DNA of 64,000 nucleotides from contig AJFK01000612.1 in the NCBI GenBank assembly GCA_000467715.1, forward strand, positions 272,024-336,023, written 5' to 3'. The notes beneath the pieces were generated by a model. It was given only the letters and a program-made list of their open reading frames with translations. It had not been told where the DNA came from and searched no databases. This DNA is from Hysterium pulicare CBS 123377 (lineage: Eukaryota > Ascomycota > Dothideomycetes > Hysteriales > Hysteriaceae). This document shows, one piece after another, positions 1 to 64,000 of this stretch; position 1 is the stretch's first letter, and the number at the start of each line of letters is the position of its first letter. Position numbers and translations under genes: made by a program.

Positions 1-196
1 ACATACTTTTGTGGAAGTAAAAACGTGTTCGGAGAGAGACGTATCACGTTGTGTGCCGTCTCACATGCGTTGACGATCCCCATTTTGTTTTGTGCATTCA
101 CAGAATTTATTTTTGCACGGCACACCACGCATCACAACTGTACTGTAGAATATTTCTGTGCGCTTGTTCGTCTTGGCGGCATGGGAAGCAAGGATA

Positions 197-271
197 GCAT
201 GCGCGCCGCCCGTGCCATGCATGGTGACGTTGCTGCGAGTGAAGCATGCCAACTGATGCTGCATGCAGCAT
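197..271. repeat. Cluster of GCATGC palindromes
   Basis: GCATGC occurs at 197-202, 244-249 and 261-266, and the related palindrome CCATGCATGG at 215-224. The third copy is the core of a perfect 16-base palindrome, ATGCTGCATGCAGCAT, at 256-271. Two more copies occur at 1,003-1,008 and 1,010-1,015. Such density suggests protein-binding sites, but no adjacent gene start is visible, so the role is unknown. Confidence 0.45.
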
Positions 272-1000
272 GGGAGTCTTTGACAGGTCTCGAATGGAGT
301 CGAACCAAGACACCAAGCCAGCCTCTTGGCCCTCTTTCTCACTCCCTTCTCCCCACTTTTGCACTGCCTTGTCACTGTCAGCTTCCTTCTGCTCCACCAT
401 GACAATCATTCGAGATGAATGATGAAATACGGCAGGGTGTCGGATCAGGTCACTAGGCCTCCATAATAGGCTGGCTGGGGCATCCGAGATCATAGGCGTG
501 TCCTGCGCAAGCGGGCTAGCACAGTCCCACCTATCAGAGAGAGCAATCGGATTCCCATATTTGGCCAGTGGGAGTGGCTTTCATCAGTTACCGGTCACGG
601 GGCGTAAGGTACTTTGTCTATTCCTTGTACATATCACCTCGTGGGCGCGAATCTCAGTCCAAGACACTTTCTCTCAATCCAAGCTGGGCAGCGAATCCTG
701 TGCTAAGGTCAATCCATTTGGCCCAATGGGGAGTCGGTCCCATCCAATCAAATGCCGGAAATGCGGATATAGTGACGTCCTGCTTCTTGTTGCTTCTTTG
801 AGGCGGGAGAGATAGGAAGCAAGCTCAGCGCTCAGTCAGCGACCCAGTCCGACCGTCGCCGAACTTGCATGAGTCATCATCAAGCTTACAGCTAGCTTTT
901 CGTAGGGCTGACGGAAATGCAGAGCGACTTCCACGCGAACAGGGCGTGCATTGGTACGTTACTGCTCGTGGTGGCAAAGCTGATTAGATAGGCGATTAAA

Positions 1001-1017
1001 ATGCATGCTGCATGCAT
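1001..1017. repeat. 17-base near-perfect palindrome with two GCATGC cores
   Basis: ATGCATGCTGCATGCAT equals its own reverse complement except at the central base. It contains two overlapping-spaced GCATGC units and belongs to the same motif family as the cluster at 197-271. The function is unknown. Confidence 0.45.
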
Positions 1018-1589
1018 GATAATCGTGAAGAATCCGGTAAGAACAAGCCACGGAATTGGTTGCAGACGTCCTTCATCATCCCACACGGCTGACAAGGCAA
1101 TTGTGAGGCATTAACTCGCAACCTTGCGGATCTTTCACCATCAATTGAGCGGTATCGGACTTGCTAAACGGGTCTTCGATTTGGAGTAAGGAAGAGAGAA
1201 ATTGGAGTTTGGATCCAGTCATCGGTCAAATCTCCACACGTCCACAGTACCATTAGTCGGGCCGAAACTGTATTTAGGGTTCTGCGGAGTCGTTCGGACA
1301 GTGATACAAGTACTTGAGATAGTCGATCTGACAACGCCTCAGGGCGCAGACAAGGCTCCCTAGCGCGTGATACCTATCACATACATTTAATGCACGATAT
1401 TGGGAAGTGATAATACTTGAGTCGCAATATTAATCTAAGATTCCGTATCAGACATCCTCCATAAATAGCAATGATTGCACACGTGGCTCTTGTGCTCTCC
1501 TGTCAAGTCCACTGACGTCCAACTAACGCCCCACTCAGCCTTTATTCGCCCTCTGTTGAGACGCTGCCTTGGAGCCTTGGGGCGCAGCA

Positions 1590-1619
1590 ACTCGAGGTCT
1601 GATTTTCAGACCCTCGAGT
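1590..1619. repeat. Inverted repeat able to form a hairpin
   Basis: The left arm ACTCGAG-G-TCTGA (1,590-1,602) pairs with the right arm TCAGACCCTCGAGT (1,606-1,619), leaving a three-T loop and one unpaired base. Both arms hold the palindrome CTCGAG. No gene is visible within 1 kb, so a terminator or RNA-structure role is only a possibility. Confidence 0.5.
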
Positions 1620-3020
1620 CAGGGCGTTCTTTTCTAATATCCCTCACTTGATTAATCTCACTACAGGCTGTACTCTTCCACGCTGTCTTTGGCATCAATC
1701 AGACCATTCGTTCATGCAGTTCCTAGTCTCATACAGATGTCTGACCTTACTCAATGAAAATACCCACTCGGAACTCTAGCCTTCCAGCTTGAGAATCAAA
1801 ACACCCCTGAAGAATGTTCCAAGCAGCCGGTGCCAGCTATTTGCCGATTCAGTGGTTGAGCTTGATCATTGCCAACATTATTCATGGCGGGAAAGAATTT
1901 CCAATTTCGTACATGAGGTTCATTCGTCTGATTTTCGGAAGCACGGCTCCTGTGGAAAGCCGCAGACTCCAGTATGCGTAGGTTTTGAGGAAGAGGCCGA
2001 GGTGTGTGGGGGGATGATTCATGGGTAGAAATTTATTTGCGGTACGGAACATGACTCGGTGAACCCTCATGTGATCGCTCCTCCATCCAACGCAACAAAG
2101 ACGGCAAGGCGGGAGTATTCGTGAGCGGGGTCACATCTGTATCGTGGGGCTGTTGAAGGAAATAAACGTGCTTTAGTGTGATGGGTGTCATGATTCATGG
2201 TAGTATCAACATTGAACGCCAGACCCTCCAAAATAAGTTGTAATTCTTGTGCTAGTTTCCGGGACACCTCAAGGAGCGCAAGTTACAGAGTCCAAATCAT
2301 CTTTGTACGCTGATAGTAAAGCAGTTGGTAGACGCAGACCCATCCTCCGAGAACGACAAATTATAAGACTCGTGTGCGTCGCCCTAAGATTCAGAAGAAG
2401 GTCAGAGACGATCGAAATGGACTTTCCGTAGCCGATGAGATTGGTGGACTATAAGTGAAATTGATTAATACAGGTCCTAAATCAAGCTTGTGGAGATCAT
2501 AACCTACAATATGCGGCTCTCCTTGGTGAGAAGCCTCCTCGCCATACCCAAGGATGAAAGCAATCAGTGCAGTAATACTATGTCGAACATCAAATATATT
2601 TTGCTTGAAATTACAGAAGATCAAAACCATGCCATTGCTAAAGATTGTTCGTGGTATGTACGCAGTGATGAAAGATGGCCTATCAAAAGTGACATGATAG
2701 AAAATTATCTAGGTAAATTCTTTTCGACAACAATACGTACACAGGCTCTATATACCTTGGCACTTTCTGGATGGGCTTGATGAGGGCAACTGGCTATAAT
2801 GACCTTCACCGAGCCCAAGCGAACTATGACTAGGTACACCTCTAGCACCGGAGTTGATGGAAGCAGTTACACCCCACCGGTATAGCTCCCGACCTTTGCA
2901 ATTGAATGTTAAAGGTACAAAGGTATAAGGCTTACATGCTCCGTTATTACGTGCACATCCCCATGAAGACTTTGTAGAACTTCCGCGCATGCCCAAAATT
3001 CCTGCATTGGCTCCATTACA

Positions 3021-6000
3021 TCAGGCCTCCAACCCGCCGCCGTATCGATGGTCGTTCGCATAATCTGCTAACCTAAGTTCCTATATGAATCGGTCAGCTT
3101 GGAATTTATGAAGATTAAGTTTGTGAGAGTTCATAAGGAAGCGCAGACCTCAGGAGAGAAATCGGAATAAGGTGGAGTAATGTTTATAGATTGGAAATGC
3201 TCGGTCACATATTTAGATCCGCCGAAGAAATATGCAGAGTATTCCAGGTCTTCTATTAAATAGGGAGGTTTTTCCATACCACTTGTGCCTGTAGAACTAG
3301 GCTTTGGTGTCGGTGTGCTACTGGCGGGTGGATTGCCGGTAGATGTTGCACTAGAACCAGAGTCTGCCAAACCGCTGAAAGCAGGGGTATAGTCTGCAAA
3401 GCTGAAAGCAGGGGTAGATTTTGTAAATCCGCTGAAAGCAGGGATAGAGTTTGGAAAAGCAGTGAAAGTAGGTGTAGATGAGCTTGTAGATGCCGAGGAA
3501 GAAAATGCCTTCGCGAAACCATCGAAACCACCAGAAGCAGGAGTGGATGAATTTGTAGCATCTGAGCTTGACTTCCCAAATAATAAATCGGCGAATGGAG
3601 TTTGCGATCCGACAGCAGGCCGGGGGGTTGATGAGCTTGTTGCAGTTGGACTTGGAGTCCCAAATGGTGAAGCTCCGGCTGCATTCTGAAAACTAAAAGT
3701 TGGCCGAGGGGTCGATGAGCTTGTAGTAGTTGGATTTGATGATGAACTGCCAGGGGAATTCTGCGATCCCGCGTTTGCGGCTTGACTATCACTTGATTGT
3801 TTGTTCGCACTTAACCCGCTGAACAAACTCGGCGACTGCCTTGGGGGCGTGCTGGCTGTCTCTGAAGGCGAGCCACCGAACAAAGTGTTTGAGTTTTTGC
3901 TTGCACTGGAAACTCCAATGCCAGGTGAGTGTGACCTGCCGGCACTGATTGTGGTGCTTGGCCGGAATACACTCGGGGACGTCCCAGAAGAGGGCGCATT
4001 GAATGAGCGTAGAGCAGAGTCCCAAGTATCCAACGAAGATCTCGGAGGCTCAGGGCTTGCTGCAGTAGCTCCAGTGGAAGAGGCCGACGGTCTTGTTCCA
4101 GAGCCTCCATGGACTTGATCAAGTACTGATCTTACAGGCGTCTCGCTAGAGCCTCCAGGGGAAGGTTGAACGGATTGGCTTTGTGGAGAAGAATTACTGT
4201 TGCTCCTCAATTCAGTGGCATTACGCACTGGAAGTGTCCTATCAGTGCGATTATCACCGCCTCCATTGTTTTGATTGCGACGCCCGGCTAAGCATAGTTA
4301 GCACTCCTCAGGTTATCAGACAATGCAAGAACATCACCACCCTGTCGTTCAAGAGAGGGGGTTATGAAATCATAAGAAGCTAATGTGGAACTACTAACCT
4401 CGGGGAGTCATCCCTCTTATCGTCTTCAGCGCGTTTTCTAATGCAGTTCTTGTCTTGTTGAGAAGGTTTCGCTTAACTACTGTGTCTCGAGACTCGGCGG
4501 CTACGAGTTTTAACTTTTCGTCGTCCATGTCTCTGATGATGGCGGAAGAAAAGATCTTTGGTAGATCCTTCAGTAAACATTGTTCAATGGCAAGTGAAGC
4601 GACATTGTTCAGGAAATTCAAAACGGTAATCTACCATGATGCAGTCAGTTTCCTTCCCACCAGTATTGAGACTGCGCGGAATGAAGACAGATAAAGGAAT
4701 ACAGTGTTGTCTGCAACCAGGCATTATAAGCCGAGTGCAGTAACATCTTACCTCATAGTAAGCTTGCATGGAATCCAAAGTTCCAGACGAACCATACTTG
4801 TCATCATTTGGAGACTTCTGCAGAGATAGTTGAGCCACGAGCTCATCAACTGAAGGCAAGGATGACGGATCCTTTCTCGTGGCTAACTCTCGCCGCACAG
4901 CCTCCACCACCGGCTTGGCGATCTTGTTCTCTTGCAGTATTTTCATTTTGAAAGCGAAGTATGGATCTATGTTAATAGGGTCAAAATCTCGGTGTGGAGC
5001 CAACAGTTCCTGAAGTTTGCTCAAAACTGCTTGCAGTCTGTCCTCCATGGCGGGATCAATGATCTGAACAAGCAGTTGATTGCACGTCGTCTCCTGGGCT
5101 ATATGACTGAGCAGTAGATCTAGGAAGTTCTTGACCGCGGTCCAAATGGCTTTTATGTGGTCGGTAGCAATTTCTTCCCAGGGTTCAGATTGCTGTTGAA
5201 AGAGTGAACCGATCAAGAGCGGATTAGAGATCCCAGGGAGCTCATTAGCTCTCTCGCTTCGCGCCAACGGGTCGACATGTTCCTGAAGAAATTGAGATCG
5301 TGATATCACCCTAGGGTGATCCAATCGAGACTCAACAGCAGCATTGTCGTTCGGACCTGCGTCTTCAGTAACATGCCACTTGTGCCCCTTCTGTAGCATT
5401 TCACTGGCGAATTGGTCATTGAGATTACGGACTATAGCCCTCAGCCTTTTCTCCAACCCCTCCGATGACGAAGCGTCGCCGAAAAATGATATCCGTCGAT
5501 ATCTTCCTTCTAGGGCTTCCTTAGTATACTCGTAGAATTTGTCACTGATTTCGGAAAGGTAGTTTTGCTGATCTTTAGCAGATTCGCGCGGCTCTCCAAT
5601 TTTCTTCAAACTTATATAGGTTTGTTCGAGGTCGTGATTAAGGCGTTCTGTGATGGACGGCAATTTCGAACGGATGTGACCCAGGAGCATCATGCTAAGT
5701 TTCGTTCGTAGATCATTGACTCCAAGCCCTACTGGCAGCCCTGCCCAGTTGCTGTTATCGAAGAATTCCTTTTCAACGATATCTCTTTCTTCGTTTGTAG
5801 TTGCCTGCTCCCCGTAGGTTCTGTTTCTGACGACATGCCAGCCATGCTCGAACTTAATCCGACTATTCCGTGCAAGATCCAGATATTCCTGTTCTCTCTC
5901 TGATCCGGATGGTAACAAATCAGGTTTGGTGATAATTCCTAACGTCCGCTGGCCGTTTGGAACTATGCTTCTGACATGGTTCAAAACCACCTGGATATCG

Positions 6001-6626
6001 ATGTCGTTATGAGCAGAGATGACCGCTAGGATGATACTATTACTTTGCCGCATATAGTTTTTAACGAGGGAGGTTACGAGGTTAACGTCTTTATCGTCAG
6101 GACGATAGTGAATTAGTCCCGGAAGATCCACAATCGTCAGTGGAGCCAAGTCAGGGGCAACTATGTCCACTTGTAGGATGTCCTCAAAGAAAGCATTGGA
6201 GCCCGTTCCATGATTCTCATTCATACACTCTCTGGCAGCATTGATCAAGTCTGGAAAACGATCGGGAGAAGAGAATGATCCTTGGAATCGCGTAAGACGG
6301 TCCCGGTCCTCTGAGTTCCGTGATGCAGATGGAATAATTCGAGTGCTGATTGAATGTGGGCCTCGACGGAGGCGAAGCTCACATGCGAACGTTGTACAAA
6401 CATTGCTCCGCGTTGGGAATCTCACCCTCGTTAAAGCCTCGAGCACAGAACTCTTGCCGGACGACTGGTCACCACAAACAATTAGCTGTGGAAGTCCGTC
6501 ATCTCCGAGGAGTTTTCCGACTCCTTCAGCTCTGAGCTTATCGATCGCGTTAAGCAGTTGATTTTCGTCCTCAGAAAGAAGTTGAGCAAAAGTAGTTCCG
6601 GTCAAAGTGTCAGCTGGTCCCGCCAT
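3021..6626 (-). CDS. Dynamin-like GTPase with FG-rich, GLEBS-like C-terminal tail
   Basis: Four exons: 6626-4752, 4630-4399, 4287-3149 and 3080-3021, about 1,101 aa, ATG at 6,626. The GTPase domain has the P-loop GDQSSGKSS at residues 52-60, switch residues CTTF, DLPG and TKPD. A dynamin middle/stalk region follows, then a GTPase effector domain near residues 628-700. The order resembles Mx-type and fungal dynamin-like proteins, with no PH domain or transmembrane segment. Unusually, about 380 Ser/Thr/Pro-rich residues follow, with FG dipeptides (TLFGG, SPFGT, LLFGK, FFGG) and PAFS repeats. The last exon joins to give QSINITPPYSDFSPEELRLA, then a DY and basic residues, resembling the GLEBS motif of NUP98. 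Membrane or polymer remodelling at the nuclear envelope is inferred. The last intron (donor GTCTGC) is supported by motif match only; without splicing the frame ends at 3,131. Confidence 0.85.
3374..3444 (-). repeat. Imperfect tandem repeats encoding PAFS units
   Basis: The plus-strand word GCTGAAAGCAGGG recurs at 3,374, 3,401 and 3,431, spaced 27 and 30 bases, with a degenerate fourth copy near 3,461. On the coding strand each copy encodes Pro-Ala-Phe-Ser followed by GF, FA or GL. Spacing in multiples of three keeps the frame, so the tail probably varies in length by repeat slippage. Confidence 0.7.
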
Positions 6627-7645
6627 TCTAAATAGTATTGTGAGTGATAGTTGAGTGCTAGGTCAGACCGTTGATGAGAGAGTCGGTTGGGATCATTGTT
6701 GGGAAAGGAATTAGGAAAATAGACGGATATGAGACTACCTTATAATAGCACAGAATCGAAGGACTAAGCGATGTGAGAAACGGGGTAGCAAGAAAGGGGG
6801 CTATGCATGGTATCAGCCTCACAAGGCTCCGAGGTTCTTTGCACCCTTGAAAGAGGCTTGATCGATAGCTTGGGCGCTTTGGCCAAGGGTTCCAAGAACA
6901 ATTCGAACAATGGTTCTCGGAGATCATGTTGTCAGTCATATAATTTGCTGAATCGATCATAAATTGAAGACCGACAGTCTTTGGAAGGATTTCAAAGAGA
7001 GACACGGCTTGAAACGCTTTCGCAAACGCCAAGGATTCGAACGCCGCGATAACATTGCATATGTACGCCCAACGCCACGAAGTGTCGCTGTGCCGCGATG
7101 GTGCATTATCCAATCGGGGTGCCATGGTTGCTTGCGACAAGTGCTCGAACTGTAAAACATGAGACAGTTGCGAATCCGACAGGGAGAACACCGTTGGAGC
7201 CCGAAGGCAGTAAGTAAATCCAAGTACTATTGCGTGTTCATTTCAATGAAGAAGTGAGGTTGGAGTTAACCCGTGCGGGACGGATCGTCTATGGTCTATT
7301 CCTAATTCGGCCCTCGCGTTCCCGAAGTTCTGTGCTCCTTGCCCCTGAGATGTTTCTTCGGCGTCAATATTCAGGGCGCTATCTTTGTAGTTTGAGCAGC
7401 GTACAATGGCATACATTTCAGACTACTTAGGACAAAATACATATCTATCTACTTGTGCAACTCGAAACCATGCCACTAGTACCAACGGACCTAATGCTCT
7501 CATTCGTTCTCAAATCCTCCAAACTCAGAAACAGACAGGTAATTAGACTTCACATTGACTACATGTACAACCAAGCGTGGTATTTCTCGTTTCCTCGCCC
7601 ACAAACCGATTCTCAAGCTCCTGCTACGAGGTCAGTTAAAGAAAT
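6627..7645. other. Spacer between the two dynamin-like genes
   Basis: About 1 kb that should hold the promoter of the downstream dynamin-like gene (start at 6,626) and the 3' end of the upstream one. A minus-strand open frame at 6,658-7,191 starts at GTG and shows no recognisable domain. I see no supported gene. Confidence 0.5.
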
Positions 7646-10390
7646 CTAGCAGGCTATGCTTGTGGAAAACCCACCGATTCGCTCGACCTGATTGAAAACA
7701 AACCTTGGGGGCGACAGACCGTTTGTCTTACTGTTCCCATACGATTGTGGAAAGCCGTTACCAGCATCGCTTTCTTCTGCCGTTTCACACTCGGAGTCGG
7801 ACTCGTTAGAAGGCATTCCACGCCAGGGCATTTTTGGCCTAGAACTCGTTGGTCTTGATGCTGTGCGTAGGGGTGACCGGGAGGTTGATGATTTAAACGC
7901 GTTTGGTGTCGTTGAGCTGCCTGATGAATGGGTGCGTCCACGAGGTGGTGCGCTATCTGCGCTAACACTGAGTCTTCTGAACGCCGAATCTAGATGATCT
8001 TCTGCACGGTTATTAGATGAACCATCTATAAGGTTCATCGATACAAAGGCCTCTTACCTTCAGTCACAGGTGTTTCTTCTTTCACGGTAGAGTACTCAGT
8101 TGTCTGCGGAGCTCTGCGCGGTGCGTTCTTTCGCATGGTGGGACCCTTGCGCATGACTTCAGCATATAGGTTAGTTCCAATTCCTGTCATTCATTTCGGT
8201 GTGAACGGCCTACCATTGACAGCTTGGTATGCCTGAAGATTGATGGTGCGTCGTCCAACTTTCAAATCTTTTATCTTCTCATCAAGTGAAGCACGCTCTA
8301 ACTGGATATCCTCGGATTCAGCGGCAATCGCCTCGAGTTTATCGTCATCCATTCCTCGAATCGTTGTGGGAGAGAAGATATTCGGGAGGTCGGCGACCAA
8401 ACAGTTCTCAGCAGCAAGGACAATCACATTGCTAGTGAATACTGAAATTGCGGCCTTTCAATGCATTATGTTAGTTTTACAACCACACCAAGTAGCTTGA
8501 GCTCAATATGGGGATGTAAGGAGTCTCGTTCTTCCATACCTTGTAATAAGCTTGCATACGGTCAAGGATTTCCGAATTCGCTATGTCATCGATAGACCCA
8601 TGACTATCAGTCAGCAATACGTCTCCGGACCCTGGCCCAGATATTCCATTTTCATTCCTGCTGACAAGACGCTCGGCCTGCAATCTGTGGATCTCTTCTA
8701 GATATCCTGGATCGTACGTAATCGGATCGAGAGAAGTATAGGGTTTAAGCAATTCTTCGAGCTTCTCCAGGACGATACGGCGTTTCTCCTCTAGATGCAT
8801 GTCGACATGTTCCATCATAAGAACATTGTAGGTTCGAGAATCCATCAGACTACTCAGGCAGAGCTCAAAGAATAATCTGACCGCTTGCCAGACAGAATCA
8901 AGGTAAATTTCACCTATTTGCTTCCAATGCTCGGACTGCTCCCGAAACAGATGTCCGATGATGAGGGGATTCCTTGTTCCTATTAGTTCCTTACCTCTGC
9001 TCTCCTTTGCCAATTCACTAATTTTGTCGAGATAAACTGAACGACTGATAGATTTCGGGCCATCGCAATAACTGTCTGAGAGGAGTGAAGATGCATCGTC
9101 AGATTCTTCAGGGTGGGACGGTGGCTTGGCCAGGATCTGCCATGTATGACCTTTTTGGTACATCGTCTTTGAAAACTGAAGGCTATGTTCTTCGATTCTG
9201 GCACGCAGTCTTCTAGGATCCCCATTTTGCGACGAAATCCAGAAGAATTTCTCATTGTAGGCACCGCTAAGAGCGTTCTCAGCAAGTCTCTGGAATTCCT
9301 CACTTCTGCTAGTGAGGTAGTCGTGTTGTGCTGCTTTGCTGGCCCGAGGCTTCCCTAGTTGGTCTCGTCGTATCTGACTTTTCGCGATGGCTGCGTCGAT
9401 TTTCTCGACGAGTAAAGGTAGCTTGGTACGAATCTGCTGCAAGAGAACTTTGCTGAGCCTAGTCCGTAAAGCATCAATGCCCATGTTGGAATCGAATTGA
9501 GCAATAGACCCCCATCTGCTCTTGGAAAAAAACTCTTTCTCCGCAGCATCTCGTTCATCATCTGAGCTGTCGCGCATTTGGAAGTCTCGATTTTTGACGA
9601 CATGCCAGCCGAGTCGAAGAGGGACCAAAGAGTTCTTGGCTAAGTCGAGATAACCTTGTTCCTTCTCGGAGCCTGAGTCCAGAGTATCTGGCTTTGTAAT
9701 AATCCCAAGAGTACGGAAACCGGGCTTGTCGAACTCTTGTGCGTATTTCAACACAATCTGATTCGCTCGCTCATTTTGTGCCGAAACTACAGCTAAAATG
9801 ATGCTGCTTTCACTGCTCATATAATTCTTCACCATGCGCTGTACAAGTTCAACGTCATCTGAGGTCTGCTTTTCATTCTCAAAATGAATTAGACCGGGCA
9901 GATCAACAATCGTTAGCGGCGAGCAGTCCGGTCCGGTGATCTCAACCTTTAGGATATCATCAAAAAATGCATTTGATGTTGCCCTAGAGACAATCTGCAT
10001 ATGCTGTCTTGCCTCTTCGATCAAGGAGCCAAATTCCTCAGGTGAGGAAATGGATTGCCGAAAAGTTTCCAGCCGTGTCTTCTCTGGGGGTTTTCGACTG
10101 TCTCCCGCTCGGATACTACCCACAATTTGTTGTTTCGGAGCTTTTCGGAGGATTAATTCGGTGGCGAAAGTTGTGCAGAGGCCATCCCTGGTTGGGAATT
10201 TGAGTCGAGTGAGGCCTTCAAGTACCGAGCTCTTGCCAGAGGACTGATCACCACATACTATGAGTTGAGGCAACTCAACATAATGGTTAAGCCCTTGAGC
10301 TCGTAGCTGATCGATGAGATTGAGGAGCTCCACCTGATCCGAAGAATGGAGCTGGTCAAGGGAAGTTGCGTCAAGAGCCTTGGTAGCCAT
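7646..10390 (-). CDS. Dynamin-like GTPase, tandem paralogue without FG tail
   Basis: Four exons: 10390-8540, 8454-8214, 8156-8058 and 8025-7646, about 856 aa, ATG at 10,390. The P-loop GDQSSGKSS is at residues 47-55, followed by CTTF, DLPG and TKPD motifs, the stalk, and a GTPase effector domain near 620-690. The intron at the end of the stalk (after MQAYYK) sits where its neighbour has one (after MQAYYE), which supports origin by gene duplication. Its tail is short (about 160 aa), Arg/Ser-rich and low-complexity, with no FG repeats or GLEBS-like end. The catalytic motifs look intact, so GTP hydrolysis and self-assembly are expected, but the cellular target is unknown. The last exon's stop at 7,646 is the simplest model; a further short exon cannot be excluded. 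Confidence 0.85.
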
Positions 10391-12290
10391 ATTTGTAAAA
10401 CAATGTGAAGAGCAGTAATAAAAGATGAAAAAGAGATAAGATAAACTGCTGCTTTACAAGACGTAGAAGATGGATTTGAGGTTGATCTGACTGTTTGTTA
10501 ATAGGGACGAAAGCTTTTTTGAAGTCTCGCCAAATGTTGAAGCGCCCAGGAGAAACGGACGACACATTCAGTTCTGGGTATGTTTGAGTTCGAAGGAACT
10601 TGTTTCAGGCCATATCGGCTCCTCCGAGTGGGCAGAGCATAGGAGGAAGTCGTCAGCAGAACCCCAGCTTCAGGTCTTGATACAGGAAGAGCTTCAACCC
10701 CTAGACGAAGGATCTTATTCTTAGCTATTCGAGTTCACGTTGATAAACAGATTTCTACGCCGTCAAGATAGTATCCGTACTAGCATATCGCTTAGGCTCG
10801 TAGCGAGGTTGGAAAAAGCGAGAAAGCTAATACAAAAACGACAAGAAAAATCAACAAACTCTATAAAGATTTATATATAACAAACAATCTGATAGGATGC
10901 TCATGCAGGTGGCTTACATGGAGTGCTACCTCGCCGAAAAGAGCATTAGGAAATTGGGAACTGCTGTGCCGCACCGACGAATAAGAGCTGACTCTGAGAG
11001 CGCCTTGCTGCAGACTTTGATACAAGTCCGCGAAGCGAAAGTTTCAGAAGTCAGAACCATGCATTTGTTAAGGATTTAGTAACGCTATGCACATGCCATT
11101 GACATGAGTTCAAGAAAGTTGAGAATGAGGGTAAGGAATGAATGGTCAACTTAGTCCGAAGAGATCACTTGTGACTAACCACAATCACTCCCAAACGGTT
11201 CAAATGACATATAGTGCAGCAGCAGACTACTCAAGTCATCCTTCACGCTTGAGAGTCCTAAGGTAAAAGAGGAGAGTATTGTAAAAGGAGACTAATTGAG
11301 GGGAAAGACCTACGTTGAGCCAATTCAAGAAGATATATTGTGTGCTACGAAGACCATTTCATCTGGAGAAAATCTCAGGCGCCCTTGTCCTAGAAATGAA
11401 CAAAGACAGACTAATGGTGTGGGATGTGGGTTCCAAGGTTCCCAACCAAAACATGTTTAATGGTTGGGGCTAGTTGATCGTTCTTTATCTGCATCGTCCA
11501 CTGCCCCGGTTTGGTGCTCATGTAGGTAGCCGTTATCTGCGCAAACCGACGGCTGGTCACTCAAGGCTTGAAGTATCATTCTAGGAATTTGACTGATTCA
11601 AAAGCGTTTATTGCGGTGCCTGGAATAGATGGACAGATATGTAAAGAGGTGAATGTCTAAGCCCCAAATTAGGATGGTGGGCAATGGCGGGTGATTCGCT
11701 CACGCGGGGTCCCGTCCACAGCCATTGTGACCTTGCCCTGCAGCACACCAGCACATCCTGTTGACGAATGCAAGACCTGGCTAGGAACATGGTCATCTCC
11801 AACTTCGCTCATCTCTATTCTCTCTCCTTCTTCCTTTCGCCTTCTACTGCTACCTTTCTTCAGCCTCGTTTGAGGTAGTCCGGAGAATTTGCGATTGGCG
11901 AGACGTTGTTTGAGCACAAACCACGGCTCTTGCGCCGGTCAAACAGGTCATCAACTGCCACCAGCGTCAGCACCGTCGAATCTTGAGCGCTATCTCCAAT
12001 CTACGGGCCTGAGGACAGCTACCATCAAGGCGCAGCTGACTACCCTTATACTATACATCTTCGCAACCTGTTCTCGAGGTCTCTGGCTATCACCAGCTCT
12101 ACGTGGTCATTCTGGAGCGGCTACGCACGACGTCTAAACAAAGGACCGATTTCGTCACCCGCTAGCGTTCTTGATACCACCTCAACCTCCCCTCATCTAG
12201 ATATCTGGCATAACGCCCGTTGCGGTTCTCGACAACCAATTTGAGGCGATTAAACCATTAAATACCGGAAGAGCCGTGGGAGGAAACAAT
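10391..12290. other. Intergenic region, divergent promoters
   Basis: It lies between the minus-strand dynamin-like gene (start 10,390) and the plus-strand gene at 12,291. No coding frame is supported. A pyrimidine-rich strip near 11,803-11,868 on the plus strand (runs of CT, TTCC) resembles the 5' UTR or core-promoter tracts of filamentous fungi and could belong to the 12,291 gene, perhaps with a 5' UTR intron. Confidence 0.5.
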
Positions 12291-13692
12291 ATGCAGAGTC
12301 CAAATGCAAACCAAACCAGTCCAACACGACAAGATGGCGGTCAAGAACATGTATCACAACCCGGTCAGACGATGAGTTCTTTACAAGCCGCATCACTCAG
12401 GCAGCGACAGAGATCAGAAGGTGAGATTGCTTTCATATTCAAACTTCACAGTTGCCTCATCAAGATCAAACTATACCTTTGAACCATCTACTTACACCAT
12501 CTATTGGATAGAGTCCTGGATAGAAGTCGCATCTCGACCCTCATCTTCCTCTCTCTCATCCGCTGCTGACGAAATCATCACAACTGGCCTCAGAGTTCAA
12601 CACGATTCCAATACTCGCCGTCGCAGACGTTCTCGGGGAGTTGCTGGTGGGTTGCAGATGGGTATGGGATATAGAGCTTCAAGTGCGGGTGGTGGTAGTA
12701 GCCAGGAAGAATATGAAGAGAGCGAAAGCGAGTCTGATCGAGTAATGACGTCTTCCAATGAAGCTCTTCGGCCGTCTCCTCTTCAGCAGGAGCTGCATCG
12801 GCCGTGTCGAAACACATACTCAGCCGCATCTTCAGAGACCATGTCTGAACGAGAGGAAGATGACGACGATGACGAGAATGCTACTGCGGTCAACTACCCT
12901 AGGACAACCGCTCGACACTTTACACCTCAACCCAACGCTTTCTCCCATCCGCCAACCTCCCAGGCTGTGAGGCCACAACTTGCCGCATCTCATTCCTCAC
13001 GCTCACGCTCACGGCCTTCTGCTCGACCGTTGTCTCAACGTCACTCTTATCCTGCTAATCAACACTCGCCATACAATGCAATCTCGCCTCATCACCAGGC
13101 TGACCACGATGCTGCTCTTCGTGCTAGTTTGTCTACTCTCCTTTCAGCAGCAGCGGCGGTTCGAGGACTACCCAAACCCAGCCAAGCACACGCAGGCCCA
13201 TCAAACGCAACGTCTGCACGAGTTGATCCTTCCTCTTTACGTCTCGTTTCTGAAGCCGTTGCTTTGGGTGAAGAACCATCCACTAGAACCAATCCGACCT
13301 CTACATCATCTTCCCCACGGACTGCTAGCACTAGCCCAGCAGCAGATAAGAATAAGCGAAAGGCCATCCCTCCTTCAACTACACGAAGCAGCAGTAAGGA
13401 TCGTCGAGCCGTAAAGAAAGCGCGTAGAACTGGCCCTCTCGTAGACGAGGTCAGCCCTACGTTACTTACTTGGGTGGTCAGCGCAGGCGTAGTAGTCCTT
13501 GTTAGTGCGCTTAGCTTTTCTGCAGGCTACGTTGTTGGTCGCGAGGCTGGTCATACGGAAGCAATGGGACAGCTAGGCAGCGTAGGCACAGAAGCTGGCC
13601 GGTGCGGTAAAGACGCAGCATCTGAGCTTGGCCGCGCCGGGATGGGCTTGAGGCGACTTCGTTTGTCAGCGGCCTCAGGCGTAAGAGTGTAG
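12291..13692 (+). CDS. Ser-rich protein with one C-terminal membrane segment, unknown function
   Basis: Two exons: 12291-12420, then 12524-13692 (an acceptor at 12,511 is also in frame), about 432 aa. ATG 12,291 begins MQSPNANQ. I do not recognise a named family. The N-terminal three quarters are low-complexity: Ser-rich, an Arg-rich patch (RRRRRSR), an acidic run (EREEDDDDDE) and His/Pro stretches. A more ordered segment, ASLSTLLSAAAAVRGLPK, lies near residues 238-255. One hydrophobic helix near 360-385 (TWVVSAGVVVLVSALSFSAG) is followed by about 45 Gly/Ala/Arg-rich residues. There is no signal peptide, so a membrane anchor with a cytosolic N-terminus is plausible. Confidence 0.65.
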
Positions 13693-14691
13693 AGGCTATT
13701 CTGCGCCGAATTTTCGTTGGCAAGCGAAAGTATATGAATGGTATGCGTTTACGAGCAGGGATATGATATTCTTAATTGAATCGACGCCGTGGTGGACTTT
13801 GGTAAATCATTCCAGGAAGGTTGCATTCTTGGATTGAGTCATTAAATTCTTTCGACTTCATTCTTTCTATCCGGATTTAAACATACCCACGGCGTTCTAA
13901 TGCTTTCTGTCGACTGCATATACTCTCCTTTGTTATCAGTCATTGGGCGTATAGGCGTCGCTAGGTAAGGCATTCATGTTAACTGTCAAGGAACGAGAAA
14001 GGCATGACTTGGTAGGGGTTGCTGCATTCGGCAGCGAGTATACTTCGAATATACCCTCAACTCAATCTAGAACTAGTTCCTGTCTTACAGATCCTCTCAT
14101 GAGTGGCACTAAAGTAATGTAGACCGAGCTGAAATGATAGCAAGAAAACCTCAATTCGATCGGGTATAGAAAATCATAATAAGTGTTACTTCTCTGCATA
14201 AGTTTAAGGTTTGTCCTCGGACCTTTTGCCAGGTGTATAAGAAAGGTGAACTTTCTGAAGGTAAATTTAGAAATGCAAGAGGTGTTTCCAAGTCAAACAA
14301 CGCCAATCCATCCACCTCGGAAGCACGCTGACATATCCAACATGCATGCAGCAAACGACAATTCGATGACAATTCGAAAATGGATTATTCATACCGTATT
14401 GTCTGACGAACGTCGTTCCTTCCTATATAAACCCCCAGACGTGTTGCACCTGGGCATAATGAAGGCATCATCCCTCATCCTAAACTTTCTTGTCCTCAAA
14501 TTGCGCCATCGCACTTACGACATTGTTTCTTTGTGGTCCATCCTTTCGCGTATCCGCGGCCTAACATTATTTAATATTCACAACCTCTGCTGCTTCAACG
14601 TCGTAGAATCATTGATTGTGATCTTTTAAGAGCTTGTAGCAGGATTCTTCTCTCTTGCTTATAAAAACTTTTGTCTCAGAAATTGACCACA
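13693..14691. other. Intergenic region with cystathionine gamma-lyase promoter
   Basis: It should hold the 3' UTR of the membrane-anchored protein and the promoter of the lyase at 14,692. Apart from the TATA-like site at 14,424 I see no gene. The reading frame at 14,183-14,629 has no recognisable domain. Confidence 0.5.
14424..14431 (+). promoter_or_regulatory. TATA-like box upstream of cystathionine gamma-lyase
   Basis: TATATAAA lies 260 bases before the ATG at 14,692. It is the best TATA match in this spacer; use as a core promoter would imply a 5' UTR of roughly 200 bases. Sequence-only evidence. Confidence 0.3.
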
Positions 14692-16001
14692 ATGACGCAT
14701 ACGGAACAACCAATCGAGACCCCACCACGAGCTCCCTCTCCCGTTCACCGTTTCGGCACATTAGCAGTGCACGCAGGCTCTCCACACGATCCAGTAACAG
14801 GAGCAGTCATAGAATCCGTAAGCACCTCTTCACAAACTCCCAATTGCCCTTCAAGACAGCTAATGACGTTCGTTTCTAGATTTCTCTCTCCACAACCTTC
14901 GCCCAAACCTCCGTTGGTAAACCTATAGGCGCATACGAATACAGCCGCTCCTCCAACCCCAATCGCGACAACTTCGAACGCGCGGTCGCTTCCCTCGAAC
15001 ATGCCCGCTTCGCCCTCGCCTTTTCCTCTGGCTCCGCAACCACAGCTACCATCCTCCAATCCCTAGCCGCAGGATCCCACGTAGTCTCAGTGAGCGATGT
15101 CTACGGCGGCACACATCGCTACTTCACGAAAGTAGCCCTCGCGCACGGAGTCCAAGTGACATTTTCCCCCAGCATAGAAATCGACATCGCGGAACTGATC
15201 AGACCGAACGAAACGAAACTGATCTGGATAGAAACCCCCAGCAACCCCACTCTATCTCTCGTAGATATCCGCGCCGTCGCGAGCATCGCCCACCAACATG
15301 GCATCCTCGTCGTCGTAGACAACACCTTCCTCTCGCCCTACGTTCAGAACCCTCTCGACCACGGCGCCGACATCGTCGTCCACAGCGTCACCAAGTACAT
15401 AAACGGCCACTCGGATGTGGTCATGGGCGCCGCGGCCTTCAACTCCGAAGAACTATACGAGAGACTCAGTTTCTTGCAGAACGCCATCGGTGCCGTTCCC
15501 TCGGCTTTCGACTGCTGGCTCGCGCATAGAGGGCTCAAGACTCTGCATCTGAGGGCTAGAGAAGCGACGATAAATGCGACAGAGGTAGCGAGAGCGCTTG
15601 AGTCTTCCCCGAATGTTATTAGCGTTAATTACCCGGGCTCAACATCACATCCTCACCGCGCCATAGCATTGAAACAGCATCGTGACGGCATGGGCGGTGG
15701 TATGCTTTCCTTCCGTATTCGCGGGGGTCATGAGGCCGCTGAAAGGTTCTGTCAAGCGACGAAGATATTTACCTTGGCGGAGAGTTTGGGAGGCGTGGAG
15801 AGTTTAGTTGAGGTACCCGGTGCGATGACGCATGCAGGAATACCCAGAGAACAGAGAGAAGCGGCGGGGGTATTTGATGATCTGGTGAGGGTAAGCTGCG
15901 GGATTGAGGATGCGGTGGATTTGAGAGCGGATGTGTTGCAGGCATTGGAGAAGGCGGTTGTCGGGCCTAAGATATCGAATGGATCAAACGGGCATGTGTG
16001 A
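14692..16001 (+). CDS. CYS3: Cystathionine gamma-lyase
   Basis: Two exons: 14692-14817 and 14880-16001, 415 aa, usual length for the family. It is a PLP enzyme that cleaves cystathionine to cysteine, 2-oxobutyrate and ammonia, the last step of reverse transsulfuration, in the cytosol. Visible landmarks are the YEYSRSSNPNR phosphate-binding region, the SGSAT loop, DNTF before the PLP-pocket, and the PLP lysine in HSVTKY. Near the C-terminus SLGGVESLVE carries the Glu that in yeast Cys3 distinguishes gamma-lyases from other Cys/Met-metabolism enzymes, followed by the typical MTHAGIP. The first two thirds of exon 2 use C-ending codons heavily, while the last 300 bases are G-rich. A cystathionine beta-lyase or synthase is less likely because of the VES residue. 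Confidence 0.93.
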
Positions 16002-16555
16002 AAACAGGCTTGAGTGGGTGCTATCTTTACGAATAGCATGCTTAATATTACGACATATCTGGGATAAATAAGGGTATAACGAGGCTAGGCGTTCATGGAA
16101 CAATAGAATTAATAGGGATGGATACAATTATATAACTACCTACATTACTAAAGCGTTTCGATACCGAATTCATCTTCAGCAGGCGTTTTAAACGCCCTGC
16201 CTTTTCCATCTCCATTTCCACAACGCCTCGAAAATCCACTTGATATTTGAGACATTTCAATGTATGCCCAAATCTGTATAACTCGACCCCGTCCTTCCGA
16301 TGCGGCAGCGCTGGATCTCCGTACGTGTTCCCATGCCAAACGATGTCCAATGCCACCTGACTTTTTAAAACATGAAATACTGGACGGCACCGGCATTCAA
16401 CATGCGTAATTGCCCCGTTTCGCCGTGTCTGCGGCTTATGTGAGCCGGAAATGAAGAAGAAAGAGAATAATTCGTTTGGTAGGATAATACAGCTGTCTAT
16501 TATATAAGAGTAGGGGTAAATGTTTTGGGAACGTTTTCAGGGATGGTTGTAATTT
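16002..16555. other. Convergent 3' intergenic region
   Basis: It separates the 3' ends of cystathionine gamma-lyase (plus) and NUS1 (minus). No supported gene; the frames at 16,093-16,396 on the minus strand are short and featureless. Probably overlapping 3' UTRs. Confidence 0.5.
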
Positions 16556-17742
16556 TTACCTCCCAAGTCTCATCTCTGCTTTATTGAAGTTATGCAGAGC
16601 ACGAATGAAGACTTGGTAATTGACGCCATTATTATCGGGTACGTGACTGGAGTGAAGGCCGAGTAAGCAGAAGCTCTTACGACTAAATATAGCTGGGACG
16701 GCTGTGTGTAACAAGATACTTACAATATCTCGGTCAATCGCACCTGCCATGCGGGATATCCTTTCAATTGAACTGTAGGCGAGAATAAGATTAGTAAATC
16801 TGGCTCGCTGGAGACTGCCTCAGAGAGTTCGATATCGATCAGATTTGCGCTGATATTGTTGGGAGTCAAGGTGCCTTTCTGGGCCATCTGAGACAGGGTC
16901 TTGGTCAGGTCAACCATGGTATCCCTTCCATCACCGGCGCTTAACAGAAGTACTGTGATGTGTGGTACGATTGGTAATCCGTCTTCTGAGTCGGGGCTAC
17001 AGGAGCGCAGTGGTGTTTCTGGTGGGCTGAAGGAGGGAAGGTGGGGTGCGCGCAGTGAAACTGTTGGTTTGCGTTCGGGGCCGAAGTAGAACTCGAGCGT
17101 CTGAGAGATGCACTCGTGGGTTTCCGGTATGGAGTTTTTCAGGATGCCTAAGTGACGCATATTAGTATGCATGCGTTCTGTTGAAGCTCAATTGGAGAAT
17201 GTACCTCGCTCTTCGTACACGCTAAGGAGAGGTATTCCTGCGCTGGCACACCATGCTGCTATTTCACAAACATCATTGAGGAGGCCTTCCAATCCAGCAG
17301 TTCCTCCGTCTTCCTCGCTCTCATTGAACTCAAGTATGACGCTAAGATGGTCAGGCATCTTCGCCAATCCTCTGACGTCTGCTTGGATATACTCAGGTGT
17401 ACGGTGGTGATAGTACATCAGGGCCCAGAAGCGATGGACAACAGCATGCCATGCACGTCGAAAACGGAACCACACGGAGAACATAGCGTGGATAATAGTG
17501 TACACTAAGAGGTACAGTTGGTTTTTGAAGAAACTCTGGTTCTGGGGCTTTCGAGTACTACTCGGTCTGCTTGATCTGCGGGTTGCAGGAGCTGGTGATA
17601 GTACAGAATTCGATGCTGGTACTGGCGGAAGATAAGGTTTCATTATTTCTTCGCGGTCTTTGGCTGAAAGCGGCCTGCCGTCGGGCGTTGTGCCTTTACG
17701 AAAAGCAGCAGTCTCGCGGGGACCAACACCTGTTGATGCCAT
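16556..17742 (-). CDS. NUS1: NUS1, dehydrodolichyl diphosphate synthase subunit
   Basis: Three exons: 17742-17205, 17147-16724 and 16646-16556, about 350 aa. It is the non-catalytic partner (Nogo-B-receptor type) of the cis-prenyltransferase that makes dolichol for N-glycosylation at the ER. A Ser/Pro-rich N-terminus leads to a hydrophobic segment near residues 70-95 (NQLYLLVYTIIHAMFSVWF), then the cis-PT-like fold: LEGLLNDVCEIAAWCASAG, LLSVYEERG, and PAWQVRLTEIF spanning the last intron. The protein ends MRLGR, containing the C-terminal RxG motif needed for heteromeric cis-prenyltransferase activity. The exon joins restore conserved sequence (YEERGILKN; LTEIFHVPDNNGV). It shares a roughly 620-base head-to-head promoter with SEC10. 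Confidence 0.92.
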
Positions 17743-18363
17743 TGTGATGGCTCTGAGAAGATTTGAAAAATAAGAAAACTCAGGTTCGGCAATGGAGAAC
17801 AGTTAGCTGTAGAGAATGATAAGTCAGACGTAGAATAGCGAATGGTGGGTGCGGGAGTGAAGCTGTTACAGTGGTTGTCAGTCTCGAGACAAAATCCTGT
17901 GGGCGTTGAGGCTGGTCTGAACCGTCACCCGGGCGTTTCCGCAAGGAAGTCGCAACCAAGCTTCCCTGCGCAGCCATGGACAGATGCGATTGCGCGTTCA
18001 TGTGCGCAATGGGAGTCGAAGGAGACGCCCTCCAGCCACCCGGAAGCTGTACAAGTCTTAGTTGTAGTGTGGTGTTGGGGTGCATGAATGTGATAATCGG
18101 CAGACCTACCTTCATGACAAACCTCCGGCGCGGGAGAGCCACAGTTGGGCAAGCCACACTAAACAAGCCACTCCTCACTTCCCCAACCCTCTGCTACAAC
18201 TTCCCCAAACACGACTATCTATCCTACAGCGACCCTCTGTAAACCTACGAAGTGCGCTTTATTGATCTTGCTTGGCCCTTTCGCCACACTTTCAGAACCC
18301 CGCGCCTCCGTTGATGCCAATACATGCTGAAGCGATTGCATGCTTCCACCTTGAGAAGGGAAC
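17743..18363. promoter_or_regulatory. Shared divergent promoter of NUS1 and SEC10
   Basis: About 620 bases between two divergent ATGs. No gene is supported inside it; open frames on both strands overlap each other and lack domains. It must hold both start regions. Both flanking genes act in the secretory route, so co-regulation is possible but not shown. Confidence 0.5.
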
Positions 18364-21095
18364 ATGGCCGCTCAAGGCTCAGACTCGGCTTCTCTCCTAT
18401 CATATAGCACTACTCGAGCAGCTTCTAGTAGAGGGCCGGTCTTCACCTTGGACACATTTTCCGTCAGTCGGTTTCCAACCCTTGCGCCCGGGACAAAATG
18501 GCTGATGTTAAGCTTTTAGAATAAAGACTTTATTGTGAAAGATTTCATAGAATCCCTCTCTGACAGTGCTGTACCAGTCAGTCGTCGCTCTGGTCCTTCC
18601 AGCCACCAAGGTACTATATCCGTCCTCTTATCAGACAGCCCGCTGACATCCTTGATCAGCATTCGACCCCAAACCACTAATACGAACTTTTGAACACGCC
18701 CTATCGCGGCTGGGTTCTCTATCCGAAGAGCTCGAGCAACATGAGAACGAACTCTCCGGGGCAGTGCGCCGCGCGGAAGCTCAGCATAATCAGAATGTGG
18801 AATCATTAGGACGAAAACTAGAACAGGCCATAGACAGGTTTCAGCGACTCGATAGTTCATTAAATGGGAGTGTCAGTGAGAATGGAGACCAGGACTCTGG
18901 TGGAAATGTTGCTGTACGGATTGGTGAACGGCTCGAAGAACTCGATCGGCAGCGACAGCGAGCGCAGGACGCCAAATTCCTCATACAATGTTGGCTTGAA
19001 GTCAGCGAAAAGGGAGACTTATCAACCCTAGAAGATATGAGGAGGCTAGGTGGTGGCGAAGGCAAGGTTCGCTGTGCGCACATTGCCAGACAGTTATTAA
19101 AAATCAGTACACGGCTGGATCCCGAGGGTACTGCACATGTTAACGGCAATGGTCAAGGAGTTAATGGTGTCAGGAGAAAACCGACGAACGGCGCGAGCAG
19201 ATACCCAACAAGAGAAATTATTGAGAGATTTCTGGAAGACCTGGAGAAGGACCTGTTAAAGCAATTCGACGACTTCTACCGGCGACAGAACTTCGATGGT
19301 ATGAGAGAATGTGCTGTTGCCCTACGAGACTTTAACGATGGCGCAAGTGTCATGGCTACATATGTCAATCAGCACTCGTTCTTCATAGACCGGAATCAGT
19401 TGATAACGGAAGAGCTAGCTGGAGACAACGAAACATGGGATCGACTGCAAGACCCGGACGCGGAACCTCCTGGTGTGGAGCCTAGTCTACAATCCCTGGT
19501 AGATGAAGTGCGAATCGTCGTGCAAGAAGAATCGAGCATTATCAAAAGAGCTTTCCCGTATTACGATGAAGTACTCGTACGGTTCTTGCAAAGAGTATTT
19601 CAACAGTACATCCAACAGCGATTAGAAATGGTGCTCGACAAGGCGAATGAGCTGTCTTCTTTGGCATTTCTCCGGTCACTACAAGCGGCGAGGAGCTATA
19701 TCGCGGCTCTAGTGGATGATTTAAAGTCTCATGGACTGACAGAACATCCCGAACCAGTAACATCCCAGATCGCAGCAACTCTAGACCAGCAGTTGGAAGA
19801 TCTATTCGTTCCTTATTTTGTTGGTTCTTCATACCTTGAGCGAGAGAAGAAAAATCTAGAAGAATTATACTCCTCTCTGCTTCTCAAATTCACAATCTAC
19901 CACTCAAGGAGGAGAAAGATGCCGACCACATATTTTGCCTCGCTCGGCCAACGAGGAAAAGAGCTGATAGCCTCCGCAAGAGATGCATACATGGAGCGAT
20001 TAGACTCAACCGAGCTCCCAGCTTCCCAGAAAGCTATGCTTATCAGAATTGCCGGCCTAAAAGACACCGATAGCGACAAGAAAGACATCGAGGTGACCGA
20101 AGAAGACGGGCGACTCAGTATGCCAAACGCCAAACGAATGCTGAAATGGTTAGCAGAAGGTGTAGGCAGAGGGCTAGAACTGAGTCCATCAAACGAAACC
20201 CCCAAGGATGTGCAAGCACTATTAAAGCTGCTTCTAACAAATATGGGCGAAATATATCTCGAGACTGCCCTTGATGCGTAAGTTGAGACCTTCTCTCAGA
20301 TATTGTAAAACTCGAATACGGATACTAACCATTAACAGTGCATCAGACTACGCAGCGACCCAAGAAACAATGACAAAGTCCCCGCCAGACCTGACCCATC
20401 TCCCTTCTCTCCGCTCCGCCGTCTCAATCCTGCACCTTCTCCAAACATCAAGCCAAACCGTTTTACTTCCCCTCGCAACCCCAAATCTTACCATCCGCCG
20501 CGAAATAGAGAAAGAAACCACAAATACCCTCTCCACCCTCGAAGCCAAGATCTCCACCATCATAAACCGCACCCTGGACGCCGCATTAGCCTGGGTAACT
20601 CGTTGTCTCGCCCTCCAAAAGAAATCAGACTTTCGCCCCAAAGACGACTCAGACGCCCTACTAGCCTCCCTAGCAACAGAAACACCCGCCTGCGCCGCAG
20701 TAACCCAATTCCTAACCCGCGTCGCAACCCAAGCAACCGGCGCGCTAGACGGCCGCAACCTCTCCGTCTTCCTCTCCGAACTGGCGCGCGGCCTCCGCAC
20801 CCTCGTGCTCGAGCACCTGCGCAAATTCAGCGTGAGCCTAGCGGGCGGTCTCGTCGTTTCCAAAGATATGACCAAGTATGTAGATTTAGTTAGGAACTGG
20901 CCTACGGGCGAGGAGCTGGAAAGTGGGGCTATGGATGTGCTTGTCGAAGTTGCGAATCTGTTTGTTATTGGGCCTGAGGCGCTTAGAGAGAGGTTGAGGG
21001 GAGCGGGGAGTGAGGCGGGGGAGTTGAGAGCTTATGTGTTGAAGAGAGAGGATGTGGGGAGTGTGGGGGTTCAGGCGGCGCTGAGTGCGATTTAG
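18364..21095 (+). CDS. SEC10: Exocyst complex subunit Sec10
   Basis: Four exons: 18364-18462, 18520-18610, 18660-20277 and 20339-21095, about 854 aa. Sec10 is one of eight subunits of the exocyst, which tethers secretory vesicles to sites of growth at hyphal tips and septa. The first exon begins MAAQGSDSAS and joins at DTFS to NKDFIVKDFIE, a conserved Sec10 N-terminus. A coiled-coil stretch follows (residues 75-150, ELEQHENELS and onward), then the helical-bundle body with DFNDGASVMATYVNQHSFF and, near the end, TKYVDLVRNWP. The exon joins keep conserved sequence in frame. Exon 4 changes from C-rich to G-rich on the coding strand near 20,900. Confidence 0.93.
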
Positions 21096-21467
21096 GGGTG
21101 AGATGGGATTTTGGCAGAGTTTGGGAGGTCTGTGATGGTTTATTTCTTATAACATTTCGATACCAAATTTTCGCTAGTGTGGTGTTTATGGGGGTGTACT
21201 CGGCGTGGAACGATTGTTGTCTGCATACATTTAGCATTTGAAACGATAAGGATTCAGTAGCAGCTAAAACATTTCGAATGGTTAGTTTTAGCCTTTTATT
21301 CTGAATATCTAGTGAGGGAGTCAGTCACCTACAGACTAAAACATCATCTCATCTCGAACCCAGACAATCACCAAAAAGAAACCACTTAAGGAGCCTCGCA
21401 TTTTAAAATCCTCTCGTCACATCGTACAGTCATCAACATTTCTTTCCCTTCCCATTTTCCAGCAGGA
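21096..21467. other. Convergent 3' intergenic region
   Basis: It separates the 3' ends of SEC10 (plus) and the DLH/SnoaL-like gene (minus). AT-rich, no supported gene, probably 3' UTRs. Confidence 0.5.
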
Positions 21468-22879
21468 CTAGACATCATCAACCTCCCTCCATCCCTCACC
21501 TTCTTTCCCTATCAATTCATTACTCTCAACAGCACTCGCATCCACAAGCTTCCGCGCAGTCTCAACCCCAGCACTCGGAACCTTGACCTCAAATCTCTTC
21601 CCCTCTGCAGGCATCCTTCCATCGATAGGATAAGGAAATGGAAGCCAAGTAGGCAAAATACCCAATTGAAGCATAACAGTAGCTTGGTCCCAAGCAATAT
21701 GCTCATGATACAATCTATCGCCGCGGAGACACACAACACTAGTGAAAGGAATCGCAAGGGGTTTGTTCGTTGGCGGTATCCCCGGTATCAGCCAATCGAT
21801 GGTGGAGGTATGCGTGCATTTGAAGACAAACTCATCGATGACACGATCAATACCTATGGTTCTAGAAACCAGCTCGAGAGCTGTGTCTGGGGGGTTTGAG
21901 AAAATGAAGTGGTGGCGATAGAAGGATGTTAGGTTATCTCGACCTATACCGCCTCTATGTATCTCGCCATCAGTAGTCGCGTTCGTAGGCTACTACAAGT
22001 CAGAAAATAAGAGAGGAAATAGGGGCGCTCACGTCATGGTCGGGATGTGATTAACATAGGGCTCGGCAACCATAGTCGCCATAGTCTTCTCCACATCCCG
22101 CTCACCAAACTCGTACTTCGTATGCTCTTCCCAAATAGCCTCGAGATCGAAATAGGGGCCCTTCAGCAAAGGCTTCAAGAAAGCTAAACACCGCGTATGA
22201 GCAAGCGCCGTGGCGGATGGATGATAGTCTGGATCCGCGGGTAGGAACCAAGATGATTTTTCCTTGACGTCCGCGTAGAAGAATCTCTTGACTTCGCCCG
22301 TGAATTCGAAGCGGTCGTCTTTCTGGAATTCGCCGCTCACGTGAAGCAGCTGCGGTTCGGATAGGGAGTCGGGGTCTATGGAACCGAATCTGCGGCCGCC
22401 GTAGGATACTATGGCTTCGATGCTGTCGGAGCCGCAGGTTGCTTCTTCTACGTAGAAGGGCGTTCTCAATAAATAAGCTATGGGAATGAATCAGCTGTTC
22501 AATTCTTCTTTTCTTGTTTTTTTTGTCACTCTTTGGGTAATAGGAATTTCAAGCATTTACATATCAACCCAAACCCATTCTCGCTCTCACACTCGGGCAG
22601 CTTCTGCAATGCCTCCACGGCCTGTGCGAGTGGGAACTCGACCGGTTTCCCGGGCACTCTTATCTCAGCTACCGCGTATCCTTCCTCGGCCCATTTCTGA
22701 AGCGGAGGCGGATCGAGCGTTCTGTCGCTCTTGGAACGAGGTGCGTAGTGATCAAGTACAAGTATCAAGCCTGGTCCGCGACCTCGGCGGGAGAGTGGGG
22801 GCTGGATCGTGATATCGGTTGATATCTCTATTGGTTTGGCGGAGGGGATGCGGAGAGCTTCAGTCTGCTCGGCGACCAT
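21468..22879 (-). CDS. Dienelactone-hydrolase-like and SnoaL-like two-domain protein
   Basis: Three exons: 22879-22561, 22477-22033 and 21954-21468, about 416 aa. The N-terminal half resembles a divergent alpha/beta-hydrolase of the dienelactone hydrolase (carboxymethylenebutenolidase) type: LILVLDHYAP, WAEEGYAVAEIRVPG, EAIVSYGGRRFG, and a closing region with ALAHTRCLAFLKPLL. The expected nucleophile motif GxCxGG is not visible; the position instead reads GLISYLL across the first exon join. The C-terminal half (from YVNHIPTMTGGIGRDNL) looks like an NTF2/SnoaL-like barrel often found in such fungal proteins. Joining at the AG before 21,954 rather than the closer-to-donor AG restores this motif. 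The substrate is unknown, and catalytic activity is doubtful without the nucleophile. Confidence 0.72.
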
Positions 22880-23276
22880 GATGACGATTTAAGAATCAAG
22901 ATGAGAGAAGGAAACTGAAATTGGAATTGGCGGGGACTTTATGGAGTTCAGTAGCTTTTAAAAGGCTGAGCATGCCGGTATCTTGTACAGAAGGGGACAT
23001 CACTGCATCCAGAGTTCGGGGTCAGGTGGTGAGTGGGAGCCTCGGAGGGAAGGATCTCCGCTAACGTTACCATCTGCTCACTGGCCCAGAGCATCATGGG
23101 CCAACAGTCAACTAATCTACTTCGGGTAACCCTATCATATAATTGACTTTCATAATGGTTACGTGTATTCTGCAAAAATTCATTCTCTCGTGCTACAGCA
23201 GTCCGCATATCTATTCTTCCAAAACTCATCTAGAAACTGAAATATATGAAATGTGGACAGTTCCCCAGTATGGCCC
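22880..23276. other. Intergenic region upstream of the DLH-like gene
   Basis: Nearly 400 bases between the start of the DLH/SnoaL-like gene and the 3' end of the next minus-strand gene. No gene or clear signal seen. Confidence 0.5.
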
Positions 23277-25340
23277 TCAGACCCACTGGCTACTTACCCC
23301 TGCACCCGCATTCCCGCCCATATATCCTGGTTTCCTACCCGTTATATCGTCGTCTTCTTGCTTCACGTAAGTCTCTACAACTCTGGGATCGGTTGGACCG
23401 AGCACCTTTATACTTTTCTTTAATTTCTCTTGCCTTACTTCCCGGTTGTGCTTCCTCCATTCCTCCTTGGCTCTCTCGATAAAGCCGGACTTCTGATGGG
23501 TGTCGTTGTCTGGATGTGCAAGACGCCATGATGTAGGTCTTTCGTCATGCTGTGGATTACTTGGACTACTATCCTGGGTCATCCAACTTGAAACGCTCGA
23601 ATGCGGAGAGTGCAAGCTGTATCTTTTGGAAGAGCGAAGGTCATGCAAAGCAGACTTGACGCTGGCCAGCGTTTTAGAAATGGGAGGGCCGGAGCCTATA
23701 GACGTTCTGTGAGCTTGGTGAAGCTCAGAAGTACGGAGAGGGGGCGAAACCCTTCGATCCATGTTGTCGGAACGAGAGGCGGGAGGGGGTGGTGATGATT
23801 GCGGTAGCTGTGATATATTGGCTTGCTGTGGCTGGGTGTCCTTTGGTAACTCAATTGGTCCGGTTTTCCTTGGCTTCAAAAAACTACTCAATGTTGACCC
23901 GCTACTGCGGCGGCTGGCAGATTCAAATGGAGAACTTATGTCGGTTGAATGTGGTAAATTGGTAGGCGTCTTCACGGTCTGTGGAGACAAAATAATCGGC
24001 GATGCCGGGGGTAGCGTAGGGGAGTCGTCCACTTTCTGCTTGCCCTTCTCCTCCTTGTTCACTTTCTTGCGCCTTCTCAAGTCCAACGGCTTTGAGCGAG
24101 GATAGAAAGCAGAGAATCTGTAGTCATCCTCTACAGGATGACGTTTTGGCTTTCGGGCTGCTGGCCTTGCCTTATGTGAAGTCGTAGCGTGCTTTGGAGC
24201 CAAAATCCCTGCTGTGCGCAGACGTTCGACAAAGTCAGCCTTTTTTACAGCCTTAGGACGATTCGGCTCTATAAACGTGAGAGATGGCGAGTGCCGGTAT
24301 TCCTGCTCTTCCGTAATCTTGGTCATATCAGCACTCGCTTGCTCAGCTTTGTGCTTAGATCGCCTGCTTTGTGAAGATCCACTATGTTCTTTTCGCCATG
24401 ATAACGGTCGTGGAATAAGGTGATCATGCTTTTTATGACCATTCGCATGTTCTTCAGCATCATTAGATTGCTCTGCCCCCATATCCCGATATTGGTCTAT
24501 GAGAAAGGTGTGGTATTCCTCAGCAAAACTCAAATGTTTCATATTTGATGTTTGCTCGTCAACTAATGATGGCGATTCGTTAATGGGGTCTATACCTAGA
24601 GAGACGTAGGCTTTTCCTCGTGATAAACGTGATGACGACCGTTCAGGGACCCTATTAGAGGTCTGTATTGGAGAACTCGGTTGAAAAGTTACTTGAGGCG
24701 TGTTATCGGTCATCCCAGGTCCGTTGTCCGGCCCTGGTCCCCTTGCTTTTCTACAGTTGGGTCCATTCATCTGGCTGGGAGCTGATCGAAACTGCGACGT
24801 CTTTGATGGAGACTTTGAGACCGGAGGGGGAGGCAAGGGCGATAATGGCGGACTTCGTGGTGGACTAAAGTCGGTTGCTTTACGTTCATGGATCGGAGCC
24901 AGCCTAGCTGAATTAGGCGACTTCGACGCTATTGTAGAAGGCGGGTATAGCTCTATTGTTTTCTCTGACAAGTCAGGAGAGGGCTCTGGGAGTAATGGAG
25001 AGTATGTTCGGCGTGGTGGCACCACAAGGGAATGATCGAAATCCATCGCTGGAGCGTGTGCATGGAATGCTTTAGGTTGGAGCCACTCTACAGGCGCTTC
25101 CCACCCGTCGGACTGTTCGCTGTAAACACTCGAGGCGCTAGTCTCTGGAGCCCTAGCAAACGATGTCCTCTCCACTGGTGGTGAAGGCGGCAAGGGCTTG
25201 TTCGTCGCTGGATTTGGAGGTACAGATTTGACAAAAGATTTGAATGAACGGACTGGTTTTTCCATACCATTGAGCGATGATGAAGATGAGTTGGTGTGTT
25301 CGAACAGAAGTCGTGGTGAATTCTGTGGAAGTTTGTGCAT
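23277..25340 (-). CDS. Large disordered protein of unknown function
   Basis: A single-exon frame; ATG at 25,340 gives 687 aa and begins MHKLPQNSPRLLFEHTN. An ATG at 25,265 (MEKPVRSFKSF) would give 662 aa. The frame stays open upstream to 25,661, but that part is unlike the rest and probably non-coding. The protein is rich in Ser, Pro, Lys and Arg, with Pro-rich motifs (LPPSPP, SPLPPPPVS) that could bind SH3 domains. The only ordered-looking part is the C-terminus, with a basic amphipathic helix FIERAKEEWRKHNREVRQEK followed by KVLGPTDPRVVETYV. No enzyme or transmembrane domain is visible. It may be a scaffold protein; I do not recognise the family. Confidence 0.7.
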   Translation of the reverse strand: MHKLPQNSPRLLFEHTNSSSSSLNGMEKPVRSFKSFVKSVPPNPATNKPLPPSPPVERTSFARAPETSASSVYSEQSDGWEAPVEWLQPKAFHAHAPAMDFDHSLVVPPRRTYSPLLPEPSPDLSEKTIELYPPSTIASKSPNSARLAPIHERKATDFSPPRSPPLSPLPPPPVSKSPSKTSQFRSAPSQMNGPNCRKARGPGPDNGPGMTDNTPQVTFQPSSPIQTSNRVPERSSSRLSRGKAYVSLGIDPINESPSLVDEQTSNMKHLSFAEEYHTFLIDQYRDMGAEQSNDAEEHANGHKKHDHLIPRPLSWRKEHSGSSQSRRSKHKAEQASADMTKITEEQEYRHSPSLTFIEPNRPKAVKKADFVERLRTAGILAPKHATTSHKARPAARKPKRHPVEDDYRFSAFYPRSKPLDLRRRKKVNKEEKGKQKVDDSPTLPPASPIILSPQTVKTPTNLPHSTDISSPFESASRRSSGSTLSSFLKPRKTGPIELPKDTQPQQANISQLPQSSPPPPASRSDNMDRRVSPPLRTSELHQAHRTSIGSGPPISKTLASVKSALHDLRSSKRYSLHSPHSSVSSWMTQDSSPSNPQHDERPTSWRLAHPDNDTHQKSGFIERAKEEWRKHNREVRQEKLKKSIKVLGPTDPRVVETYVKQEDDDITGRKPGYMGGNAGAGVSSQWV

Positions 25341-26609
25341 CCCTCTTCGTTCCGGGAAAGACTGTGATCGGGCCCCGATCCCCTTACCTACTATTAAAGT
25401 TCTTCTAGAAGAATTCGTGAAACAAAGAGATATCTGAATGCACGTGAGAAGGATTACAGAGAAGTGAACAAAGGCCGAAGACAGGATGACGTCTATTTCC
25501 GGAATGATGGTCAAAGACGTTTTGGGCGGAGCAATGCTGCGATCAGAATCGAAGTCGCTCCGGTATGCAAAGTATCTGCATTCTACATCAGTCGGTGCTG
25601 AGATGCGATCAAATGGATGTTTGTTAATATATTGCGATGCACGACATAGAGACAATGACAAAAGTGGAAATTTTTAAAAGTTCCAACATTATCCAAATGG
25701 CAACACGTATTGTTCAAAAAGCAATATCGGCGACTTGGATTCCATGAAGTTAGAAAGGCTCCGAAAGTCATTGGATTCGGCATCGGAATGTGGACCATCT
25801 TCGTTTTTCTCAATCGAGATGAGCATCGCGACGAACGCGACTATATGAGCGAAAGTCAGTTCCAGTTTTGCATGCAAAGAAGAGTTAGGAATGTCACCTT
25901 CGTTCACGTTGTGTAAGTGTATAATCATACAGTTAGCTGAGATAACGGGATTGGAAGCCGACCAGCGCATCTTTCACAGATACAGGTCTGCCTTGAAAGA
26001 GGACAAAAGATCCATGACGAGGTTTTTTGCGCTGCCCAGACTCTAACGAATTATGGCACGTCCTGTGGCTGCATGTACCGGAGTGTTTACTCTACAAAGG
26101 CACGTAGCATCAACCAGTACGGCCGTGTGGGTTGATCCGAGGCTTTGTGTTGTGTGGTGGAGGGGCTGGACTCGGACGGCTCGGGGAGAATTTGGGCCGC
26201 CCCGGTGGCTCCACTCGGTCAACCAGCACTCCAACCTCCCGACTCATCGTGACTCTTCGCCTTGCTCGCAATGAAAACCCAATCAGGCACAGACGCTTAA
26301 CTAATAACTAACCTACGACTGGAGAATGTGTTCGACAATTTCTTTTCTGCGTGGCTTTAGAAATCATGCCGACTTTGTAGACCATCGACTTTTAGCTTCG
26401 TTTATTTCCTTCCAGCCGTTATGGCGTACTTACAGCGTTAAGGGTAGCACTTGCGTACGTAGAGAAGCACTTGTGTATATAACTAGGCCATGGTGACCCA
26501 GAAATGGAAACACCACAAGAACACTGAGTGACGCGATTGCCAATCCATTGATTGTCACCCCTCGTGCTCCACCGCACCCCGTATTTCCACTGAACTCCTT
26601 TGTCCGGCA
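25341..26609. other. Intergenic region with divergent promoters
   Basis: Between the minus-strand disordered-protein gene and the plus-strand transporter gene. No supported gene. A G/C-rich strip with several CGG triplets at 26,173-26,205 is listed separately. The ORF-like stretch at 26,053-26,274 lies in this strip and has no domain. Confidence 0.5.
26173..26204. promoter_or_regulatory. Cluster of CGG/CCG triplets upstream of DHA2 transporter
   Basis: CGG occurs at 26,173, 26,177 and 26,182 and CCG at 26,197 and 26,202, about 430 bases before the transporter ATG. Zn2Cys6 regulators of fungal drug transporters bind paired CGG/CCG triplets, so this is a candidate site; spacing does not match one specific factor I can name. 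Confidence 0.25.
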
Positions 26610-28435
26610 ATGTCCACACCTTCTTCTGCGTCTTCTTTGGAAGAGCCCAAAATGGCTCCATCAAACCCGTCTCAACATGATGATAATCGGCAACCACAAT
26701 CTCCTGTTCCATCAGAAACCCATTCAAGAACGTCGAGCGATTCCTTCAATCCAGGATGGCGCTTTTATGCCGCTTTCACCTCTCTGTCTGTCATCACTCT
26801 GATGGCAGCTCTCGACGCAACCTCGATATCTGTCGCCCTTCCAGTAGGAGAAATTGCTGTACGATACATCTTGAGGAATTTCACTGATGAGTGACCATTA
26901 GATCATGGCCAAGGCCCTCGGAGGCACCGCTATCGAAGCTTTTTGGGCAGGGACGTCGTTCCTCTTGACATCTACCGTCTTCCAACCGATAATGGCATCT
27001 TTCAGTCACATATTTGGACGGAAGCCCATGGTACTCGTCAGCATGGTCTTCTTTCTAGTCGGCTCAATCATCTCTGCTGTCGCCAACAACTTTACTATCA
27101 TTCTCGTGGGCCGAAGCATCCAAGGCGTTGGAGGTGGTGGCATCATCGCCTTGAGCGAGATCATTGTCACAGATATGGTCCCTTTGCGGCTACGAGGCCA
27201 GTGGTTCAGCTTTCTCAGCAGTATGTGGGCAGTCGGGACAGTGGCCGGGCCTTTGCTAGGTATGTGCATTGGATTTGAGCATGTATAGAGGCGAGACCTG
27301 ACAAACATATTCAGGTGGTGGCTTCGCCCAAAACGTTACGTGGCGATGGATATTCTGGATTAATCTCCCCTTCCTCGCAATCGGAACGATCATGATCATC
27401 CTCTTCTTGAAATTGAACTACAAGACTGGCTCATTCCTAGTCAAATTGCGCCGTGTTGATTGGTTTGGCGCTGCCCTCTTCCTCGCGTCAATGACTGGAT
27501 TCCTCATCCCAATCACTTGGGGTGGAGTTCAATACCCCTGGGACAGCTGGCGTACACTGGTTCCCCTGATTCTATGCACTGTCGGTCTGATCGGATTCGT
27601 CATCCACCAGGAGTATTTTGCGGCCGATCCCCTCATCCGAACCGCCATCTTCAAGAGCCGGACTGCAGCGGTGACTTACCTCGAGACTGTTATCCATGGT
27701 ATCGTTCTTTGGAGCATACTCTACTTCCTTCCCCTTTACTATGAAGCCGTGAAAGGGTTCTCACCCATCCTTTCCGGTGTTGCTTTGTTCCCCCAGACAT
27801 TCACCGTTGCTCCGGCTTCCATTGCTGTTGGCATTACAGTGGCTATTACGGGTCGCTATCGCTGGGCAATCTGGGGAGGCTGGATCCTCACAACCCTCGG
27901 CATGGGGCTACTTGTACTCTTGAAGACCAACACAACGACAGTACAATGGATCTTCTTGAATCTTGTATCCGGAATTGGTACTGGCATGTTATTCCCCTCT
28001 TTAGGTATGGCCGTTCAAGCTTCAGCTGCAAACGAGGATCAAGCATACGCTGCTTCAATGTTCTCTTTCCTACGGGCATTTGGCCAGACGCTTGGTGTGG
28101 CAATCGGAGGAGTCATTTTCCAGAACCAGATGAAGAAGAAGCTTCTGACGTATCCACTTCTTGCGGGCATGGCAGCCGAATATTCTAAGGATGCTAGCGG
28201 CCTAGTTCAGATTATCAAGGGCATGCCCGCCGGCGAAATGAAGCACCAACTACAGGTTAGCTACACGAACGCACTCATGTACGTCTGGATCGTCATGTGT
28301 GCGTTGAGTTTTGTTGCTCTCGTAGCAAGTCTCTTCACAAAGGGCTTGTCCTTAGATCGAGCGCTTCAAACCGACCAAGGGTTCAAATACGAGGCCAGGC
28401 CGAGTGACGAGGAGAAGAACGAGGTGCAAACATAG
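26610..28435 (+). CDS. MFS drug:H+ antiporter, DHA2 (14-TM) family
   Basis: Three exons: 26610-26843, 26902-27259 and 27315-28435, about 570 aa. Likely a proton-driven exporter in the plasma membrane. A hydrophilic Ser-rich N-terminus (about 48 aa) precedes the first helix, FYAAFTSLSVITLMAALDAT, with the family's LDATSISVALP. The A-type loop reads FSHIFGRKP, and the second exon holds the conserved GRSIQGVGGGGI with the following RLRGQW. After the second intron GGGFAQNVTWRWIFWINLPF is typical of DHA2. About 14 hydrophobic segments are visible. The substrate is unknown: toxin, antifungal or secondary metabolite efflux are all possible, and no biosynthetic genes adjoin it. The first donor is taken at GTAGGA because it gives VALPIMAKALGGTAIEAFW. 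Confidence 0.9.
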
Positions 28436-30418
28436 GACATGAGTACTGAACTCAGCATTAATTGGCGAAGAGCTCATCAATCTTGCCGCGGAGTTGGGGA
28501 AGGACTAGGTACCAAGTTTGCATAGTCATGTGACGGGGTTTTGGTAATTTGTACAAGAACTTTATGATAACGGGCACTTTCTTCACTCCAAGTATTTTCT
28601 ATAGACTTGTCATTACTAGTCGTCTTCTTGATGCAAAATATAATCTCTAATGTTTCAAACAAAACCGGTGTGCACTCACTCCATACATGTTTCTACACCA
28701 AGGCTGCATGCGAAATGTCCTGGGCAAATCTCTCTACCTTGAATATGAGATTATGACTTCATCTATTATAAACCTGCCTAGGCACCGAAAACAGCAATCG
28801 CGATGTTATGAGCATGCCTGCTAATAATAGAACCGAGAACAACATCAGCGCATGTCCCCACAGTTCTCACCACCAAAAAACTTTACAAATGATCTCATCG
28901 TGTGAAGTCGATGTCAAACCTACCTCCCCGTCCCGCTCGTGCATGAGCTTAGGATGTGCTGGCGAGGATGGTTGATGGTGAAACACGACAGGCAAGCAGG
29001 CAGGGGGGTGTGGTGATGTCGCCGTGGCAAGGATACTCTTCAAATGACGAAGTGGAGACCAGGGCGAAAGGAAAAATGTTTGACATAGCAACCGCCAATA
29101 TCAGCTGGGTAGGTTGCTGGTTCACGGGATGGTTTTTTCGTTGTAGCTAGAATACAAATAGAAATACAAATGCGCCCTACTTTTGAAGCCGACGAGGCGG
29201 CATCTTTGTCGGTGCATTGACGCTTGTCCGACGAGGCAAAACGAGAAGGGTCTCGCGATAGAGGGTGGAGTTCGGTGTGGTTGCGGCGAGACGTCGACGT
29301 GCTCCACAGGAGTCAGCACACGTCAAGCACTCGACTGAATAGGTAATACGGGAGAGACTTCTGACGTGCGGGTGGTGTAGATCAAAGCATAAGGTGTTGC
29401 TCATCGCGTGTCTTTTGGAGGAGAGCGTTCGGACTCACACTGCCTCCGCATAATGTCAAGGCCATGCAGTGGATGTGAGAAAACTCAGCTCTTAAGCTGT
29501 GGGCGAGAGCATTGTGGTGGAGGATCGTGAAGTCGGGATGGTGGATCGAGATGGTTGCACAGCCAACCTTCGAGGAACACAAAATGATCGGTTGCCTGCT
29601 GGGTTCATGCTCGTCGTTTGGATACTGCCAGATAGATGATTGGCTATGCGTGTCCTTGCTCAGTTCACCGGGATGGCGGCGACCAGTCAAATCAACCTGA
29701 CGAGAAGAGCGTGTTTATATGAAGCCGCTCCTATTCTCACATGCTGAGCGTGCAATGCCATACAACCTGTACTCACGAACGACTGCAGCGCAAGAGTGGA
29801 GCAGGCCTGGAATTGTTCATCATCGCGTCCACCAACCTCCTTCCCGTCGGCGGGCATCAAGCTTTTTAGCGTGGGTTTTCAGCGTGAAGGGAAATTGGAG
29901 TGCTTGGCTCGCGTTCCATTGGTTGCGCAGAGCTACCAGCCGCAGCTCGCTCGCAATTTCGCAGATTAACGACGGCACGCGAGGAGCTGCTGCAAACCCC
30001 CATTCTTGTGTGCCTGAGACCCCTTCAACCCTCTTCAAACGCTCTTTCAAATCTCAAGCACACAGACACCGCAGTCCACGTCTCTCGTTTCTCTAATCGT
30101 TCTGCTCTCACCCAAGTCATTCGTTTCAGCCGCGTCCCGTCGCCCACCCTCCTTCAACTCGTAATTATCCTGCGCCAAGGCATCCCGGTAGCTCCTCCAC
30201 CCGGCGACGCCAATCAACGACGGCGCTCATCGCCAGGTCCCTCGCCCTGTCCCGCCAGCGAGCAACTTGGACAATCCAGAGCTCCTGGGTCATGTATCTT
30301 GTCGCCTCCTTCGACTGACGTCTCACATTCTTTTTTCCCATCATCATTAGGTTCGCTGCGACCTCAACTCCATCACGGAACTCTCTCGCTCTCTCTCAAT
30401 TGTCGCCCGGCTTAGGCC
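28436..30418. other. Intergenic region upstream of RAX2
   Basis: Nearly 2 kb with no supported gene. The last 500 bases before RAX2 are C/T-rich on the plus strand (from about 30,000) and likely hold its promoter and 5' UTR. The overlapping frames at 29,719-30,415 look like by-products of that composition. Confidence 0.5.
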
Positions 30419-33400
30419 ATGAGGACCTTATCCTCATCGCCGGCCTCCCGGGTTGGCAAGCTAATATTTTCACTCCTATTAACCGCGTCATTATGCATGG
30501 TACCTGCAGTCAGCGCCTTCACCTTCACACCAATACCATCGCCCAACCTCTCACTCAAAGACCTTGGCCGTGTCGCACTCGGCGGAAGCTTCGACTCGAT
30601 AGCTCTATACGAATTCGAGGGTCAAAATGAAGTCTCCTCCGGGCCCAACGGGGCACTCCTCTCTCGGTACCCCAACGGCCTTTTCGCAACACTCAATCAG
30701 ACCGATGGTGACATCACAACAATGTGCCCGTTCGTCGCGAATGGCACTTTGCAGGGCATTGTTTTCGGTGGAAATTTCACGAGCGTTGGAGGGATGAATA
30801 CACCAGGAGGAATTGCGCTTCTCGATCCAAAGACATCGGTGGTGAGCCCTCTCCCAGGCTTGAACGGCTCAGTAAATGCGCTATTTTGTGATTCGAAGGC
30901 TGGAAGAGTTTACATTGGAGGCTCCTTCACTGGAGGTGGAGCTAGCAATGCCATTGTTTGGATAACAAATTGGACAAACATGCCTTTTGCTGGATTCAAT
31001 GGACCCGTAACCTCGATAAATCAAGCGTCGAATGGAAACATAATATTTGGAGGAAAGTTTAATGGTCTGGGAAACGCAACAGCGCCCAAGGAGAACGACG
31101 CTCAGGTCATTCCTGTGGGATCAGCGAATATCACAGCATCTCCATCGTCTGGAACCGCCGGTTTTTCGGATCCAACCAACATCGTTTGCAAGACTGGTGA
31201 TCAAGACGGCTCGGGTAACACATGGCTTTTGGCAGATCAAACTCCCGGCTTTTGGCAGGCAAATTTCGGCTTTGGTTTTGAACCCTCGAAACTGCGCCTC
31301 TACAATACCAAGCAAGATGGACGTGGCACAAAGACATGGCGATTTACCGCACTGCCTATCAACGGTATTATGAACCTATCATACGTAGATCCTAACTCCG
31401 GCAACCTGGCGTACTGTGACGCACGATGCCCACTACCTGAGGGCAATTCCACCTTTCAGGACTTCCACTTTGTAAACACCGTTGGTATGAATAGTTTTCG
31501 CATCGATATCTCAGATTGGTGGGGAAACGGCGGAGGCCTTGCCGGTATAGAGCTATTCCAGAATGGTAAGAACTGTAATGCTATTCATACGACTTGAAAC
31601 TGACATTGGTAGACATCTATTCATTTGCAATCAACGCTTTCAATGAGCCGAAGTGCGATGGCGTTAGTACGGGAGCAACTTCAAATGCAATAGGCAATTG
31701 GGTCGTAACGCCATCCAATACCAGTAACTCGGAATACCTGACCACAACCTTGACTGGAAATAACATCGACCCCGGCAATGCTACCGTCATCTTCGAGCCC
31801 GATATTAAGCAATCAGGGAATTACTCAGTGACCGTTTTCACTCCTGGTTGTCAAAGCGACAACACGTGTGCTACTCGCGGAAGAGTCAATATCACAGGTT
31901 CCATGACATCTTCGACGCAAACATCCAACCAGCCATTGACAACCCAACTTTTCCAGACTAATGACTTCGACAAATACGATCAAGTTTATTTCGGATTCGT
32001 TGATGCAAATGATAAAGGCTTCCGCCCCACTGTCACATTGGCTCCAATGCCCGGTCAGAACGGACCTCTAACCGTGGTCGCGCAAAGAGTTCGCTTTGAG
32101 TTACTCACACCTACCGATGGGGATCTGAATGGCTTGTTTGAATATGATTCAAGCCAGCAAGTTGTCTCTGCAGATTTTACAAAGTCTGCTATAGATGCTG
32201 CCGGCGCGAGTCTAAGTCCACAAGATCAAGCGCTCATCACGTCTCTTGCTGTAGATGGAGATACTACCTACGTTGCTGGCAACTTCTCTGGCAATGGTTT
32301 CAGCAACATATTCTCCATCGGAAATGGTAACGCAACGAGCCTTCCTGGAAACGGGCTTAATAACCAAGTCATGACCATGTATCAAAACGGAAGTACAATT
32401 TTCGTTGGAGGCAATTTCACCAATACCCAAGACGGCAAGAGTACCGGCCTGAGCGGTGTTGCGGCATATTCTACGTCAGACAAGAAATGGCAGCCGTTAG
32501 GTGCTGGCGTCAACGGTGTCGTCTTATACATCGTACCCTTCACGCTCAATTTCACGGCGAATAAACCCGAACCAGTCCTCGCTATCAGTGGCACTTTCGA
32601 CACCGTTAATGGATTTGGCAGCAATTCGTCATTTTCAGTTCAGAATTTTGCCGTCTGGGTTCCATCACGACAGAATTGGTTGCACAACCTCGACATCGCT
32701 ACGATAGCCATTGAAGGTATCATGATGGCCCAAACAGATGTCCCAGGATCCTCTCCCCTGTACTCCGGTTCAATATCTTCTCAGGGCCTTGGTGCAAACG
32801 GTGCCGTCGAACTTGACTCGAGCAAAGCTCTTTCGCTGCAATCGTTCCAAGTCAACTTCCGCCAACAACAGTCCTCATCTCTTCGTAAGCGTGCAACAAG
32901 CACTCAGCAAAATCAGACTGGAGTCGTGACGGCTGCTTTCTACAAAGAGAATAATCTCAATCTCACTATCTGGGGAGGTCACTTTGCTACCACTGGTTCT
33001 GATGGGTCCAACATCACGAACCTGCTCTTCATCAACGGCACGAACTCTGACAAAGTAACTGGCATGCCCGAAGGTGTCCAGGACGATTCCATATTCAAAG
33101 CGTTGGGAACTTCCGGTACGACCCTTTTTGCGGGCGGCGAAATTCAAGGCAATGTCAATGGGAAGGACATCAACGGCATCATCGCGTACGATCTCAAGTT
33201 AGCCAGTTTCAATGGTACCCAACCCCCCGGTCTTCAAGGTACCAATGTCTCAGTCAATTCCATCGCTGTCAGGCCCAAATCGACCGACGTTTATGTTGGA
33301 GGAAGCTTTGAATCAGCAGGTTCCTTGAGCTGCCCTTCCGTCTGTCTCTGGAACGCCCAGCGCGCCCAATGGGTGTCACCTGGGTCTGGTCTTTCTGGTA

Positions 33401-34239
33401 CTGTGACTTCCATGACCTGGATATCCAACACGCAACTCGTTATCGCTGGTAATCTCACAGTCGGCAACAGTCCCACCTCTTTAGCCACATTCGACTCGAA
33501 GAGCAATCAATTCACAGCCTTCAACGGTGCTGGAGCTCTACCTGGTCCCGTCACTGCGCTTTGCCCGGCAAACCAGGCTGGCTCGCAGCTATGGGTCGGC
33601 GGTACATCTACCGCGGGTTCGGCTTTCCTCCACAAATACGACGGCAAAAACTGGCTTCCCGCGGCGAAAGGTCTTGGCGACGGTACTGTCATTCAGGGTC
33701 TACAAATACTCTCAGTCTCAACCGATCATGCCAAGAGTGATCTGGTTGACCAAAACGAGATTCTCCTTTTGCTTGGAAAGCTTAACAGCACCAGCTTTGG
33801 TAGCATGTCTGGGGCACTGTTCAACGGCACAACATTCCAGCCGCTCCTTCTCTCCACTACGCAGAGTAGTCCTGGTACCCTATCTCAAATCTTTGTCGAA
33901 AACTCGCAAAACTTCTTCAAGAACGCAGGTATGTTTTCAGCCTCTCATATATGCCCCAAATGCCTTTCCCCATAAATTCCCTGCTTCCGTATTTACAAAT
34001 ATGCAGCCAAACATCTCGCCGTCGGCTTCATCGTCCTAATAGCCCTCGCCATCGCCCTCGCCCTGACCTTCCTCCTCGTCGTTGCTGGTATCCTACTCGA
34101 ATGGTACCGCAAACGAAAAGAAGGCTACGACCGCATACCCCAAACCTTCACCGACAAATCCGCGAACATGGGCCGGATACCTCCAGAACATTTATTCGGG
34201 ACGTTGGGCGGCGGCAACAGGGGACCACCTGCAATATGA
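30419..34239 (+). CDS. RAX2: RAX2, polarity landmark membrane glycoprotein
   Basis: Three exons: 30419-31565, 31613-33928 and 34007-34239, about 1,231 aa, the usual size. Rax2 marks old cell ends and bud or hyphal polarity sites at the plasma membrane. A signal peptide (KLIFSLLLTASLCMVPAVSA) is followed by a long extracellular part with many N-x-S/T sites and kelch-like blades such as VFGGNFTSVGG, VYIGGSFTGGG, IFVGGNFTN and VYVGGSFESAG. Near 890-1,130 further blades repeat. One transmembrane helix near residues 1,158-1,183 (IVLIALAIALALTFLLVVAG) and a short basic tail EWYRKRKEGYDRIP end the protein. The exon joins (FQNDIYSF; KNAAKHLAVGF) restore conserved sequence. Its 3' end converges on the fumarate reductase gene. 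Confidence 0.95.
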
Positions 34240-35495
34240 CGTAACCGATAGCGTAAGTTCCATTTGCGAATATAATGACGAGATATATGACTTGAAAGCG
34301 GGAGTTTTAATACCACTTCGTGTACAAATGGGAGGATTATATCCAACGGAGTCACAGGAGTTTCTTCTTTGAGCCGGGGAACTAGGATGAGAGTAAAAAG
34401 GCGGAGAGACTTGTTTGTTTTCTCCTTGCTTATACCCCTTTCTCCGCCAACCATTTTGTCAATATGGTGGGAGAGACGTGCATCTAGGAGGGCGTTTTCT
34501 TTCCCCCCACATTCCTTGCGCCCGGGGCGGCACGGCACTGCACTGCATAGCGTTTTGTTTTTTTATTTTCTTTTTCTGTTCAAACGCTGTTGCCTACATT
34601 TGGATAGGCACCACGAAAAACAATCCACTGGCGATGGATCCATCTTCGTGTTTCTCTTTTTTTTCCGTGTCGTCGTGTCGATACAGCTCCATCCGCCATT
34701 TAATGTATACTGTCTTCTACTTTCCCTTTTTTCCTTCCTGATACCCGTCTACCGAACCGCAACCAATCCGACGATTCGATCTGGGTGTTGCGAAATGAAA
34801 GGGATTCTCCTTTTTTTTTTACACTTTCCTTTGGATTAGCTGATGGAGAGGGGAGGGAGAAAGGGATGGGAGAATCGATGGGTGCGGTAATATCTATTTT
34901 GGCTGTATGAAGTCAATGAGTCGATGGAGGGGAGGGGAGGAAAGCTCTGTTTATAACTCCCGTCGTCTGCTATGGGACTTGGAAGATCGCGCGTTTTTGG
35001 AAGCGAGACGCGGGCATCCCCACTGAAATGATTGTGTAGATTTAGCCATCTTAGATTAAATTAATAGTGTGAGAGCCTTTTTTTACAAGTCTTTCTGCGT
35101 GTTGAGTGAGTTGGGCGAGAGAAAGGCCTTCGGTCTATAATCCATACACTTTACCTCCCCTTAACTGGGACAAAATCCTCTGCGACAGATTTTCTCATCT
35201 TCATTTTCCCCTCTCGTACTTGCCCTCTATGAACGAAACGAAGATAATACAACTTCCCTTTCTCGTCTTTCCTCGGGCCCTAAACTCCCTGTACGATTTA
35301 CTGGAGTGACAATGTCCTAAGTCGACATCAGCACCTCTCACTCACAAAAGCAAAAGTCAAAACACAATATAAGCTTGTCTCATGTATCCCTATCAATCTA
35401 GCTCAAAGGCCGACCCCACCTATATATAAAAAAGAAGCTTCTCCTCCCAAAACATCAATATAAATACAGACATTTCCTTTCACAGTACCTCTATC
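34240..35495. other. Convergent 3' region with poly-T tracts
   Basis: About 1.25 kb between the 3' ends of RAX2 and fumarate reductase. It contains several plus-strand T runs of six or more (near 34,555-34,565, 34,655, 34,810 and 35,078) and T-rich flanks. No supported gene; the frames at 34,369-34,839 are T-rich and featureless. Probably 3' UTRs and termination regions. Confidence 0.5.
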
Positions 35496-37578
35496 TCAAT
35501 ACTCCAACGTAACCTCCTGCCCCTTAACCTTCCCAATCACAATCTCGGGCGCATACTTCGGTATGACCTCATCATCATGCAACATCTCAAACTCCTCCGT
35601 CGCATCCTTACCCATATGGCTGAACAGCGCCTGGGGTCCACCGGGGTGCTCATCCACCCAGTTCGTGACATCCATCACAATACCCTTCACCGCGATCCAC
35701 AGATCGTCTTTCTTGTTGTGCTTCGCGACTTCCTCGAGCGAGAACTCTTTATCCGGGATGCTGAACTTCTTGGGTGAGTTTGGCTTGCTGACTTTGCCTG
35801 GGTCTGAGGAGTCGGCTGAAGAACCTTTCATGACGGGGCCGGCGGACTTTTGGGACTGTTGCGAGGTTTTGGAGTCTGAGGATGAGGAGCCGGAGCTGCC
35901 GCTGCCGCTGCCCCATTCTACGGATACCTTGCCGGGTTGCGAGGGGTCGATGTGGAGGGAGATTTGGCCGAGACGTTGAGCTGCGGAGCCGCCGCCGTTG
36001 TTGAGAGCTTGTTGGAAGAGATAGCGAGATGCTGACTCGCCTGCGACACGGCCGTAGACGACGCAGCCGAGGAGGGACGAACCACCCAGACGATTGGCAC
36101 CGTGAACACCACCAGCCAATTCACCGCAAACGAAGAGGCCGTCGAATGGTTTACCTTCAGAGTTTAAGCACTGGGCTTGGTCGTTGATTTCAATACCGCC
36201 CATGGTGAAGTGCAGGACGGGCTCCATTAGGGCGACGTGGAAGGTATCGTCAATGTTGAAGGGCAGGTTATGGAAGTATTTCTTGTTCCATGTGTCCTTC
36301 TTCTTACCATCTGCAATGGCATTGTAGTCCTGGAAAGACTCCGAGAGAGCCTGCTCGCCGCAACCGATCTCCTTAGCCAGCTCCTTGCCGGTCATCTTCT
36401 TCATTAGGCCACGACCTGAGTAGTGTCGAGTGTGGAAGTCGAGGATGTTTGAAGCTTTAGAGTTTAGAACAAGGCGAATCGGCCAATTGCCCTTCTTTTT
36501 CTCTTCCCACATCATCCCGGAGACGTAATCACGGTGGCCGAGGTCATCGCAGAAACGTTGACCTTTCTTATTCAAGAGAATACCACCTTCACCACGGAGA
36601 GCTTCGGCAGCCAAGAATTTGGTCTTTGCCGTTGGATCTTTAGGATCTACCAAACCGGTAGGATGTACTTGGACTTTGTCCATGTCAATGCCATTTGCTC
36701 CAATTGACATTAGCATCTTGTGTCCATCACCAGTGGCATGTGCACCGTTTGTGGTCGAGAGGTCATACGTGTCCGGTCGGTGCTGCTTCAACAGCGAATC
36801 CTCTGTGAAATCTGCTGCATATCCACCAGTCGCAAGCACGACAGGTCCTTCAACTGTAGTCTCTTCGCCATTGAAAAGGTACGTTACACCAGTCGCGGTA
36901 TTGCCATCCTTGTTGACCTTCGTCACCTTGGCCTTCTTGACGAGCTGAACTCGGTCTGGCTCGGCTTCGGCCAATTCTTCAAATCTTTGCATCAGAGCAT
37001 ATGTGATGGCCATACCAGGAAACTTGGCATCGTGGCCACGATGTGTTCGGGGTTGGGAGTGACCACTGTGCAAAGTTAGCGAATCAATTCAAAATGTCAA
37101 TACTGCAACCAACTACGTACCCTAACCGGGAAACAAGAGTCAGATCGAGGTTGAAGACATCCTGTAACCATTCGACGGCGGCAGCGGACTTGTAGGTAAG
37201 CACCTTGATTAAATCCGGTCGGGCCTTGTCTCTGGCAGACTTGAGAGTATCATCGTAGAATTGCTTGACGCTGTCGGCAATCTTGTGGTCGACTTGTGTT
37301 CTCGTGAGGGCGCCATTTATACCCGAGGTTGCCTTTGTGGAGTTGCCTCCCATGAAGTCTGCCAAACGTCAGAACGAAGCTGAATTCAAGCCAACGAGTG
37401 TGGGTTGTCACGTACTGTTCTTGTCGAGAAGCAATACATTTCCGCCGGATAGATAGATGGTATGAGCAGCGCTCAAGCCGGATACTGGAGTAATTGGTTA
37501 GTTGGCCATGCGTCGTGATGTCGCAGCCGCGGAATGTTGCTTACATCCAGCACCAACCACAATGATTCTCTGCGGCAT
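35496..37578 (-). CDS. OSM1: FAD fumarate reductase with C-terminal cytochrome b5 domain
   Basis: Four exons: 37578-37545, 37484-37416, 37358-37121 and 37065-35496, about 636 aa. It reduces fumarate to succinate using FADH2, regenerating oxidised flavin, in yeast in mitochondria and ER. The N-terminus has the dinucleotide fold MPQRIIVVGAGLSG, then NFMGGNSTKATSGING. VQVHPTGL and GANRLGGSSLLGC are typical substrate and FAD residues. After a Ser-rich linker (about residues 490-545) comes a cytochrome b5 domain with the haem-ligand motif DEHPGG and the second His in EMLHDDE. No mitochondrial presequence is visible before the FAD fold, so location is uncertain. The first two exons are very short (34 and 69 bases) and are placed by exact phase and motif match. 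Confidence 0.93.
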
Positions 37579-38840
37579 AATGGCAGCTTAGACGATGGGA
37601 AAGGAGATGGTAGATGTCACAGGTGGCTAAGAGAGAGGAAGTTGAAGACTTGCTTGTGATTTGGAAGTCAAAGGAAGTCTGGTGGGTTAAGTAGTGATAC
37701 ACTCCCCTCGGCCTGGATCTAGCAATACCTCGGCGCGGAGAAAGGCAGCTAGGCCGCACTCGGAATGAATGTTCGGCGGGCGTGGCGAATGGGAGCGTCA
37801 GCGATTGGAATGTCTTCGGGCTCATGCGACGCTTTTCAACACGCTCTGCACGTCCAAGCTCCGTCTGACGCTGCATGTGAAGCTTTTCCCTCGTCATGTG
37901 GCCTTTCAACACGTCCACACTCAGCCGCCATCAAGACCGAGCCACCCAGAATCCGGGGCAGTGCGCTAACTCAATCGTTTTCCATGCGTTCCATGCTGCT
38001 GCTTTTGCATGTGAAATCCTGCTGATTCGGCTTACGTTTCTCCGACGTCGTCTCATTATTCACTCCTCGTTTCTCCTTCTCTGGACCTTCATACTCTTCC
38101 AGGTTCTTGACCAAGGTATTGTACGCATAGATGGTCGTATTTCGCAGTAAACTTCGGGTTGGATCAGTGCAGACTTCTTAGCAAGCCAACCTCGCCGACA
38201 ATTGCAGAGTGCAGGAAGCAGAAGTCAAACACCGCGGCGTCTGACCCCGGCGTAGATTTCTTACTATTGATCACCAAGAAGTATTTATGGTCAATACCTG
38301 ACTTCGAACAGCTTGACTTGGCTAACTTCTCTTAGCTTTGTTTTTGAAATATGTAGAAAAACCTACTAATGAGTCTGAACTGGCCCTAGGGTGAGCCAAC
38401 TGGCCTCATCGGTTAGACTTTGGACCACACCCTAAAATGTGATAGGTAACTGGGACTTATCTAGAAGCAGCTTATTTCCTAAAGTCTACTCTAGAGTAGA
38501 GAAATAATTATTTCCTAGAATATAAGCTCAACCTAGTTTAGAGTAAGTAAGTAGATGCTGGTGTGGTTGAGAGATTGTATGGCATTTCAGTGCTGCACGC
38601 AAACGTCAGTTGCACTCGCCCCAACGCGTTGACATCATTTTCCATCTTTATACGCACAAAAGAGCCTAGTTCTGGTATAGATCTGTTTCTGCCCGGTATT
38701 ACTGGCAGAGAATAATTCCAGTCCGAAGTACCCCCCTTTTTGGAGGACAAAATTTCTCATTTCGCCAGAAACAGTACAGCCTCGTTAGACAAACCCATCA
38801 TTTGGGTTTGAGGCGCTCCAAGCCCAGAGCTATCAAACCC
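37579..38840. other. Intergenic region, 3' to the 38,841 gene
   Basis: About 1.26 kb between fumarate reductase's start and the 3' end of the next minus-strand gene. It should hold the fumarate reductase promoter. No supported gene. An AT-rich strip at 38,355-38,560 holds the palindrome listed separately. Confidence 0.5.
38485..38500. repeat. Perfect 16-base palindrome in AT-rich strip
   Basis: TCTACTCTAGAGTAGA is its own reverse complement. It is flanked by two copies of TTATTTCCTA (38,472-38,481 and 38,508-38,517). The wider block could be a relic of a small inverted-repeat element, or a binding site; no target-site duplication is obvious. Confidence 0.45.
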
Positions 38841-40085
38841 TCAATCCACAACCCATTCATCTGTCCAGAAATCTCTCACGCAGCCAGCCGTCTCCTCACC
38901 CAACGCAACATCCAAGACATCCCTCCCATTCTCATCCATTTGCCCCTTCAGAGTGAGAAGCACCACCTCTTGCAGACTTCCCGCCACGTCGCTCAGGCTG
39001 ACGACTTCCGAACTACTCAATTTAGCCCGGGTCGTGCAGAATGGCAAGAGTGTCATTCCAGCACTCACTGGACGATAAGAATCGGAAAAGATACGGCCGC
39101 TGCGACTTCCGGGCATTGATGCGTCATACTGCACCTGCTGACCTTGTCTTGGGCCCTGAAAATGCGCTGCTGGACCTTGCGTAGGCAAATGCAGATTATT
39201 AGGAAATAGTGCAGGTCTATTTGGTGACCTAGGTGGAATTGGCGGCGGTACTATTCTCTGGCTCGCCGGCCCTGTCGGCGCCGATAATGGGGGCTTAATA
39301 CTATGTTCGGCAAAGGAAGAGGAGTTTGATTGATTTTGCTTATATGGAGCTCCGTATTGCCACTGTCTCTGACGTTTTGGCGGAGGAGGCATATCATTCT
39401 CTCGGTGACCTATTGGCCGAACACTTCGTGGATGTGTTACCATATCCATCGGATCACTTTCCTGAACCAAGTCACTTAAATTGGACCTTTCATTCAACTC
39501 AGTAGTGGTTCCCAACGAATTGATTTTGCGTGGAATCAGCCTTTCTTTTCTCCACCAACCCTTTGTCCAAGAGCCGTTGTGCATACGTTCCGCTAACATC
39601 TGGAGTAACGTCTTCAAATTCCTCTCATCATCTAAAGGCAAGACTGCGAGCGATTCGAAGTACGGGTTGGCGTCCAACTGTTGCTGTAGAACAGCAAGCG
39701 AATGCGCTCCTGGAAAAACTGCTGTGCCGTCAAGGCCAACGTGATGGGCTTCATTAACCTGATCCAGGCTATCCTTTCGATCCTCTATGACGTTTGAGAC
39801 TAACAGGAAGATCGCTGCATAATCATGATAGCCGGCATTTGCCACGAATAATCTGATTCGGTCGACGGTGTTTTCCAATTTGTCTTGAGGTTCTACCATG
39901 GATCGTGTAAGGATGAGAATGCGGGCCCAGCGTGCACTCGATAGGTTCTTGAGCGGGACGGGGAAGGTGATGTCGTAGTCTTCATATGCATAGTTCTCTC
40001 TGAATCCAGGACTAGGCTCGCCATCCTCAAGGTATTTTACGAGCGATGTGCACGATGGTCGCAACTTCAGTCTCGAATGAAACAT
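38841..40085 (-). CDS. Protein of unknown function, ordered N-terminus and disordered middle
   Basis: One exon, 414 aa, ATG at 40,085 (MFHSRLKLRPSC). I do not recognise the family. Residues 40-185 look folded, with alternating hydrophobic strands and helices: ARWARILILTRSMV, YAAIFLLVSNVIE, GAHSLAVLQQQL and NLKTLLQMLAERM. A basic, Pro-rich stretch (PPPPKRQRQW) and a Ser/Pro-rich low-complexity middle follow. The end (from about 345) looks ordered again, with TLLPFCTTRAKLSSSEVVSLS, DVAGSLQEVVLLTL and an acidic C-terminus. No signal peptide or membrane segment. The KRQR patch could be a nuclear localisation signal. A DNA-repair or meiotic scaffold role is only a guess, so I give no function. Confidence 0.7.
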   Translation of the reverse strand: MFHSRLKLRPSCTSLVKYLEDGEPSPGFRENYAYEDYDITFPVPLKNLSSARWARILILTRSMVEPQDKLENTVDRIRLFVANAGYHDYAAIFLLVSNVIEDRKDSLDQVNEAHHVGLDGTAVFPGAHSLAVLQQQLDANPYFESLAVLPLDDERNLKTLLQMLAERMHNGSWTKGWWRKERLIPRKINSLGTTTELNERSNLSDLVQESDPMDMVTHPRSVRPIGHRENDMPPPPKRQRQWQYGAPYKQNQSNSSSFAEHSIKPPLSAPTGPASQRIVPPPIPPRSPNRPALFPNNLHLPTQGPAAHFQGPRQGQQVQYDASMPGSRSGRIFSDSYRPVSAGMTLLPFCTTRAKLSSSEVVSLSDVAGSLQEVVLLTLKGQMDENGRDVLDVALGEETAGCVRDFWTDEWVVD

Positions 40086-40939
40086 ATTGATGTTGGCAAG
40101 CTGAGGTAAAGAATGGATGCTTCTTGATAAATGCTAGAAAGGAGAGGATGTGTGCGTTGTAACAGAGGATGTTCGATAAATGTACGGGAATGATAGTTGT
40201 TGACGGCGTGATTGTTACATTGTGCGCTGATGGAATGAGGTTGGGCCCTCATGGTGCTCAACTCGGAAGTCACATCTGGGCATCAGCCAACCATGGATAT
40301 CCAGATAGTGCCTACCTACCCACGTAAGTTACAATGGGTCTAACCTTCGAGAACCCAGTGAAATGGGCACAGTGTGGTAAAGCTTTTGGGTTGGCTTGAG
40401 TATTACTTGAGCAGAGTTCTATTTTTGCGTTTTGCCTAGTAGAGTGGTGCTACATACTCGCAGGGTGCCTTCGCGACAAAGCTGGCCTCCGCCTTGGATC
40501 AAACACTTCGGACTCTGGGATGATGCCAACCTTTGCGCTGCCTCTTTTCAGTTCCTGTCTAATCATACAATCCACTAGCCAATACATAAACTCTAAACCA
40601 CTTCAGTATCCCAAGGAGAATTGATGAGAGGTGATATGCTCTTAATTGCGATGCGGCGGGTATTGTGTTTGGTGATCTTGACAGTAGAGTAGAAGTTAAT
40701 ACAAACATTTTATAATGACTTTTCAGGTATCGTGTTCTGGACCCTGGATGCTGAAATGCAAATAGCTACACGGGGTATCTTGAGAGGAGAACCCGAAATC
40801 GCGGGCACTGCGGACCCTTGGAAACTCCATAGAACAAATCAAGGCGAAGAGTCCCTAATATCGTACAGAAACGCCCCAGTGGCCAAAGAAGCTGGGATTT
40901 ACTAAACATACGAACTAGATTTGAGCACGCTTTGGGCGA
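40086..40939. other. Intergenic region between two minus-strand genes
   Basis: About 850 bases after the OPA3-like stop and before the start of the 38,841-40,085 gene. It should hold that gene's promoter. No supported gene or striking motif. Confidence 0.5.
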
Positions 40940-41728
40940 TTATTTCTCGCCTGTCGCAGCGGTTTTTGGAGTCGGCGGCGCATATGGTGGCGAAGACTGG
41001 ATGGGAGTCTTCTCCTCGATCTTTGTTTTCGAATCGGTGGTTTGCGTATCTGATTTGGATTTCAGAAACCCAAGCAATTTGCTCGAAGTTGGCTCTGGTG
41101 TCTGATGGGTCTTCAATTCTTCCAACTCGGCTTTCACTTCATTCAGTTCCGCTTGTAAGGATTCGAACTGATCTTCCAAATCGGATCGCTGGTTTTTGGC
41201 CTTCCTTCTCTGCCTCCACTGTTCAAAGACAATAACAGTAATGCCTACGGCGAAGATGAAGGCTTCCGAAACGAAATTCGCGCCCGTCTCTATTGCCTTT
41301 GCCTCGGAAAGCGGACGTATTCTTGGGGGCTTATTCTTGGCCGCTTCAGCCTTCTTCTTGATCGCCTCCCTCTCTTTCGTTGTCATTTGTTCTTCAGCTT
41401 TCATCTGAGCTTCTGTCTTAACCGTCGGAACTTGTGACCTTTTCCGTCTTGCGTCCGCTTCCGCAACCTCTTTTGCTATCTGTCGGTCAATCACTGCAGG
41501 ATCTTGAAGCAGTCCTAGTCGCATTCGCATGTCGATTCTGTGGAGACTTTGCGCAAAACGAACACAGAGTTTCCTGAAACGTTCGTGTTCGTGAGCATTC
41601 CTTTTAATGGTATTCTAAGGAAATTCACGTCAGATCCAGATTCTTTTATTGGCATTGTCTACACTCACCGCGATTGGCTTTGCTAATGTCCTCACGAACA
41701 ACGAGGTAATCTTTAGAGTGAGCGACAT
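40940..41728 (-). CDS. OPA3-like mitochondrial protein
   Basis: Two exons: 41728-41669 and 41614-40940, about 244 aa. It belongs to the OPA3 family, whose human member (optic atrophy 3) lies at mitochondrial membranes and influences morphology. The start MSLTLKITSLFVRTLAKPIA is followed across the intron by NTIKRNAHEH and FRKLCVRFAQSLHRIDMRMR, typical of the family's N-terminal block. A middle block with PLSEAKAIETGANFVSEAFI leads into the hydrophobic helix FIFAVGITVIVFEQW (near residues 125-145) and a coiled-coil (RSDLEDQFESLQAELNEVKA). The acidic, Ser/Pro-rich tail is longer than in animals. It is divergently arranged with the polo-like kinase, about 520 bases apart. Confidence 0.93.
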
Positions 41729-42250
41729 GTTGGACTAGGGGGGTTTGGGATAAAGTCGAGGGAGTTCAGGCATTGACTCGAATGAGATGCCTCGTGGCAC
41801 GCCTAGACAATCATGATATCGAAATCAGGTCATGGCAGAACGAGAAGAATAGGTCAGAAAGATCAATGACTGTTTAAGTGTGATCAATGGAAAGTTGAGG
41901 TTGCCTTCGGAGTTGTCGGCGCTCGCTTCCTGCAGGTGCTTGCCAGCACCAGGCACGCAAATCACCAGGCGGGCCGGGAAGGTGGTCTACCACCAGTCTA
42001 TTCACTCCGGGCACCTCCTGCTAATAAGATTGAAGTCGTAGAATAAGGAAAATAGAATTGGCTATGCTCGTTCACTTTGTAAAGTCGCACTGGGACATCG
42101 GCATGCATATCAGATGATAGCTTGGTCTAACCAGATTGGGCTTGGCGGTCGCTTGCTAGGGTAACAAGGCTGGCTTGTTTGTTGATTTCGGCTTGACGAA
42201 CATGAACACTCCACCAACCGAGCATCACCAACACCACCACTCTTTAGCTA
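41729..42250. promoter_or_regulatory. Shared divergent promoter of OPA3-like and PLK genes
   Basis: About 520 bases between the ATGs of the minus-strand OPA3-like gene and the plus-strand kinase gene. No gene is visible in it. It must hold both promoters; co-regulation is not shown. Confidence 0.5.
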
Positions 42251-44983
42251 ATGTCTACCTCTGTCCATGCTGATGCTCCCCCTGCGGTGGTGAGTGATCC
42301 ATCAGGATTGCAATATGCTACGGGACCTCAACTTGGCAAAGGCGGGTTTGCCATCTGCCACCGCGCAGAGCTTCTGGATCGTAGCAAGCCTTCTGGAAAC
42401 GTGATTGCTCTGAAAATCGTCAAATCCAAGATGGAGCCCCCAAAACTGGCACAAAAGGTAATGCCGCCGTTACTTTAATATCGCTTTGTACTGACTGTTC
42501 ACAAAGTTTGTAACGGAGCTTCAAATCCACTCAAAACTGTCTCATCCCAATATCGTCGAATTCCACCGCGCCTTTTCCTACGAATTGAGCACCTATGTAG
42601 TGCTAGAAGTATGCGAGAATGGATCTCTTGCCGACGCCATCAAGAAACGAAAATACTTTACCATGCCCGAGATCCGGCGATTCATGATTCAGACATGTGG
42701 AGCCATCAAATACCTACATCACAGAAGTATCGTACATAGAGATTTGAAGACAGGGAACCTCTTCTTGGATAAAGACATGAATATCAAAGTAGGGGATTTC
42801 GGGTTAGCAGCATTGCTTGTCTCGCCCAACGACCTGGGCGCAATCCGTCGGACGACTATGTGCGGTACACCAAACTACCTAGCTCCAGAGGTACTCGAGA
42901 AGACCGGAAAAGGCCACGACGAAAAGGTCGACTTATGGGCCATCGGAATAATGATGTAATGATGTATAGCCAGGATGTTGAACTTCTGCTGACAAGTATA
43001 GGTACACACTAGCTGTTGGTCGAGCACCTTTCCATGCCGCGAAACGAGAGGATATCTACAAGAAGCTGCAGAGACGGGAATACAACTGGCCTGAATTAGC
43101 GAAGTTTCCAAATGAGATATCGGAGGATCTGAGGGACGTTGTTGGATCTTTACTCGTACCCGAGGATGATCGGCCATCACCGGATGAGATCGTGAGCCAT
43201 GCGTTCTTCAAATTAGGTTTTATCCCATTGCAGCTTGACAAGGGTTGTACATCACGAGTGCCAAAATGGTCCAAAATTCGCCCACCAACGGCATCGACCA
43301 TCAAACGAGGATACTCCGATGATTGGTACAAAGTATGCAAAGCTTCCGGGGTTGGTGAATATGAACCTGGAAAGACCTTTGGCATCTTCGGTGGCCGAAA
43401 GATCCGATCAGTAGCGAGGGACTGCTATAAAGAGATCGAATCAGGGAAACAGCCTACGATACCATTTGCTAAAGATAGGGTCTACCAGCTGGAGCATTCA
43501 CGATGGCCTTTGCAAGGATCTGGTGGTTTGAGTGAGATTGCAGAGGAAAAAGAGTCATCCTCTGAAGGACAAGCCCTTCTGGAGACAGCAGGGAATGACC
43601 GCACACGAGCACCACCAAACCGTGATGTGCCGAGGGACGATCAGACCCCACCTCTCAAAGAGAATGTCGAGCCAGTGCAGAAATCAGATACAGTGAGAAG
43701 GATTGTGGACAGGCCGACCCGGATGAGATCAGTCCGAAAAATTTCGAATCCAGATCGAGTGACTGCAATCACGGCCCCAATCCGAGCTCCTCGAATTACG
43801 CGAACGCTTCAACGTACAAAGTCGGCAAGAGAGGCAACGAAGCCCAAAGATGAGCAAGCGCCTGAAGAAATGCAACAGCGGAAACCAGGGAATACCTTAC
43901 GATCTTCAGAGATTCCCCGCTCTTCATCTGGAATGCATTCGCCGGCGATTGTGGACCTAGTATCTCCTGAGCCGGATCGTGCCATTATTCCACTCACCGA
44001 TCCCACGACTGTACTAGCAAGAGTCTCGAAATTCAGAGACAATGTTGCGCGCGCACTTGCGAAGAGACCTTCTGCTACAAGACGAGCAGAGCCACCACAA
44101 ATGCCCTACGTATCAAAATGGGTAGACTACTCAAGGAAGCACGGTGTGGGATACGTATTGGAGGATGGTACCATTGGATGTGTTCTCAACGCCACCTCAC
44201 GCAGTCCCGTCACTGATGTCGTTGTACGTGATGGATTTACCTATTTGTCCAAGTTAGCAAAGGACCCGAAGTATCTCGAGAAAATCCCAATTGAGTATTA
44301 TGCAGACTCGGCTGCAGATGGGATCCAACGCATTCAAGTCGACAAAGAACGAAGACGTTCAACGAGCGCCATTTGGATGAAGTTTGGGAGGTATATGTGC
44401 CAGCAGTTAGGACAGGTTGAAGGCCGTTCGGTGGCTGCGACGAATTCAACGCCAAGCTCTTTCGTAAGATTTTACCAACGACTGGGTGACGTCGGTATTT
44501 GGGGCTTCGTAGACGGCTCTTTCCAGGTAAGTCCTCCTGCTTTGATCGTGTCCTTTTGACGTTTTGCTAACTGGTCCTTCAAAGTTCAACTTTCCAGATC
44601 ACACGAAGCTGGTTTTCTCCCCCGACGCTGGGTACTCTGTCTTCACCTGCCTACCACTAGAAGCCACCGAGTATCTTGCAAACAATGGCGAGGTTCCGTT
44701 CAAGTTCATCCGAAATCGCGAAATCCTACAGGGCTCCCTCCAGACGCTCCTTTATGGGTCGTCGGAAGTTTCAATCTCATATAGGCAAATTACGGAGGCC
44801 AATTGCCTACGACAGAAACTGGAATTTATCCTTTGTATTATGGACGAGTGGCTTGCGGCTGGAGGTCTAGGTTGCATATCAAACGCTGAAAAGTTGAGGT
44901 GGGAAGGGCCTCAGTTGGAAGACAACAAGAAGCAAGATTGGGTTACAGTTGGGCGTTTTGGCGGCGATGGGCGCGAAGCATGA
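42251..44983 (+). CDS. Polo-like kinase with two polo boxes
   Basis: Four exons: 42251-42457, 42507-42955, 43002-44526 and 44585-44983, about 859 aa. The kinase domain (residues 20-290) has the P-loop LGKGGFA, the Lys in ALKIVKS, HRDLKTGN, DFG and a T-loop RRTTMCGTPNYLAPE. A long linker (about 290-590) has a Trp/Lys-rich part (VPKWSKIRPP) and a basic disordered part. Polo box 1 contains VSKWVDYSRKHGVGY and polo box 2 contains FPDHTKLVF, keeping the Trp and the His-x-Lys pincer that bind phosphopeptides in human PLK1. It should phosphorylate cell-cycle substrates in the nucleus and at spindle poles. The linker is unlike canonical Cdc5, so it may be a second, divergent fungal PLK rather than the Cdc5 orthologue. 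Confidence 0.9.
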
Positions 44984-45615
44984 TATTGATATTAACGGAG
45001 TCGGGTTCGTTTCAGAGCATTGGAGTTGGGGAAACCAGCGATACTTCTATTCGCATCAGCTTGGCGTTTTCGTAGTCAGACCTTTTACAGGTTCTATCGA
45101 TGTCTCTTGAAGACGAAATGATGGTGCAGTCTCGTAGATTGACTTGAAATGCAATTCATACACTTGAACAGATTCCATGATAAGGACTAGCGTGACAGGA
45201 AGCCTACCTACCTAGGCACTCACAAGGCAGCCAGTTTTCAGTAGCGGAAACCAGCATACTGATGCAATTCACGAAAAGAACGATGTTGACGCAAGGCGCA
45301 TTCGCAGAGGATTGCGCGTTCTCGTTGACACAGCCACAATGCTCACTTTGATTCCTTAACTTAACAACCCCAATGTGGCTTGTGCGTGCGTGGGCTTTCC
45401 GACCGCCGCCGCTGAACGTCAGAGGATCGCTGCCCACTTCGTACTTTGACCTTCAAACTCTTACAACAACCTATTCTACCTCCCCCACGCCTCTCGCTTT
45501 TCTCTCCAACTCTTTCCCTGTTCCTATCTATTTCTTCTTTCCTCGAAGTCTTACCTCTTTCCCGTTGGATAACCTGAAAGTACGGAGGATCTGAGGGCGC
45601 ATTTGGGCTCCAATC
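44984..45615. other. Intergenic region with myosin I promoter
   Basis: Between PLK's stop and the myosin ATG. The plus strand is pyrimidine-rich near 45,468-45,560, typical of 5' UTRs or core promoters of highly expressed fungal genes. No supported gene. Confidence 0.5.
45468..45560 (+). promoter_or_regulatory. Pyrimidine-rich tract upstream of myosin I
   Basis: A C/T-rich stretch (for example CTACCTCCCCC, TTTCCCTGTTCC, TTTCTTCTTTCC) ends about 55 bases before the ATG at 45,616. CT tracts of this kind mark transcription starts of filamentous fungal genes. Confidence 0.4.
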
Positions 45616-48600
45616 ATGGTATGGCAAACTACGAAATATACATCTGATTCTAATGCTAGGTATACTGACGTATTTCTATATAGGCAGTAACAAAGCGTGC
45701 TGGGCGCAAGAAGGATGCGAGTAGCTCGAAGCAATCGGGTGGAGGCGGCGGGCGCCAGAAGGCACAGTTTGCGACAAAAGCTGTGTTCGAAACGACGAAG
45801 AAGAAGGAAGTTGGCGTATCAGATCTCACATTGATCAGCAAGATTTCGAACGAAGCCATCAACGATAATCTGAAAAAGAGATTCGAGAATGCGGAGATAT
45901 ACGTGCGTGGACCCCAACGCTGACGGCAAGCTCGCCTGCTTTATCGAAGCGCGTTGCGCTTGAGCTTGAAAACTGATAAAAGGGTAGACTTATATTGGAC
46001 ATGTGCTCGTCTCTGTCAACCCTTTCCGAGATTGTACGTTTGAGTTCACTCAGGGCCTCTCTAATGGAGCTGACAGTGCATAGTGGGGATATACACAGAC
46101 CAAGTATTAAACAGCTATAAGGGGAAGAACAGATTGGAGGTTGGGTAACCAAGTTAGCCTATCAGGAACTATCTAACAGTGCCAGGTGCCTCCCCATGTG
46201 TACGCCATCGCCGAATCCTCCTATTACAACATGAATGCATACAAGGAGAATCAGTGTGTCATCATCTCAGGCGAATCAGGTGCTGGTAAAACTGAAGCTG
46301 CCAAGCGATTGATGCAGTACATTGCAAACGTTTCTGGAGGCAGTAATTCCTCGATTCAAGAAATTAAGGACATGGTGCTGGCCACAAATCCTCTGCTTGA
46401 ATCTTTCGGAAACGCAAAAACTTTGAGAAATAACAACTCTTCAAGATTTGGAAAGTACCTGGAAATTCAATTCAATGCGCAAGGCGAACCTGTAGGAGCA
46501 AACATTAACAATTACCTATTGGAGAAGTCTCGTGTAGTCGGCCAGATCACAAATGAGCGCAACTTCCATATCTTCTATCAATTTGCGAAAGCGGCGTCAT
46601 CTAATCATAGGGGTATATACACACCGACATCCCATAGTCACCACCGTTCGCTAACTCAACGCGTCAGAAACCTTTGGTATTCAACAGCCACAGTCCTACG
46701 TCTACACGAGTCGATCAAAATGTTACGATGTCCCAGGAATCGATGACCATGCAGATTTCCAGGACACTCTTAACGCTATGAAAGTCATCGGTCTATCGCA
46801 AGCCGAACAGGACAATATCTTCCGCATGTTGGCCGCGATTCTTTGGCTTGGAAATGTAGCCTTTGTGGAAGACGATTCTGGTAATGCCTCGATTGTCGAC
46901 CAATCGGTCATTGACTTCTTTGCGTACCTATTGGAAGTTGAGTCAGCGCACGTAAATAAGGCTCTAACTTTAAGAGTGGTGGAAACTAGTCGTGGTGGAC
47001 GCAGGGGTTCAGTTTACGATGTCCCGCTAAATCCGGCTCAGGCCACAGCTGTACGAGATGCCTTGTCCAAAGCGATATACTTCAACTTGTTCGACTGGAT
47101 AGTCGAGAGAGTCAACGTTTCTCTCAAGGCCCGAGGGGCAATGGCTCACTCCATCGGAATTCTCGACATCTACGGATTCGAAATCTTCGAGCGGAACAGT
47201 TTTGAGCAACTTTGCATCAATTATGTTAACGAGAAATTGCAGCAGATTTTTATTCAATTGACATTGAGAACAGAACAGGAAGAATATGCCAGGGAGCAGA
47301 TTCAATGGACACCGATCAAATACTTTGACAACAAAGTCGTCTGTGACCTCATTGAAGAAAAACGGCCGCCCGGTGTTTTCGCAGCCTTGAACGACGCCTG
47401 TGCAACTGCGCATGCGGACCCAACGGCGGCAGATCAGACATTTGTACAAAGGCTGAATGCTCTATCCTCGAACCCAAACTTTGCACCCCGGCAAGGCCAG
47501 TTCGTCATCAAACACTACGCCGGAGACGTTTCCTATGCCGTGGATGGCATGACAGATAAGAACAAAGACCAGTTACTGAAAGACCTGCTGAATTTGATAG
47601 CTCAAAGCTCCAATCAATTTGTTCATGCCCTCTTTCCCCACCAGGTTGATCAAGACAACAGACGAAGGCCTCCAACTGCTGGAGACAAGATTAAGGCTTC
47701 GGCAAATGACCTGGTTTCTACTTTGATGAAAGCTTCACCCTCATACATTCGAACAATCAAACCCAATGAGAACAAGTCTCCTACGGAATACAACTCGCCT
47801 AATGTTCTTCATCAGGTCAAGTACCTTGGGCTGACAGAGAACGTTCGTATTCGTCGCGCCGGTTTTGCTTCTCGGCAAACATTCGAAAAATTCGTTGAAA
47901 GATTTTTCCTACTTTCTCCGAAGACAGGCTACGCCGGCGAATATACATGGACAGGCGATTACCAGAGTGGCGCAAAACAGATCCTTAGAGATACCAATAT
48001 TCCTGCGGAAGAATTTCAAATGGGCGTTACCAAGGTCTTCATTAAGACCCCAGAGACACTATTCGCTTTAGAGACTATGCGAGACCGGTATTGGCACAAC
48101 ATGGCAATCCGAATCCAGCGTGCATGGAGGAATTACCTGCGTTATCGAACAGAGTGTGCCATCCGGATACAACGGTTTTGGAGACGCGTCAATGGTGGCC
48201 TAGAGTTCATTCAAATCCGAGATCAAGGTCACCAGATTCTCCGGGGACAGAAAGAGAGACGGCGTTTCAGCTTGGTCGGTTCGCGGCGATTTATGGGGGA
48301 TTACTTAGGAGTCGGTAACAGAGGTGGTCCTGGAGAAGTGATCAGAAACTCAGTTAACATTGGATCGAATGAGGAGGTCCTGTTCTCATGTAGAGCTGAA
48401 GTTCTAGTTTCGAAGCTTGGCCGATCGAGCAAACCGGAACCTCGGATGTTGATACTCACGCGTAAGAACGTCTATCTGGTGAAACAGGTTATGGTCAACC
48501 GGCAGATATCTATACAAGCCGAACGAACCATACCTTTGGGAGCGATTCGCTACGTGAGCATCTCGACCCTGAAGGACGATTGGTTCTCGATCGGTGTCGG

Positions 48601-49698
48601 ATCGCCTCAAGAACCCGACCCCCTTGTCAACTGCGTCTTTAAGACCGAGTTTTTTACCCATCTTAAGACAGCAACGCGTGGGGCACTGGATCTAAAAATT
48701 GGGAACACGTGAGTACCGCCAACAGATTAAACTCTGACAACGCTAACGTTAAACAGCATCGAGTTCAACAAGAAACCCGGAAAACCCGCAGTTGTCAAAG
48801 TGGTCAAAGATCCCGCCGTCCCTAGGGATGATCTGTACAAGAGCGGGACTATACATACCGGTCCAGGGGAACCCCCGAACTCTGTCTCTCGGCCCACGCC
48901 TCGAGGAAAACAAGTTGCTGCAAAGCCCATCACAAAGGGAAAGCTCTTACGCCCTGGAGGACCTGGTGGCGGTCCCTCGAAGCTTGCGAGCCGGCCGGCT
49001 CAATCGAGGCAGACTTCTCAAGCTACAACCCAATCAAGGCCAGTCCCTCAGCCTGTTGCAGCATTGTCAAACGGCACAAGCCATGCACGCAATTTATCGT
49101 CAGCAGCGGCGCGTGCACCTCCCCCACCCCCACCCGCAGCTCCCCCTGCACCAAAGGAGCCTACCTATCGCGCCTTGTACGACTTCCTCGGACAATCTGC
49201 TGGAGAGCTCAGTATGAAGAAGGATGAGGTGATATTGATCACGCAAAAAGAAGGCAACGGTTCGTACCTCCGGCATATTCTATAATGCACTATCATATCT
49301 AACGTGGAGTATCAGGCTGGTGGCTAGCAAGCCGTCTCGACAAATCAGCATCAGGCTGGGCCCCATCCGCATATCTGGAGGAGGTCGTCAACAGGCCCGA
49401 GCCTCCTCCCCCACCGCCTGTAGCACCCCGCGCTGCGCCGACCCCGCCCACTGCTAATGGCAATGGCGTTCGTGCCAAGCCGATGCCGCCTGCTCCGCCA
49501 GCCAAACGCCCAGCAGGAAGAAAGCCTGCTCCAGCGCCTGCACCGCGGGACAGCGGCTATTCCGGAAGCGGGGCCAGTACAAACGATTCTGGCGCCAGGG
49601 ACAGCGGCGGAAGCATCGCTGGAGGTTTAGCGGAAGCGCTAAGGCAACGACAGGCTGCATTACAGGGTCGACGTCCCGCAGACGAGGATGAATGGTGA
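45616..49698 (+). CDS. MYO1: Class I myosin, long-tailed
   Basis: Eight exons: 45616-45618, 45684-45902, 45988-46033, 46084-46139, 46186-46612, 46668-48708, 48757-49259 and 49316-49698, about 1,225 aa. It is an actin motor for endocytosis and actin-patch assembly at the plasma membrane. The motor has the P-loop [16 protein letters not shown] and DIYGFEIF. The TEDS-site region reads [15 protein letters not shown] with a phosphorylatable Ser. IQ-like segments ([22 protein letters not shown]) precede the TH1 membrane-binding tail, a Pro/Ala/Gly-rich region, an SH3 domain ([31 protein letters not shown]) and an acidic end DEDEW that binds Arp2/3. Exon 1 is only the ATG. The donor at 46,140 (GTTGGG) is weak and chosen by protein match. 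Confidence 0.93.
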
Positions 49699-51014
49699 AA
49701 GACGTGTGATATACCCTGATTATAGTAGTCGTGATACGTGCCTTGTGCTCGGTACCACAAGGACCTTTCACCTGCATTTCAAGGTTACCGAAGGGTAGAG
49801 GGCATTTCTTTCTCCCTAGCGAGGTTAGGCCAATGATTAAAAAGTGGTCACGCTGGCAATTATACGATTGTCTATGGATCTTGTCTGCCCGACGTCCGCA
49901 AGCAGGAGCCCTTCCTTTGAGAAAGATCGTTTAGTAGCGTGTGGCGTAGGGGGCGCTATAGAACTTCGTATTTATTTTGGATATCTTGCACTTTCATGAG
50001 AGTCGAACGACGCGTCCGCTTGAAGGGCGAGAGCCAAATGTTTCTGGAGAGGCGTTTAAGCGTCATATAGATGGGAGACGCTTTTGTCGTCTCCCTGTTC
50101 GCATTTGAGATGTAGATATATTACAATCAAGATAATTCTTGGCCGAAGGGATTTCGCTCTCGTTGACATGTCGTTTGCTGTGGGCCAAACTACGCGGAGT
50201 CTAGGGCCGCGGCTTCCGGCATGGCTCCCATTGCCGCGCCGCCGAGACAAAAATTTATCCATCAAACATGCCCCCGATACCCATCGTGCCATCCTCCGTG
50301 CAGCGCGAGTGTCGAGATGGTCTTCGTGCCGTGCAGTCTAGCCTCGGAGAATGCCTGTCCGAGGCGCAGTTCAGGACCGCTATCACCGCCAGACTCTCCT
50401 CTCGGACGGCCGAATCAAATGCTTCCACGGCGGCGGTGCAGTCTCGTCGTGCCATGTACGTTGAGACGAGGCGTCTCCCAATTTGCCAGCCATCAATGTC
50501 AGCCCGCTGTATTGGGAACAGAGTCTCTGGATTTCTTAGGTCCGTGCCAATGGAAGGCCCTCCCCTTGGGATTGTCCTCGCATGAGAGCCACATCGTGAA
50601 ACTTTAGGCCGAGTAGATCTAGATTGAAGAAAATGCCACCACGCAAAAGGCAGACGTACATCGATATGCTTGTGTCTGCGCTTATTTTTCGGCACACTGC
50701 CGTTCCACCGACCAATTAGTACCCAGGCGCCGATCTTCAGTCAAATCGTCAAGCCGTCACTAGGTACAAGGCCTGTTCCTAATACATCCGGATATTCGTT
50801 GTTCGGGACAAACGTGCTAACGGCTCAGCGTGGTTTGATACTCACTATGAAGGCTCCGAGTACTAAAAGATGACAATCTACACCGTTTAATCATCACAGA
50901 AACAGTTCTTCACCTCGACAACAATTTCTTCAACTGCCAGATTTTCTGCGTGGCGAAGCACACGGATCTCGTCCAGATACTCCGATTGACTGATTAAGCC
51001 TTTCAATCTTGATC
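49699..51014. other. Intergenic region, GC-rich block
   Basis: About 1.3 kb between myosin I and the beta-glucosidase. Around 50,150-50,600 GC content rises and frames stay open on both strands (including an ATG-started plus-strand frame of 105 aa at 50,268-50,585), but no domain is visible and the frames overlap each other. I cannot support a gene. Confidence 0.45.
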
Positions 51015-54000
51015 ATGGGCGATTTCAATCTTGAACCTAGCCCGATAGAGGACCCTGGAACTGCAGATATCGCTATAAAGCATGCGGCGCACCATCCTGT
51101 GGTCAATCCTCCAGCACTGACACCTGCACATACCCCGGAAGAAATTAACGACACCATGGCCGGCAAGAAGATGTTCACGCTCGAAAAACCCGATGACAGG
51201 GCTAGGGAGTTGGCAGCGAAGTTGACGCTGGAGGAACAAGTATGTTGTGGCTTTTAAATCTCCTCTCTCATGAAACCCAAACATCTATCATCTTGGAGAA
51301 GTTTGCATTTGAGATCTATTCCGAGCGCGGTCAAACCGGTTCGACCTTATCCCACTTCTCTGGAGAGCGTTTAGGATGGCTGGATCGGTAGATGACATTG
51401 AAGTTGGCGATCTTGGGCGTGTCCATGTCGTTCATTCGAAAGGAGCACGCGAGCTTGAATTAGAATGTTCAACTTGTTTGCCCACTAGCCTCTTTCCTAA
51501 AATGCTGGAGATAGCCTTGCCCTTTCAAATTTGTTCACTTCAAAATCTGGCACTCTGTCACGTGTTCCTATATTTTCATTGTTTCCATTATTCTCACAGC
51601 AACAAACTGATTCCTGCAGATATCACTCTTAGCTGGCGCAGATTTCTGGCGGACTATGCCCATACCAGATAAGGGCATCCCATCCATCAAGACCACCGAT
51701 GGTCCCAACGGCGCCAGAGGTGAATTTTTCACCAACGGAACTCCAGTATGTTTTTGAATTTATCTTCTCATGACATAAAATCATAATACTAACTGCGTCA
51801 TAGGCAGCTTTGTTCCCTTGTGGAATCTCTATGGCATCAACATGGAACCTGGAACTGATGGAAGAGATTGGCAGACATCTTGGTGAGGAGACCAAAGCAA
51901 GAGGCGCCAACGTGCTTCTTGCTCCAACAGTTTGCATGCACCGATCTCCACTTGGCGGCCGGAACTTCGAGTCTTATTCAGAAGACCCTTACCTTACCGG
52001 GAAACTGGCTGCCTCGTATATTCGCGGTGTCCAGAGCAAAGGCATAGCGGCTACGATCAAGCATTTCGTAGCAAATGAACAAGAAACAGAACGGCAAGCT
52101 TACGATGCAATTATCGCCGAAAGGTCGCTCAGAGAAATCTACCTCAAGCCTTTCGAAATTGCCGTACGGGAGAGCTCGCCTTGGGCATTGATGACTTCGT
52201 ATAACATGGTCAACGGTGTTCACGCAGATGAGAGTGTGCATACAATCAAAGAAATATTGCGAGGCGAGTGGCAATATGATGGGTGAGTAGAAGTTCATCT
52301 ATATGAAACTCGCGTACCTGCAGCACTTATCCAGGTCAATTTTCCTAGCTTGATAATTGTTATTGGATGGTTGCCTTACTGACTATTACAGCACGCTAAT
52401 ATCCGACTGGACCGGAACATACGCTACTGCACCATCACTTCGTGCTGGTACTGACATTGAGATGCCTGGTCCGTCCAAGCACCGAAAAGTCCCACAGGTC
52501 CTTGAAGCTTTAGATAAAGGCGAGGTTACGCTTCAGGATATTGAGCGAGCAGCAGGAAACGTGCTTTACCTTGTAGACCGAACCAAAGGTTTAAATGGCC
52601 CACCGGAGGAGAGCCCCGAGCGGTCAATTGAAAACGCGGAAACAAACCAACTGATACGTCAGACAGGTATTGAAGGAATAACGTTACTAAAAAACGACTC
52701 AAATGTTTTGCCTCTTACCGGAGCTAAGAAAATCGCAATCATAGGACCAAACGCAAAGCGGGCAATTGCAGGAGGTGGTGGAAGTGCAGGACTCAACCCT
52801 TACTATACAACGACACCGTACGATGGTATTCGAGCTCAGACAGATGCAGAGCTTATTTATGCACAAGGCTGTGATTGCGCCAAATGGCTACCTCTTGCTA
52901 CTCCTTATTGTCGTACATCAGATGGTGAGCAAGGAGTCAGGTTAGAATATTACAAAGGCGATAGATTCAAAGGAGAACCCGCGGTAGTGCAACATAAAGC
53001 TGGAACAGATTTGTGGCTATGGGATTCGGCCCCGAAGGAAGTTCTCCCAGACTTTTCCTTCAAAGTCAAGTCGACTATAACTCCAAAATCGAGTGGCAAC
53101 CATATGTTCAGTTTTGCAAGTGTTGGCCCCGGACGAATGTTTTTGAATGGAGAGCTATTTATTGACATATGGGACTGGACCGAGGAGGGCGAGGCTATGT
53201 TCTCAGCCTCTGAAGATGTCCTCAAATCGATTTATCTCGAAGCAGACAAACCGATCGAAATTATGGTGGAAAGTACCAGTGAAGTGCGGCCAGCTTCGAA
53301 AGTATCCGTTATAGGTCGCCGACACGACTATGGCGGCTGCCGAATTGGTTATCAAGAGGAGGCGCAAGTAGATCTCTTGCAAGAGGCGGTCGACGCCGCA
53401 AAGGGAGCCGATGCCGCCATCTTGGTTGTAGGACTGGATGCGGAATGGGAATCGGAAGGCTATGACCGTCAAACCATGGACTTGCCGAAGAACGGATCCC
53501 AGGATAGACTTATTAAGGCTGTGTTAGCAGCAAATCCCCGTACTGTGGTCGTCAATCAATCTGGCACTCCTGTTACCATGCCTTGGGTAGACAGCGCTCC
53601 CGCAATCCTGCAAGCCTGGTATCAAGGCCAAGAGGCTGGAAATGCCTTGGCAGATGTGCTTTTCGGCGTCCAAAGCCCAAGCGGAAAATTGCCAACTACA
53701 TTCCCACGACGGTTGGAAGATAATCCCGCGTATCACAACTGGCCTTGCGAGAACCTGAAGACAGTCTACGGAGAAGGCATTTACATCGGCTACAGGCATC
53801 ACGAAAGGTCAAAGATCGCCCCGCTTTTCCCATTCGGACATGGGCTTACCTATACCACTTTCGACTACGGCACACCTTCCATTGATAGCCAAGTCCTTAC
53901 TGAATCCGATCCTATCACTATTACCATACCCATCACAAACACAGGAAAGGTAGCAGCTTATGAGATTGTTCAAGCGTACGTCAAGGACATCAAATCTAGT

Positions 54001-54297
54001 CTCCCTCGACCAGAGAAAGAACTCCAAGCATTCGCAAAGGTCTACCTCCAACCTGGCGAGACCAAATCAGTAGACCTACAGCTGAACAAATACTCGGTTG
54101 GATACTACGATACAAATCTTGACCAGACGGGCGCGTGGGTCGCTGAAGAAGGAGCATTTGACGTTCTGATCGGAGCTTCTTCTGCAGATATCCGGTAAGT
54201 GATAACTTTGTGCGCCCACCTTAACAAGATTGCTGACGTAGGCACTAGTTGTTCCGTTCCTTTTGAGGTCAAAGAATCATTCCAGTGGATTTTCTGA
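51015..54297 (+). CDS. GH3 beta-glucosidase with PA14 insert
   Basis: Five exons: 51015-51239, 51620-51745, 51804-52282, 52392-54194 and 54249-54297, about 893 aa; a start at ATG 51,156 gives 846 aa, closer to the family. GH3 enzymes cleave beta-glucosidic ends of cellobiose and glucosides. There is no signal peptide, so it is probably intracellular. The N-terminal barrel has KTTDGPNGARGEFF, GRNFESYSEDP, KHFVANEQE and the nucleophile Asp in LISDWTGTYAT. The second domain carries a PA14-like insertion (LEYYKGDRFKGEP to about TSEVRPASK) that shapes sugar binding. A fibronectin III-like C-terminus ends with VPFEVKESFQWIF. The first intron is 380 bases, unusually long here. The last exon join (ADIR-CSVPFEV) uses the second AG because the first meets a stop. 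Confidence 0.9.
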
Positions 54298-55273
54298 GAG
54301 TTATATTGATCGTGAGCTACAAGCATAGCGTTAGGCTCAAATTGGGATTTTGGTCCTCGGGATGATTTCCGTTTGTTCAGTAGCTGGCGTTGCGGAGCGT
54401 TGGTCGTTGACCACGACAGAGGACAGCATGACACTTAAGCGCTAACCGGAGAGGGATTTTGGGTGAAGGGCCATTCGGAAGGCATAGTTTTTTGAGAGGA
54501 ATACAAGTACTTATGTTGGATTTGTGTATTCGGTTGGAGGCGGCGTGACGAAGTGAAAGTGATATGTGTCGATATTGCTTGATGTTGTTCCTGACTAGTG
54601 CGTAAGTTGCTTGTAAACACGAATAGAGCATGTAAGTCTTATACCTTCAACGACTGATCGTGAAAGGTCATAACTTGTCGCTCTGGTGTGTACTTACCTC
54701 CATCAACTGCAGGACTGGGAGTTTGCATAGATCATTCGGACTAGGTGAAGGCCATCAAAACTGGTTGCCCTCCAAAGCCCGAAAAAGTTTAGCTTTCAGG
54801 CAATATACACGCACCCCGAGCTGTGGGGCAAACTTCACATGGGACCCTTGCCATCCGGATTTATATCGGCCCGGCAATTCAGGGTACCTAGGAAGAAGGA
54901 TCGTCACGCATCGTTTTCCGCTCCCCATCATTCCCACCCTTAGCTATCATTACCACCGCTCAGATGCTCTGAGCTCTGTGGATTCATTGTCGCCTTTGAA
55001 ACTGCTGTCATCTTATCGCAGTTTGGGGAGTCCTTTGTCCCTTTACGCGTAGCTGGAGTTGATACCAGCTGGGGCTATTCTCTCCTCAACCGACAGACCG
55101 ATAGCTGTCCCAGTCCCCAATCGGAACCTGAAGACCCTTCTTTCGTCTTTACCGAAGCTCTTCATGAGCTAATCCGATCCCATCAATTCATTCACCATTC
55201 GATACGCGTCTAGCCTGCCGTTGCTCTACCAATAAGCCCTCCTCCGTACTGACGGCCAAGCACGAAGCCGAAG
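54298..55273. other. Intergenic region with SIN3 promoter
   Basis: About 975 bases between the beta-glucosidase stop and the SIN3 ATG. The last 300 bases are C-rich on the plus strand. No supported gene. Confidence 0.5.
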
Positions 55274-58200
55274 ATGAATCCAACCCACCGCGACGGGTGG
55301 CCGCCGACGCAGACGTCAGTGTCTCAACCAGGTCAGCAACAAACAGATCAAGGCCAGAGCCAAGCGCCGAGATCTATGGGAGCATTTGGGTAACTTCTCC
55401 TCAACTCATCCAACCTCCTCTAAACTTCTCATGATGGATCAAGCTGCTATCGACCTCATCTTCACTCCTCCTTTTGAATGGCTCCAAGCTAATCATGCTT
55501 CTTGCAGCGCCAGCAATGCGAACCAGCAACAACCGTCACAGACGCCTTCTGGTCAGGGGGCAGGACCGTCCCTCCCACCACCTTCAGGTATGTCCCTTGA
55601 GCGCCCTGTCTCACCTGTATAGATTTTGCTAATGTTGATACTGAATGCGTATAGCAGCATACTTTTCTTCGAATCAGTCATCGGGGCACAACCTCCCTGC
55701 ACTTTCCAGCTTGACTCAAGCTGCTCAGGTGTCACCGAACCAGCCCGCACAGCGACCAACATCTTCAAATCAGGACTCCACATCAGCACCGCAAAGCCAT
55801 CATCCTGGTATACAAGGTCCAGGCTATTCGCTGCCAGGCATATCGCAGACTCTCCAACAACCACAGATGCACACAGGAAACCAGGCAAATATGGATAGGG
55901 AAAGAGAAATGCGCGAACGAGAAAAGAGAGAAAGAGAGATTATGGAAGCGCATGCCGCTCAAGAAGAAATGGCGAAACGAGAAGCTGAACAACGAGAGCG
56001 TGAGCGTGAACTTCGAGAACGACAGCATAGTAATCAAGCGGCGCATGAAAACCATTCTGCACCAATCCAGATACATCAGCCTGTAGCAGTCGCGCCATCC
56101 ACGAGAACAATCCATGGACCAAATGGGCTCCTTGGTAGCTCTGGGCCATTAGGTGCATCTGCCGTCCTCGCCGCGTCCTTGGGCGCACCCAACGGTCCCG
56201 GGGGCATTTTTGGAAATGCATCTGTTCAACAAGGCGAAGTAACACCCCGGATGCAGCATGCTGTGCAGCCTCCGCCTCAGCAATCCATGCTAATGCCATT
56301 TCCTGCCCCTGGAATGCAACCTGGCTCGATGGCCATGGGCCAAGGGCAACAGCCCATCCTCAATGTGAGTTTCAAGCCCACCATGCACCTTTGGAATCAA
56401 TTCAACTAATTGGTATGGTAGGATGCTCTCAGCTATCTCGATCAGGTAAAAGTGCAATTTGCGGATCATCCCGACGTATACAACCGTTTTCTGGATATAA
56501 TGAAGGATTTCAAGAGTGGAGCGTAAGTACAACGAAGCACCAGCTCTGGAGCGCCTGCTAATGGTATTGTTAGCATCGACACGCCTGGAGTCATCGAAAG
56601 GGTGTCGACATTGTTCACAGGAAACCCCAACCTGATCCAAGGATTCAATACATTCTTACCACCTGGCTATAAGATTGAGTGTGGCACCGAGTCCGATCCA
56701 AATGCGATCAGGGTGACTACCCCGATGGGTACGATGGTGTCAACTATGCCAGCCCCGCGACCTCTTTCGGCACCCAGGAGTACAGCTGTGAATGGTAATG
56801 CCGCAGGATTGAATGAAAGCCCATATTACGAGTCGGGTGCAAATCGTCACTGGCCGCAAAATAGAACGCAGGGGCCAGAACCGCAAGAAGTATTATTCAG
56901 CCCAAGCAACCGCAATCTTAGCCAGCCGCTCTTTGCCCCCCAGCAAGCTCAAAGTGGCCAAGCTCCTCTTTCACCGGAGGTGAGTGCTCGGAGTCACCCA
57001 GATGTCACTTCCACAGCTGCCGCTTTGGCCCATCAGCAAGAGCAGAGAGGTGTATCTCAGCTTCAAAACGCGGTCTCTGCAGCCACGGCACGATCTATAT
57101 TGTCGCCCAGTGGTGAATCAGTCACCCCACTCCCAGGTCAAGGCGTAAACGGAGTTGGTCTGGTCCCTCCGGTCGCTGGAGCCAGCACTGGCGGTGAGAA
57201 AAGAGGCCCTGTGGAATTTAACCATGCTATAAGTTACGTGAACAAAATCAAGGTTCGTTGTCAAACTTGTAAACTTGAAGTTGAACCGTGGTCTAACAAA
57301 ACTCTGCGTAGAACCGATTTGCTTCACAGCCGGACATATACAAGCAATTCCTGGAGATCCTGCAAACATATCAACGGGAATCGAAACCTATCCAAGACGT
57401 GTATGCACAGGTCACAAATTTATTCAACTCTGCACCTGATCTTCTGGAAGATTTTAAGCAATTCCTTCCGGAGTCGGCTGCTCAACATCGTGCTCAACAA
57501 CAAGCCGCTAGACATGCTGCTGAGGACGCAGTTATGCTGAGTAACGTCCGTGGCGAGGCTGGATATCAGCAAGCGCAGACTCAACACCAGACCCCTCGAG
57601 CGGACGCTTCTCGACTTCCTCCGATGGGTAATTTTGCGCCGACCCCAACAGCGAACAGAGACAACAAGCGAAAGCGAGGAGAACGACAAGGGGCCGGTGC
57701 ATCCTCTAACGCGATGGCTACAACGATGCCTGCAGAGACGAGCACATCTACCACAAGAGCTGGATATGGTCAAGGGAATGTTGCTAAGGTAAGTCTACGA
57801 TAAATCTTGTTTGCACATTCGCGGTGAATAGTAATCGCGTGACCGTTGCGCACGGACCTGTTGGCTTTCGAACTTTTGACAATTCACTTCTACTCATCTT
57901 GCCCCCCTCTTTCCTCTACACAAACAATTTCCATACGAAGTGGCAAGAGTTTTCCACTTCGAGGAAGTTAATATCCCTTCGTTGCCCACTCGACTATCTA
58001 TTTTCTTTCTCTCACTCTCCTCATTTCACTATATCACGATGGATCTACCGTCGTCTCCCACTTTTCACATCCTCAATCTTGCCAACTATGTCGACCTGCC
58101 CGTTTCACCTCCTTCCTCTGTTACGCTTTCCGATCATTCTATTGAGCTCCTTGGTTCAATTACTCGTAAAAGAAAGGCAGAGCGGGAGGAAGGCAGAACC

Positions 58201-61040
58201 TATGGCTTCAGTTCTGGATACGTTTATGATGACGATACTGACGATAAATCAAAGCGTACGAAGACGACTCATAATACGAAGCAAACCATGGTGCCAGATG
58301 GACCACCTGTTTCACCTACTCTTACCCCCGCGCTACCAGAGCCGCTGCCACCTACAACGACCACTGTTGCTACTCACGATGAACTCGCCTTCTTTGATCG
58401 CGTCAAAAAGCATCTTGGCAATAAGAACCAGATGAATGAATTCCTCAAGCTTTGCAACCTCTATTCACAAGATCTCATAGACAGGGCCCTGCTCCTGTCG
58501 CGCTCGCAGAGCTTTATTGGCGGAAATCCTGACCTGTATGCCTGGTTTAGGGATTTTCTGGGGACTGACGACGAGGGACAAATGCCTCGTACAAAGGCGA
58601 AGACTGTCAACTCTAGAGTCTCTTTGTCTAACTGCCGTGGCTTAGGCCCAAGCTATCGACTACTTCCAAAGCGGGTAAGTCTATATATATGTTCACTTGT
58701 ATACTTCATGACTGATCATCGCATAACAGGAGCGAGAACGAGTGTGCAGTGGTCGTGATGAACTTTGCCGCGCAGTCCTCAACGATGAATGGGCATCGCA
58801 TCCTACCTGGGCATCTGAAGATTCTGGTTTCGTTGCTCACCGTAAGAACCAGTACGAGGAAGGACTTCACCGCATCGAAGAAGAACGTCATGATTACGAC
58901 TTCAACATCGAAGCTCTACTTAGAACCGTCCAGCAACTCGAGCCGATTGCTAACCAGCTTCTCACCACGCCCGGTGAGGAGAGGGTGAACTTCGTATTGC
59001 CTCCTGGCCTTGGTGGACAAAGTGAAACTATCTACAAGCGAGTGATCAGGAAGGTCTACGGTCGCGAGAAAGGCAATGACGTCATTCTCGAGCTTTTCAA
59101 TCAACCTTGGAGTGTCATTCCTGTGTTGATGAATCGTCTCAAGGCCAAACTGGAAGAATGGAAGGCTGCTCAGCGGGAGTGGGAGAAGGTCTGGCGCGAG
59201 CAGACCCAGAAGATTTTCTGGAGATCTTTAGACCACCAAAGCCTTGTGTCCAAGCAGGCAGACAAGCGTCAGTTCCAGCCAAAGACTTTACAAAACGAGA
59301 TCCAGGTCCGTTATGAAGAGCAGAAGCGGCTCAGCGACATTCAGGAAATCCCTCAGCCTGACTATCAATTCGTCTACTCATTCAAAGATGAAGAGGTATT
59401 ATTCGACGCCGCTCGACTCATCATTACTTTCGCGGAAAACAGCAATTCGTCGGACTTTACAAAAGTCGTACCCTTCATCAAGGAATTTATTCCTCTTTTC
59501 TTCGGAATTGATCCCAACAAGTTTGAAGAGCGTGTGCAGAGCTTTGGCCGTGATTCCTCAACCAACGAATCCGCTGACGAAGAAATGGCGAGCGCTGATG
59601 ACGGCATCTCACAGAGATCGAACAAAGCTAAGAAGCCTACACTCCTTCGCGATGTACTTGACCGTGGCCGTAGCGGCAAGCCAGGACGAAAGGACAAGGA
59701 GGACAGTGTAGCGTCAGGAAGTCGAGATAGCACTCCCGATATTGCATCTGGAGTAGACGAAGAAGGTGGTGCATTTACAGAAGTGTCTAAGGGCAATACT
59801 GTGAAGACGGAACCAATCGAAGCTCGATGGGTCGAATATGCGCCCAAATCAGATGACGCTGACGGACAAGATGTAGGAGGAGCCGAGGAACCTTACAGGC
59901 GCACCATCTTCAACATGTACGCCAACCTACCGATCTATTGCTTCTTCAGAATGTTCGTCATCTTGTACGAGCGTCTAATGGCCTTGAAAAACACGGAGCC
60001 GGAGGTCCGGGTGACCATAGGGCGTGCAATGATGTCCAAGCCCGCATATGAGCTGAAGATGGTTGACAAGCTCCCTACCGATTTTTTCAAGGATTGTTCG
60101 GACACCGCCAACTATTACGAGCAAGTGCTTAGCATGTTCGAGGAACAAATCAAGGGTGACATCGACATGAACACCGTTGAAGAGGCTCTGCGACGCTATT
60201 ACCTTCACAACGGATGGCAACTATATTCATTCGATAGATTACTATCCGCGCTTGTCCGATTTAACCTTTCACTGTTCAACAACGACAACAAAGAGAGGAG
60301 CGCCGATATTTATCAACTTTTCAAGAAGGATCGACCCAACGAGTCGACAACTCACAAGGCAGAGCTTAATTACCGCAAGACAGTTGAGAAGTATGCTAAG
60401 GATGCTGATACATACCGAATCGCTTATGTAAGTTGTCTGAATAAAACCGGTCACTGTGCGATCTAGTAACGCGTTCTAGGACCCGGTCAAGATGGAAGTT
60501 TACGCTCGCCTGTTCAAACGGGACGAGCCAACTTTTGATTTCAGCACTCTCGACAGAATCAAAAAATGGCGCTGCTACATTGCCTCATACATGACCGTCG
60601 AACCTACCGAGGACGTCGATATCACCAGAGTTCGTGTGCCTTACCTTAAGAATTCCCTTGCCAAGATGGAGGACCGCCCAGAAGAGGAATGGGAAAACTT
60701 ACGTACTCACGACAAGACCACCGTCAAAGTCGTGCATCAAGGATACCAACTCAAGTTTGAGAACTCCGAGATTGATGGAGGAGTCACCTACTTGGTTCAA
60801 ACCGATGCCGTCAGGACTGGATTCTCCCTTGATAATCCAAATCCGATTGACGAGGACAAGCGTTTGAAGGACACCAAGAATGAACTGGCGCAGGAGAAGC
60901 TTGTTAGGAACAATGCATGGATGCGAGACGTCAGTCGTGACGACGTTGATTCTCGCAAGGCAGCTTTCAAGAAGGATATTGACGAAGCGAAGACTATTGG
61001 AGCTAGTGGAGTGGAAGATGCAGAGATGATCGATGCTTAA
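55274..61040 (+). CDS. SIN3: SIN3 transcriptional co-repressor
   Basis: Nine exons: 55274-55389, 55508-55587, 55655-56364, 56422-56522, 56574-57252, 57312-57788, 58255-58674, 58730-60427 and 60480-61040, about 1,613 aa. Sin3 is the scaffold of Rpd3-type histone deacetylase complexes in the nucleus. PAH1 is [20 protein letters not shown] with [20 protein letters not shown]2 is [14 protein letters not shown] with [23 protein letters not shown]3 is [12 protein letters not shown] with [14 protein letters not shown]. The HDAC-interaction region follows with [20 protein letters not shown], and the Sin3 C-terminal domain with [20 protein letters not shown]. Low-complexity regions separate PAH1 and PAH2; one has a long charged helix ([16 protein letters not shown]). 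The intron after the PAH2 region is 466 bases and contains an in-frame alternative start, listed separately. Confidence 0.95.
57985..58254 (+). promoter_or_regulatory. Possible internal promoter and alternative first exon of SIN3
   Basis: Within the long intron (57,789-58,254), a CT-rich tract (about 57,985-58,035) is followed by ATG at 58,039. The frame runs 72 codons to the acceptor at 58,254 and stays in phase with the downstream exon. It starts [16 protein letters not shown] and includes KRKAEREEG and an acidic DDDDTDDKS-like stretch (DDDTDDKS). An alternative transcript starting here would encode a Sin3 of PAH3 plus HDAC region without PAH1 and PAH2. Inference from frame and composition only. 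Confidence 0.4.
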
Positions 61041-61969
61041 AGTAGTCAAACTACGAGCATCCGTGCCATTTGATATGGCGTTTCATGGACGGCCGAAGGA
61101 AAACATACCTGGTGGAATTGGGTAGGGATGTCTGACTGATACCATAGTTACTGTTGGTGCAAATTGGCATTGCCAGACTGTTTAACATTTATTTGGTGCA
61201 TATGATGAGCGAGCGAAAGATGCATTTCTTTTTTTCTCGACGATGGAGAAACTCTGCGCGGCATCACACACCTCTCAGTACATCGATTACATCCATCTTT
61301 GGGTGTTTATGTAGGATATTTTTTAGCTTCTGATGAGCCCAATATGAACATTTTTAAAAATAACGTGCTTTGGGGTTGATGTGCAAAGCAGATCGACTAG
61401 CCATGCAAGCCTGCTTTCTTTATCCTGCATGGACAATCTATCTGACTTCGTCGCTAATTGAATGAATATAGATATAAGAAACTAAAGAAGCTACTTTGGC
61501 AGGACCCATAGCAGTAAAAGTCCCTATATGCTTAGCACAGAAATTAACTACTCATGTTCAATGTTGATACCTGGAAAGCAAGAGCGTTGCAACGTATCCA
61601 CGCGAGGTCTTTTGTGGACAGGAGATGAAATCGTGCTTGGTGTTGAGGGCAAAAGAGTGGCGCAACAATGCCGGGACCTCGGGAGTTCGTCGTGGGTGGC
61701 TAGTGTAGATCTAAAAATATGGTTAAATCCATGCTAAGACGTTCGCGTGACAGTCCAGATTAAAGATTCAATAAAACCGTGATCCTTCGTAGGCGGCGTA
61801 GGCACCAACCCTTAATAGTCTTCTTCCTTTTTCTTCGTTTTCTTTTCTTTTCTTTCTTCCGTTCATTCTTCTTAAATTCGTCGTATTTTGAATTACCCAA
61901 GTCTTTCGCTCCAAGCGCACCGTCTTGCGCATCCACTCGTTTTCCAAATCATCACTATCAAATTACCTC
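61041..61969. other. Intergenic region between SIN3 and the membrane-protein gene
   Basis: About 930 bases, AT-rich near 61,300-61,530, then CT-rich on the plus strand near 61,820-61,860. It holds SIN3's 3' UTR and probably the promoter of the 61,970 gene. No supported gene. Confidence 0.5.
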
Positions 61970-62916
61970 ATGGAAGCCGAAACCCCACAAACCTACCGCC
62001 AAAAACTCGACGGTGGCGAGAAGCATTGGTTATGGAAACTCAGCTTGCGCGCCCTGCTCCTCATTTCTGGATTGATAGGCATAGGCTGCATGGCATGGGC
62101 GGTTCAAACTTCGATATCTGACAACTACGGGTACTTGAACGATGGATGGATGTCATGCTGGAGTCTGATTACTGTAGGCCGTCAAGAATCCACATCATCT
62201 TCTGATGGCTGACTTTTACTCATTAGTTCGGCTGTTCAGTCATCTGGAGCGCAATCTGTATCCTAGTCCTCCTCCTGCGGCGCCCACCCCGCCCCGTCCA
62301 CCCCGGCGTCGCCGTAGGCATGGATCTCGTCCTCTGGCTCGCCTTCATCCCAACCTGCCTCTTCGCTGTCTTAGCCTGCGTCGCCGTCCTTGAATTCGGA
62401 TCGGGCGGTGTAATAAACCCCTACGTAGCCTACGGGTATTACTGGCATGCCCCCAACGGCACCTGGATCTATAACCAAACCGAATACGCCACATACTACA
62501 ACCGCACTAGAGACTGCTCTGGCTCAGGCGATTCCGACCCCTATTATGGATATAATTCCGATCGCACATGCGCGCAAGAGGATGCTTATGTCAACCAGCT
62601 CTGGAATTCACGCGGGCATCGCGCTGGCGTTGAGATCACGGGGACGGTGTGTCAGTTTTTGGGTTTTGTGTTGCATTTTGCGTTGTTTGTGTGGGCTTGT
62701 GTGGATACGCATGTTAGGAATCGGAAGAGGACGAGTAAAGAGGCGGAGGTGTTGGCGGCGAATATTGTGATGAATATGGTGAGAAATGGACAGTTGCAGC
62801 CCCAACAGGCACAACAGCCGTGGATGGGCAACTCGGACGGTGTGGGTATGGCGCCGCAGAACCAGATTGTGGGGAATGAGGGCGAGAAGACTCAGCAAGG
62901 GCAGAGATATGTATGA
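61970..62916 (+). CDS. Four-helix membrane protein, MARVEL-like topology
   Basis: Two exons: 61970-62173 and 62227-62916, about 297 aa; ATG 61,970 begins MEAETPQTYRQ. Four hydrophobic helices are visible: ALLLISGLIGIGCMAWAV (near 27-45), CSVIWSAICILVLLL (near 71-85), LVLWLAFIPTCLFAVLACVA (near 101-125) and VCQFLGFVLHFALFVWACV (near 215-235). A long loop between the third and fourth has Tyr, Asn and Cys with N-glycosylation sites (NGTW, NQTE, NRTR), so it probably faces outside or the lumen. The C-terminus is Gln/Asn-rich and cytosolic. The layout resembles fungal MARVEL-type proteins, but the assignment rests on topology. The exon changes from C-rich to G-rich within the gene. Confidence 0.8.
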
Positions 62917-63044
62917 GATGTTGGTAGATACCCCTATTTCATCTGAACGATAATGCTTGAGTAGAGTAGGAGGAGCACACCTCCCATTTGAAGATGTGTA
63001 ATAACTAATATAAGAAATACTTGTAAGAGTGTTATAGGTGATCT

Positions 63045-64000
63045 TTAGGTGTGCCACCAATGATCCAAACTCGCATCAGTCCAGCTAAGGGCGCAATGAA
63101 AATACTCGCGGCAAACTTTCGCCTCACAATCGTCAATATAAAACCAACCGCTACACTCGGCCGAGCTCCTAGCACAGGCACGAAGAGCTAGAACATCATA
63201 TCTTACCCCAAATGCCAAAGGAAAAACGAGCGTTAGTACCAGGACAAGTACACAGCCTTTCCTAAATTCTTCCTGCCAGTGTATTTGAAAACCGCCCCAC
63301 GAGCGATACACTTCGATGGCTACCAAGAAGCACACAATGCTTATAAAGATGGTAAAACTGATTCCCGGTATGAGCGTGGCCCTGTTCATCACAACGACTA
63401 GACTTGTGTCTGTGAAGGACCTGAGCGGCCTCAGGAAATCTTGGTGATGGGGGAGAATGTCCCATTGAAGAAGCGGAAATGATCCTGCGGAAGGCCTCCA
63501 AGTAGGTAATAAAGTAATATTCAGAACAACGAGCGAGAAACATATTTCCGCGATGAGGTGAAGTGGCGTCTTCCGTGTCTTTAAAGAAAGGAAGTCCCAT
63601 GGAGATCGGGATTCATTAGGGCTGGTGTCTGCGGCGGTATTGTCTGCCAAATGTAGCTGATTCAAGTGTTGAACGTTGCAATTCCAATCAAGCAGAACGA
63701 TCACCAAAGAAAAACTGCACGCCACAACTCCTCCGAGGCAATACACCCCAATCCAGTTATCGATAGTGCCGTAGTAAAGAAGACCTGTTTTGGGGAACGT
63801 CCTTGTTTCTGGGTTAAAGGGTGCAAAAGAATTGGTAACGAAATGAGAGCGATCCTTTCGCAGTCTTTTAAGATTGAAGACGAGAGCAACGACGAGCGGG
63901 ACTAGTCCTACGAGGAGTGTGGCGACTCTTCCAACCCACTTCTTTGTCCGTGGCTTGCTCACAATGACAATATCCTCCAGGCCGATGCTAGGGATCGGCC
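63045..64000 (-). CDS. Multi-pass membrane protein, 5' end outside window
   Basis: The frame is open from the stop at 63,045 to the right edge, at least 317 aa. The first in-frame GTG (63,962) is not a credible start, and upstream residues (SIGLEDIVIV) continue, so the start lies beyond the window. About five hydrophobic segments are visible: VATLLVGLVPLVVALVF, WIGVYCLGGVVACSFSLVIV, LIAEICFSLVVLNITLLPT, IPGISFTIFISIVCFLVAIE and VLVLVLTLVFPLAFGV. A Cys-rich end (about nine Cys in the last 60 residues) is likely disulfide-bonded. I do not recognise the family. It converges on the four-helix membrane-protein gene, with about 130 bases between stops. Confidence 0.7.
   Translation of the reverse strand, partial: PIPSIGLEDIVIVSKPRTKKWVGRVATLLVGLVPLVVALVFNLKRLRKDRSHFVTNSFAPFNPETRTFPKTGLLYYGTIDNWIGVYCLGGVVACSFSLVIVLLDWNCNVQHLNQLHLADNTAADTSPNESRSPWDFLSLKTRKTPLHLIAEICFSLVVLNITLLPTWRPSAGSFPLLQWDILPHHQDFLRPLRSFTDTSLVVVMNRATLIPGISFTIFISIVCFLVAIEVYRSWGGFQIHWQEEFRKGCVLVLVLTLVFPLAFGVRYDVLALRACARSSAECSGWFYIDDCEAKVCREYFHCALSWTDASLDHWWHT

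Follow-up and report, generated by a model that had tools for sequence, protein, structure and literature searches.

The window, a stretch of 64,000 nucleotides that forms the final 64 kb of contig C433, carries a four-exon gene on the minus strand, from 6626 to 3021, whose product, with the exons read from the sequence, has 1101 amino acids. It is accompanied by a tandem paralogue, named here gene 2; beyond 10.4 kb the window was covered at the level of open frames. The genome comprises 37.2 Mb, and its introns, together with its Nup98-Nup96, Vps1, Dnm1 and Mgm1 genes, would suit a filamentous ascomycete. The features referred to below are the following.

4752 to 6626, minus strand: exon 1, 625 amino acids from the start codon onward, covering the GTPase domain (P-loop GDQSSGKS, DLPG, TKPD) and the larger part of the stalk
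4631 to 4751, minus strand: intron 1, 121 nt, GTAAGA...GTAG
4399 to 4630, minus strand: exon 2, with the end of the stalk and a weak, sub-threshold GED-like match at residues 620-697
4288 to 4398, minus strand: intron 2, 111 nt, GTTAGT...TTAG, with a branch-point-like GCTAAC
3149 to 4287, minus strand: exon 3, encoding the Ser/Thr-rich tail with three PAFS and four FG, followed by half of the GLEBS, as far as Glu1082
3081 to 3148, minus strand: intron 3, 68 nt, GTCTGC...ATATAG, with a branch-point-like GCTGAC
3021 to 3080, minus strand: exon 4, encoding the remaining half of the GLEBS (ELRLADYANDHRYGGGLEA) and the stop codon
7646 to 10390, minus strand: gene 2, an Mx-like paralogue in tandem, with 44% identity in exon 1 and a short tail rich in Ser; later exons assigned by eye

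GCTAAC in intron 2 and GCTGAC in intron 3 resemble the branch-point consensus, and the intron 3 donor GTCTGC is atypical with respect to the usual fungal donor consensus. The acceptor of intron 1 fuses YYE with ITVLNF, and its counterpart in gene 2, read by eye, is YYK-AAISVF. Left unspliced, the frame of exon 3 reaches a stop just past SPEVCASL. The interval 3021 to 4287, which a first-pass annotation of this DNA had singled out, corresponds exactly to exons 3 and 4. Since the sole Met in the 399 residues of the tail is residue 1040, the tail is most likely part of the product of the upstream dynamin exons, and a separate downstream gene encoding it, which we also considered, is unlikely.

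The N-terminal portion is that of a dynamin-like GTPase, as the first-pass annotation had read it. In the Pfam searches, Dynamin_N scored 106 bits against a cut-off of 27 and the Dynamin_M stalk 75 bits against a cut-off of 28.5, and the P-loop, DxPG and TKxD motifs are present. The GED match lies at the expected place (620-697) and is sub-threshold, with 14.1 bits against a cut-off of 21.4; a PH domain was absent from the 10 Pfam families listed up to E=1, and exon 1 had no match in NCBIfam. Among 43 matches in the PDB, the top eight were all Mx2 or Mx1 chains (109-103 bits), aligned over the GTPase/BSE part, with Vps1 (93) and dynamin-1-like protein (90) behind them, so that the lead of Mx is modest. 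As a control, the Dnm1 of the same genome gave 28 PDB matches at E<=1e-60 and none of them was an Mx chain.

We then compared GTPase domains in trees that contained two animal Mx rows only and were built without plant DRP4 and without a named MxF. Dynamin_N had 16 matches at 13 places in the genome, eight of which entered tree 1; C68, C4 and C36 were left out because the dynamin core of the gene had no match there at E<=1, and C32 and C127 are Dynamin_N places outside the tree sample. In tree 1 (10 rows), five Mx-like loci of this genome grouped with Mx1 and Mx2 apart from Dnm1, Vps1 and Mgm1 (99/98), and constraining the candidates with Dnm1/Vps1 gave an AU p of 0.028. Tree 2 (11 rows), from which C483 was dropped for its long branch and to which the Chaetomium Vps1 and L030, an Mx-like locus described below, were added, kept the Mx grouping at 93/98. 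The AU test on tree 2 gave p=0.077 for the grouping with Dyn/Drp and p=0.053 for that with Mgm1, neither rejected at 0.05, so that the alternatives to the Mx grouping are disfavored and not all of them rejected. The signature residues follow the same division: a GDQS P-loop together with TKPD occurs in all five candidates of the genome and in both Mx rows, Mgm1, Dnm1 and Vps1 have GSQS and TK[MLV]D instead, and the P-loop of L030 is of the Mx type. Taken together, structure matches, trees and signature residues make a membrane-remodeling role less likely than an Mx-like one, and they place the GTPase with Mx, so that the earlier description of human MxB as a functional analogy only was too cautious. 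The most fitting description of the GTPase, judged by its sequence, is that of a fungal Mx-like (MxF) protein.

Six-frame profile searches did not find a GLEBS in the region of gene 2 (6701-11000), at C101, C80 or C483, or at the Vps1, Dnm1 and Mgm1 loci, and none was found in L030. Thus, none of the five other Mx-like loci (gene 2, C101, C80, C483 and L030) has a detected GLEBS, and the tail may be lineage-specific. Gene 2, which would lack the GLEBS, offers a natural control for experiments. The C483 locus (L022, G000:C483:66480) encodes a very divergent Mx-like GTPase with the P-loop GDQSAGKS and forms the longest branch of tree 1. A scan of the genome contig collection returned one Mx-like gene, L030, located at 4309-6570 of JAPYPR010000045.1, a contig of an Erythrobacter MAG, where the GTPase is spread over several frames as if split by introns; it is probably fungal contamination of the bacterial MAG. 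The viral contig collection, scanned with the GTPase and with the alignments of the GLEBS and of the Mx-like proteins, gave no relative.

The tail is Ser/Thr-rich, with 32.6% Ser+Thr and 12.8% charged residues over its 399 residues, close to the approximately 380 residues first proposed. The PAFS repeats noticed in the first pass are three in number (shuffle p about 5e-5), and FG, FSG or FSF occur nine times against 2.9 expected (p=4.5e-4), both patterns having been chosen after viewing the sequence. The FG-richness that the same annotation had claimed did not hold, as there are four FG dipeptides against 2.1 expected (p=0.15) and 11 FG or FS against 7.3 (p=0.07). The density of FG per 100 amino acids is 1.0 in the tail. 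In the Nup98 of the same genome it is 7.9 over the first 560 residues of the frame, and charged residues amount to 3.0%. Nucleoporin_FG had no match at E<=1 in the Pfam scan of the full protein. With FG at chance level and at a density far under that of the resident Nup98, we rejected a tail contributing to an FG permeability barrier. The tail is phenylalanine-patterned and is not an FG-repeat domain. The linker is probably disordered. An AlphaFold2 model made from a two-row alignment gave no usable structure (mean pLDDT 34.8). Of the original observation, then, the dynamin GTPase, the Ser/Thr tail, PAFS and the GLEBS treated next were retained, and the abundance of FG was not.

The first-pass annotation had also proposed that removal of the intron at 3081-3148 rebuilds a GLEBS, and this was borne out. 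Splicing from 3148 to 3081 yields ...TEHFQSINITPPYSDFSPEELRLADYANDHRYGGGLEA, and it is alone in doing so among the 14 GT-AG pairs tried. Aligned with the two other GLEBS sequences of the genome, this product scored 106, against 66 for the next pair and 56 for the unspliced frame, and 400 shuffles of the DNA downstream of the donor never reached 106 (their mean was 63 and their maximum 83). The six best GT-AG pairs have donor 3148 in common, so that the test says more about the acceptor than about the donor. Intron 3 sits exactly between the two glutamates that align with E201 and E202 of Nup98 and its retention would thus remove one of them. The product of a transcript that keeps intron 3 would have only half of the GLEBS, which may amount to an isoform switch.

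Within the genome, the tail GLEBS is identical in 19 of 33 residues to that of the resident Nup98 (C559) and in 16 of 31 to that of a second GLFG protein (C596); against human Nup98, 13 of 26 aligned columns are identical. We called C559 a Nup98-Nup96 because it combines GLFG repeats and an internal GLEBS with HFSSYG, a putative autoproteolysis-like site, and is followed by a frame that is probably Nup96-like. The C596 locus (L012/L025, G000:C596:126810) encodes, in a single frame of 919 residues, another protein that combines GLFG repeats with a GLEBS; by eye it is without an autoproteolytic or Nup96 part, and its Pfam matches were Nucleoporin_FG and a sub-threshold GLEBS only. The window GLEBS scored 106 against the resident Nup98 and the two GLFG proteins scored 100 against each other, which makes the window copy an equally good GLEBS. 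Its EE pair, residues 1082-1083 within EELR, aligns with E201/E202, in the numbering of the aligned Nup98 chain (range 183-213), and the likeness to the Nup98 GLEBS extends past EELR through DYA...RYG. The local alignments to both GLFG proteins start only at TEHFQSI, with the N-terminal hairpin arm outside the alignment.

Searched against the genome, the 41-residue motif gave at least four matches, namely each half of the window copy plus C559 and C596, so among the matches listed the only other GLEBS-like loci were these two GLFG nucleoporin-like ones; an intron-split, diverged copy could escape such a search. A degenerate EELRxxDY scan, a pattern blind to the intron-split window copy, had three matches, in the two GLFG proteins and in an unrelated frame at C543. 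Its backwards control also had three, and the pattern alone therefore proves nothing; for the window copy, a chance EELR match was rejected by the splice and shuffle test (0/400).

The Pfam model Nup98_GLEBS (PF21240) scored 14 bits for the final 64 residues against a cut-off of 27, and it was absent from the matches at E<=1 in the scan of the full 1101-residue protein. The two resident GLFG proteins are also below the cut-off, with 25.3 and 22.5 bits (20.6 and 17.9 in another scan), and since even the Nup98 of this genome misses it the model is insensitive here. A three-row GLEBS profile, two of whose rows are nucleoporin-like, reached E=6e-7 with Nup98 in the structure 3MMY. At E<=1 it matched ten PDB chains: seven of Nup98 or Nup98-Nup96, one Peptidase S59 domain-containing chain with the same aligned letters as the Nup98 chains, and two designed chains. 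A PDB search with the tail GLEBS alone returned no Nup98 chain at E<=10. On its sequence, the identification of the tail end as a Nup98-type GLEBS is well supported. Of the interpretation first offered, the GLEBS reading with its EE pair is supported and the FG permeability barrier is not.

The expected partner is encoded in the same genome, where C56 is a Gle2/Rae1 gene (E=4e-62, 48% identity to human RAE1). C56 has Lys and Arg at the two positions aligned with the salt-bridge residues of human RAE1. According to PMC3783196, salt bridges link Nup98 E201 and E202 to R216 and R172 of Rae1, and mutation of the corresponding glutamates of Nup116 is reported to impair association with Gle2.

With modest confidence, we favor a protein in which an Mx-like (MxF) GTPase, a Ser/Thr linker and a C-terminal Nup98-type GLEBS would be docked on Gle2/Rae1 as a pore gatekeeper. 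The sequence itself shows the order of the domains, exons that join in frame, intact GTPase motifs and a GLEBS core with its two key glutamates; docking, multivalent display and gatekeeping are inferred. The GLEBS tail would bind the top face of the WD40 domain of Gle2/Rae1 and so anchor the GTPase either at nuclear pores or on export complexes that carry Gle2, and because Mx proteins oligomerize an Mx-type assembly would present many GLEBS tails. As a gatekeeper in that position, the GTPase could stop large nucleoprotein particles from invading, either LTR-retrotransposon particles or nuclear mycoviruses. LTR retrotransposons must reach the nucleus. Changes in nucleoporins alter the mobility of yeast Ty1/Ty3, according to PMC5918913. 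As described in PMC6264145, MxB, the closest functional model, is found at the nuclear envelope, needs an N-terminal triple-arginine motif that binds nucleoporins, oligomerizes and blocks nuclear import of HIV-1 cDNA. The passages of PMC11789081 considered here report no fungal Mx-like protein with an antiviral function. We advance only tentatively the more specific proposal of a fungal Mx-type restriction GTPase that became pore-anchored independently, by capture of a Nup98 GLEBS, and guards the pore from particles of retrotransposons or viruses; intron 3 might then switch the protein between a docked and a free isoform.

The same GLEBS could serve ends other than anchoring. It could be a Gle2 sink or decoy that competes with Nup98, or that mimics a Gle2-Nup98 surface attacked by parasites, with the GTPase responding. 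The resemblance to Nup98 beyond EELR, through DYA...RYG, fits this idea, as do a report, cited in PMC3783196, that overexpressed Nup98 GLEBS mislocalizes Rae1 and keeps poly(A) RNA nuclear, and the description of Rae1-Nup98 as a target of viral proteins; we nevertheless regard it as unlikely. Least probable of all, in our estimate, is that the partner is Bub3 and not Gle2, which would tie the GTPase to mitosis or transcription. PMC9203020 does describe GLEBS domains of Bub1 and BubR1 that bind Bub3, and a Neurospora BuGZ that binds Bub3 through its GLEBS and needs both glutamates. However, the matches listed in the search of this genome were only the two GLFG proteins, and no Bub1/Mad3 chain was among the ten PDB matches of the three-row profile, which leans to Nup98 through its two nucleoporin-like rows.

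The picture drawn in the first-pass annotation, a housekeeping dynamin of the nuclear envelope or of pore assembly that is targeted through Gle2 and remodels nuclear membranes, agrees with the intact GTPase motifs and with the presence of a GLEBS, but the GTPase groups with Mx and not with Vps1, Dnm1 or Mgm1, and a GLEBS was not found in any of the five other Mx-like loci examined. In addition, Langley et al. (PMC11789081) state that Mx proteins can act without membranes and argue that housekeeping matches the turnover of Mx-like genes less well than virus-driven selection does, and we consider the housekeeping role quite unlikely. It is improbable, too, that the tail is not made at all, either because intron 3 is usually retained, the protein ending ...SPEVCASL with half a GLEBS, or because the gene is decaying. 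The atypical GTCTGC donor would suit such a case, yet splicing restores the motif exactly in a way that none of 400 shuffles equaled, intron 3 has its branch-point-like GCTGAC, and the frames are long and open with their GTPase motifs intact.

With respect to known systems, the protein is close to MxF1/MxF2 (Langley et al., 2025; PMC11789081), which are multicopy fungal GTPases of the dynamin superfamily that group with animal Mx; there are five Mx-like loci here and five MxF in Aspergillus fumigatus. The difference is the GLEBS tail, since "GLEBS", "Gle2" and "nucleoporin" occur zero times each in the text of PMC11789081. Human MxB (MX2) is likewise an Mx GTPase and the best-scoring solved structure for the GTPase of this gene. 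Its location is the nuclear envelope. It reaches nucleoporins through an N-terminal triple-arginine motif (PMC6264145), where the window protein has a C-terminal GLEBS with predicted Gle2 binding. Nup98-Nup96 and Nup116 share the core SxEELRxxDY and both salt-bridge glutamates, but here the GLEBS lies at the very end of a GTPase and has few FG dipeptides next to it, and its EE pair is split by an intron, whereas the motif is uninterrupted in C559 and C596. BuGZ, Bub1 and BubR1 are also non-nucleoporin proteins that use a GLEBS for a WD40 partner; that partner is Bub3 (PMC9203020), and the GLEBS here is Nup98-like. Among the literature matches listed, no dynamin or Mx protein joined to a GLEBS was found. 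What appears to be new is thus an Mx-like GTPase with a predicted pore-docking module; fungal Mx-like proteins themselves are known.

The paper that named the fungal Mx-like proteins calls them uncharacterized (PMC11789081). A Gle2-docking motif on one of these GTPases gives a concrete and testable hypothesis for where it resides and how it works. Should it hold, Mx proteins would have gained a link to the nuclear gate on at least two occasions and by different means, through an N-terminal basic motif in MxB and through a borrowed nucleoporin motif here.
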